From Pomacea canaliculata (taxonomy: Eukaryota; Mollusca; Gastropoda; Architaenioglossa; Ampullariidae), in NCBI RefSeq assembly GCF_003073045.1, contig NC_037599.1, positions 3,906,001 through 3,970,000 on the forward strand: a stretch of DNA of 64,000 nt. Direction: 5' to 3'. The notes beneath the pieces are model-generated. The model worked only from the letters and a program-made list of their open reading frames with translations. It did not search any database and was not told the DNA's origin. Positions 1-64,000 of this stretch are shown here, piece after piece; positions within the stretch are counted from its first letter, which is position 1; each line of letters opens with the position of its first letter. The position numbers and the translations under genes are program-made.

Positions 1-816
1 AGGGGCACTGAATCCAGAGAGAAAATATTAATAAAAAGAGAATAAACCTGACATCAGTATGACTGACAGACACATGCTTTCTCCCTCGCTTGTGCGTGCC
101 TGTGCATTTGTTTGCTTGTTTTCTATGTGAGTGTGTGTGTGGAGAAAGAGAGAGAGAAGCATACATTAACAGTGTTTCTATGCATCGCTGATGTGCCTAA
201 TTTTTCTTTTCGCGTGAAGAATGGAGGGGAAGGGGTAAACTACAACAAAAGCAGGAACTCTGGCGTAGGCGTTCCATTCATTGTCAAGGCTGGGCTCGTC
301 CCTGTGATAAACTAAGCAGAACGTGCCAACGTGCCAACGTATCAGCTGACAGGAAGTCAAGCTGCGACATGCTTTCCAGAGCAAACCAGAAGATCAAGTC
401 AAATCAGTTTTTTTTCCAAAGAGCTTTTATCAATCCGCTGGCTGAAAGGACTGCACCAAACTCCATGGCGCTTACCAACATTGTCTATATGTTTGACCTG
501 AATAACACTTGGGCGCGACTACCCACACCCGTAAACAAAGACATTACATGCATATGCGTGCGCATCCAAAGTGAGTGAGGGGAAAATTTATTACATTTAT
601 TTTAGCTGAAAACCATAGTAAGTTGTAGCTAGCCTGATATAAAGCAGTCAAACATGGGAAATGTGTTTTATAAAGGCTGTCCACTCACCCATCTCTCTAT
701 TATATATATATGTAAATAAAACACCATTAGATTAGTTTCACAAAAGCTTTGAATCAGAAAAAAATAAAACAAAAAAATAAATAAATAAAACATAATCAGT
801 AGAGTTGAAGACCTAC

Positions 817-1250
817 CTGAATGCTGACGACTAACAAGTCACATTAGAAACAGTCTTCTGTTCTCTTTGCTCGTGCAAGTCGTCGAGTCGCGTACCGCTG
901 ACAGTCACCTGTAGGTACGAAATACCGATTGTCAACAACCAAACTATGCAGGTGTGAAAGTACCGTTCGCAGACAACCGACAGTAGTGACGACTCACTCA
1001 CCAGTAGCTCGTAGCATGGTTGTGGGAGACGCTTCAGTGGTCCCCGCTGTCGTCTGAGGACCGTTTGATTTTTTTACGTGGTGTCGTCTGCTGCAGGGAA
1101 CAGCCAATCAGCTGCCGGCAATGGCGCGTGCGGATAGCGTTCGGCTGAGTGCGTGGTTGGAGACAGTGTTTACAGCGTGGCGTCAACGCTGCAGTTTACA
1201 ACACAATCACGGAGGGACATGGAGAACCGTCCACATAGCATGGTAGTCTC
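817..1250 (-). promoter_or_regulatory. Candidate minus-strand promoter / 5' noncoding exon
   Basis: This patch is visibly richer in CpG than its surroundings. Read on the minus strand it ends in a near-perfect donor (CAG|GTAGGT, intron starting at 816). That is the pattern of a noncoding first exon whose gene would continue beyond the left edge. No coding sequence confirms it, so this is inference from base composition plus one splice motif. Confidence 0.25.
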
Positions 1251-2655
1251 ACTTGATCGCCTACAATAACCGTCGAACTTCTCCACCATTCCATTTGTCG
1301 AGCGATTTCCATATCATGAGAGAGTGAAAGGAGTATGCTGAGGATTACTAACTTAATTACACAGTGCATGTAAACAAACTGATATTATTTTATCAGTTTT
1401 CGAGGAAAGTCAATAATCGTAGGATAAAAATACATGAAACCGACCGTAAATCCTTCGCGTGACAAAGTCATTGATCTTTGAATCGATCGATTGATTCTGA
1501 CCTATCACACACGCTCGAACAGGTCTCTTACCTGTATTTATTTGTTAACCAGCTGCCTCTGTTTCTGTTCATTTTTTTTTTTTTTTTTTTCTTTTCTGTT
1601 ACAAATAGTGTTTATCAGATCTGGAAGGGGTGTGGTGCAAAAGAGTTTGGTGGAGGAGGTGGATAACTATCGCTGTGCGGAGTGAAGTAAGGTCCCTTTC
1701 ATTGTGCCAAACGAAGCAGTAGTGTATGGTGCAGGGAAGATAACTACTATAAATTTAATTTCAATATAAGGTTGTGTCCCTTACATTGTGTGCTTATTAT
1801 CTGGAAGTTGATGGCTTAAATGGGCTGTATATAATTATATATAATTCAACATACGGTATCAAAATGTATAAATTGATAACATTTATAAGCGCAATATTGC
1901 GGGTTTTGTAATCGGTAAGCAGAGACACATCGTGATTTTTCTAAACTTGGAAAGCCCTCCCCTAACATCGGGTGTCCTTTCACATATACAGTAATTATAT
2001 GTCATTTATCGCTATGTATAGGTTGTTTGGTTTTTTTTCTAGAGGTCATGATCCAAAACATGTTACTTGTGTAAACACATGACTGTTAATTGAATTTTGT
2101 TTTGTTTTTGTTTTTTGTTCAGTCTTAGCATCTTTCCTGAATGAAGTTAATATTATTATGAGAAGTTTGAATATGCACACGAAGCAAATAAGAAAATTCA
2201 CTGATTCTACACCAAAAATATTTATATTCAATATTTACATGTCAAAGGATAGTAGGAATCGAGTTAAGTGAATAAACAAATCTGAGAATAAGAAATAAAC
2301 TTCCTTGACAGAAATAGAAACACCTTATTCAACTGCTATTCGAAGCTTTTGTGTAAAGTTTCTAACCTTTTATGTGACAACCGACTCTAGCTAACTACAA
2401 ATACTAATCGGGCTGAAGTATGTGAACTTTACCTTTCCAGGAAGCTCCACATATTATTTGCATCTGATTTGAGAAGCAAATAGACAGTTCAATGCTGACT
2501 CACAAATTAACACTTTTAACTGTGAAAACACGATCACGTTATGCAGTGAGCGCTTAATTATACAGTGCTACAGTAATTTGTTTTTAGTTTAACGGACTCT
2601 CAAAAGAAAAATACAACGCTTTTGTTGTCATCAACATCATCCTCATTAACAAATT

Positions 2656-2728
2656 CATCGTCGTCGTCCTTCTCCTCCTCGTCCTCGTCCTCCTTCTCCT
2701 CCTCCTCATCTTCCTCCTCATCATCACT
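2656..2728. repeat. Pyrimidine microsatellite (TCC/TCG-type)
   Basis: Interrupted trinucleotide tract of tcg, tcc and ctc units, almost purely pyrimidine on the plus strand. Simple-sequence repeat with no coding context. Confidence 0.8.
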
Positions 2729-3072
2729 TCTTTAGAGTCATAATACTCGCATTGCCTGGCTTGAGAAGCCCAGGTCGCTCGTTCCCGATTCTACATGGCA
2801 AGCCAAATGACAGAGTGTAGTACGATTATCTTTTGAACGTAGCCATCGAGGTTGTCTCCCCTTGAACTCTGTGGCACCACAGTTTAGCCCTTGTCACAGC
2901 CATGATTGGCTGTCCTGGGTACACATTTCGTTTTTACAGAGCTGAGATAAAGTAATGTAGTTTTAGTTGCTAGCTCTCCATAAAAAAGCCGATTTCTCTC
3001 CTCCTCTTCTCTAGCAGTCCTTGGTAAGCCCCATCAAGAGTTTCTTCCCTTTTTTTATATCTTCATTTCAGT

Positions 3073-6000
3073 TCATAGGTTTGATGGCAAATACTCTATC
3101 TTGTGTCCTCGGTTGAATGAAAATCCCTTAGGGCCATCGACCACAAAAAGTGAAGACCTCCAGTCGAAAAGAGCAACAAGGATTACAGCAATGGCTGACT
3201 GGTCGAACCTGTGACAACGCGTGTAAACTTTGCTCCCATCGCCACATCCGTTATAAAGTTTTTGACAGTCTTGCCCTGGGCATAAGCAGTCAGGAGAGAA
3301 AGCACAAGCCACCCAAGAATCCAGAATGACTTTCTCTACAAAAAAGTCATTTTTCAGCGCGATAAAGCCCCCCGCGAGCTCAAAGAAGGGAGCTAACTGG
3401 CAGGCTTGTAGCCGGAAGTAATTCAACATGGGTTGTGCCACGTGTCTGGCGAGCATGTTTTGGGTACGTGAAATGACCATGCCGTCTGCCAGTGCCCTCT
3501 GGACAACGGAGAGAAAGGCCAGGCTGCTTTTCTCGATGATTCGAGTGCTGGAGTCCATCCACACGGTCAGTCGAGAGTACTTGAGGTAGGCCTGTATGTA
3601 GACAAATAGAGAAAAATGTGTCAGTCTCACAAAAACTTTTTCAAAATTCAGCTGTGGAAGGTGTGGGAGATGTGTGAAGACATGATTCTAACCTAGTTTA
3701 TATGAGAGGTTTTGTGTCCTCGCAATTTACTCTGTAAAATGGTCGTCTATGAACTCTTTAACGCCTGAAGGAGATTTAATTGCAGCCCGGCTCTGCACGT
3801 CGGCCTCAAGCCTTTACCTTGAATTTTATGTTCACTTCCATTCATAAGAGATACTTAAGAGAGATACATAGTAGTGATAATCATAATCATATAGGCATTA
3901 AGTTTTGTATTGCTTCTTTAAGTAGACCTTTCCCTTATTTGATGGTCACCCAAGCATTTAAACTTGTAATCGAGATGATACTCTATACATCTTTTATATT
4001 ATGAAAAAGGGGAGAGAGGGGTTAAGGGATGAGGAGGGTGAGAGATAAAGAGCAGAGAAGGAAGAGAAAAGAAGAAATAGAAACAGCTTCTGGAATCGAC
4101 TGGTGCGATAATCAAGATGTTCTAGCATACTTTTAAGCTAACTGGAGGTTTATCCGCATCACTGCAGTATAAACAGCTTTGTGACTCCCAAAATTTATAA
4201 AAGATATTAGCTTGTTACAATATGCAAAAGACAACGCTGAGGCTGGACTGTCAGGAGTTGAAGGAATTATATCAGAATGCTGCGATCCATACCTTCAGGA
4301 GTAACGGTTTCCAAGAACACGTACTGAGCTTCCGGAAGTTGGGGGGTAACTTGTCAAAGGGAAAGGCTATCACGTCGCACTTCCCGTACTTTCTGAGCTG
4401 AAACACATCACAGGGATGAATTGGAGATAGGTACACCGAGTGTAAATTATCAAGAGTTTGCAAGCAGCGGTCAAAACAACGGTTGCTTCTCGTGCCACTA
4501 TCTTTGTACGTATAGTTACATACTTTTTGTGTGTGTGAGTATAAATTTGTGAGAGTTTTTAAATGAATATTGTTCACATAAATTTGAAATGATGTTTTTT
4601 CATGTGTTTGCGAGACAGAAAGACTGATGAACGCAGAAGCAATTTCGACTGCTATTACAAGCTGCATGTGCGAAAAAAAAAAATAGAAAAAATGAAAACA
4701 AATAGTGGTAGTATTTGTAAGCATCTCTAAAAGAATAAATGAACGAAGGAAAGAAAGAAAACCGCCTCATACAAATCTTTCTCACACGCATATTCAATTA
4801 CCCCCCACTACATATACTTTCCCACCCTCAGTAAACATCCGCGTCAGTTAAAAAGGGTTATATACATATGTTAGTGTACTCACTAAATCTGTTTGCAGCT
4901 TTCTGAGGCCGAGGTCGAAATACACGAGGCGGGTAGTGTTGCCTGGAAAATGTTTGTGAAGCATTGGGAATATAATTTCTTGCAGTCCTTTGATGGTGGC
5001 CTGCGTCTCCCCGTAGTGATTGGACGACGCTGCCGTCAGGAAGATGAAGTCCGCTCTCTGGGATTCGTTGGCGAGGCTATCGATGACCTCAGCAAACTGT
5101 GCGCTCAGAATATCATGTGACTGCAGCATCATCCGCAAGCGTTCCGCCGGAACCGGAAACGTGCTTGAACAGTTCTCATCAAAGCAAGGATTTCCTGCGA
5201 AAAGGAGAGACTTGATGAATGATTTTTCTTTCTATTTTGGAATGCTTCAGACTTCTGTGGAAATGGCGAGCAGTATCCACAGTAAAATAATAAATGCACA
5301 CTTATCCACTAGCAGGATGGAAAACATTAGATGGAGAGATAGACGAACAGTTAATAAAGTGAGCAGACGAGTAAGCAAAAAGTACTAATTCAAGATTTAT
5401 TTAGTACTTACCATTCTTTAATTTGTCTTCTAATGTTAGTGGACAGGAAATATTTCGATAATTACGTCCACGGGGTTTGATTCCTGAAAAAAGTTTTTAA
5501 TTTCAAGCACTTCTTCTTGATAAAAAAATAAGTTTTAATAACTGAGAATATTGCAATTCATTTCGCGATTAATCAAAAAAATCCGATAATTGAGTACAGT
5601 TAAAAGCACTGATCATAAAAAATACTTTTGGAATAGTTTCCTACTCAGTAAACACAAAGCTCCAACCGTCACAAGAAACTAATTCGTGGGAGTGGAGAGA
5701 AATAAATGAATACCTGATAAACGCTGCAAATATTCCTGCAGCAGTTTGTCGTCCATTTTAAAAAGTCGGGTGGAGTTCGGCTTCGTGGCAGTTGTGTGGA
5801 CTGACGATGACGTCACTGGACGGAGCTGTCTATTCTTATTGACGTTAGCGGCTGTAGCTGTAGCTGTCGTCGTCTTCTTCGGCAGACGTGTTGTTGAGGT
5901 CGAGGTTAGTAGACGTGTGGTTGGGGTCGTGGTGATTTTAAAACTGCTGGTTGAAGAATGTGTAGTTGAATGCTTGCCTGTCGTCTTCCGTGCAGCTACG

Positions 6001-6523
6001 ATGCAAACAGAGCATGAAGAATATCGCCATTCATGTGTCAGTCTGTTATTCTGGTCCATCTCTTTTCAGTTAGATGGCTTTTGAGCAGCTGTCTTCTCGT
6101 CCTCACACTTATAACAACGCTAACTCCAACGTACACTAGCTAGTAATTGTTAAAATACAAATTAGAGAAACTTTTGTGAAAAAGGGGGACCTTTCTTACT
6201 TGTTTTTCGACCTGCTGAGTTGTTATGGATGCTAGCATAGGCTACAGCCTTGAATTCATTTCGGTGGTAGCTTGAAGCATAGACCATTACTATTGCGAAC
6301 CCAGTCATGGTAATGAACATCAAAGATGCAAGGAACCGCCGCTGAAGAAAAAGGGACAGGCTGAAAAAAATGTATACCATTATCTATGGCAATGGTTGTT
6401 TTTTTTAAAAACAAAATCCGAAATATTTTCCTGGTCGTATGACTACAATATTCTTCGTTTACTTTGATGGACACAAAGAGATTCGTATACTCACAGTTTT
6501 TGGGTGACAGGACTGGATTTCAT
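3073..6523 (-). CDS. DUF1647-domain type II membrane protein (glycosyltransferase-like), 7 exons
   Basis: Exons (5' to 3'): 6495-6523, 6200-6360, 5714-5995, 5412-5483, 4884-5194, 4293-4397, 3073-3591. All junctions are GT-AG and the phases agree, giving 1479 nt and 492 residues. The start ATG (6521-6523) is followed by a short cytosolic tail, then one hydrophobic segment (about residues 18-36, SLMFITMTGFAIVMVY). A Thr/Ser/Lys-rich stem follows to about residue 155, so the topology resembles Golgi glycosyltransferases. The luminal part carries the DUF1647 signature: FLTAASSNHYGET, then LVYFDLGLRK, then SWKPLLLK and WMDSSTRI, with a Cys-rich stretch (CLCPGQDC) near the C-terminus. DUF1647 proteins are known mainly from nematodes and molluscs; activity is unproven. 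Family assignment is from remembered motifs; the catalytic role is inference. There is no obvious partner gene nearby. Confidence 0.82.
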
Positions 6524-6925
6524 CTTTGCTGCATGCACCAAGTAGACAGAATCACAATCACTGGCAAGAACGAAGATAGTAAGGTTGGGTGGGTTGGATG
6601 GACGGAAATTTGTGTTCTAGTACTGAAACTAAAAAAAGAAATTCTTGAACAGTAAGGGACTGAGGACACTCAAGCTCTTTCATAGTTCTGTTTGTTAGTT
6701 TGAAAGGATCTTCTTGGTTTAGAGGGGGTCAAGGGACTGAGGCTGAATACCCCGCCACTTTTTTTGTACCTCTCCCAATGTAATCACCTTGTCAGGCCTC
6801 GCTAAAGTGGCGTAACCAGAAAGAAAGGTGTTTTTCTTCTGTGCCAGTGAATTTGTTTAGTTGGATCTGTTGGGGGAAAGTTGGCTTGCTTCTTTATGTC
6901 GGTTTCATTTTCCTTCGGAATTTTT

Positions 6926-7076
6926 TTTCTTTGTTTTTTTTTTTTTTTTTGGGGGGGGGAGCTCTCTCTCTCTTATTGGTCGGCCGCGTTTTGTTTTTTT
7001 TTTTTGTTTTTTTTTTTTTTGAGTGTGTTTTTTTTTTTTTTTTTTTTTTTTTTGGTGGGTTTTTTTTTTTTTTTTG
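6926..7076. repeat. Poly-T / poly-G low-complexity tract
   Basis: Several long T runs separated by a short G run and a few unique bases. Run lengths in such tracts are unreliable in most assemblies. Confidence 0.9.
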
Positions 7077-7227
7077 CGTAAGCCCAACCCTTTCTGCCTG
7101 AAAATCAAGGTAATAAGTATCGGAACAGGGTCACTAAAGAAGAGGAATCTACTCAACTCTTATGTGGTCTCGGCTACTCTATGGTTTTAGTCTCGGGGTA
7201 GAGTCGGTGGTGTCACGATCTCCAGCT

Positions 7228-7389
7228 TTACACGAGAAGCAACTTTACTTCTTACACGTATGCACAGTGTAAAATGCAATATTGTTGTATGCAATCTTGA
7301 GAATAGGTCTTGAATTTAACAACATAGTCAATTGTGGAAGACTACGGGTCGAGGATATGTAAGGAGAAGTAAAGTTGCTTCTCGTGTAA
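7228..7389. repeat. 162-bp element with 25-bp terminal inverted repeats (MITE-like hairpin)
   Basis: The left arm 7228-7252 (begins TTACACGAGAAGCAAC) is the exact reverse complement of the right arm 7365-7389. About 110 bp of unique sequence lies between them and there is no coding capacity. The size and arm length suit a miniature inverted-repeat transposable element, or a transcribed hairpin. I could not find a clear target-site duplication. Confidence 0.6.
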
Positions 7390-8718
7390 TTGCTTCTTTA
7401 TCAGACTTTCAACGTTTGTAGCTTGTATCTTTAGGAAATTACAATGAGTACAACCTAACCCCATCTGAGTGTCAACGAGAACATTCAGCAACAGCACAGT
7501 GTGTCCCGGTCTGTTTTTTTGTTTGTTTTTTTGTTTTGTTTGTTTTTTGTTTTTTTACCGGGAATTGAATATTTCCTTTTCGAATTCAGCAAGGGGCCTG
7601 AGGACGGTTGCCCCAGTTGCCACCCTCAAAGGCCGCCTCTGATCACGAGAAATGGAAAGGCTTCAGATAGTGTGAACGAGTCGTGACATTATTAATTATT
7701 ATACACTGTCTTTCCAAAGCGTGTTATGCCGTGTCACATATTCTTCTAAGTATCCCAAATCTCTATTGGTTACAGTTATTAGAAATCAAGGCAAGAACAT
7801 CAGGAAGGCGAAAAATCAGGAGTATGAGGATGGCAAGTTCATGATCATGAATATTCATGCATATTTAACTTTTGAGTTCATCGTCAACCACTCCCGATGA
7901 CGTCTCTATGCCGTCTCGGTAAGTAAACACGAAACAAAATTAACCCCACCCCACCCCCACTACGGCCATTTGAGACCCTGGATTGAAAAGTTCAATCATT
8001 TCTGTGGTGTTTGTCTACGCATTATTCAATAAGCTGACATCATGCATTGAAGAATGATATGAACTCTTTTTTTTTCTTTTATCTCTTGGAGAGCGAAGTT
8101 TGCTAAGCAAACAGCAGATAGATTGACTCGGACGGCGCACCGTACTTCCCCAGTATGACAAGCTGTGGAGGGGTATCATGGGAGGGGTATCAAGGCAGCT
8201 GTGGAGGGGTACCATGTCTTCCAAAAGGGTCGAGAAAGAGGTGCCCTTTTGCACTGACTGGATGACTGATCTCCTCTATGCATGCACGAATAGCTAAATG
8301 CGGTTGGTTTCCACGCTCACAAACCTCGACCTGCACAGTTTCTGGTTTCTGTCCGCCCCGCATTACTTTCCAAAATAAAAGCCTACACCAAAACCCTTAT
8401 ACTAACCCAAACCCTAAAGCAATCGTAATCACAGATGTCCAACTAACAGGCTAAAACACATATACATATACGCTCTTCCAAAGAAAAAAAAAACCAAAGC
8501 TTAAAACAACAAAAAAAATGGCTGTTGGTTCCTTGCTGCCCACTGTGAGAACGATTTTTGGGGAAGTGGATGAACCCGACAAGTTCAGGTTGGGTGATTT
8601 CAAATATATAATTTCTGAGGCAGCAATAGCAAAAAGGTTTCATTTATGTCTACAATAAAACCAGTGATATCGGAAACCTGTTCCTCGTTCCATCTGACTT
8701 GTTCCTCAAATACTCTTG

Positions 8719-10468
8719 CAGTGGCGTAGGAAGATGTTCGGCGTTGGGGGGGCAAACTCCCTGTTGACAGTGAACGGCGTTCGCAATCGCACATTACGTA
8801 AAAAAGGATGGGGGGGGGGTACTGCACGCACGCACGTACACAGTGGTAGCATCACAACACGCTGCTTTATTGTTAAAAGGCAAAGCAGCATTAAATAAGA
8901 AAAAAAAAAACAAATTAAAGAATGACTCCCCGGCTACCAAACATTATACCTAAAAAAGAAAACACCAAACCCCCGTGACAGCAACGATCAACATTCCAGC
9001 TCTGCACATATACACCAGCGCGCACACACCTATGCACACATGCGCGCATGCACAGGCCGCGCAGTCACACTTGGTCACACACCGTACACGTCTGCATACT
9101 GGGCAGGGTAGCCATCGGGTGGAAAAACAAAGGTAAAGATTAATTAAGCCTACTCACCCAACGGCTCGTGACACACGTTGTTCTATCTCAAAACAAACGA
9201 GGGGAAAATACGCTGGTTGCTGGAACCCTCTTCTAGACACCACGCCAGTTCCAGCGACAGTACACACAGCACGTGGCAAACCCCCGGACTACTCCCAGAG
9301 ACGGGCACAGGTCTCTCCGCCCTGCCGTCTTCCCAGTCCACATATACCTGTGTGGCAGGTTTCTATAGGCTTCAAGAAACCTCCAGAACCTTTCCCTACC
9401 CACAGGGCCCAGCGTCCGCGAGATAATACACGTTACAAAGAGGCACAGCCCTGTACCTGAACTCGGTGTCCGCACACCGTGGGAAAATAGCCCCATCCAC
9501 CCCAAAGAGAACCAAAGAGACCAGAGAGGAAGGGACGCAAGGCTACCGTATAATTAAGGGCCATAAACTGGCCAGACCACCGTGGCCAGGGGACGAAACT
9601 AGGGTGGGAATGGCCTCAGGGCCATCCCCTTCCTCGCTACCCGACGGTGCTGAGCCAGCGATGCGACACGTTCTATGGCCATCTACCAAAACACGGACAC
9701 ATATATACAAACCAAACAGTATAACACAGATAACTTATGTTGAGTACCAGCCACAGTCGTTGATGATAAAAGAGTGCCCTTGTGTAGTTTTAGAAATGTT
9801 ACTTATGCACTTCCTCTGAGTCGTAGATAGCAATAATACCAGTCTCTCTGTCTCTAAAGAAAACTACCAATATAGGGACTCGGAGTCTTTGCCTTCCTCA
9901 TGCTTCGCTAGCTTTTCACAAAGTGTAAGGGTTCCTGTCTGATTGGCAAGACTCACTGGGGTATTGCTATGCAACTAATTCGTTACTGGCATTCTGTGTT
10001 CCCGATGGCCAGTGCGGCCCCTTCGGTTGTAAGCGATAGCAGATAATTTTAGGGTGACAGCGAGTGGGTGGGGTATGTTTTATGTTGGTCAAACGAAAAC
10101 CGCCAAAGAAAAGGCGTCGCATTATGGGGCAGGGGGGAGGGAGACCACACTCGATGTACCGATGTACTGTCCGGCTGCTTTCTTCGCTCAGGCTTCAACG
10201 CAGCCTGCAATTAGCATGGCAAACAAGACCAACGGACTGTCCCCGATCTGATCGTCAGAGGTGCTAGAGCCTCCACTTGCCTCAGGGCCCGCTTTTGTGA
10301 CGGTGATGACCGTCTCCTCTCTACGTTCCCCTACCTTTCTTTGGTTCTCTGCTCTTTGTGAGGAATTACGTCTCAAATATTGGGGGGGCAAAAGGATATT
10401 CCTGCCCCCCCTGTATTTTCCTTGGGGGGGCGGCTGCCCCCGCTGCCCCCCTGGTTCCTACGCCACTG
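8719..10468. mobile_element. hAT-like DNA transposon, non-autonomous, 1.75 kb
   Basis: The element is bounded by perfect 14-bp terminal inverted repeats, CAGTGGCGTAGGAA at 8719-8732 and its reverse complement at 10455-10468. It is flanked by a direct repeat TCTTG (8714-8718 and 10469-10473). The CAGTGGCGTAG terminus is typical of hAT-superfamily ends, followed by G-rich subterminal runs at both ends. No transposase frame is recognisable inside, so it is probably a non-autonomous derivative. The visible duplication is 5 bp, shorter than the usual 8 bp for hAT, so the superfamily call is tentative. Confidence 0.65.
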
Positions 10469-10611
10469 TCTTGTGTATCTCGTGTACCTGCTTGCTCTTA
10501 TGTCTCGCACAGTATGACTGGCGATTGCTTAAAGACCCTCCACCCAACACGCTCGGAATATTTCGGCAGACGACCATCTCTAGATTACCTTTTTTACCTA
10601 GATTACCAGTA

Positions 10612-12716
10612 CAGACTCCACCCTACTTACAAACATGCAAACAGACGCCGTTTACCTAAAATTATTTCTTGTAATACTTTCACGAATCCGAATTTTGAGA
10701 TGCGCGTCTTCTTTTGTCTTGCGACAACCAACACGGAGCAGTACCTCCAACATCTACCCGCCAATGGCCACTACCCCACTGTGTCAGTTTGATAACACAC
10801 TCGTTGGTGGTGTCCCCATTTGAGTTGGTACTAAGATACCTAGACATTCTCACAGTGTGCAGGTTCATGCCGGCAAGAGATATGTATGAGAAGTGTGTCA
10901 ATGTTCAGTGAGACGAACCGACACTCGAGACGAGTTCGCGGGTGGTAGAACAGTATATAACAGTGCAGCTCAGTGAAATGTCAGCTGTACAAAAAAAGTT
11001 GCATTTTTATTATTTTATTAGCTTAGTCGGTTTCTTCATAGGATTCGTCTGCTATTTTTGTTTGTTTGTTTTTGTTTGTTTGTTTTGTGTGGTTTTTTGG
11101 TTGTTTTTTTTTTCGGTGTGTGATAAATTAGCTCGTCCGTCATGGATAATGACAAGTGCAAAGCAAGTGTTGAAAGTGGCAGTGTTAAAAAGCCGCAAGC
11201 AATATCAATGGAGGCAAAGGTTGCTATAATAAAGAAATTTGCGAAAAGATGGTGAATGTGATACGTTCATATAACATGAATCGTTCAACATTTGGAACAG
11301 TTTACAAAACCAAGGACCGGATTTGGAGCATATTAAGAGTTCTGTACCTATGCAGTCGACGATCTACAATAATTTTCAGGAAAAGGGGAAAGCTGTCAAA
11401 AGGAATGGAAAAACTTTTGAGCCTTTGGATTGAGCACCAGTGGCAGACACCTCTTAGCCTCATGCTTATACAAAAGAATACGAGAAACCATTTTAAGGAT
11501 TTAAAGGCCAAGGCTGGGGAAGATGCCACTGATGAGACATTGTCAGCGAGTGTCAGGGACGGATACACGACAACACCACAATTACTGACTACACTGTCAA
11601 CACACCCCGTCCCACACCTGTCCTTTCGTACAACACACCACAAAGATTTCACGTGGGCTTACTCCTCTGTTAAGTGGGAGCTTGTATTTATTGTAGGGGG
11701 GGAGGTAACTAAATTTACACAACTCAACATCTATACATAAACAAGATTATAAACCATAAATATCATATTAATGTCATGAATAACTTCCAACCTTTCTAAA
11801 GTTCCTTTTAATTAGACCCAAGTTTCTCCAACTGTTCAACAAAATAGTTCAACTCACAGTTTGGATGATGTCGCAGAGACGTTCACTATCAAACACACTA
11901 CTACTCTTCCTTGGATAATCGTCCGCACATAGCCCTCCTCGAGTATCTTACACTTATCTTACAAGTTCTGATACGGCCTTAGCACCTGATTGGTGACGAG
12001 ACCACTTCAATAATCACAATATCCACACACAGCTGGTGTTGATTAGACATATACTCCAACTGCTGAAGATCCGACACCAAACGTCTTCCTTCTTCGATAT
12101 TTCTCTCTGGGTAATTCCTCTTCTAGTTACTTCATGCAATGCTGGGCTTAGCAAGGAATTAAACCGATTCCCCAATCTCTTCTACTCAAAATTTTCTAGT
12201 CTCTCTTCGTTGAAGACTGGCATGGGAATGATCAAACTCAGTATTTTTCATACACCAGAGATTCGGTGAACCTTTTTTGCTTTTTTCTTGAAATCTTCAC
12301 TTCCACGCACTCTAATGCAACGAAAATGATGACTGAGGCATTTTGTGTTACAGAGAGGGGTCTCAGTGTGTTTGACCAACAGGACCCCAACATCAATAGG
12401 TTCTCGGAGGTTTCAAAGGGCGTTAGCGACGCTATTCTATGTTACCGTGTTATTTACGACGAGAAGAAGAAAAAACATTGCAAACTTCCCTGGACAAATT
12501 CTTCAGACCAATGCCTTCTACCTCAAGAGCCTTCACAGATGTCAACCTCCTATCCTCTTCTCATATATTAACTTAAATTTATAGCACCAGTTTGAAAGGT
12601 AATCTATATATTATTATTACAGTATTTATATTAAAATGGCAAAATAACGACTTACGAGCAATCGTTACGAACTATTTTTTTGGAACGTAGCTCATTCGTA
12701 AGTAGGGTGGAGTCTG
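10612..12716 (+). mobile_element. Tigger (pogo, Tc1/mariner) DNA transposon, internally eroded
   Basis: Perfect 19-bp terminal inverted repeats (CAGACTCCACCCTACTTAC at 10612-10630, reverse complement at 12698-12716). A TA dinucleotide precedes the left end and a TA occurs 2 bp beyond the right end. Inside, 11142-11550 reads as the N-terminal DNA-binding half of a Tigger transposase in shifting frames (AISMEAKVAIIKKFA, VNVIRSYNMNRSTFGT, MEKLLSLWIEHQ, DLKAKAGEDATDET). Then 12330-12490 reads as the transposase C-terminus (SVFDQQDPNINRFSEVSKG, CYRVIYDEKKK). The catalytic DDE core expected between them is not recognisable. With its frames broken and its core missing, it cannot encode an active enzyme. 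It lies only about 140 bp from the preceding hAT-like element. Confidence 0.8.
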
Positions 12717-13955
12717 TGTAGAAAAGGTCACGAACTCACAGTTAGGTGATGCAAACATGAAATCCCAGTCAGCAAACTTCCAACAAAAAGCCGGACACGA
12801 TTTTTTTCCAGCGTCACTTCACAATACATTATGCACACACCCTGGATACCTTTTATCGTCTGATCAAGTGCACACAGGCGCATGTACCCTCACTCTTTGT
12901 TGGTAAAATGATCAAGTCTAACACTGTGCATGTATGTTCTTGCTCTTGTACATCAGCAATGACCACACATGCACCATAATATTTCTATTACAGAAAATAA
13001 AATGCATGCACCTCAAATGTCACAGAAAACCTAGGCCAGGTCTGTGAAAGTCAGAAGTGTTTTTTCTACAAGTGACTTCCGACTTTGAACTTAAGTTTTA
13101 TTTGGGGACTTTTGGTGTTACTCCAGTTTTGGTCGAGAAACTTTCTGCTTTACTTAGCAAAAACTTTATTAACATTGACTAAAACCTTAATACCTCTTAA
13201 TATGCATTTTTTTTTCTTGACTTTTCTTCCTTTACAAAGAAAGTTATAGTTTTTAAAGCTGTTTCGTTATAATGTAATTCTGATATTATAATAATACTTG
13301 TTTCAAATGCCCGTGTTAATCTATGAAATGCAATACACAAAATATCCTTTTTAAAAATCAATTATCACGGAGATCATTGATTGGAGTTGAGTTCACAAAT
13401 CATGATAAACTCAAAAAAAAAAAAAACCCACCCAAAATTACTTGTCTTGGGCATCTGAGATAACTTATCTAGTCTGAAACTGTTTTACTTTCCAGGATTT
13501 ATTGTCTGAGCCTCATTACAAATTTTACTTTATCTGATGTACGTACCATGTGCATCCTCATATTTTCCGCTGATTAAAATTTGATATGTTTGCGGGTGCG
13601 TGCGTGTAAAAACGCTCATATGTAAATTGTTCTTTCTAACCTCTGGTATCAGGACCTGCCATGCTCTGTTTTCAACTTCAAGAGGGATCAAAGACGTGTT
13701 GTGGCCCCTCGCTGTTAAATCAGTTGTTTTACTGCTCCTTGACTATGGCTATGTCATTCAGTCATCTACTCGTCCCATGACTGGCATGGGTCTTTGGAGG
13801 GACACATGGATAGACGCGACAGCTGACAAGGCCAGCCCCTCACACCTGTCTTGGGCAACGAGGACAGGTCCTCCACAGACTTCTTCACGTTTGTAAGCCA
13901 GTTGTTCTTCTGGCCACCGTGGAGTGCTCTACCCTGTGAGGTACCTAGAAGGGTA

Positions 13956-14222
13956 ATCTTCAACCAGGTGCTAGGCCACAGTTGTGTTTATAACCTCCAC
14001 CTGTGTAGCTGAAATTCACTTTGGGATAAAGCGTGGGTTCTAAGGTCGAGATTTTATGTCGACACCGCGCGCCACAAACACTGCTGCACACAACGGGTTG
14101 TACTTTAACCACCCATCAACCAACCACCACGGACCAATCCCAGGCCTGTAAGGCGCTACACCTACAGGTGGTTGTCTGATGTACTTCACAAAATTATAAA
14201 CACTCATCCCACTGTAATAATA
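13956..14222 (+). repeat. Dispersed repeat copy 1 (unclassified, possibly a LINE 3' end)
   Basis: Shares many blocks in the same order with 15442-15770: a start near 'ctaggccac', then 'gagattttatg', 'aaccacccat', 'aggcctgtaa', 'cacctacagg', and an end near 'acttcacaaaatt'. Just upstream, a frame reading PPWSALPCEV recalls the conserved C-terminal 'W-LP-V' of LINE ORF2 proteins. This is only a hint. Confidence 0.5.
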
Positions 14223-15441
14223 TAAGCAATCATTCCGTTGCTAGACTAAACTGAGCAAAAGAATGTTCAAATGTGCAGGCGACTGTGTGAGTGTGAGTGT
14301 GGCAGTGTGTGTGTGTGTCAGTCCACACGAATGCTCGCGTGTTGTAATTTTTCCTTGTGTGAACGAAATGAACATTTATCCTTTGAGTGAATGAGACCTC
14401 ATTCGTCTCGCGCACAGTAAAATCTAGAGCTAAAGCAGTTGTAACAGAGCACACTGATCCTCGGCACACCCAAAAGAAGACAATTTTGAAAAATCATGGT
14501 CTTTTGTGGACTCCAAGGTAGGCTAACTGTAAGTGTGTAGTAGATGGAAAAATTCCCCAACACTAGGCATTAGATTCAGGTTAACCCGACGAGTAAAAGC
14601 CGAATTTTAGTCGGAAAATTCTCCTTGGAAACTTCTGTCCTCTACCCTGGAAGTCTGGAACAACAACAAAGAGGAACGGACTGGTTGACCCTATAGGGCT
14701 TTAGCAACACTGACTGGCTGATAGTCTGACCACCGAGTTTAGTTGGCCATGTTCATACAGAACAGTCCTGATACAGGTATAAACTAGAACAGAATGTGAG
14801 TGGCAGAGTTGTGTGTTTGCTGTGTTGTGAGAAAGTGCCTCCATTTACAGAAGTGCACACGAAATACCCACACCTTTATAACTGTCTTTATGTCGCTAGC
14901 CTTTTAATGCATACTAGTTACAGTATATTATACGCCTGCATAAAAAACACAACACGCTAGTTGTATGCTTATATGATGTACATCTACTTAAGTAAGTAAA
15001 GATAACAAGCTACTTACAGTTCGCTCAGTCCAACAAAAATATCGCCATTTTGAGACTTAGAAACATGCACCTCGTTCAGCGGTTCTCAACGAAGAAGTTT
15101 TCAGGTCTTCTTTATCACCATACTATTTTCCGTTAGAATGCGAAGAAACAAAATTTGACTCGTCATTGCCAAGTAAGATAGCTCCCTTTGTCAAACACGA
15201 ATAATTCACTACTGACTGCCCGAATCACCCATTGCTAATCCATTGTCGAGGAAGAGTTTTGTAGGACTAGAAATGTGTAATCTTACCCCGCCGCTAGATT
15301 GTCACCGCAAACACTCAGAGAGCAGTCGCCTTTCTATGGGGAGCTGAATGTTCTACCTTTTATTTCTATCCCCGTCTGCTCTCTGGGTTGTCTGCTGTTC
15401 CACTTTCGGGCATTGAAATTTCAGGGTTTCATCGCCAACCC

Positions 15442-15770
15442 TAGGCCACGGCTGTGTTTATGGCCTCCATCTGTGCAGCCTGCTGCATCTGAAATTCACC
15501 TTAGGTGAGGGGAGGATGACCATGACGATGTAGTCAGAGGATATCAGCCGCCATCCTAAATAAAGTGTTTGTTCGAGATTTTATGGCCTCACAAACACTA
15601 CTGCGCCCCAAGCAGGTTGTATTCCAACCACCCATTGACGGGTCAATCCTAGGCCTGTAAAGCATTGCACCTACAGGGGGTTGTGTGAGAGACACAGAGA
15701 CGTCTGCTGGACTTCACAAAATTGTAAATAATCATTCCATTGTAAAAAGCGAATCTCGACCTTCTCTGAC
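15442..15770 (+). repeat. Dispersed repeat copy 2 (unclassified)
   Basis: Second, longer copy of the 13956-14222 repeat, same orientation. About 60 bp of sequence near 15490-15560 is absent from copy 1. Divergence between copies is substantial, implying age. Confidence 0.5.
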
Positions 15771-15990
15771 AATCATTTTGTAATGGGTTTAAAATAACGA
15801 ACGGCGACGTAACAAAACACGTGTATTAAAGTAACAGAACCGGCATTTTAATTAATAATATAAACGTGCTGGTAGTTTATGTGCTGGTATACATATATTA
15901 ATATTTTTATATAGCGCTATTCCCTTGTAGGCTCTACGCGCTTCATAAGAGTGATACCAATGGGACAAGCACTCAAAACACACACACACA

Positions 15991-16149
15991 CAGGCCCGTT
16001 CTTAGCCCCCGCGGGGCCCGAGGCAAAGGGCATGTGCGGGGCCCTCACGCCAGGGCTGACTACACTTCCATATGCCTAGTTACCATATCAATCAAAAGCG
16101 CAGGGCCCTAGGCAGATGCCTCGTCCGCCTGCCCCTAAGCACGGCCCTG
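15991..16149 (+). mobile_element. hAT-type MITE, 159 bp, inserted in a CA repeat
   Basis: Imperfect terminal inverted repeats (CAGGCCCGTTCTTAG at the left; the right end reads CAGGGCCGTGCTTAG in reverse complement). It sits inside a CA microsatellite, so the 8-bp duplication is compatible but not diagnostic. A homologous element in opposite orientation lies at 44072-44323; they share GACGAGGCATCTGCC and nearby blocks. Confidence 0.7.
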
Positions 16150-16611
16150 CACACACACATATTTAAATGCACATATGCTGTCCCACACACTCATAACTAT
16201 TATAGAGAAAAGTGTTGGTGGCAGGGATTTGAAGCCTCCATGAGGCCAGTGTCGGGACATGAGGCAGCTTCGTGCGTCGGTTCTCTGACCAGCTGAGTCT
16301 GATGGACTGGATTAACATGGAAACTTCCGCCAATGTCCGGCGTGCACACACACACACACAGACAGGCATACGAAATGTCCAGCCCACTCAGCAGAATGGT
16401 ATGGATGCTGGGAATGCAAGCACACCTTAAGATCTCACTGTCGGGGATCTTATCCTGCCATCAGATGTGAAGCAGACGGCGGATGCATCTTACGGTACTG
16501 GTTGAGCTTCTTGGCGTGTCCGATGTAGGTGATCCAGGTCTCCCAGAAGTTTCTGTGAAGTCTGCCATAGGTAGGTGACTGATGATCTCCACGTCAATAT
16601 TTGCTGTACTG

Positions 16612-16806
16612 GAGAGGGGGGAGGAATTTGTGCTTTACACCGTACCATCAACTAAGACTATATCATGGCAAAGCAGCCAGCCTGTAAACAGATGTCATCC
16701 ATATTCAGAGAAAGAACAGCGTGCCCGAGACGAGAGCTGACCCCCAGGCAGAGTGAACCTTCCCTGTACTGGCGACAGGCGCTAACCGTTGCGCCACCGG
16801 ACCTGG
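16612..16806 (-). mobile_element. tRNA-derived SINE
   Basis: On the minus strand the element begins GGTGGCGCAACGGTTAGCGC, an RNA polymerase III A-box-like tRNA head. A weak B-box-like GGTTCACTC follows about 45 bp on, then a tRNA-unrelated body (GGGCACGCTGTTC, CTGGCTGCTTTGCCATGATA). Parts of the same body recur near 31.28-31.40 and 31.64-31.73 kb, so this is a dispersed family. Confidence 0.65.
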
Positions 16807-18324
16807 GTGAAGTGCTCAACTGCCCTCCGATGTGATGTGCGTCTTCTAGTCACATGATTAAAGCTTACGTTCTTTCAATAAAAGCAAAATTTTCCTGTGG
16901 CTAATAATGAGTCACAAGAAACTTTCGGTTTCGATGAAATCATTGACCGCGCATACCCACGTGCGTGTTTCTCAGATGCGAGAGCATGATGTGATCAAGA
17001 CCTCGAGAGTTGCCTCCCATGCATGACGTCAGAAAATGGCTGGTTGATCGCAAAGTAGGTGTGACAGCAATCTACGTCAGTGTCTGCAATCTTCCTGTCT
17101 TATATTTCTTTTGTGTGTTTAGTATTCAATATCTGTATATACTTAATACATTCAGCTAAATCAATTTCTCTCCATAGCCATAATATCTTTTTAATAAAGG
17201 CATATTGATTGCACGATGTTTTAGCATAAATTCTTCAACAACATCCTTGTTCTGAAGAAGGAAATCACAACAAAACAGGTGATAAAGCACATGTGCTTGC
17301 TATATTATTCTAGAACTAGACACATGAGATATGCTTTTTAAAAACAAGTTCAGAATAATGGCAGTCGTAAAACGTCACAACGCGTTAAAAAGAAAAACTC
17401 ATTTCTGGATATACGTTAAATCTAACGAACTTCATGATGTTGACCGTAGTGCCGTAGCCTCTGGTTTAGTAACAATTGTTGTTACATGTTACGAAGATTT
17501 TTGTGTTTTTTAAAATTTGCATTGACAATGAATGTGCAGTAAACAAATATTTGGTACCATAAACAGATTTGGAGAAGGGGGAGGTAGAGTAGAAAAGCTT
17601 AGCTTCCTGATAAAGATAAAGGTTGTACTGCATCAAAAAAGTATGTATGTAAGCCGTACATAATTATGTGACTTTTTTCTTTGCTGTTTTAGAATAAGTC
17701 TGGTTATATCTCTTAGTGTTTAGCTACTAAATTTTATTGTCTGACAGCACATACATTTTCACATTAAATCGAATGCATTTTCACTGTTTATTACTGTTGT
17801 ATCATTTTTGTTCTTGATGTACAAGATTAAATCTTTCTCAACTAAGATTGCTGTTTAAGTAAAAGCAACAACATATTTACATGAATAAATTAGGTTTTGA
17901 AGTTTTTCATTCTTAGAGAAAATTCTTAGAAAAAGGCTAATGGTACCAAAACATGCCAGACTTTGAAACAGATGTGTTTGTGCTTACTACTAATAACTAT
18001 AATATTACCTCCTGTGTATTGCAGCATAGCAGAATTTTATGGCTGTCACTGAACTTGGATAAATGAATTATTAATTGTCTTGCAGTGAGAAAGCACAAAT
18101 CTAATGTGCATAAAACCTAGGATGCAAGTCTGAAACCCTTAAGAGTCACTTCATTATTCAAGTTTTGAAGAAAATGTCATAGTGCATGTGAATATGATTT
18201 TTTTTTTTACCCTATGTTTCAGATATGATATTATAGAGATCTGTTACTGCTGTATTGATAACGTTGGGACAGTCAGCTACCAATTGATATTTAAGACATC
18301 TGAATTTAAATAAGGGTTAACAAA
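16807..18324. promoter_or_regulatory. Upstream flank of the syntaxin gene, candidate promoter near 16.95-17.05 kb
   Basis: No coding frame is supported. A CACGTG E-box (16958-16963) and a full CRE (TGACGTCA, 17024-17031) lie within 75 bp in a locally CpG-richer patch. They could be the promoter of the downstream syntaxin gene if a 5' noncoding exon exists. The distance to the ATG is about 1.3 kb and no splice evidence ties them together. Confidence 0.25.
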
Positions 18325-21300
18325 ATGGCGTCATATGGAAGAGGGTCGTTTGAGGGATTTGATTCCTATCAAGGAACATCTGCTAGCAGAGGTAAGGATT
18401 ATGCAAATGATGAGCTGTTGTCATTATCAGTGCAGGCATATTTATTATATGTGGAAGATTCTTTGTTTACATAAACTTTTTCTCACGTCTCTTCCACTTG
18501 TGCACATACATGCAATGAGAACCATATGTGTCAGGTAAAAATGGCTTTTAGTAAAATCTCAGACGTGATTCTGGTATCTGAAAAGAAATGCCCGTAGTGT
18601 TGTTTAAAGTTTTGATATTGTACCCAGGTGGATATTCTGTAGTGAGACATACTTTTCAAGTGAGATACAAGTAGCTGAGGTGTTAGACATGGCACATAAT
18701 AAAATGCTCATTTTTGTTGTTGCTATTGTTGTTCTTTAATGTTTTATTGCTTATTTTGTTATTTACCAAGAAGTGCAAGTATAATGTATTTCACTGATAT
18801 TTATTTGTCACATATATATAGCAGTTTGTCTTGGTATAAGTCATTGGATAAATACAATGTAAACACAAGACCAAGTGTTTTTGCCAACAGTTTCAAATGG
18901 TACATTAATTTTAGTAATTTACTTCTGTGTGTGTGTGTTTCTTTCAGAAAGTGGAACTGATTTTGGAAGACTATCACAAAATATTAGTGCCAACATTCAG
19001 AAGATCACTCAGAATGGTGAGTACATATCTCGTGGAGGTGCCGTTTGTAAACAATGAATAAATAGAGATTTCTGGAATATTACAGCCATTTATATGAAGG
19101 TTTACAAATATAAAACATCTGGCTCTGTGTTGAGTATATGTTTTATTTATCTGATTTTTAGTGGCACAAATCCAGCGGTTAGTTGTCCAGATTGGAACAC
19201 CTCAGGATTCAGAAGAAAACAGGCAAAGAGTGTGCGTACTGGAGACTTCATTTTTCCTTTTATCTATTTATCCCATCGATGTCACAAACTGTGATAGGCA
19301 AAAGCCAAAACCAAAGGCACGAATGCGAATCAGTGTATGGTATTCAGAATTTTAAATACAAGTGGGACATTGATTGACTTTTTAGAGGATAGCAGGATGC
19401 TGGGCATCCCACCAGGACATTTTATGAGCATGTGGGCACGCAGTCCAAGGTGGGACTGGCCCCATCTAAATCTGGACGTCTGGTCACCTTACAATTTCAC
19501 CTTACAGTTTCACCCTGCACTTTAGCAGCATACGTGAAAGTGTGTGCGTGTGTACATGCACGTATGCATATATGTGTGCACACCTCAGTGTGTGTGTTCG
19601 ATTCTGTTAACATATCAGTGATAAATGAATAGTTCAAATAATGTGCATTAAAAAACAGGCACATTTTTTTTCAAGGAAGTTATTTAATGTTGCACTAGGT
19701 GCTTGTTTCGAATGGGTAACACACGTGCACACAGAAACATGCTTTCCATAAAAAGTGTTCTCTCAATGTCAGGCACCAGACAACGCACTACACCAATCAG
19801 CTGGCTAAAGAAACAAATAACTTTTTGAAGCAGCTTGCCCATCTACCCTTGCCTACTTCTGCATCTGAGCAGGTGAGTTTACTAGTGTTTTAGATCTGTG
19901 ATGTTTTTTGTTTTTTTTTGGGGGGGGGGGGGAGGAATCGATGTTCTTGCATGTGCACATACATTGACTTGTTTACACGTGGAATCGGTGCAGACCCTTG
20001 CTTTCTGGAGAATGAAGAGAGTGAAAAACCGTTTGACTCTGATCATGGCTGAAAGTGCAGCAATTTCTTTTCTTATTTGTTGTTTGATAGCGACAATGGA
20101 AAATGCAAAAGGAGCGACTTACAGATGAGTTTAGCACAGTTTTGACAAATTTTCAAACGGCACAACGCACAGCTGCAGAGAAGGAACGTGCCAGTGTACA
20201 GCGAGCTCGAGCATACTCTGGTCTTAATCAGGTAAGTATTCATAGAAAGTGCTATCAGAAATTTTACTTTTCTTTTCTCCCACTATTGTCCTTGTCCTTT
20301 AAAATAGGCTAAAAATATCTGGTTTCTTGCATCAAATATCCAAATTCTCATTAGTTCGTAAATCAAAAACCATCATCAACTGCAAGCTTTTCTCTGTCCC
20401 TAACAGTACATATGACGTCTTCCTTTTATATACTTGCAGTCACCATTTGAAGACACTGAACAAAAAGGTGACAGAATGGGAGCACCAGGGTAAGGTATTT
20501 AAGAGCTCTAACTTAAGTTGTTCACTATTGACTATTCAGTATCTAACCATGGCTTATTTTGCAAAAGGTCCTAAAAAAAAGTCCAAAACTATCTATGGAA
20601 AAAATGTATCTGGAATAAGAACATAGCTGTTGCTATTCTATTCAACTTGAGGCCTTACAATTTGAGATTAGTGATGGAGGTTTGATTTGCAGGTCTCACT
20701 AAACTTGAAGACAGACTCTCTTAAGTTTTCTTGTTTTTTGGAGTTTAAGGTTGGCAGAGGGAGTAATTGCAGGACATTATTTGCATATTTAGCTATTCAC
20801 AAACCCGAGAGGTCCTACAGATGGAGCAGGATGTTGACCTTGAACTTTTGCGTGAACGAGAAGATGCTATCAAGAAGTTAGAGGTAATTACTGGCTGCTC
20901 GTTTGCTCTTGCTGTGAGTTTAGGGGTTATTTTTGTGGGTTTCTTTGTTGTTTTTGGTTTTTAAATCTTTAAAAAAATTTCTAAACACTGTTAAAATATA
21001 TTTATTATTTAATGAGTTGCCATTATTAGAAAGGAAGTTCTTTTTTTTTTTTTTAAGGGGGGTCTGGGCAATTTTAAGCAGTTCACTTCAGCTTGATAGA
21101 ATGATACAAGGTAGCAGGCAATAGTCAGATATTGATATTTTATGGTGAAGTCTTCGTACTGTTTTCAATTTTGATTTCATGTTTATTGATGTGTCACTGA
21201 ACAGCGAGACATCATGGATGTCAACACCATTTTTAAAGACCTGGGCATGCTTGTACATGAGCAAGGAGAAGTACTTGGTAAGTTATTTCTGAAGCCTTTT

Positions 21301-23232
21301 GGTACAGGTGGCACTGCTGTATTAAAAAATAAACTGTCAGTTTTTACCTCATATGTTTGATGAGGATCTTTAAGGCTTTTCTTTTACTTGGTGTCTTTTT
21401 TTCAAAAGTTCATTCATTCAGCTGCACATTACTTTTTTTTGTTGCTTTGCTGATCACTGGTAGGTCATGTACAGCTGAAATTTTGTAATATGACCATAAA
21501 CCCTTAATGAGATTATGGCTTCATTTTATTTACAGACAGCATAGAGGCCAACATAGACAATGCTCAAATGTCTGTTCAGGAAGGAACACAACAGCTTAGC
21601 AAAGCAAGGGAATATCAGGTAAGAAGAGTGAAGGGACTTATTATTGTAGACAAATGTTTGTGTGTGCGTGCATATGTGTGTATGCGTGCAGTATGTATAG
21701 ATAGCATTTGGGTACCCATCTGGACTTTATCTAAGTCACAACTTTTGACTTAAGCTTTATTCTGCACTGTATTGTGTTGGACCCTGCCTGTGGGCCTATT
21801 TTAATCCTTCTCTGTTGCATCCATCTGTATACTGAAATAATCATTATCTTACCTAGTGACATTCCTTAACATGCACTTTTAATTTTTAAATGTCAGGGTG
21901 CATGGAAAAAAGTTCCAGTGTTTTTTTGTATGCTAGCGAGCACACCTTATGTCTCATGGCTCAGTCTTATACAAGATATTCTTTATCATTTGCAGTCAGC
22001 TATCTACACATTTATTTATTCATTTTTGTTCTTGCACAAATTTGTAACAGTCCTCTTAATTTTGTTTGCTATACTTATGCTGTAGAAATTTTCATTATTC
22101 TTGGAAATACCATTAAACAATTTTTAGAGAGAATGGAAAATGATTTAAAGGAGAAACATTTGAATGCAAGATATGGTTCCAGCTGATCAGGCCTAGTCAA
22201 GTGCAATTTATTTTTGAAAGTTTAAAGAATGTTCTGATAAGACATGATAATTATTGCCCATTTAAATAAAAGATTGATATTTTTATTTTATGTCATCCAT
22301 TAATGATGTTAACCTTTGCCATTTAGTACAAATTTCCAAGCTAATTTACCCTTTTTCTTAATTTACTTTTGCCTTTGTAAAAGGGAAAAAAGTGTCAATT
22401 TGTGAATAAGCTTTGTAAAAGAGAAGAGAATTTTTTTTTTTTTTGCTTTCAGTTTTTTCCTTGCATGACTTTATTGTTTTCTGCATGCACTGGATCCTTT
22501 CATTTTCAGTCCAAAGCAAGACGAAAGAAGTGCTGCCTGCTTATCGTGTTGCTGGTCGTTTTGGGGGTTGTGGCTATAATTATTGCCGTTTCCGTCACCA
22601 GCTCTAAGAATTAGCAAGGTCTGGGCAACTTGAAGTTTTTATCATAAAAAATTTACATATCAAAATACTAAGAGTGCTGAGTTGGCAGAGTGTTGTGATA
22701 TAGGGTGTGGGGTAGAGAGGATTTTATGTTGCCTGTAACCTGATTGTTTTGTGTTTTTACATGATTTATTCCCTCCATGTATAGAAATTTATGGCTGTTT
22801 TGTTTGTTTTGTGTCAGCACCAAATTCTACAGTCTTAGACACTTATAACAATTAACTTGCTTTGAGTAGGTACATAAAAAGCCACCATTGATTCATTTGC
22901 ATTAATTACTTTTTTATTATTATTAACATTGACAAAGTCCTGTGCCATGTCCAGATGCTGGCAACTGTACTAAGTACAAAAGTCGTCAAATAATTGTTGA
23001 ATGTTTAAATATATAAAGCTAAAATAATAATAATAAAATAAAATTAGAGTGCAACATTCTAGAATGGTCAACAGAAACCCAGAAAATTATTAGTTTCATC
23101 ATTTTGCATTTTAGTTTGTGTTCCCTACTTTCTTTTCAGAAAAAATCTCGCAGGAAGATGTGCATTCTTCTCCTGATCTTCATCATTGCTGTTACAATAT
23201 TAGCTTTAGTCATTTGGGGAGCCACAAAATAA
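18325..23232 (+). CDS. STX12: Endosomal Qa-SNARE, syntaxin 7/12 family, with two alternative last exons
   Basis: Exons: 18325-18391, 18948-19016, 19162-19231, 19773-19872, 20091-20231, 20440-20489, 20793-20883, 21205-21277, 21536-21618, then either 22510-22614 or 23140-23232. All phases agree, giving 282 or 278 residues (human STX12 has 276). The start is MASYGRGSFEGFDSY. The Habc bundle includes YTNQLAKETNNFLKQL and SEQRQWKMQKERLTDEF, close to STX12. The SNARE helix runs through RDIMDVNTIFKDLGMLVHEQ, where Q is the ionic-layer residue, then DSIEANIDNAQ. The protein drives fusion of early/late endosomes and lysosomes and is anchored by its C-terminal helix. The 18.3-21.6 kb exons are shared by both isoforms; the anchors are described separately. 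Assignment to STX7 rather than STX12 is not resolvable by eye. Confidence 0.93.
22510..22614 (+). CDS. STX12: Syntaxin alternative last exon A: plasma-membrane-syntaxin-like anchor
   Basis: Preceded by a pyrimidine-rich acceptor (TTTTCAG) and in frame with exon 9. It reads SKARRKKCCLLIVLLVVLGV and on through a hydrophobic helix to a TAG stop, ending SSKN. The juxtamembrane SKARRKK equals that of syntaxin-1-type plasma-membrane syntaxins rather than syntaxin 7/12. Two adjacent cysteines at the membrane boundary are possible palmitoylation sites (inference). Confidence 0.85.
   Translation, partial: SKARRKKCCLLIVLLVVLGVVAIIIAVSVTSSKN
23140..23232 (+). CDS. STX12: Syntaxin alternative last exon B: ancestral STX7/12-type anchor
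   Basis: Acceptor TTTTCAG, in frame with exon 9. It reads KKSRRKMCILLLIF, continues as a hydrophobic helix and ends VIWGATK, then TAA. This matches the human STX12 tail (KKSRKKMCILVL) almost residue for residue, so it is the conserved endosomal form. Using it means skipping exon A, 525 bp upstream. Confidence 0.88.
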   Translation, partial: KKSRRKMCILLLIFIIAVTILALVIWGATK

Positions 23233-26216
23233 TATCTCACATTGCTAATGTATTGGCTTAACTGAAGACATCACCATAAGTTTAAAACACATTTTTTGTA
23301 AACCTGCAAACAGGAAAGTGATGATTATTCTATGGTATAAACTGTGATGCTGGTGTTTCAAAATAACCCAACCGTAGATTTAGCATCGTGTACAGATATA
23401 GTAGTACTTGTTTCACAGTGGATGTACATAGTTGTGCAAACGTGTTTATTTTCCCAGAATATGTACAAGCAGTAAAATATTAATGTACATGTAAACCATC
23501 GACTGAGCATTGTAGATACTTGTATACTCTTACATTCTTAGGCTACTATAAGTTGTATGTAACCATTCCTACTTGCGGAGAAGAAAGGCAAGTAAAATAA
23601 TATGTTTGTTGTGGCATGGATTTACAGTTTGTTTCTGATTTTGCAATCATTATTTTGTTCAAGTTGGTTAGATGTGCATGCATTTGTTAGTATGTGTGTT
23701 AGTGAGAGAGCAAGTGTGTGTGTTTGCACATGCGCATTTGTGGGTTGTGTAAGCAAGTAAGGACATGAGTATGATGTGTATGTGTGTGTGAAAGAGGAAG
23801 AACCATTTTAAGGCTGCTTGTAAATCTTGCTGATCTGACAAAATATTGTGAAAAATTATCTTTATTATTCCTAAAGTAAAAGCTGGTTAAGGAAGTAGAT
23901 TTAAGATTCATGAAATTCATTTTAATAGGCTGGTATCAATTGATACATTCAGAAGTCACATTGTGGGTTACCCCATCTGCCTCTTGATAATTTGCAGTCA
24001 TCATTTTAGTTGGTTGTTTTAAGAGTTCATTTCATGGTCAAATATCTTAGGCTTTGTTGTCTGTGATTTTGATTGTTTCATCCCAAGCAACAACAACAAA
24101 AAAAATACATGCACTTTCAAGCAGAGGGTTACCACGTGCATACCATCAGAATAACAACCTTCTTGAACTTCTCAAGGTTTATCATAACTATTCTTGGATG
24201 TGGATGTGAGGAATATGGAAGTAGAAACACTTGTGCAAACTTGATTAAATGAAATGAAAATTTGTACAAATTGAAATGTGTATCTTGCAATCAACAGAAT
24301 GTTACACGATACATTTTGGCATTTTTATTTTTAGTTTGGTGTAACTGACAGTATCAACATGATTAAACTGTTTCCGAAACGTTTAACAAAGCTTGGTAAA
24401 CTTGTGAGTGAATTGTTAACAATAAATGACAATTCGTATCAGTATGTACTTTAGGGCTGAGACAGGACCCTCCTTTCATGGAAAGATTTGCACGTGATAG
24501 GATTCTCGTTTTGTCAGTGTCTGTTTTAGTATCCGCTATCATTTTATGATCATAGTATATGATCTTCATGATTAATAATCATAAGGTGAAAAGATGATGT
24601 AAGAATAAATTTAGTTAATGCTCAGTTTTAAAGAATTAGGGATAAACGATTATATGGATAATTTTGCAGTTTTGTAGCATTTTTTGTTAATATTTAGTTG
24701 TTTTCGACATCTTTTAAAATATTTACTGAAAACTATGGGAAAAAAGTTCCCTAGTTGGAAGGGGGGGGGGGGGGAACCTCTCAGTAACATTTAAGAACAG
24801 ATTTTGGTTATCTCCGAGTCAGTTTGCATTACTTATAAAGAGGTAAATTATTCATGTTTATGTTCAACCTCTCTAAATTGGTGTGCTGGATTCTAACTTA
24901 TGCATTAATTTTATGTCCATCAGAAAGCAGATTGAAAATGCAATATATGTGTACTTGTGTCATTACTTGATAAAGTTAGCCTTTCAGTCTGACTCTGCCC
25001 AGTGTCTTACTGTGACTTTTTCTTTATTCAGCCCCTTAATGTTTTCTGTAAGTAAAAACATGCATAAAGTTGGAATTCATGACAATATTGGATTGCTGTG
25101 TGGTGATTGCATTCATTTTAAGCTGTACATAATTTTGTCTTATTGTCACATTTGCATATGGCATATGCACAAACCATAGCGACTTGTTATATGTTGCTTT
25201 ATACAACAGAATTATCACAGTACATACACCTGCACCTGACATTCACCTGACATGCTGTTTTTTCACTGCTTTCTGTCACACAACACCACACTACGCTGTA
25301 ATTACTGTATGTTGAGAAAAATAATGCCCAGATCAATACTCATCTCCCAAGTAAACTATTGATGGAACCTGCATACTAAATGCACTCCTCCAGTGTTGGT
25401 GGGGAGGATGTTCGCACCAACCGCCATCACTGTAACAGCATTATAGAAACTTGGGTGGGGCTATAAGGTGGTGTCCTATGCAGTCTGTTTTGAAGTGAAC
25501 AACCTTAGCTCGCCAGACCTGACAGTCAAGAAACCATGTACAAAATGTGAATTATTACATAGGCGAACCTGTGACTGGGTTTCATTAATAACAACAATAT
25601 AGGACCACATTTTTTTAGCTTAACTCTGGACACCGATCTTGTACAAACCAAGTGATCAACGTTTGACTTCACCGGCATATACATTAATCATTAATATGTG
25701 TGTGTGCCTAGTGCATACACATAATATGTCTCACTTGGTAACATAAATGCACATGTTTCTTGGCAGTTATGCAAACACTGAGCATCTTCCTCAAAAAATT
25801 TGTAAACGGTAGTTCCTTTCTTCACACCACTGATAGTTTTGTACAGGATATGACACCCACCTGTGATGCATTATTTTATTGTAATGCATTATTATATTAA
25901 TTGAAGTAGAGTATGAATTATAATACACTTGAACATTAGTGTAGATTTTCTAAGGCTCGTGCCGTCGTGGGCGCATGTGTAGCAAGATAGGACCTCTCAA
26001 GAATCGAACTCCCAGCAAGGTGTTGTAAGGACAGAACCGAGCTCTCAGCGAGAACCAATGGTCTGTGCATACTACAAAATTCAATGGGTGTGCGAACGCC
26101 ACAATCCCACCCCGTCCCTCGCCTTTTTCTCTTTCTTAGCCACTCTGAAACTATACTATGAACCCACCATTCAAAACGAAATATGCAGTGGCCTTAAAGT
26201 CAATCCTCTCGTTGCG

Positions 26217-26218
26217 TT

Positions 26219-26250
<32 letters not shown>
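26217..26250. repeat. Poly-T tract
   Basis: Long T run broken by single C. Low complexity only. Confidence 0.8.
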
Positions 26251-27309
26251 GGAATAGGGAGTCAATCGGCTAATCCCTGTCTCCGCTTTCAGATGGGGCA
26301 CTTCCGCTGGACGATTTGGCCTTTGGTCTTCGAGGTCGCTGATACAAGTTAGTGAGCGTTCCAGTAACATGTGTTTTGAGGAACGAACATTCAACTGTCA
26401 TTGACATGAACGTAGTTATCGGATTACTGCCTGTTGCCATCACTCAAGAAAGAAGTGAAAGAGGACCCAGCTTCAGCAAGAGGCACCATCTCATAATTTA
26501 CAGATTCCCGATAAAGCACCGACCTCTAAACTGGGTTTATTTACCTTCTCAATTTATACATGTGGAAAAGCTATAATAACGATCGTGCAGAACAGTTTGG
26601 GTCAGAAGCATAGGAAAACAGCCCAAACCAACCGTTACAGTACAACGAGACAGGTGCCTGCCGTGAATCGGTACAGCAATGGCACAAAACAAACACAGCC
26701 CATCTCTGGCCATGAGCACAAGAAAGGTCAAGCATAAGGTTTATAATCACCACAGAGTTAGGTATGAAGTTTTATGAGAAGCCAGGGCATACCTCAACCT
26801 ACCCAGAAATCCATTTATGCAAATCTCTGACTTACCCAAGTTTTTGGTGTCTCGTTAGGGATGTCCTTTGTTGATTTAAAGTTTCAGAGTCGTGGTTTCC
26901 TTTCATTCATACATCATACAGGTGATTCTTTCAGAAGGCCAATTAGCCTCTTAGGGAACAGCAGCTCTTGTTTGCCACGGACATTGATTTCTCTGCCTAT
27001 GTTCTTTGCTGAATGAGCAGTTTTCTGATTATCAAGACAGACGACTCATCCAAGCCCCAGCTATCCATTTTCAGAGTCCGCTCCTTCTCTAATGACTCAT
27101 TTGATCTGTTATTCATGTTACAACGTGTCCAAATATTGTCAGAGTTATTTCTTCCTCTAGGACTGGCAATGGTTGCTCAACCTAAATTTTTCATGACTTT
27201 TTCAGAATGGTCTGGTAAAACAAAAAAGTTCTAATCAAAAAGTTGTTAAGTTCACAGATATCGGAAAAAACAATCGACTGGATGAGATAAAGAAAGAGCG
27301 TTCGTACTA

Positions 27310-27365
27310 ATGATAATAACCAACTTTATTTGTCCCAGTGGGCAATTTGAACATGTGAAGGTGCT
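27310..27365 (-). mobile_element. Non-LTR retrotransposon 3' tail fragment
   Basis: In reverse complement the segment reads 'ttgcccactgggacaaata' followed by AAAGTTGGTTATTATCATT. This is a common kind of 3'-terminal sequence of LINE elements in invertebrate genomes. Too short to classify. Confidence 0.35.
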
Positions 27366-28191
27366 CGAGTCACAAAAGTAAAAGTTAGAAATAAAAACAG
27401 GAATAAAGTTCGTTTCAAGGTGCAGCGTTAAAGGATGCAAACAGTGAAAAATTTGAGCAAATGAAAATATAGGGGCAAGTGACAATCGTGTGTGTATATA
27501 TGTACACCAAGCAAACAACTTACATCAAGGATATTTATGTGCGCACCTACATGACACACACACACCACTGACATCTGAGGTTGAACAGATGACAAAAACG
27601 ATTTCATGTGCCTATTGCTTTTACATATAGGCATGCCATAACCTAAGCCTAATAATACAAGTTTGCTCCATAAGTGTGCAAATGAAATAATTATATTATT
27701 TTCTTGGTTAATACAATAAACACTGCATACAAAAATACACTGTGTGTGTGTGTGTGTGAGGGAGTGAGAAAGAGATATAAAGAGAGGAGACATTTGTACC
27801 AATAGATAATCTGCACATCTCTTTAAGACGTTGTAACGAAGGTATGTTAGCTGCTGTCCTGAATAAGACACAAGAGAGACCTATAGAAGTCAGTTGATAT
27901 TCTTGATATCCACCCATCCCAGCAGTGCATGTCCGTGATAGTTGATGGTTCGGAAACAATATGAGTATGTTTGCCTTAACGTGACCGGAGAATTTTTAGA
28001 GATTTTTTCTCAAGGCTCACAAAGAAATGCTGTCACAGCCACGTGATTAAAAAGTAGAATTTAAAGGACTTGTACATTCCATGTCATATAAAGAAGTTCA
28101 TTTGTCACGCTCCCCTGCGAACGTGTGATGTTCACTGTCTAGTGGACAGTGAGAACCCCGAGGAGCCAAAGGGACGTATCCCAGAGTCTGA

Positions 28192-29539
28192 TTACCACCT
28201 TGTATGGATGTGGCTTGGTGTGGCGGTCGTGCAGGACGAATGCTTGCAGCACAACTGTCGCAGCCGCCTTTTCACTTCCCGTCTGACGTCGTGATGCCAA
28301 AGGCCGTACAGGATGGGGTTCACCAGAGAATTACTGAAGAAGAGCTCTCGCAAGAAGACTGCCACTGTCACGTCGGCCGGCACGCCAGTGTAGCTAGAAT
28401 ACAGCACTTGTACCAGGGCAGGCAGCCACAGGAGGAAGACGCATGCGCAGAAGATGACGGAGAAAAAAACGGTTTTCATTTTAGCACGCAGACTACGGAG
28501 TGTAGGAGCTGCCGTCGTCGTTGTCGTCGTCGTCGTCGGCTGCTGCTGCAAGCGGTTGGCGGCAATCTGGCGACGATGTCGACGGGAAAGAAGGAAGACG
28601 GCGATGTAGATGTATGACATGACGGCGAGGACGGAGAAAGTGATAATGCAAGCGCCGATGACCGCGTGGCGCGTTAGGAGATCGAGGCTGGTGCAGCTCG
28701 TGAAAGTCATGCCCATTGCTATCGAGGAGAACGCCGAGAGGACCCAAGCCGCCGCCAGGCAGATGGCCACGTTCCTGCGAAGTGAGAGAATTATAAAACA
28801 GCTTTCACCGTGAAATGTTTGGCTTACCTATGTTTTTGGAGTGAATTCTCGATGGCTGCATCGAAAATAGTTCACGTGTTTATTAGCACATATATATGTA
28901 ATTGTTTGTATTTTATCCTCATTATTGCATTGTTTCATTAGCTCTGCCTGTTGGAAATAGCGTGAATTGTATATATTCTTTGTAATGCAGATTCATGCAC
29001 ATCAAAAGTGGTTGTGAGTAGCTTATCTTCATACTGATTTCAGGTCATGAACAAATTCTGAAAACCTGATGAGAAAAACCGAAAAAAAAAGTAAAAATGC
29101 CAATATTTGTAGACACGTTAAAGATGAAGAAGAACGGTGGCCAAAAGACTTACCTCTTCGTAATTAATCTTTGGTAGCGAAGTGGAAAGAAAAGAACTAT
29201 ATATTTTTCCACGCTGACTAGCAGCAGGTGTAACACAGATGCAGTACATGCAATGTTGGCAAAGATAATGAAAAATGTCATTTTTTTCTTGAAGATTTCA
29301 TATTTATAGAACAGAATAAAAGGACTGCAAATTCCAACCAGAAGGTCAGAAACGGCCATGCTTCCAAAGATGACTGCCTCAGGGGTTGTGGGAATATTTT
29401 TGTGCAGCAGTAGATACAGCAGCGAAGAGTTGAAGACAACAGTCGCGATGCTGACGCCAAAGACGACGACAGCTTCGATAACGACAACTGGAAACCTTTG
29501 TGAGTTCTCCACGCAGACGTCGGTGGTGTTGCCAGACAT
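28192..29539 (-). CDS. Orphan rhodopsin-family (class A) GPCR, 2 exons
   Basis: Exon 1 is 29154-29539 and exon 2 is 28192-28774. The intron has canonical GT-AG ends and splits an Arg codon just after TM3, at the ITKR|NVA junction, giving about 322 residues. TM1 carries Asn (VVFNSSLLYLLL), TM2 the Asp (MAVSDLLVGI), and TM3 ends VEKYIVLFFPLRY (EKY in place of DRY). TM4 has Trp (AAAWVLSAF), TM6 has LLWLP for CWxP, and TM7 has NSLVNPILYGLW (NPxxY). N-terminal NTT is a glycosylation site. The third intracellular loop holds a run of Thr. TM5 lacks the usual Pro, and the conserved Cys at the top of TM3 and the amine-binding Asp in TM3 are absent. Some of these losses also occur in melanocortin, S1P/LPA and cannabinoid receptors, but ligand and subfamily are unknown. 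Confidence 0.88.
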
Positions 29540-31279
29540 GCGGATAGAGAAGTCTGACGGAAAAGATTAACGTAAAATATTCAAACATCAAAGGCAAAAC
29601 GATGAAGCTTCACAAGAAGCTGCAGAAGACTGTCTTCACAATTTGTCCTGCAGGCGGCCTGAGAGAACTTTCGCGAAGGAAGAACTATAGTGAGAGTCGC
29701 CAATGGGTCGATAACTCTCTTAGACGACGAGGCGTCTGTGGGCTAATCCACGGCTGAAAGGTCGCGCCTGAGATAAGCGTTTCAGTTTTCTCGGTCTTGA
29801 GGATCTATATATTATAATATATATATACAGCGTTGTGACGAGAGGGCTGGGTGGTGTAGGCTCGACAGAATGCATCTCCAACACTGGACAGTCACTGGAT
29901 GTCACGTGACAGATGGGGCCTCGTGGTAGCTTCACTTCCTGCTCTGCTGCTGTTCATTAAATGAATGGAGTATGTTATTTTCACGGTGGCTGCAGCTACT
30001 CTTGGTAGATGAAGCGTTGGTTTTATTACAATGGAAACAGTGGTTGGTCCTCGCAGTGGAAGGACTCGACATTGGCCTTTGAAGTGAAAAGCGAGCTTGA
30101 ACGTTTTTCATCTTAAGGCAAAGGTTAAGAAAATGCACGCTGTTTTGCTTGGCATCGTCTATAAAAATATTGTTATTGCCATTGTTATTGCCACGATAAT
30201 TGTCATTGTCGACTGTCGTTGTCATGGTAATTGTCACTGTACTCCTAACTGTGCTTTCTATATGGTCCTTTATTCTTTTTGTCTTTGCATCCCTCCCCTT
30301 TTGCTGTTAGCCACCTCGTCTCCAATTTCGTTCTAAAATTACTTCAGAAGATGAATAAATTTTTAATAATCATATGTCAACACATTCGGAGGGTAAGAGG
30401 GATGGATGGCTAGCTGGTGGGTTCACCGTGGGACAGTGTGTGCCGGAAGGCCTGAATGATTCGATCCGATCCTCCGTTTGTAAATATCAAGAGCATGCAG
30501 CATGCGGTCTAATCCAGCTCTCATATGCACTTCACTGTCCTTGCTCGGTGCGCCTTCCAAATTAAACTTCTTTGTCTTTTGTCAAACATAGATGACATTT
30601 TGTCATACACAGGATGAGAGATAGGAGGTGAGGGTGAAGTACGGGTGTGTGTGGGTGTGTCATCGTGTTAAGAAGTCAGGAAAAAATATACTTTATTAAC
30701 AGGTAAGCATGCTGTATGCTTGCACTTGTGTGTGTGCGTGCGTGCGGTTGTGTGCGCTCTTGAGCGAGAGTGTGTATGCATATTTACTTATTTATTGTTT
30801 CACTAGCGGGGCTAACCGAGGTTACCTACCCGATTTGCATAGGCTTTATGTTAATTCACTTCGGTCATACACACTAGTGCACACCCACTCGCAACCGATG
30901 CCAGTAACTTCTGACATTCCTATTACCTTGGGTGGCCACTTTCAAAGATCACACGGTTAGTCTGCCATGTGCGGACCTAGGCATGTTGATGGATTACTTA
31001 GAATTCATCTTCGGAATAACTTGAAACTATGACTGTATGACGGAGCTGTATATGTGGACTGCTGTCTGCCGAGACCAACGCTTAGCCTCTTGCGAAATGA
31101 CTAAACCGGAAACTTTGTATACACCAGCCTCGTTTTAGCAGTTAGCAAAAGATCGTCTGCAAAAAATCGTAATACAAGTTCGTGGCAGGAGTTCAGAAAG
31201 ATGTTCCAGACACAGACTTATTCAGCGTCTTTCGCTTCAAGCTGCAAGAGGCCATGATCGAGGTGTCTCGATGACTAAA

Positions 31280-31400
31280 TGATGACTGGCAAAGAGGCCA
31301 GCCCTATAAACAAATGCTACATGCAGAGAAAGAACAGCGTACTTAAAACAAGGTCTGAACTCAGACTCAGGACAGCAAAGGTCGAATTCCTCTGATTCTC
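31280..31400 (-). mobile_element. SINE body fragment (same family as 16.6-16.8 kb)
   Basis: The plus strand reads 'gagaaagaacagcgt' and 'ggccagccctataaac', matching the body of the minus-strand SINE at 16612-16806. The tRNA-like head is not preserved here. Confidence 0.5.
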
Positions 31401-31639
31401 TTGAGCGTTTGAATAACAGCGAGATAATCTTGGCCGCCCAAAGGAAACTTGGAGAAGAACAGTGGAAAGAGAGATGAAGGGAAAGGGCTGGACATGGGGT
31501 CACCTAGAGCGGGTTTCAGCCGATCGACATCGGTGGCGGACTCTGGTTGAGGCCTTATGTGCAACCTGATGCACGAAGAGGAATAGATAGATAGAATCTT
31601 GGTAGCATCCTTCAAGACAGGTATTGAGGATGATGATGG

Positions 31640-31730
31640 CGTAGGTGGGTGGGAATGGAGCTTTACTCCAAGCCAGTAAGACCATATCACGGCAAATCAG
31701 CCAGCCCTGTAAGCAGATGCCACATTTGCA
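31640..31730 (-). mobile_element. SINE 3' body fragment (same family)
   Basis: Matches the 3' part of the 16.6-kb SINE: 'gaccatatcacggcaaatca' and 'gccagccctgtaagcagatg'. Only this part of the element is present. Confidence 0.5.
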
Positions 31731-32911
31731 ATCTTGTTATGCAGTTTTATAATCATAGTGTGTGCTACCTTTTGTAAATCGCTGAGCCGTTAGGGAACGG
31801 TGCCCTATAAATTATCTTCGTTGTTATTATTATTACAACAGTAACCGTACGGATAAAGCATTGGGTATGATACCAAATAAAAGAACATCAACTTGAATGT
31901 AACACGCAGCATTCATTTGTTTAATAAATGTTAAAATTCATTAATGCGTGATGCAAAATTGATCAAATATCGACATGACAAAGATAGCTTTATCTCGTCT
32001 TAAAAAATTAGCAACTGAATGATAAAGCTGACATTCTTCTAGTATTTACATATTTACATAGCCAGGGAATCAAAATGTCCTCCTTTTTGACCGAATCTCC
32101 GTCTCTCATTCTTGGAAATTATGTGTTGTTTGAAAGTAGCTAGTTGCCATAAAACTGCTTGAAGATCTACCAGTTTAGCGATACAGTTGACAAGTATTTA
32201 AAAGAAAAAAAACCCCAGCAAGGATTAATTTTTCATGTTCGTCAAGGTTGAAGTTTATTTAACGCTGACGACAGAACCGAGATATTTCACCCGCCCCCTC
32301 CCTCTCCTGCAAGCTCACGCATGCACATACTTTCATATATCCTGTATAGACAGAGATTTATATACACATCAGCACAATGGAGCAAGTATCATGACAGTTC
32401 TCCGCTTACACGAAATGTGCAGGTGACTTGCGCATCCCCGTTGTCTAGCAAGATGTAACATCGCCAGATTACGAGTGGGACGACACCATCGCTAAACGAA
32501 ATATCGCCAGGTAACAAACTTAACGGTCCCATCCACATCTCCATATGGAGACTGTCAGATTACAGGCGCCGCGCCTCCCTCCCTCATTACTGACGTGTGA
32601 GGTGACGAGAAGCACAATCCCGAAGGATCTTTACAGGTCTCTGATGATCCTCCTCTACCAGCACACACCTGCTCAAACTCAAACAAGTCGAAGTGGACTG
32701 CGCGACACTCCAATGGAGAGGCCGCAATTTGTATTTACGCTAAAGATAAAGAATTCCATCGCGTGACAACACTGATATTTCCACCCATATCTCTTGCAAG
32801 CGCACGTCCACAAACACGTGTATACACATCAGCATATGTAGAGCATAGGGGAAGTAAACAAAAGTTATTTACTCTATCTAGGGCATGGCATCTGAAAGGC
32901 GGTGTCGTGAG

Positions 32912-32993
32912 CTCACAGTGCGCAGGCGCAGGGGTAAACAGATGCGCATGCGCAGATAAGGCAATTTGTGGGCTTGATATTCCGTGAGATGAG
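32912..32993. promoter_or_regulatory. Promoter-like module with NRF1-type motifs (left copy)
   Basis: Contains a palindromic TGCGCATGCGCA (NRF1-type) and a GCGCAGGCGCA-like repeat. A 20-bp stretch at 32912-32931 recurs in reverse complement at 37499-37518. The segment 'aaggcaatttgtgggct' at 32958 recurs in direct orientation (one mismatch) at 37519. It could be the promoter of a plus-strand transcript covering the 34.36-35.42 kb exons. Confidence 0.4.
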
Positions 32994-33112
32994 AACGTGT
33001 CCGAGCTGAGTGTTCCGTCTGTTATTTGTTTTTCTAGGATTGTTTTCGTGGAGTTATATAGTATTATACCGTGCTAATTAATATAGTGCACGCAGACTGA
33101 TTTTTAATTCAT

Positions 33113-33199
33113 ATGAACGAAACGTGTAATGTGCTTTTGACGTTTAGCGATGATGAACGACCGATCGTTTATAGAAGTCCGTCACTGTTAATAAGTTAA
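33113..33199 (+). CDS. Candidate first coding exon or small ORF
   Basis: Short ORF beginning MNETCNVLLTFSDDERPIVY, about 120 bp downstream of the NRF1-motif module, 28 codons to a stop. It may be a 5' exon of the unrecognised gene at 34.36-35.42 kb, but no donor that keeps phase with the next exon is evident. Weakly supported. Confidence 0.2.
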   Translation: MNETCNVLLTFSDDERPIVYRSPSLLIS

Positions 33200-34359
33200 T
33201 AAGTACTAAAACTACTGAGGGCAGGGTTCTTTCCCTTGTTTATGCTTAGAAAAGATAAGTGCCGTTTTAATTACGATGTTTCTTCTGTTTTCTTAGTGAC
33301 AAATAATGTAAAAAATATGGTAAAACATTTTTTAAAAAATGTGTGTCATATTTTTATAAAAAGTCTTACAAAACTTGCAGTTATCTACATTAAAAGCTAT
33401 TTAATTTGCATGCTATTCTGCTCAACCCGAATATCACGGAAAGCCAGACTATACTGTTGTCAACGTTAGTTACAATAGGTTTAAAGGTTTGCTGCCAACA
33501 ATTGGCTGCTCACGCTACGTTTACCACGATCGATGACTTCTTTCAGATTAAACTGAACGTCGACCGTTTCGTTGGGGCAGGTGCATGTCCCCACCTTTCT
33601 CACGGGTCGACCTGCGACCCACTCCCCAGAAGGGGAAATAACACTTCAATGTCAAATAATAAAACTTGGTAATAATAAACATGATGTCACTCTTGATTTA
33701 CTCAATGATGTTACTCTTGATCTTGATACTCATTTGGTCATTGCAGTGTCGTCTGCTCGATCGCTCTCTTTTATCTCTGAACTGCTAGCACACTAGTACG
33801 GTTTCACTGTATGCATCCTGAAATCACTGAATCAAGCAAAGTGATTCAGTCGTTTTGACTACTTAGGTTTCATTCTTTATTTCCGCACTACACAGTAAGC
33901 ACAGTTACAAGATGTAATAAAATACTTAAGTTTATGAACATGTACTGTATAGTTTAATATGCACACAAACCTTTCCAGATGATGACAAATGTCACATGAT
34001 TTGGGTTTTTAAAAGAATGGTTGTAAATAAGCAAAAAGTAGACATGGAGAGAAAAGCATGAAGCAGGATTTTAAACTGGACATCATTACCAACTAATTCA
34101 AAGTAGTATGTTTGCAATAATTAAAAAGTTGACACATTTATATTTGAAGGCATTATAATCAGCCACTTTGAATGCAAAATAAAAGTCTTACAATAATAAT
34201 AAAATTTAATTTTGCTACTATTACCTTGTTTTTCTTCTTATGTTGATGTCAGTATTAAGATTTATGCATCAGTCAGTCCATAAGTATTGCTTTAGCATAT
34301 CACGAATAAATATTTAGTGTTTTCATGCACAGTGTGATCACCACGATTTTCTTTTTCAG

Positions 34360-35422
34360 TGCAGATCTCCAGAGATGGGAGCTAATTTCCAAAAATTGGG
34401 TGCACAAGATTTGCAATATAGTACAGTGGAGCAGAAAGAGGGATATCACAATATGGTAAACAGTGTAAAATGCGAATGATGTCAACTGCTGCATTTTTTT
34501 CTACCAGGAAATGACAATTGAGCTGATTTCACAATGAGAAATAAATATGCTGTTAGTTTAAATTGTAAATTTATGTTTTTTATCATGTACGACAGTACTG
34601 TATTTCTCTGATTGCTTCCAACCCACACAACATGGATTGCCAGCCAAACAACTGCACATAGAATAAACCCGGGCCCCCTCGCTCATGTGATACATCATCA
34701 CATTAAGTCAAATGAGAATTAAGAAACATCAAGGGTTTTGCCAAACGTTTCTGTAAAATACACACAGGTTTCATTGTTTTCATTTAACTTCTACTGTTCA
34801 TGCTGTTATATAAGTGACTTAGTACCCAGATTATGACCCTAGAGTTGTGGGTAAAGCACTGTACCAGTGTACATTCATTATTACTCAATAAATCTTAGTT
34901 GTCCTTAATGTATAAGGTGAATGTCCATGAAAAATTTGTTGTTGGCACATGCACTTAAAATGGACACTTACAACACCTACACTTGCAAATGAATATTTGC
35001 CTTACGTTTACATATGTATATATAAGCACACACACATATGTACACCATCCCCTTTCATGTACACATGCAGGCACCCTCGCAAAAATAATGTTAATACCAC
35101 ATAATATTAACCCTTATGCTTCATATTGAGATGGGTGTAGCTGCAAACATAAGGAACATATGGCTATTCAGATTGTTCATACCAGTGCATAGCTCCTCAC
35201 AGTGTTACATTGTCCCAGTGTGCAGTGACTATTGTTATTAATAATCTATTTAACTGTAAAAAATTTGATGACCAGTGTAAAAATGATTTACCACTTTACT
35301 ATATTCACAATCCAAATGCTTATAAATTCCAGCCATTATTAACTTTAAAGAAATCAAAAGACCCTCAGCATATTAGCAAAAGTTGTGAAGATATTACTAA
35401 GGATGGTGAACCAGATAAATGA
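34360..35422 (+). CDS. Unrecognised gene, two candidate 3' exons
   Basis: The internal exon 34360-34455 has a strong acceptor (TTCTTTTTCAG) and a donor (ATG|GTAAAC), 96 nt, phase 0, reading CRSPEMGANFQKLGAQDLQY and on to EGYHNM. The terminal exon 35219-35422 follows acceptor TGTCCCAG, phase 0, and reads CAVTIVINNLFNCKKFDDQC, LPLYYIHNPNAYKFQPLL and SKSCEDITKDGEPDK, then TGA. An AATAAA signal (35422-35427) overlaps the stop codon by one base. The composition looks coding and the phases match, but I recognise no family. A second frame of the internal exon is also open. The start exon is unresolved; 33113-33199 is one candidate. Confidence 0.38.
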
Positions 35423-37199
35423 ATAAAATGTATATGTGAGATATTGTACATTGCAATGGATGGGAGTGTGTACCCCTTGGAGGGTGAATAAATAGTAAAG
35501 AATACAGAATGTATGTGACAGGAAGAGAGAGAGAGAGAGCAAAGGTGTGTTTATCCTGTTTGAGTATGCTTTTATTACATATGCAGGTATGAGGCTGGAG
35601 GAAGGAAAGAATGAGGGCTACAAAAAATTAGTTGGGATTTTTTTTATATATATAAGCTGTCTGCATGTAGGTTTGGTTAAAGCTCTGTGCTTTGAACTAA
35701 AGATTTGCATTGTCATCAAGATCCTAGGTGTGAATGACTTGGGGAAACATGCATTTGCAAGGTACTCTTGTACTAAGGCTTTTATTGCATGTGCACATTA
35801 CTTTCAAACATGACTGTCCACTGCAAAGGATTTTATTATAATTAGAAGTCAATGGTTTCTTACCCTTTTTATGTGGAAAGTCTTCTTTGTTGTAATTTAT
35901 CATTACATTGGACCATGTGTGCAATTTTTAAATTCATGAATATACACCTTTCATATTATACCAATTGAAATGTTTTTGTCGTTTACGGTCAGTTTGTGGA
36001 GCACTTTTACTAAGTTAGGTTTTATTTCAACTGATAAGATAGCATAGTATTATGTGGAAATAGTAATCACGGTCTTGTAATCAGTGCGTTGAGGCGTGAT
36101 GTCTCATTTGCATTGGGGCATTTTATTACATACAATCCAACACATGCAGACATAAGTTATTAATGTATTGCATACTAATGGGGAATGAACATTCAACACT
36201 CATTGGTAAATTATTGCACTCTGTGCTACACTTGTACGTGATACAAAAAACATCATTTCACTTCCATTTCTTTATTGAATAAACTCACACATCACACTGT
36301 GCTTAAATTGCCAAATAAATCCATGTACACAGCGCAGTCCTATGCAAACAGAAGATCCATCTGAAACAATGAACCACTATGTTAACAAAACCATACCCAC
36401 ATCACATAAGGAAATTGTCTGACATAAATGTAGGAGAAGTACATACACCACTTACACTATTGTATTAATGAAAACAAAAAAGAAAATTTATTTACATCCA
36501 CATGTGTGTGTGTGTGGTTATAATATTATAGTGTATGGCAACCCACACTGGAAATTCAGCACCACATAAGCAACATGCTATAACCCACAAACAATTAGAA
36601 GTGCTTATGCAGCAAATCATTCAACTGGGAAACACAAAGAAAAGAAAGGAAAAAGACAACACTTCACAAGTGTACTACTGAAACTTTTTGTGCAAAAAAT
36701 CTTATTATGTCTACCTTTCTTTGGGGAGGAAAACAACAGAATCAAAAAATCAGTAGTCTGTAAACCCTATGGGCTTAAAATGTGTGACATTTACTCCTTT
36801 CTATCAACAATGAAACCTAGAGGGTTAAAAAGAATCGAGCAAGACAACACCTCAGCAAAGATTCTCCTGACTATTCATTCCATACTTAAAAACATAACAA
36901 ACATTTTGGGCCAAGTATGCAAATAGTATTATGCAGAGTTCAAAATCTCTTTTGGGAAGATGTGGCTAAGCAATATTAAAAAATATTTAATGTTTTTCAA
37001 AAACTAACATTTGATGTCATGCAATGAAAAAGCAATGATGAAATATTAGAGTTCCTATGCTTGGTTCATTAAGAACTGACATGTAATAATATTTCTTATA
37101 CTATAATTGTGACAGATTAGATCATAAATAGAATACTTGCCTTCCAGCACATAGTGCTTTGCTTGATGCCTTATGCCGCTTATGGTATTCTTCTCACTT
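35423..37199. other. No gene; possible 3' UTR of a minus-strand transcript
   Basis: AT-rich. A minus-strand AATAAA (plus-strand TTTATT at about 36272) lies about 0.9 kb beyond the stop of the candidate minus-strand exon at 37200, compatible with a long 3' UTR. GT microsatellite near 36500. Confidence 0.3.
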
Positions 37200-39292
37200 C
37201 TATTCGCACCAACCCAGAATTTTTTTGTAGCGATGAATTAAAGTGCGTAATCTTTCCATCTGTGTGCGCAACTGAGCCATTTTACCTTCGTCCATCTCTA
37301 AAACTAGATTATAGTTAACCAGAATTTAACGATGGTTAGCAACAACAACAACAACAAAAAAAATGCTTAGATCAGTATCGCAATTCGCAAAGTTCAAACA
37401 TCCGAATAAACCAACACTGTTCAGTGCGCACTATGAGATGGGCTCAAAGCAATTGGCGGAAATGACCCGTCAGTGGTAAACATGACCTGTTGACCCTTCT
37501 GCGCCTGCGCACTGTGAGAAGGCAATTTCTGGGCTCGGCAATTCGTGAGCTCATGACAGCGGAACCCCATTCTTTCCACCGCCACTATCTCCCCGATAAA
37601 TTAGTAACCACTGCAACAGACAAAACAGACTAATACTGCAGATAAAACCCAACAGTGAATGTCATCATGTGATTTATTTTTCAATGCTTGTGTTATGTTT
37701 TTCCTTATGCATCTTGTTTTTCCCTGAAACTGGTGCAACAGTACTCCACATATTAAACAACTTCAACATGGAGTGTATAGAAAGCAAAAAGCACATAAAA
37801 ATTTTAGGAAACATGCCATGCCACCTCTTAAGCAGACAGTCTATCGGAACCACTCCCAGAGTTTAGGCCATCGGAATGCCAAGAAGCATGATTAAAACGA
37901 TGATAAAAATAAAAATACATAAAATATGCTTGTGACCACACTCACTTTGATCAATGCCATCTTCACACTCTCCACATCTAAATCGAATTCTGAAGGGTTA
38001 CAGAGCTCAGCAGCTACAAAATAAAAAGTGAATACAAAATCGATGACGGTGGATTGTAGGAAGAACTGGATAAATGTGATGGCCTCTGTGAGACTCAATG
38101 AAACTGAAATATTTAAAGGTTGCAAAATGAAGAAAAACCTGAACAAGCACAAGTGCTATACCTTCAGAATATACAATAAAAATTGTTTATATACATCTGG
38201 AAAATAGATTTTTTTAAAACTTAAACAAAACTAGAAAAAAAACCAAAGACAAGGCAAAGAGAAGGTTCAAATTAAAAATATCTTTAAAAAAAGAAAGTTA
38301 CAAAGCTAGATAACATATAACACAGACTATCAATGATAACTGTAAAAATAAGAAGACACTTAATGGTGCTGCGAAGAACCACCAGCTCAATAGTTTTGCC
38401 TCTCTCCCAACTAGTTTTGTTTCTGATCAGAACCAAATAAGCTTCTACATACAACACCACAAAACAAATAAGTAAAATGTTTCTTGAGCTACTACAAGAA
38501 AACTGAACAAAATGTTTACAAATATTAGTTTACAATTGAAAAAGAATGGCAGTTCTTCCACATCAAGTATAGTGATAAGCATGTAGCAGCTGCCTAAGAC
38601 TTGCTAAATATTTAACTGAACCATTAATAGACTATGCATAAAATTTCTAGTAATGAAATTGTCGTCATAAAAATCACAGAAATGTGCTATAGCAGGATTG
38701 AGCTTTTACTGTGAATGATAGTGAAGACAGAAATCATGACATGCTATTATCTAAAAAGATCAGCAACACTGATGTTTTATGCTATAAAAACATTGGAAAT
38801 GAAAAATGTTGCTTTATCACAATGACTGGATATGAATCTATGTGCACGGCATTTGCTAGAAGCAATGTCTTTTATTCAATAGCTTGAAATTAAAAAAAAA
38901 AAAAAAGACTGCATCTTGGCATCATTAAATATCATGGATGCTTCCTTGTGAGAAGCGCTTTCAGCAGCCAAGTAGGCAAGAATGCATAATAGTATTTGAA
39001 GCATAATAATAGTGTCTGAAGGTTTAAAGAGCAGCAGTGAGGGAAAAATCTCTTGAAAAATGAACCACTTGCTCATTACACATCCCATCCATCCTCTACC
39101 AGCTCCTTAGAGACTTAATGGTGATGATTAAGACCTAAATTATACCTTTGGGTGGGAAAAGATGGTTTGAACTAGAGAGGTGAGAAACGTAGTCATGCTT
39201 CACTAATTGATTCCATCTTACCTGACAAGTATTCTCACCTCCCTCCCCTGAGTCAAACAAGTTTTTCCTGCCAGAAGGTGAAAGCTCAACCT
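37200..39292 (-). CDS. Candidate minus-strand exons, unrecognised (possible alternative 3' end of the zinc-finger gene)
   Basis: Three exon-like segments agree in phase. Segment 39239-39290 (or from 39292) reads VELSPSGRKNLFDSGEG with donor GTGAGA. Segment 37946-38013 has acceptor TTTTGTAG, reads AELCNPSEFDLDVESVKMAL, donor GTGAGT. Segment 37200-37295 reads MDEGKMAQLRTQMERLRTL and on to KKILGWCE, then TAG, a basic amphipathic helix. They could be a small separate gene whose start I cannot find. They could equally be further 3' exons of the zinc-finger gene upstream, whose large exon ends in a phase-0 donor. No family is recognised. Confidence 0.35.
37499..37560. promoter_or_regulatory. Promoter-like module with NRF1-type motif (right copy)
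   Basis: Contains CTGCGCCTGCGCACTGTGAG at 37499-37518, the exact reverse complement of 32912-32931, followed directly by 'aaggcaatttctgggct'. It may start a minus-strand transcript toward 37.2 kb. If the exons at 38.0 and 37.2 kb are joined, it lies in their intron. Confidence 0.35.
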
Positions 39293-40337
39293 CTAAGAAA
39301 TGGTATTTTGTTTCCAATATTGAGAGTGAAAATCAGTCAGACTTAGGTGACTTTTCACAAATCAAACACAACCTTTCCTTATCCCATTAAATATGGTGAG
39401 TTAATGAAGTGGTTGACAAAATGGCTGAAAGTTGATCAGTAACAATGACCGATCTTAGAAAGGCAGTAGGCTTTTGAAAAACTCACATCTAAAAAATATA
39501 AAATGTTTAGAAGAAAAATCTCTTCAAGATTTATATAATAAACATATAAGAAACTGAAAAAATGTCTTGAAACATAAATGAAGCAGAAAAAACCTTCAAA
39601 ACATAATTTTGAAAAAAAAAAGATTGTATTTACAATCAAGAGGAATAATGGAAATGTTAGAGCTGTAGCCTAATGCCACTCATTAAAATGCATTACACAA
39701 GTATCTTCTGCAATATCTCTCATTCACACAGACTTAAATGAACACAACTGTTATGGAATCAACTATTACTTACTATCAAGTGGGAATAAGAATGCTTGCA
39801 TAAAGCAAACTTACAAAATGGTGATTAACAATTAAAAATGATTATACAGGTGCACTTTTGTTTTATTTCACCATGTATAACAGACCCTTTCATCAATCCT
39901 TGACAGCAGGCAGAATGAAAAGGTTGGGTTGGCAAGTGTTCTTGTCAAATTTCTACAATGTACATTTTATGCAGCTCATTTTTAACTTGGTTTTTTAAAT
40001 ATGCCAAAAAAAATTAATATGTCTACTGCACTTTACATATCAGCTTCATGCTGCAAACTCTGGTTGTATGTCTGCTATAGAAAATGTTTAAATGTTTATA
40101 CCAGCACATCCTATTCATGGGACTTTTTAAAATCAAAATTTCACAGCTGTTGAAATAATTCTGCCAGACGAAATAATGGTAAATGCTTTTTACAGCTTTT
40201 TGGTTGCCCTGTAATATATCAGAAAAAGACTGGACACAAAAACCAGCTGCCTCCAAATTATTTGATGTTTTTATTCTTGCTTGAAGTTAGCTGAGCATTT
40301 AATGCTGGTGCACAAAATGCTTTTATGGCTCTTGAGA

Positions 40338-43300
40338 TCAATCCTTTGTAGCTTCATCTCTAACAGCCTGCAAATAAAAGACACATCATAGAGTGTGATG
40401 GTAGCTACTGTGTTCAATAACAATAAAAGATACCAACATTTTCTGATGCAGAAATAATTCTACAAAACCTTGTCATTTCAAAGCAAAATATTTCTTTGAC
40501 TCATAACACTTCTTGAAATATCACCAAAGAGACAAGACTGTTGAGTAGAATCTTGTCTTTCACTACGTGAACCCAGGTGCCAACTAACTGCCTACTCCTG
40601 CTTTCTGAACATTACAGCCCATATCAGATCTACTAGTCTGCAAAAGGTCTCTATCAGTAATAATCCCATTCCAGTGGACCTGTTCGGCTTGGTTAGACCT
40701 GCCAGGAGCACAAGGCTCCTGCCGACATAGCTCTGTGGATCAACAAGGCACACAAGCCACCACACCACTACAAGGTAAGTTGCACCAACTGGTGGTGGAA
40801 ATCTCATATTACCCACAGTATTTAAAAACTATTTATCTGAAGTGACCAACTTCTATTCTAAAGCAAATAAGCTGAAAATGTTGATAGAGCATTATCTGAT
40901 GAATTATGTGCAATCGCACAAATTTTCAATTCGCACCACCCACCTTGCCACTGGCTGATTCTTTGGCCAGTGCTTTGGTCTTTTCTAACGAAGCCAAAAG
41001 ATGGCCATCAATTTTCAGGTCGGATATTGTTGATTTGGTCCAAGGTGTGCACAAGATTGCATGATTCAGGAATGTTGTGCCGGATGATGAGCGGAAGGTA
41101 CAATCTGAGCGCGCACACATGAACACCTTGCTGTTCATGGCTCCTGTCCCCATCAGCTGTTTTCCCTTGTGGCAGTACACAATGTGATTCCTCAGGTGAC
41201 TTAGCATGCGAGCACTGTAGTTACAGTGACAACACTTGATGGCGGTATTTTCCTTTGCTTGAATTCTTGGTTTTGGAAAGCATACTTTCATTGGAATAAT
41301 CTGTTCCTCAGCATCTACTGGCTCTTGTTTGATGACAACCTGATCGAAACCTCCTGTTTCAGCAGATATCTCTGGATTAGCGTTCCCTTGGGAGGTACTC
41401 TGTACACTACCTTCTGCATCCAAACCACTGCAGGAAAGCTTCTCGTCTTTGTCAGAGGACTCTTTGCGAGAAATGCTGAGCTGTTTCTCTTCCTCCAATT
41501 CAGTTTCTCCTTCCTGCTCACCAGCCTCTTCCAATCTGCCTTCCTCGTGTTTGTCTCCCACACTCATTTTCTTCCTGGAACTGCTTCCACTTCTCCCCCC
41601 TTCTCTTCCACTTGAGGATGATGGTGCAGGGGAAGAGCTATCCTCTGCTTTGATTAATGCCACATACCTATGAGCCTTGCCAATGTGCTCTCGGCCTGAA
41701 TGATCCTTCACCTCACTCTGACTTTTGCTGGTGAACGGGCAGTAGCCACAGTTCCAGTACAGGTTGGATCGCATTGGCTGCATGCTGCTGGTGCTAGCAG
41801 AAGATGGTGAAGGGCTTGGTGATGACATAGTGCTGGACAAAATGCTTCGACTGGTTGAGCCCAGTATACAGGAACCCGTTTCATCAGGCTGAGGGGAACC
41901 TGCTGAGAAGACCTGGGTGATGACTGGCCCACTTATCACAGCAGGTGAGGCAACACGCGTGGTCTGTACAATAACAGCTGGTGTGAAAGAGACTGGATTA
42001 GATGCTATACTACTCTGCACTGTGGCAAACGCTGGGAGTAGAGGAGTTTCTTTCTCAGTTTCCTCCGTACTCTCACTTGTGTTATCTACCTCCATGTCAA
42101 AAATATCATAGTCTGAGGTTAAACTGCCCGCAAGTTTCATGTCTGTGTCGGTAGACTGTCCCTTGATCTGAGAATCATCCAGCTTCCTCAGCTTGGCTGG
42201 ATTTTCTTCCTCATGGCTTCCACCATTATTTCCTTTCTCTGTGCCATCTTTTCTCTTTGGTCGATTGTCGAGCCGTGCTGTGTTGGGATTTTGGACACGC
42301 AAGTAATCTGAGAGTAGAGTGCAGTACTGCATCAATGATGCCATTTCCTGAAACTCTGGGTGGGTATGGAAGGAATGCTGTATGACATCAGCCCTTGAGA
42401 AAGACTGATACCGACAATACTTGCAATGAAAGCGATGATCCATGATGTGGGTTATTAGCTGGTTCTTGTTAGATGTAGAAAATGAACAAAAGTTGCACCA
42501 GTAACGCTTAATGTCAACCAAAGCCATAAGCCGTCCCTCTCGACTTAATAGCTGGGTGTTTGCAGATACCCCACAAACCATTTCATGCTCTTGCACATGA
42601 AATATCTCCTCTGATTCTTTGCTGCCAATTTTCGTCTCCATCACTGCCGATGTAAAATGTGACTTATCTTTCTCAACCATGTGACACCGCAATGTTGGAG
42701 TCCTTGGTCTCAGAATTCTGCCCATAGGAATACCATCATCACGTTCTCGGATGCTTCCTGAAGGCATCACTCTTCCTCTTTGTCCAAGTCCTGTGGAAAA
42801 TGCTGCTGTCTGACCAATGCCAGGAAATGCTTCTGTCTTTCGCGCCATTTCAGCTGGAAGCCTACCTCTCCGATTTGGTTTAAACCCAATGGCATCATTC
42901 TGTGACAACAGGTCTTCATTCTTTTTTAGCAGCTTTTCCACAACATCCTGTACATTTTGAACAGTGGCATTTTGATCTGTAGACTTATTTCCAAGAATTT
43001 CTCTTATTTCTGCCCGAAAAGTGCCAGTCCAGAGGTCCTCTACTGTCTGTGAATGTGCATTTTGAAGTGAGGTAACGTTGCAAATTCTTGGTTCCCCTAT
43101 CTGCTCATAGCCATTGTCAACAGGTTCTGTCTTCACCTGCAGCAAAGGAGGCAAAGCCATAGGCAGATTTATAAACACAGTTGCTAATATGGAATATTTT
43201 TACCTGTGCAGTCTTTTCAAATGTCAAATTACTTTACAGATGCCAAGAAAATTATTATACAAAAAAAAAAATAGTTCTTTTTTTTTATCTTTTACTTGAT

Positions 43301-44977
43301 TAAAAATTGTCTGTATGAAAATAAACTTTCACACTTCAGTTAGGTTTTATTAAATATATTTATGCATAAATGATATTTGTTGTGACCTCAACATCTAGGT
43401 CAATCTCACCTCTACTGCTGGTATCAGGCCTGGCTGATCTTTATCTGAAATAAATTACAGTAAGTATTTTACACGAGGTATTTCTAAATCCCTGTTACAC
43501 AGTATGTCTGTGAAAAAAATGAATAGGCAATAATTCTGGTATATTTAATACAAACAACACAACTGCAAATTTTCTCTAGACTTCACACAAGTAAAAATTA
43601 ATAATCAAACCACTTGATCTTGCACACACTGACCAAATATTGTCTATTAATATGGATGCAAGTCTACAGTTTTACTGACTTTCAATTAATTACTATCCAG
43701 TTTAAAGGAGACCATAATTTACATGTGCTCCAGCTCAGCTCAGTTTGCATATGCACCAAGTCAATCATACCTTCCATGTGAAATTTTAACTTCTTAACAT
43801 CCAAAAAGTGTTCAAAATAGCAGATGATAATACTATAACTTACCAAAAAAAAAGTCCAACAAGAAGTTAAAATCGTGGATATGAGCTAAGAGCAAACGAT
43901 CACTACAAGTGCGCCTTTATGAAAGGAAAATGAGTCCCAGGGGATCGATTGAAAAATTAAAAGAAATGTAAATGTTTTTATCTCAGATTCTTAATAAGAA
44001 CTCTTTTTTACGTCTGGAACACATGTATACAATATGGCAAGAAAAAAAGAGTCTATTGGTATGCTCTTAAACAGGGTTAGACAGACGAGGCATCTGCCTA
44101 GGGCCCTGAATAGTCATCACGATCCCTGTGCTTTTGATTAATATGGTAATTAGGCTCCAAATTAATGATGTATTGCATACTTCATCTTTTAAGCAAAATT
44201 TTCAAAGAGTCATAATCTCCCCAGTGGAAAAAAAGTGTCTTTAAATTCTAATTAAAACCACGGCATCAAGGGCGCTGTACATGCCCTATGTCTCAGACCC
44301 CACAGGGGCTAAGAATGGGCCTGCTCTTAACACTAAATGGAGTATGGATCTATTATCATTCCTATTATTTCAAAGTTACAAGCTTTTTATTCTGGTACTC
44401 GTGTCTTTATTAGAGCACATCATACTTGGCATGAATATCAGTGTATTAAGAACTATCATGACAAACTATTTATGCACCTCTCCCAACATGTTTATTCAGA
44501 GTAAATTTGTGCTGAAGCAGAAGACTGCATATCATGTAAGAATGTAGTTATCTATGATGCAATAAATATATTTTAATGTTAAAATAAGTTATATAACAGT
44601 GAAACTAGACAGTGGTATATTTAACCAAAAATACTTGTAGTGGTAATGCAACAGTCAATACATATTAACTTCCACAAGACTGGGAATATCATTGGACACA
44701 GGATACAAGTAGTTTGTATTTAACCACAAAATAGTAAGTGACAAACTGAATTAAAATAAATTAATGATTTTTTAAAAGAAATTCTGACCAAATAAAAAAT
44801 AATTGTATCAGTAAGAGATAATAGTCCTTACAGTTATATTTAACATTACACAACTAATATTTGTCATTTTAAACATATCACTGAGTCACTCATACCATCC
44901 ATGCTGACAGGCTGGCTTTGGAATACTTGGTATCCCCCAACAGTCATAGAAGTCTGGCTGTTCCAGTTACTACTCAT
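40338..44977 (-). CDS. C2H2 zinc-finger protein, 4-exon model
   Basis: Exons: 44896-44977 (start MSSNWNSQTSMTVGGYQVF), 43410-43444, and a large exon 43136 down to 40944, with a short terminal exon 40338-40367 (AVRDEATKD, stop). If the large exon's donor (AAG|GTGGGT) is not used, the frame instead runs to a TGA at 40926, adding VGGAN (775 residues). C2H2-type fingers: WCNFCSFSTSNKNQLITH followed by FHCKYCRYQSFSRADVIQH; WNCGYCPFTSKSQSEVKDH; IKCCHCNYSARMLSHLRNH; and an atypical last one, FMCARSDCTFRSS. Between them lie Ser/Thr-rich and acidic linkers. Two sumoylation-type motifs (VKTEPVD, IKQEPVD) flank the fingers. Likely a nuclear DNA-binding regulator; I do not recognise a vertebrate orthologue. 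Confidence 0.85.
40590..40820. repeat. Possible dispersed repeat downstream of the zinc-finger ORF
   Basis: Locally GC-richer segment ('tgccaggagcacaaggctcc', 'gccaccacaccactacaagg') inside the 3' flank/intron of the zinc-finger gene. It is unlike its AT-rich surroundings. The minus-strand frame across it resembles nothing coding. Repeat status is a guess from composition. Confidence 0.3.
44072..44323 (-). mobile_element. hAT-type MITE, 252 bp, with near-perfect 8-bp target duplication
   Basis: The ends correspond to those of the element at 15991-16149; the right end reads CAGGCCCATTCTTAG in reverse complement. It is flanked by CTCTTAAA (44064-44071) and CTCTTAAC (44324-44331), a 7/8 match of the length expected for hAT insertion. 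It lies in the first coding intron of the zinc-finger gene. Confidence 0.8.
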
Positions 44978-45949
44978 GCTGCTCCTGTAAATAAAGTTGC
45001 CCTCAGCTTGTCACACTCAATGTATTGAATGTCCCTGTAAACAATTACAATTATATTAATACCAAGTCTTTTTGTAGGTTATATTCCCACAGCTTTCCTA
45101 ACATAAACTTCAAAACAGATTTTCCCTATTTGCTTTATTTTTCAAAGCATCTTTGAGTTGTCCCAATGTTAACAGAAGTGGGAAAAAAATATTCTCCTTG
45201 TCCTCAAAGCAGTTAAAGTGATGTTAAAAAACAACAACAAAAAAATAAATAAAAATAATATATCTGCTAGCAAGCTTTATTGTGAATAGTGCCTGAAAGT
45301 GATTTTAAAACATACTGACTTCCTGATTTCTAATATTCCCCTCCTCTTCCCTCAAATGTGTCACACACACAAAATAAAAAAAAAAATACATGTCACGTGA
45401 CTACACAAAAGTTGTGATCGAGATGTGTGCATGACTTAATTGTGTCGTAAATGCAGAAATATTGTCCAAAAACTGAAATTAACAACACTTTTTTGAAATT
45501 ATCATTCTAATTGCTACAGTATTTACTGCCCTACATTATGGCTGCATGCCGTCGCTCGTGCTCATCGCGTGCTGCTACACATGCGGCCAATAAATGCTAG
45601 CGGCTGATCACCCTCATGTCACGATCGTTTGGATACTACCAGCCGGGCCATGAATTTAGTCATTGTACGTGTCACTGTTTTAACAATATGACTGTTAAAT
45701 TAAAAGAAATGTGTATATTAGTCCAATAAAAACCCAACCCCGCTGTAGTTGCCAAACATCAGCGAACGGAATGTTCCCCAAAAAGATAAGAAGGTGAAGG
45801 TCGCTACCTAAGAATGCTGCGCACCGGTCGTCGCTTCAACTTGTACCTCAGGCAAGCAGGACATCAACAAGTAATCACGAACTATTAGAAACTGTTACCT
45901 TTTCAAGTTTCTGCTTCTTAAGCGGAATAGCACATCAACTTTTCAATTA

Positions 45950-46150
45950 TAGGGCACATTGAGAAGTCATATTTCCCATTTTCTACGTCGAGCTCGCGCG
46001 ACGAAGCACAGTTGAATGACGTCATAGAGACAGTGCGGTCGTCCGAGCTACGTCATGGGCGTCAGATGTCTTGGTCACGCGTGAGCGTTGCTTGTGTGTG
46101 TCGTCTGCTCTGTAGCGCGAAGGTTGCCCTTTATTGTGCAACTTTAGTGT
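45950..46150 (-). promoter_or_regulatory. Candidate promoter of the zinc-finger gene
   Basis: CpG-rich patch about 1 kb upstream of the first coding exon, with a full CRE (TGACGTCA, 46017-46024) and other 'acgtca' motifs. Position and composition suit a CpG-type promoter with a 5' noncoding exon. A plus-strand transcript could also start here, but no coding exon on that side is seen. Confidence 0.35.
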
Positions 46151-48196
46151 TCGCACGGGGTAACTAGGTCTCCGTCACCCTTTTGATTCAGCTCACGTGC
46201 AGCAAATTGTGACGGTTGTCCTATAGATAGAACGTTTTTACACACACAGCGACGACTTAGATGAAAAGGGGTTTTTCCCATTCTGTAAAGGTCTTTGTTT
46301 TGATTCTCATACTGTCAGTTCACCAAATCTATTTGCGACCGTTTTTGAGCAGCCTACCGGGATGCATATTTAATCACTGCCTGTGATTTTCTTTCGATCG
46401 ACTTCAAAACCGTAAGTGTAATTAAATGTCATGGCAAAGTACAGTGTCCTCCTAGAAGGCTTATATAAGGATGAACTGTGCTACTTGTCTTTAGCCTGTG
46501 GGTACTTGCAAACTGCATTAGTCTTCTAGCAGACTCTCCCTATATAAGGCTAGGCTTGGTAAGCATCTGGTATGATTTTTGCACTTCAGTCTTTTTCAAC
46601 AATCAGGATATTTTTCTTCTGTGTAATTCTTCAATATATCAGGATGATCGGAGGGAGAGGCAGATGCCTGGACAATGGTTATATAATTTGTGCTTTTTAA
46701 TATTTCAGTGGTACCATTACTATATCAATATAAACAAGGCACCCAAAGGGACAAACTTTAAATTTTCAAATTATAAAAAAAAAAATTGCTGTTTTACAGG
46801 GATAGGATTATTTTGAACAAAGATATTACACAGCAGCTTTACTTACCTGGCCTGTTATGCTGACCCACTGAGAAAAGTACATAAACATGCTAGAGAATAG
46901 CAACATTTCTTTTGGAATAGTGAGGGCTGATCTTTTAAATAAACCCAAATGTGGCAATATTTGTGTGTGTGTGGCACACTGTCCAATATCCATCAAATCT
47001 GGCAAAAATATTCCTGTCAATTACCATTCAGCCATGGACCATGTTTGGTGTATATCTTGCCCTGGAAAATGTTTTTATGTTTAATTTCTGTTCTAAGATG
47101 CTGCTGATGGTTTCAAATGAAAAACTTAAAGAAATTCAACAGGCCTTTACTATGAAGAAAAGACATAGACAACATAATTTGAAAGATTTCCAATGTCAGG
47201 GAAAGAGAGCAATTAAGGGGGAGCAAGTGAGTTGCAGTCACAGAGAGGGATGGTGGGATCAAGTGGGTCTCAGGGAAGTGAGTGTTCTGTGGTAGATGCT
47301 GAATCATTCACAAACAGTATCAATTATAATCTGACATGTCTCATAGACACTAACATTTGGAGACATTTACATCCTGTACTGTGCAGAAATAGTTCATTTA
47401 TTTCTGTAACTTGTGCACTCAGTACACAAAAGATAAAAGACTGAGTTATCTTCCAGTGAAAACATGGAAACAAGTTGCTCTGCAAGAAAGTCTGTTTTAC
47501 ACTTGTCATGAATAGTTTATTCTGAGTTCTCCATATTACTGTGGCCCTATGCTCCTTGAAGAGTAACAAGGACTAAAATATTACTATAAATACATTTGCA
47601 GTAAAGACAGTTTTGTGTGTTTAGTGCATTGTCCTTTAGGTAATGCTATTATCGATCCATCTTTTATTTTTGAATCTAGCTATCAAGATTGAGGTGGTTG
47701 ATTGTGAATGTCACCATTACTTTTTTTTTTTTTCACTTATTGAGGCATGTATACATATCCACACAAATAAGGATGTGAGCAAACTGCGCTTTTTAAAAAA
47801 AAAATCCTTTATGTGCGGTTTTGTGCAAGATATTCCTTCCTCCCCTTAAAAGTAACAGACCCCTCCCTGCCCAAAAAAGCAAAAACTACACACAAGATTA
47901 CTCCACAGCAGGCTAGTAGTATTCAGAGTCAACTGTTAAATGCATTTTATTTCTTCCCAATGACCAATGGCTGCCAAATACAGATTTTTTTATAGATAAT
48001 TTACAATACAGAACAAATATAAATAACTTTATAAATCCATTGGTCTAAAAAAGTAAGGCAACTGCTTCATCTCTGAAAAGAATGTTTAAACATGCACATT
48101 CTACCCTTTTACAAAACTCTGCATGATAATAATTCAGTCATTAAATTATGTTGTCAGCATGTAGCACTTCTGTTCCAAACTTGTCCTGATAATACC
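46151..48196. other. Intergenic and SPICE1 3' UTR
   Basis: No coding gene is supported. The right part is the likely 3' UTR of SPICE1, with a minus-strand AATAAA (plus TTTATT near 47948) about 250 bp past the stop. Confidence 0.45.
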
Positions 48197-51100
48197 CTAA
48201 GGGCTATTTACACTTCCATCAGAAACATTCAGATCCACCATAGGCAATGCAACTTTAATCTCCCGGGACATACTTGCAAAGTGCTGCAAAAGATAATAAC
48301 AAAGACATTAAAATTATTTCTTTAGATTTAGCCATAAAAATAAGAAAACAAAGATCTGTAATACTTTGCTATCCGTCAAGAACAGTGTACTGCCATAAAA
48401 AAGGGCTACTATTTTGTTAGCAAAAGTAAGGTTTTATCTCTCCTTTAAAAGAATTGTGATGATGGGCAAGGTAACTACCTTTTCATTGATTAAGTTCATG
48501 GCCATGCACAACTCTATAGATAGCTGTAGCTTATAATATGAAGCATGAGTTTATGTGACTACAAATACATTAGGCATATGCTGCTTGTATTTGCTCCCTG
48601 AATCTTTTAAGGCTTACATGAAGCGGTTTTAAGCTTGTGAAGAGCTCAGATTTTTGGGAAATAGGGGAGATGGGTGGAGACACTGCACTTGACACTGCAG
48701 ATTTCTGAAACAGATTATTTTTAAACAGTTTAAGCAATGACTTAAAAATTTATCAAGGTGCAAAACAGTTATATGATCATACAAGTTCCAGCACTGGTAC
48801 AAGGTTACAGGTATCTCTTTTGTTTGTGCATGGAAAGTTGCCAATCTGCACAACATTGATTAAGTTTGAAAGCTTCTAGTGAAAAAGAAGTTTTAGTGGT
48901 AAAATTTAGAAGAAATTAGATTTGATAAGCCATTGCATCTGCAGCAAAGGGGTGTGCATTATGACACCTCCCTTACATAATAAGTAGCATAATATTTCTA
49001 AATAGCATAATTAAGCTGGTTTGCATGCTTTACAAAAATACGCTTCCAAAAAGAATCAAGCTGCAAACAAGCTACCTTGCACACACTGTTCAGGTCACAA
49101 GACAATGGCATACCCCTACCTCCCTAAAATCTGAAACTGGCTTGTCCTGTACTTGCTACATTACTTACTGTTGTCTCTTGGATGTTCTGACCAGAAACTA
49201 CATCCTCTGTGCTGAATATGTGCAACTGTTCATGCTGGCGTTTCTGCTGGTCCAGCAAAGATTGCAGCCGCTGTTGTGCTTCTGTGTGTTGTCTGTTCAA
49301 TTCAGCAATCTGCTCCTCCATAGCCCTGGGCCTGCTGGGCACAGCTTGTAGCCAGGTGGCACCAACCTGCTGCATCCTGGCCTCACTGGATGCTCCAACA
49401 GATGTGGTCATCCTCTGATGAAAGGTCTGTGCCATCTGCCAAAAATGATACCCAACTTCAAAATAAACATGAACATGGCAAAATAAGATGATTTTCTTTG
49501 GCCACAATGCCTTAATGGTGAAAAACTAATATTCCTACTATACATCTCTGGCTGGTTCTTGATATGCCAACTCTCCATCAACAATCTAGTAAGATAATCT
49601 TAAAGTACTTGAGAAAAGTGACCTTCAATATGACTGAAGAGAAAGTATTATTAAAAGCTCCTTAGGCATACAATGAAACAAAGGTAAAGGGATTTAAATA
49701 GTGCATTTCCCACTCAACAGCAGGCTCAATGTTTTTTTACAAAACGAATGCAGATAAAGACACAAAATACACAGTGACACACACATGAGCAAACAAATAT
49801 ACAGATACAGTCATAAATACAGGATAGAAAAAAGAGTAACATGCACGCAACACATTTCCTGGTAAATTATCTCTGTGATACCTACCTGACGACCCGACTA
49901 TAGGACCCAAGCTACTATATACTACGCACATCTTTAATTTGCACTGAGAAGTCATGAGACTCGAAACGAGCAAAGAAAGCGTTAAGAGCATTAGGCAGGG
50001 CCATACTCTCCAACACCTGAGATCGAGATTTTGGCTTTCGACCCATTACTCCGATTGTCAATATTGGCCAACTTGTTGAGTCCCTGCCAAGCTACTCGGA
50101 TGTTACCTGTAACAAACTGAGACTCGATTTTGGACTTGTGCTTCACCTTGACCCAACAGATAGCATCATGGACCTCTCTATGTACCAATTTTCTGTCGTG
50201 GGCAGAACCCGTGAAGAACACATGTTTCTTTAAGCACTGCTTTTAGGCCCTTGGTCACCCAAGGTTTGTTGTTAGGATAAACATAAACTGCTTTGATGGA
50301 CTGGTGCAATCTACACTTTTTTACTCCTAACTGTGTGATTTACTCCTAACTGTGTGTTAAATGTCTGTATGAGTATGTATGCCTGCCCTTGTGAGCGAAG
50401 ACAAATTTCTGTCCTGGGTCTCCTCGACAGACAATAAAGTCTGTTTTGATTTGATTTTTGATTTTGATTTTATAGTCAGGTTGTCTGGTACAGTTCAAGA
50501 AAAAGCAAAGCATCAGCAGATGCAGTGGTCACATTCTGTATTTTAAATCAAAATTCAAAATTATCAGTGCAGCCTATGTTGAAAATTATGCTGATGTTTT
50601 TATTTGTTCATCCCTTGAGGGGAACGGAAATGCTACCATAAATCACTAAAAGCAGCTCACCAATACAAAATCTTCATAGAGCTTCAATGATAGCTCAAGA
50701 AAATAAATATATGACAGTATTATACAACAACAGCAAATGAAAAGGATGATAATGATATTAATATTTGTGCAGCATAAGCACAGCTTAAAACAATGAATGA
50801 CATTATTTATCAAAGCTATCACAAATGTTTTTGAATTAGATACGTTTTCTCAGTACATAGCTTCTCACTACAAGAAATCATTCAATTTACATCAGTCTCA
50901 AGAAACAGCATCCCAGAGAATAAGAAACTTCACCTGGCTCACTGGTCCTGCTGCCTGGGAACCAGGTAAAGGAACAACCATGTTGCTCTGTACCAGTGGT
51001 ATAGGACGAGGCACGCTCACTTTTGCCATGACTGGTGGAACTTGAGTTAATTGTGGAGGTTCTGATCGAACTGTTGAGATGAAGAGGATGACGAGGCCAT

Positions 51101-54100
51101 TGATGCTACTGTTAATGGTTTTGGTGCAACTGCCAAGGTCTGCACTTGCTCTTGTCCTGGCATAAAGCCATCAGCTTGTGCCAAGGATGTGATGTCCACC
51201 AATGAAGTCTGTTTTTCTGCATTTCAAAACAATAAACCAATAATCTCAATACTACCAAGAAAAATTCAATGCAATCTGACTGATGAAAGGTACATGTAAA
51301 ACAAATGAATTCCTCCATCCAACAAAAAAATTAGAATGATCACAAAATGATTACATTTATTGCATTAGCATTTATAATCCTATCAATAAATAGTGTTTGT
51401 CTTTAAAGTTATTTTTTAGATTTGATTCATCAAAACTATTTTTGTTAATATTTTTAATGGGTCTGCTTTATCCTGAAAGAAAACATTGCCAAAAAACTGC
51501 TTTTCACATACAGTTTCATATGTTTTTGAGAGACAAACTTCATCATGACTAAAGCAATATTTTTGTGTTAATTAAATTATTTAAAAGAATATGTGGTTAT
51601 TATTGTCATTTATCTACATCTACAAGAGATAACCTTACTGGTCTTTAAGTGTACTGCTTCAACTCCGTCAGTCACACGAGTTTTGCGGATGACAGGGGAC
51701 AGAAGTACTGCTGTTGATGGGTGATCCAATTGATCATTGACACCAAGATTCACCTCACCATTTTGAAGTCCTGAGTCACATTGAAAACACTTTCATTAAA
51801 GATTCATTTCTTTGGAATTACATTCTTAACTTCAGTTAGACATGAGACAAATTCTTTTAATATATCTATTTCATCTCTTAAAATTCGTGACCAGAAAAAG
51901 ATGTGTAGATGAACAGCATTAACATAGTATTACTTTTTGCATTTAAAATGATGTATCTAATTCCATTTTAATTACTTCAGAGAAGCAAATATGAAGTGTG
52001 TATGCATATACACAAAAATACATCACATACATTGTGTGTACATAAACACACAGTGACAATATTTTTATCCTTTCTACAGACCAGCAGAAGCTGCCCTGGC
52101 TGGTGTGGAATGCTGGGATGTTTGAGCTGACTGCTGATGCTTAAGGTCCAGAATTTGTGCCTGTGGAAATAGACCTCACCATCAACATTTGACAATATCA
52201 AGTTAAAGCAAAACTTGGTGCCAATGCATAAAACGTTTTATGACTCATTTATCCACATTTTTTACTTTTAGGATATAAAAATCATCTTTGTCATCGACAA
52301 TAGTTTATGCATGAAAAATATACAAGCAATGCCTTTCTTGAAAAAATGATGTTAGGATCAAACTTCGTAACCTGTAAAACACCTGAGTGGTTGACTGGTC
52401 TCTGTCATAACGGCAATTCAAACAATTTTATATTAAGAAGTTTTATTATTAATTTTATTGGAAAAAAATTACATCTGAAAAAGTCTGACAGCAAGAAAAA
52501 AATTTTTTTCAAGGGAAGTTGAAGGGAATGGATTGTAAATGAAAATACTAACATGCAACATGGCCAGTTCTCCCTGTATCTGCTGTCGGTAACGTTCATG
52601 CTCCCCAAACAGTTTTCCATACTCTTCCTGAGTCATTATAACTTCCTGTGAGAGCCAGATAAAGACGTTTAAAAGAATATGCCAAAATCAACACATCTAT
52701 TTCTATATCACTCAGTCTCTTACTAGATTTCTGATGATAAATAACTAAGATAGTAATTAAACATCCTGTGATTTTGAGAACTTCCTTTGCATGGATGTCT
52801 ACTCATTAAATACAAACATATTTACCCAGTAAATTTCTAGTATCCTCTTAGTATTTCCTAATATTACAAACTGCATGAAGTTTTCATGTTTCTGACAGAA
52901 CATCATGAGACTCCAAATATGAAGCTCCTAGGTAGCGTCTTAACATCTGTCTAATAACAGCATTTCAGCTAGTCTCAGTATTGTTTAGCTAGCGAGACTG
53001 TTAGTGCTGCATCAGTCTTTTTATCACATTATGATTGTCATCTCAAATGTGAGCTCTACTGGAAACCAGCAAATAGAGAATTAAAGCTTACTGAAGTAAG
53101 AGAGTCAACTGTTATTGCTAGCTGCCTGACATCTTGAGTAAGTTGTTCTCGGACCATTGTTTCCATTTGAAGACGCTTTTCCGTCTACAGACAGACATGC
53201 ACATACACCAACCAAAACTGATTTAGGAAAACTTAAAAACAATTATTCAAAAGAGCTATTTATAAGTTACTGTATAATGATACTTGTAGCATGTCTGAAA
53301 ACTAAGGTTTAGATTTATGCTACTCATAATCTGCCCACATTACCAATTAACAAGTATATCGTAGATGAAAACAGGAAAAAAAAAGCATCATAATGAATGC
53401 CAACAAACAAGGAAAGGCAAGGGTGCAAAGTATACCTCTCTTAGGTAGTAGGTGAGCTTTGTTACTGCTGTCACAAGAGCTATAGTATATCCACTGAATG
53501 TTTCTGTTTGTGCAGCTCCTGCAGCTGGTCTCCTGCCTGTCTGAAGCTCAAAGTCAGCTATTTCTGCTTGAAGAGACTCCAGTACCTTTATAAAAATGAT
53601 ATTTAGTGAACAGTTCTATATCCATTATATCTATCCAGTTTCTTTGTTTCTTCTTTAAAAAAAAAAAAGAGTCTGTTGAACTCAGTTACAACCTGCAGAT
53701 TTAACAGTGACAGGAGAAAAAAAAATTAAATCTGGAATTTTGAAACTAAAAAAATTATTCTCTGAATACCACCTACACAGCCTCTACCTTTTTCAACATC
53801 TATATCCAATAAGCATATAATGTGAACAGGAGCATGTTCTCACCCCTCACCCACCTTCCACCCCACCACACCTCAAACACACACATAAAATAAATTTCAG
53901 TGGGATAGGAAAAAATACTGTGTTGTTTTGTTATTGACTGTCAGCATGGAGTTTGCCCCCACTCCCCAAAAGCTGAACATCTTCCTGTGCCACTGCATTT
54001 TGAATCAGAAAAGAAAGATCATCTAAGAAATGGCTTCTTTCTTGTGAGAATGAACGAACTCATGCTCCTACCTTTCTCATATCACTCATGCTAAATGATG

Positions 54101-57100
54101 AAGATGCATTTTGTGAAATTTCTGATTCTGTTTTTCTTTTGGTCTTTTTCACTTTCCCTGTGTCATTCAAAGCTGATCTAAGAAGTCTGCTGATCAGAGT
54201 TGTTTTCTCTTCTAGGTGGTGTTTGCTGACCTGCAAACTTGCAAAATTAGATATAGAGCAAATAAAGGAAAACAAAAATATGTTTATTTCTTTGATCTTT
54301 TCTTTTTGACTAATATTATAACATTTTTTTCATTTGTTTGACTCATACATGCACTTGTACTCCATACTCCTAATAAACTCACCCTGTGACACAGAAGCTT
54401 GAAGGTGAGTGCTATGTACAGGACCATGACCCTGAGGCCCAATATGACTACGTGTCTCACCATGACCACTGATCGTGCTCAAAGTCTGATTATTGTCATT
54501 TTGAATTTTGCCTCCAACAGCACCAAACCTTTCTGCACCATCTGCAGCACCAAACTGACGTTGTGCCTCATCTGCGAGAAATTTTCGCAACTGATCCAGC
54601 CGTTGAGCATCAGCCTGATTTGGAAGATCTGATGATGGGATGGCATTCGTGTTTCGATTTTCTTCTTCGTAAAGGAACTGCTGAAACCTCTGTATATCCA
54701 TCAATGATTGGAAATTGATAGGTGTTGGCTGCTGTCCTTCTGTTTCAGAATCTGATGTTTCTGACAGATCATTGAGTGCCGAAGTGCTCATCACTGACTC
54801 ACTAAGTTTCTCGGTTCGTGTCTGAATCTCCGGTACAATGGGCATAAGATTTCCAGATCTTCATTTCAGAGAAAAAAAGCATAGGCAATACTGAACTATT
54901 ATAAAAAGCCTTTAAGTCATGATTATAAGTTTTTCAAACATAAAAAATCAACCTAGACTTTCAGTATCTATATTTAAGTATGTAACAAGTTTCTAAATGT
55001 TAAGATATTTCCCTGTAATTACCTGTCTCGACTAAATTTTCTCGAAATTAAAAAAAAAAAAGGCATACCATGTTAATCATGATGATCAAACAGATAAATT
55101 AACAAAATAAATGTCATTACCTTTTGGAATCTCCAGGTGGCACAGTGATAGTAGGAACACCTCTGTATTTCTATCAAAATAGGGCAAAATCATTTATATT
55201 TCAAGATAAGCATTTACAAATCTTGAATATAGAGCACAAATGATTTTAGCAAAAACATATAAAGGCTTAAAGGCCAAATTTTCATCATCTGGCAGCAGAG
55301 AGAGGTCAGGGTTTCTGTTGGGCCTGATGAAAGCAATTAGAAAGAAATGACCACCTGAGTAGAGGGCATCAGGTGTGCTCCTCATATGCCTTAGATCAAA
55401 CCATTCTTTTCTGCCATAAGCTTTAAGTTCAGCCTTTAGTCCTTAAACCTATCAGAAAAAAATAAATTGTATCCTTCCAGATGTGAAAAGGGTGATCATA
55501 TTTTGTACATCCTAAAAAGTAGTTCTATTCATTTCTTTGTATGTTTGCAAGATCTTTGAACAAGAACATACACCCATTTGGAGTTACATTTTTTTCTGAG
55601 ATGGGAATAGGAAGACCTTCCCATACCTTAGCATCATCACCAAATAGATCTTTCACCATAGCCATCATCTGATCTGTCTTGGCTAACACAGAGTCAAGCT
55701 GCAACATTAAGAAATCTGTAAACATGGTTTCAAACATTCCACCTATTTATGTAGGTACTGACAAGTTTTAAAGCCCTTGAGATGATGCCTGATGACCAGA
55801 ATTCATACTCTACAAATTTAACAATAAATATAAAATGAAATGTCATGAGATCTGATAATGTAAGAATAATTAAAAGAATTGGGACACAAAAACAACAAGC
55901 AAAGAAACACTGAAAGATGTATTTCTGATATGTACTAATGATACTCACCTGTTCCTGATCATGAAGAACCTCTTTCATGATAGCTACTTGTCTTGCTTCA
56001 ACATTTGTCAGTCCTGAACATTGCCGCTGCTTCTCTGATTCAGTAAATTCACAAATGTTTTACCTATACATCTCAAAGATTTATGATTCTGTCTGAAATG
56101 AAGGACTTAAAGAAGTGTTTGTGATGCAAGAAGCTGATGTTTAACTCTTCCTCTACAGTTCACACACTCAGATGTGAACATCTTAATAGCTACAGCTCAA
56201 TTGCATTGATTTGTCTTTATTGAATGAATTAAAGATGGTAAATAATATATAAACAATAATTTAAAACAGTAAAAAAAATAGTAATGTGCAAAGAAAAATA
56301 GAAGAAGCTGACTCACCTAGACACCCACCAACCCCACCCAAAATAACAGCACAAATTAATGATAATTTGCAAGCTGAGAATGGTGATATCTTAAAGTTGG
56401 CTGCTCTTTTTACTGCTTGTCATTCTTAGCACTTTATACCAACATTTTTCTTAATTTATCTTCTTACTAGGAGTTATTGGCCTTAACCTCTACTATGCTG
56501 GCATATTTCAAGGAAAAATCATTTATAATTTAAAATCTAGGCAGATTCAGCCTAAATTCATGTAATCTCAGCAAAGTACTTATTAAAAAGTATCTTAATG
56601 TGAATAAAAAGAAACAAAAATCCACAAATGATGATTGGGGAAGATGGTACAAAGTACCTTTTCTCATCTTTTCCAATTTTACAGCAATGTGATTCTTTGA
56701 TTTATGTAACTCCCTTCTTTGCCTCTGAAACAATTAGATGGAAAAAATTTGTGAAAATGTGCCACTGAAATATTCTATCAGGTCACTTTTGTGATCAATT
56801 CAGCTATATAAATTATACATAAATAAAAAATATTCAGAATACAGCTTGCTTGAACTTTTTAAGATTACAATTTTGCTAACTTAAGCATTTCACTTGCAGA
56901 AATGGCAGAAGTGTAAATTTTTATCAAAGCTAACATCTGCTACATCTGCCCCAACTATTTATGGTAAGTGTGTTGGACACTGTTTTAGCTTCCCTCCTTA
57001 AAAAAAAAAAAATTAAAAAGAAAGTCTGTTAAGAGTAAAGCACAGGAAAATCATTGTTTTCATCACTCAGCATAAAACACCAATTCCCTCCCCTCTAACT

Positions 57101-57836
57101 TGTGATTAATGTCATGAACTTTGCTTTACGTTGCTTGTAAACAGATGAGGGAAAGGGATGGTTGGTTAATCGTTTCTACACCTATTATCATTTCTCACAT
57201 TATCATCATCCATTAACCCACCATGCACTCTAATAATGGGCTAGGATAAAAAAAACTAAGGATACATATATGTAGATGGATGTACTGTTTTTCAAAAATG
57301 ACTGTAAACACAGCTTCTGATGCATTTGTTTAAATAACTCTACCACGTTCTGACTGCATGTAACTTTCTAAGCAAATTAAAAAAGTAAAGCAGAATACAA
57401 AGATCAAGATGTGATTACAATTCTCAGTACTTGATGGAAGCTACATCCACCCTCAAATTTTCATGATTGGATAATGTTCTAAACTATTTTTTCCAAATGC
57501 TGACAGGTACGTTGTACTTACAACTTCCTCAGGAGAGGCACGATATACATCTAGATCACTGACTGAATCCTAAGAAAGAAAACAGAAGGCATATATTCAC
57601 AATCACACATGCACACACACACAAAACTTTTAAAAAAATCTAGAGTTTTGATTTTTACAAATTCTAGAAAATTTTATAACGTTTATCATTAGGGAATGAT
57701 AACATTTTTCTTGATTCTACATGTTGGAGAACAAAATTCCCCGCTGAAATATACATTTTGTACTTACATCCCATATTGGTTTCTTTCTCACAAGCGTCCT
57801 CTTTCTTCGTCCCTGGCCGAGTCTTACGAACGACAT
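48197..57836 (-). CDS. SPICE1: SPICE1, spindle and centriole-associated coiled-coil protein, 16 exons
   Basis: Exons: 57768-57836, 57522-57569, 56658-56724, 55949-56034, 55574-55698, 55121-55162, 54383-54858, 54072-54230, 53436-53585, 53092-53184, 52553-52645, 52082-52160, 51639-51770, 50934-51216, 49169-49435, 48197-48283; about 750 residues. The N-terminus matches human SPICE1: MSFVRLGQG...KKPIWD, DLDVYRASPEEV, RRELHKSKNHIAV, IMKEVLHDQ, LDSVLAKTDQMMAMVKDLF. Later exons hold LQAEIADFELQTGRRP with SGYTIALVTAVTKLTYYLRE, and a coiled coil (MEEQIAELNRQHTEAQQRLQ). The stop follows SDGSVNSP. SPICE1 acts in centriole duplication and spindle assembly. Two places do not keep frame: the 54383 to 54230 junction and the exon at 50934-51216. 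The donor at 52081 (GTCTGT) is weak. Identity is secure; exact exon edges there are not. Confidence 0.9.
49870..50475. mobile_element. LINE fragment with inverted 5' part, in a SPICE1 intron
   Basis: 49870-50315 read on the minus strand gives LINE ORF2 sequence: YPNNKPWVTKGLKAVLKE, VKHKSKIESQFVTGNIR, VAWQGLNKLANIDN, LNALNAFFARFESHDFSV, the segment between endonuclease and reverse transcriptase. 50320-50475 runs on the plus strand as a 3' UTR ending ACAATAAAGTCTG and a TTTTGATTT-type tail. The opposed halves look like a twin-primed insertion. Only these fragments remain; it is not functional. Confidence 0.65.
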
Positions 57837-58489
57837 TTCTGGTGCACTCAGAGTTCTCTGTTACTGTATAGCATATCATTTTAAATTTGTTCAATATTTT
57901 GAATGCGTCAGATTTAAGCTTTTAAACAAAATCAACTATTTAGTTTGAAACCCTTATTCAAATCGTTATCGTTACAAAAAATGAAATGTAGTGCACATCG
58001 GTTACGCGTAGAGAAACATACGATAAACGATCGAATGCAGCTGACAGATTTTTGCATCGTGATAAACCTGACTGACAAAGCTTCTATAACTGCAGTGCTG
58101 TATATATAGTGTCTTGAAGCTTCACAGTATGAGGTTGGGAACATGCGTTCATACAGTATCATACTAACAATATTGTTCATACAAACAATAACACACATTA
58201 TAACTTCTGTTACTGTTACTATTACCAAAAAGTATCAGAGCTATAACTGTTACAATATAATTTTTTTTAGTAAAGTAACAGCAAGTCTTGCTCAGACATG
58301 TTTACGTTGACAACTAATTTTTGTGTCTAAAATATTTTTGCATTACACTGACAACAAGAAACATAAGCCACAAAATGATAGATCCTAATATACTTATTAG
58401 CATAGACACTAATAAATTCTATAAATGTGCAGAACTAAATAAGATGTTCATTTACCACTTCAGCTGTTTATACTCTTACCGCTGGATGA

Positions 58490-58640
58490 AGAAAGGGAGG
58501 TAAATGTCACGTCGTGCGTGAAGTAGCCTCCCCTACATGAGAGAGGGAATGAAGAGGGCGGGGGGTGCAGCGTAGAATGCGCAAGAAAGGTGCGCGTTGG
58601 ATGTTACTTGACCATTAGTACCAGGAAAAAATATACCACG
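58490..58640. promoter_or_regulatory. Shared head-to-head promoter of SPICE1 and SMARCA4 (candidate)
   Basis: The only CpG/GC-rich patch between the two divergent genes. It includes a GC-box-like GGGCGGGGGG (about 58557) and TGCGC repeats. The SPICE1 ATG is about 0.7 kb to the left and the SMARCA4 coding start about 0.9 kb to the right, after a splice acceptor at 59408. That acceptor implies an upstream noncoding exon starting here. Confidence 0.5.
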
Positions 58641-59447
58641 CTGAAACTATTGAGATTAATACTGCTGGTAAGCATTATCGTCATATAGAAAAATCGCTAT
58701 AACTTCCTTCGGGCTTATACTTATCGTTAATTACATTAATTCATTGTTTAATGACCTTTTTCTGCATGTTTTACAAGCGTGCTAATTTCTTTGTGTGATC
58801 CAAAATGGCTAGAAACAGCACAGCACGAAACAATCTCCACTTTGAGATGTCAAACAAACGGCATATTGACAAACAAGAAGTACATTAAAGTACATGCATA
58901 GCAATATTCTGCAGATTTTTGGGGCGTTTTTAGTATTAAGCTGGTGACGAGCACGGATTTTTTTAGAGTGGAACCGAGACACAGGCAGACAACTCGCTAA
59001 CAAATGTCAAAAACATTTTTTTTTTTAACGGTGCTTTCTGCTAGTGGGTTTACCGGTTTCTGTTATCCCTGCTTCCAGTTTATCTTGTAAATCTTACTTT
59101 GCATAGAGCTTAGAAGTAAACTGTAAATGTTCCTTTCTTCATAAAACAGCTTTTATAAATTCATTTGAGCATTAGAAAAAGAACGAATGAAAGAAGTGTG
59201 AGAAAACATAGACTGGAGCATGAATTTACTCTTATAAGTGTGGTATTTTTTGTGTAAGTTTAAAGCAGATTATTTTAGTAGATCAGTGAATAGATTTTGC
59301 ATATTTTGAACAGAAGAAAGTATGACATATAAACCTTCAAGTTAATGATACAAAAAGGAACACTATCCTAACAGGTTTAATCTGTTATACATATATTCAT
59401 CCTTGCAGAAGTAAAAGGTGAGGGAGTTGTTGGCATTCGCTAGCACC

Positions 59448-62400
59448 ATGGCGAATCGCAACAAAGGAATGGGAGGGCAAGGCATGGGCAGTGGGCCAGG
59501 TCCAGGGGCTATGATGGGCAACACCATGGTAAATGCACATCCCCAAGGCATGGGTCCAGGGCATGGAATGGGTGGGAGCCCAGCACCCAGCATGAACATG
59601 GGGCATCAGTCACCAGGCATGCCCACTGGAGCCATGCAAGGAATGCCTCATAGTCACCAGATGGGGCCTAGCCCAGGAATGGGAGGCTCTAGCCAAGGTT
59701 AGTCAAGAGGTTCTCTAGAGAGAAAAATTAATCTTTGTTATTGTGGTGCTCATTCCACACTTGGATGTGTCTTCCTTTATATTCTTCAATTTTGAAACAA
59801 CGGCTTTCATGTGGGTTTTACATTTTGATTGCAGAGTTTTGCATCACTGGTCTGTGGATTAGTAAAGAAATCTTACAAATTAAACAGCCAGTTAAATAGA
59901 TAATTTTCAGCAGTATTTACAATAAGTATAATAAAAAAAAATTCAATTGTGCCTTTTAGATATATAAATTAATGTTATATAAAGTAAGAATGTAATAATA
60001 AAAGAACCTTGCTTAATTGTTACTATGGCAGTTATGTATAAGCAGTTATCTACTGTTCTTAAAAATACTGCTTGCTTTTAATTGAGGCAATCATACGTTC
60101 TGTTCATGATTTTTCATGATTATTCTCTTTTGCAGGTATGCCAGGCCCTAAGCCCGGGCATGGGAGGACCTCCAAACCAGGCAATGACGGGTCCAATGCA
60201 AGGCATGCCTGGTGGCCCATCTAGCCAAGGCATGGGTGGAATGCATGGTGGCATGCAGGGTATGCCAGGAAGTGGTACAATGGGCCCTGGGGGCATGGGC
60301 ATTGGCCAGGGAATGGGCCCTGGTGCAGCTGGTAGCATGCCCAGCAACCCTGCCATGGGTGGGCCTAATATAACCATGCAACCAGGCATGGGAGAGGCTC
60401 CCAGCAGTTTGTCTTCTAGTGCCTGTGTTGGTGTTGGCAGCACTGGGATTCCTGTGGCCAGCTCAACAGGAATGTCTGGGACTGCTGGAATAAACAGCCA
60501 CAATATTGCTGCTGGTGGTGCCGGTGCGGCAGGCACTGGAGGCCCAGGAGGAATGAACCCTATGCAACAGGGGCGACCTGCCATGGGAGGACCCACTGGA
60601 CAACCGGCACAGATGCAAGGGGGGATGCCCAGCAATCCAGGGATGGGCAGGCCAGCTGTGGGTCAGATGCAGCCTGGTGTAATGGGTCCTCCCAACCAGA
60701 CAGTAGATGCTGTGCAAGGTGAGCTGATTTTTGTTTTAATTGTAATTTGTTTAGAGTATTTTTTTAATAGCACAGCATTAGATGGTGTTGTGTAGAGGAT
60801 TATTTATCTCACTACACAAGATGCACTAATATTTTTAATAATTGTGTATAGACCAAATGAACTTGTACTAATATACAAGGGTTTTTAGTAGCAACACTGT
60901 TTTTTGTTTTTTTTTGAATAGGCAGTAACCAAGGCATGCAAGGTCCAGGCATAGGCCCAGGAGGTATGCCTCAGAGGCAGACTGCCTTCAGTCCAGTGCA
61001 GCTGCACCAGTTAAGGGCTCAGATCATGGCATATAAACTTCTTTCAAGAACACAGCCAATCCCAGAGACATTGCGTCTGGCTGTGGAGGGCAAAAGACAT
61101 ATGGGACCATACCCCAGACCCGGTAAATTGTTTCGTTTGTATGCTATCTTCCTAATAATTTGATGGTGGCTTTATTATGCCTGTCATTTACAGTATCCTA
61201 GTATTTAAAACAACCATTTTTCATTTAATACAAATTTTCCAACTATATCTTAATTTCTTTCTGTTATAATTTGGCATGATTATCAGGAATTTGGGTTTAC
61301 CATTCTATCTCAGAAAAGTGTCTGTCTTGATGTTAACAGATCTAAAGACTCAGCATTAACTTATAGCTGAACTGGTTTTAAATAGAAGACTGACAGTACT
61401 ATGTAGGAGTTACTGCTGGTCCAGAAAGATCTCTTTGATGAGTTTTGTGAATCACTGCATCCATCCAACCCTTCAAACACGACTTCTTCACACTTTCCCT
61501 CTCAGTATGGACTGATCATCATGTCATGCTGTATGGGTAAAGGAAATGAATAAAACTGGCCTATTGGTGAGATGTGTAAAAAGTTTGAAATACTTTTGAC
61601 ACCTAAATAATAGTGTGCATGAGACTTCCTGTTAAATTTCAGCAAAAGGATGGTGATGCAAGGGCATTATCACACTCATCATGCCATCTGATTCAGCTCA
61701 TGACTTTCAGATTTTTCTCCATTTTGCAGGGGACCCACACCAGATGCAGCAAATGAGAATGCAGCAACAGCAAGGAGCTCCACAGTCACAGCAGCAGCAA
61801 ATGCCTCCAGGGGCACAACCTCCTGTGCAACAGCATATGCCATCTCAGATGGCTCCTATGCGCCCACATTCTGGTCCGGTGGGGATGAACAGTCAGCAGG
61901 GACCGCAGGACATGCAACAGCAGCAGCAGCAACAGAGAATAAATGTTCACTCCCAACAGCCACAACAGATAAATCAACAACAGCCACAGCAACAGCAACC
62001 ACCCCCTTCAGTCCAAGCCATGATGGCAATGCAACAGAAGCAAAACCGCATTGCTCCTGTGGCCAAACCACAGGGCCTTGACCCTATTGCAGTTCTTGGC
62101 GAACGTGAAAACAGGTAAGCAGGGACAGGTCATCCTACTTCCTAAAAAGGGGAGAAATTAAAAAAAAATTATTTTCCTGGCATTTGTTGCTTAGGTTAAA
62201 CATTTTTGTTCGTGCAGGGAGGTAGCATATATTTAGGTTTTGCTTGCATGTAACTTTTTTTCCTCGAAATCACCTGACTTCAGATAGAAGTGATTGAATG
62301 GTTGTATTCAGCTGTTATATTTAAAGAGGTTTCTTGTGTGTTTTGTGCATGTGCACATATTAGAATTGCTGCACGCATATCTCAGCGTATCAAGGAACTG

Positions 62401-64000
62401 ACAAGCATGCCTGCTACCATGGCTGACGACATGCGAACACAAGCAATGATAGAACTTCGTGCCCTGCGACTCCTTAACTTCCAAAGACAGGTTTGCTGAT
62501 GTCCTGATGTTTTGTTTTGCAATCGAACTTAATTAAGGCTAAAATTAACAATCAAATTGAATACCTTAAACATCGTGGGTGAGTTATACCTCTGATAAAT
62601 AATAATTTGTGAAAGTTTCTTCATTGTACAAAAATAAAAATACGTTAATTTTTTACGTCTGTAACTGAAATTTTTAGATTATTTGTGTTTGTGATCTTTA
62701 GAACTTATTCTGTTGTTTTTCAGTTAGTTTTTTTTTTTCAGTTAGTTTTTTTTTGTCAGTTAGTTTTTTTTTTTTTTTGCAGCTTCGTGCTGAAGTGATT
62801 GCCAGCATGCGACGGGATACTACTCTTGAAACTGCTCTCAATACAAAAGCCTACAAACGTAGCAAACGCCAGTCACTGCGGGAGGCAAGGATCACAGAAA
62901 AACTTGAGAAGCAGCAGAAAGTGGAGCAGGAAAGAAAGAAACGGCAGAAACATCAGGCATGCAATCTCATTTTTTTTCCTCACTTTTTTCCTTTGTTTTC
63001 CTTTTTTTTTTTCCCCATACAGAAACATAGTCACTGTTGCTTTTCGATTGTGTTTAGGAATGGTGTCATGATAGGAGATAATCAACATGAAATAAACGCT
63101 TTCTGTGGCATATTAAATGCATTTTAAACATTCTAATGGATTTTATTTTTTTTTTATTTTGGTCTTCTGTTCATAGTCCTGGTGGAAAATATCTTGCCCT
63201 GAGAGGTGTGTCGAGCTATTATTCATCCAATGCTGCATAGTCAGTGGACATGGCATCAAGTTGTTAACATAGTCCAATCATTCCAAACTGTCATTGCAAA
63301 TATTAATTTATCTTGAGATCAGTGGGAAACCATTGTAGTCAGTTTTGAGTTCTAGACTCTTTACTAAAGAATGTATTTGTGAAAGATTGCAAACTTGTCT
63401 TTGTGGACCCCTACAAATCGTGCTAACTTTGTGGTGCTAGGTGACATAGTGTCAGCTGTTCCCATTTTAATTTTTTTATTATTTTTCAAGAGATCATCTG
63501 CCAGATGCCAACAGCTTAACAAGTATTTACTGTAGAGAGATCCCACTCTGAAACACAAAATGTATTCTGTAGACACTGCAGAAAATTTGTGCTGTTGAGA
63601 TCATGGGAGACTGGCAACTGATAATGACAATTTTTGCTTAATTTTGCATTCTGCAAATTTGATTTTTTGTTTGTTTGTTGTGTATTTACTTTGATGATGC
63701 TATTTGCTTCATTTTATTTTTATTGCATTTTCTTAGAATATCTAGTGTATCCTTGCAGTAACTCCTGCAAGAAAAGGATCATTTTAATGGTTTGTTTAAT
63801 TGCTTTCTTTTAATCATGTCTCAACAGGAATATCTAAACACTGTGCTCCAGCATGCTAAAGATTTCCGTGAATTCCACCGCAATGTTCAGGCCAAAGTAG
63901 TGAAGTTAAACAAGGCAGTTATGACTTACCATGCTAACACTGAACGTGAACAAAAGAAGGAACAGGAGAGAATCGAAAAAGAGCGTATGCGCCGTCTCAT
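59448..64000 (+). CDS. SMARCA4: SMARCA4/Brahma SWI/SNF ATPase, N-terminal part (runs off the window)
   Basis: Exons: 59409-59697 (ATG at 59448), 60136-60718, 60922-61122, 61730-62114, 62364-62490, 62783-62956, 63828 to the edge. The N-terminus is a Met/Gly/Pro-rich low-complexity region. A QLQ domain follows ([20 protein letters not shown]), then a polyglutamine segment near 61.75-61.99 kb. Next come [14 protein letters not shown], then [10 protein letters not shown] and [20 protein letters not shown], and the HSA helix ([38 protein letters not shown]). These match human SMARCA4/SMARCA2. The HSA region binds actin-related proteins; the ATPase, SnAC and bromodomain lie beyond the edge. Invertebrates usually have a single BRM/BRG1 orthologue. 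Oddities: exon 60136-60718 has one base too many for frame, and the 62957 intron starts with GC. Confidence 0.95.
61747..62000 (+). repeat. SMARCA4: CAG/CAA-rich tract encoding polyglutamine
   Basis: Interrupted CAG/CAA codons within the fourth SMARCA4 exon, giving several Gln runs (up to about seven). It is translated as part of the protein, in a region where vertebrate SMARCA2 also carries polyglutamine. Confidence 0.85.

Follow-up and report, generated by a model that had tools for sequence, protein, structure and literature searches.

The syntaxin gene of the snail analyzed here ends in two complete alternative membrane-anchor exons, which lie in tandem and are both in phase with the last exon of the shared gene body. 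The encoded protein appears to be an endosomal Qa-SNARE of the syntaxin 7/12 class. In the interpretation considered probable here, the two are alternative last exons, designated A and B, and the exchange of one anchor for the other would serve as a means of fine-tuning within the endomembrane system.

Gene structure and the two anchor exons

The window, i.e., the whole stretch of 64,000 nucleotides under analysis, corresponds to positions 3906001-3970000 of contig C10, and the assembly searched for paralogs comprises 24 contigs (440,159,624 bases). The features of this gene are given in window coordinates and lie on the plus strand. A gene model was assembled from splice sites, from an ATG at 18325 to position 21618; once joined, exons 1-9 (18325-21618) form one open frame of 248 codons that ends in phase 0 after ...LSKAREYQ. 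Exon 1 (18325-18391) begins at the ATG and has the donor gtaagg; it is followed by exon 2 (18948-19016), exon 3 (19162-19231, with the weak donor AGT^gtgcgt, score 2.1), exon 4 (19773-19872, the TNQLAKET region of the N-terminal domain), exon 5 (20091-20231, aligned with the Syntaxin-12 domain 2dnx), and exon 6 (20440-20489). The SNARE motif region begins in exon 7 (20793-20883), continues through exon 8 (21205-21277), where the joined model is accompanied by alignment to solved structures, and ends in exon 9 (21536-21618) with ...SKAREYQ and a phase-0 donor, CAG^gtaaga, that is common to both tails.

Both predicted isoforms contain the Pfam domains Syntaxin_2 (PF14523; 126 bits against a cut-off of 26.5) and SNARE (PF05739). 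At E values up to 0.001, these were the only two domains detected, and PF00804, the N-terminal Syntaxin domain of the plasma-membrane class, was absent from both isoforms. Compared by sequence with the PDB, the protein of isoform A is most similar to the N-terminal domain of Syntaxin-12 and to the SNARE motifs of syntaxins 7 and 13; the best SNARE-motif structures are 1gl2_B of syntaxin 7 (1.9e-20) and 2nps_B of syntaxin 13 (8.7e-19), with syntaxin 1A chains ranking lower. Since the protein combines Syntaxin_2 and SNARE domains with PDB matches that precede syntaxin 1A, its sequence identifies it as a syntaxin 7/12-class, endosomal-type Qa-SNARE. A preliminary description of this DNA had proposed an endosomal syntaxin 7/12 gene, and the complete in-frame structure, the two domains, and the syntaxin 7/12/13 structural matches bear out this class.

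Exon A (22510-22614) encodes the alternative anchor SKARRKKCCLLIVLLVVLGVVAIIIAVSVTSSKN followed by a stop, and exon B (23140-23232) encodes the conserved STX7/12 anchor KKSRRKMCILLLIFIIAVTILALVIWGATK followed by its own stop. A TTTTCAG acceptor precedes each exon, each continues the frame of exon 9 in phase 0, and each encodes a basic stretch, one or two cysteines at the membrane border, and one transmembrane helix ahead of the stop. The frequency of such tails was assessed with a loose filter applied to those phase-0 AG starts on both strands that give a tail of 18-60 amino acids; it called for at least three K/R residues before a hydrophobic helix. Within the window, 16 of 2529 such starts passed, and three of these 16 reached a hydropathy of at least 3.0, namely exon A, exon B, and a candidate at 11022. 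A separate filter, calling for at least five K/R among the first seven residues, retained 15 of 7702 phase-0 AG starts on both strands. The basic-head and helix lists overlap across the window, both strands included, at exons A and B only. The two tandem last exons of the preliminary description, each with the right phase, helix, and stop, are the only starts selected by both filters, and the presence of two complete alternative anchor exons at the end of this gene is confirmed as anatomy.

Acceptors, candidate polyadenylation signals, and splicing motifs

Acceptors were scored with a matrix built from 16 sites (eight from this gene and eight from three other syntaxin genes), from which the acceptors of A and B were excluded. 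Among the 3839 plus-strand AGs, exon A ranks 18 (score 6.9) and exon B ranks 81 (score 4.4), on a matrix that is small and whose leave-one-out scores range from -7.6 to 7.0. Between exon 9 and exon B, two AGs outscore exon A, at 22453 (8.9) and 22818 (8.7); the acceptor of exon A is therefore good in strength but not unique. The earlier assertion that both acceptors are strong has to be tempered by the two nearby sites that score above A.

The site at 22453 follows a poly-T acceptor (22432-22452), and the frame remains open from there through exon A, defining a possible in-frame extension of 19 codons, FFPCMTLLFSACTGSFHFQ, at 22453-22509. Splicing of exon A from 22453 would place these 19 extra residues between the SNARE motif and the anchor, and it could coexist with the fine-tuning interpretation. 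The better acceptor score (8.9 against 6.9 at 22510) and the open frame favor such a start, which we nevertheless regard as very unlikely: it would break the YQ^ junction common to exon B and to the STX7/12-like paralog described below, and it would put a partly hydrophobic insert into the linker from SNARE motif to membrane.

Two overlapping AATAAA hexamers (at 23032 and 23037, spanning 23032-23042) lie 5′ of the exon B acceptor and, as consensus matches, constitute the probable poly(A) signal of exon A. Further consensus matches follow exon B, with AATAAA at 24421-24426 and again at 24604, and ATTAAA at 24244 and 24362. Donor scores among the 39 GTs at 22600-23130 peak at 2.8, for a GT at 22704 that lies 90 bases 3′ of the exon A stop; eight of the nine donors of the gene itself score 4.7-7.8, so that this GT falls below all of them and above only the weakest, the exon 3 donor (2.1). 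The AATAAA between A and B, together with the lack of a strong donor past A, makes it probable that exon A serves as an alternative last exon and has a poly(A) site of its own. The GT at 22704 does open another route, in which exon A would be a cassette spliced on to exon B, yielding transcripts that are degraded and so lowering the output of the gene. Its score exceeds that of a donor that the gene model uses, yet the donor is weak, the AATAAA lies 5′ of exon B, and an exon that triggers degradation needs a stop only and not a complete anchor; among the alternatives weighed here, this one is given the least credence.

For the probable arrangement of two alternative last exons, a simple scheme may be proposed. 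Use of the exon A acceptor, with cleavage near 23050, would yield isoform A, while skipping of exon A would allow splicing to reach exon B and so produce the conserved anchor. The choice would then be set by use of the A acceptor and its poly(A) site before B is reached.

The interval between the exons contains a single match, GTGTTGTG (22690-22697), to the (G/U)UGUUGUG site of UNC-75/CELF, located 76 bases 3′ of the exon A stop. This motif occurs at chance frequency in the window (11 on both strands, 9.8 expected), so the match is not significant, and the related U(G/A)UUGUG falls below expectation (27 in the window, 33.8 expected). GU-rich words number 11 in the A-B interval, and 52 of 2539 overlapping windows contain at least as many. 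The sequence TGTGTGTG occurs 58 times in the window compared with 4 expected from shuffles, including one copy 41 bases past the exon 9 donor; with this excess, and with TG repeats common, the weight of GU-rich splicing motifs is difficult to assess in this window. Control by a CELF protein, as in Caenorhabditis elegans unc-64, is accordingly offered as a lead and not as evidence.

Composition and possible origin of the exon A tail

Paralogs were gathered by SNARE-domain and protein searches of the genome, followed by inspection of each locus. A second, divergent STX7/12-like gene is located on the minus strand of contig C3 (15131000-15140000); its tail is RKSRKKMCCLLVIFLVIIIIVTIIIVVTVKK, and its nearest solved structures are syntaxin 13 and syntaxin 7. 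Its last junction is YQ^ (EYQ^gtaaaa), as for exons A and B; judged by acceptor and donor, the preceding junction is apparently also the same. The scanned stretch of C3 holds one clean tail, ending in KKMCCLL...VTVKK, and its further candidates are weak, interrupted by lysine, and below 2 in hydropathy. On contig C4, a syntaxin 1 gene, named by its matches to syntaxin-1A chains, reads SKARR^KKIMIIVCIVILLVIITIIVVSVVTSN. Its last junction falls inside the motif (SKARR^gtaaga, with the next exon beginning KKIMII; C4 locus positions 5296-5319 and 7595-7675), and its scanned stretch likewise holds one clean tail 3′ of its exon 9 counterpart. Contig C10 carries an intronless syntaxin (RKARRKKCCIFG...) with PF00804 and a divergent intronless copy about 12 kb further; the two genes, near 19,307,000 and 19,320,000, are possibly retrocopies, and their open frames measure 315 and 347 codons from stop to stop. 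A gene on C12, for which syntaxin 1A is the best match of a 60-residue piece among solved structures, is tentatively named syntaxin 16 after its tail.

The head of exon A, SKARRKK, is identical to the juxtamembrane segment of syntaxin 1A in the PDB alignment and to that of the C4 syntaxin 1 (7/7 residues), followed by the C10 intronless gene (6/7), exon B (4/7), and the C3 gene (3/7). That this head is the juxtamembrane motif of plasma-membrane syntaxins, as first described, is thus well founded. The helix of exon A has other affinities: it scores highest against C3 (68; 0 of 500 shuffles as high), then against the C10 intronless gene (56; 0 of 500), syntaxin 1 (49; 3 of 500), and exon B (36; 11 of 500), and it scores 26 against human STX1A (244 of 500). 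The human STX1A, STX7, and STX12 tails in these comparisons are provisional reference sequences. With a head that matches syntaxin 1 at all seven positions and a helix closest to C3, exon A has the sequence of a mosaic, combining a syntaxin-1-like head with a helix nearest an endosomal-type paralog. Exon B, in turn, scores 69 and 56 in its helix against human STX7 and STX12 and then 46 against C3 (none of 500 shuffles as high in any case), and its tail is identical to that of STX7 at 16 of 32 positions and to that of STX12 at 18 of 32, in keeping with its initial assignment as the conserved STX12 tail.

At the membrane border, exon A has a pair of cysteines (CC) and exon B has one. A reading of the pair as a plasma-membrane mark is rejected, as CC is found in endosomal-type syntaxins: the C3 STX7/12-like gene has KKMCC, and in yeast the endosomal syntaxin Tlg1 bears a palmitoylated pair of neighboring cysteines at this border (PMC3044718).

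Plasma-membrane helices are typically longer, and the residues of their outer half are typically smaller. The uninterrupted segment of exon A, at 25 residues, is the longest of ten tails compared (the others are 21-24; exon B is 23), and its outer-half side-chain volume is 123 cubic angstroms per residue, compared with 137 for exon B and, among the human tails, 119 for STX1A, 146 for STX7, and 163 for STX12. The long segment and low volume lean toward the plasma membrane, but the syntaxin 1 of this same genome has a volume of 136, close to that of exon B, and the property therefore does not separate the classes here.

With respect to origin, derivation of exon A from the last exon of syntaxin 1 by shuffling is unlikely. 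The last syntaxin 1 junction lies inside SKARR^KK and exon A starts earlier, at YQ^; hence, the last exon of syntaxin 1 could not supply exon A whole. Recent duplication of exon B was also rejected as a source. A and B agree in the YQ^ junction, in four of the seven head positions, and in having a cysteine as residue 8, and their DNA similarity is at shuffle level (386 of 2000 shuffles as high), such that a duplication of exon B could be at most an old event. The common junction suggests that exon A may be an old copy of exon B; against this origin, its helix is nearer to that of C3 than to that of exon B. If exon A is such a copy, it has kept its frame through saturation, an indication that it is used. 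Searches for relatives with a 180-residue query yielded 6 stretches matching the pattern in viral contigs and 41 in prokaryote contigs, none of which is a relative.

It might instead be argued that exon A has no function, being either a disused relic or a by-product that is seldom spliced. The C3 gene has a single clean tail in its scanned stretch, meaning that the A/B pair has been seen once, and this fits a relic. We nevertheless find a relic improbable, since the frame, basic head, border cysteines, helix, stop, good acceptor, and 3′ AATAAA of exon A are all intact despite a DNA similarity to B no higher than that of shuffles.

Possible consequences of the anchor choice and comparison with known systems

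The N-terminal and SNARE parts of the two isoforms are identical, and both should therefore pair with the same partners. The anchor swap (25 versus 23 residues, CC versus C, and a different outer half) would most likely tune palmitoylation, stability, clustering, or the choice of subcompartment, and a clean switch from endosome to plasma membrane appears less likely than such tuning within the endomembrane system. With plasma-membrane SNAREs as the model, a difference of one residue in helix length can be enough to sort homologous membrane proteins into different domains of one membrane (PMC4313621). The expectation from this analysis is that isoform A would be a differently behaving endosomal SNARE, with relocation to the plasma membrane a minority chance.

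The preliminary description had proposed that splicing could send the same SNARE core to different membranes. In its strongest form, this would mean that exon A redirects the SNARE core from endosomes to the plasma membrane, which we consider unlikely. Its SKARRKK head, identical to that of syntaxin 1A and of the syntaxin 1 of this genome, speaks for retargeting, as do its segment length and outer-half volume. Watson and Pessin reportedly found, in 2001, that syntaxins 3, 4, and 5 are allotted to their compartments by transmembrane domain length, and Syntaxin 2 splice variants reportedly differ in subcellular localization (Quinones, in 1999). On the other side stand the outer-half volume of the resident syntaxin 1, the resemblance of the exon A helix to the C3 STX7/12-like tail above all others, the occurrence of CC in endosomal-type syntaxins, and the location of both unc-64 isoforms at the plasma membrane. 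Retargeting by exon A is, on balance, weakly supported: the match of the head to syntaxin 1 stands, and the step to a different membrane is not borne out by the helix or by the unc-64 precedent. A still broader idea, to which we give slightly less weight, is that one molluscan gene supplies two Qa-SNAREs, one for endosomes and one for the plasma membrane, through a spliced module of juxtamembrane segment plus helix (likely with a palmitoylation site), and that the A-type tail, whose helix is most like that of the single-tailed C3 gene, could have started as the role of one isoform and later become a gene in its own right.

Exon A might also direct the protein to another target of tail-anchored proteins, e.g., the mitochondrial outer membrane, as for a VAMP-1 isoform. 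It has basic residues before the helix and a single lysine after it, and one splice isoform of VAMP-1 is said to carry a mitochondrial targeting signal (Isenmann, in 1998). The helix, however, is long and strongly hydrophobic, and the similar tails in this genome are syntaxin tails, which leaves a mitochondrial destination highly improbable.

Whether the anchor or the cytosolic part sets the location of a SNARE is usually tested with artificial chimeras. A gene in which the cytosolic part is fixed and the whole anchor is swapped, basic stretch and border cysteines included, would be a ready-made experiment of natural origin, and with it regulated anchor choice would reach beyond plasma-membrane syntaxins into the endosomal class. 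Among the papers listed in literature searches, no title or opening of an abstract named alternative anchors in an endosomal syntaxin (7/12), which is weak evidence of absence given that most subscription papers lie outside its coverage and that hyphenated spellings may escape it. In the portions of PMC1794582 that mention STX7 and STX12, the mentions concern phylogeny and gene lists.

The nearest known system is unc-64 of C. elegans, in which exons 8a and 8b, in tandem at the 3′ end, encode two syntaxin anchors with different tissue distributions, and in which UNC-75/CELF, bound to the intron that separates them, governs exon choice (PMC4946901). As stated in the same source, pan-neuronal UNC-64A rescued locomotion and UNC-64B did not, with both isoforms at the plasma membrane, and anchor swaps with CELF regulation are reported for unc-64 and Syntaxin2. 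The precedent originally invoked, i.e., unc-64 and syntaxin 2, therefore holds for alternative anchors as such; the unc-64 anchors do not change the membrane (PMC4946901), whereas the Syntaxin 2 variants, as noted above, reportedly differ in localization. The snail gene resembles unc-64 in having two tandem 3′ exons that give one syntaxin two C-terminal anchors; unc-64, however, encodes a plasma-membrane syntaxin, whereas the snail gene belongs to the endosomal class and the exchange there takes in the basic juxtamembrane part too.

In mammals, the splice forms of Syntaxin 2 and of syntaxin 3 are also of the plasma-membrane class, unlike the snail gene. Both proteins are known to carry the N-terminal Syntaxin domain and not Syntaxin_2; the splice forms of syntaxin 3 differ in their anchors, and several forms of it have reportedly been described. 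Vertebrate syntaxin 7 and syntaxin 12/13 are known with one conserved tail each, and these proteins resemble the snail product in their N-terminal and SNARE core and in the exon B tail. VAMP1, whose C terminus is varied by splicing in a way that tunes targeting (sections of PMC3123573), is likewise a SNARE with spliced C-terminal variants but is an R-SNARE. Thus, by its sequence, the snail gene would represent a known device, alternative syntaxin anchors, in a new gene class, the endosomal STX7/12 syntaxins.
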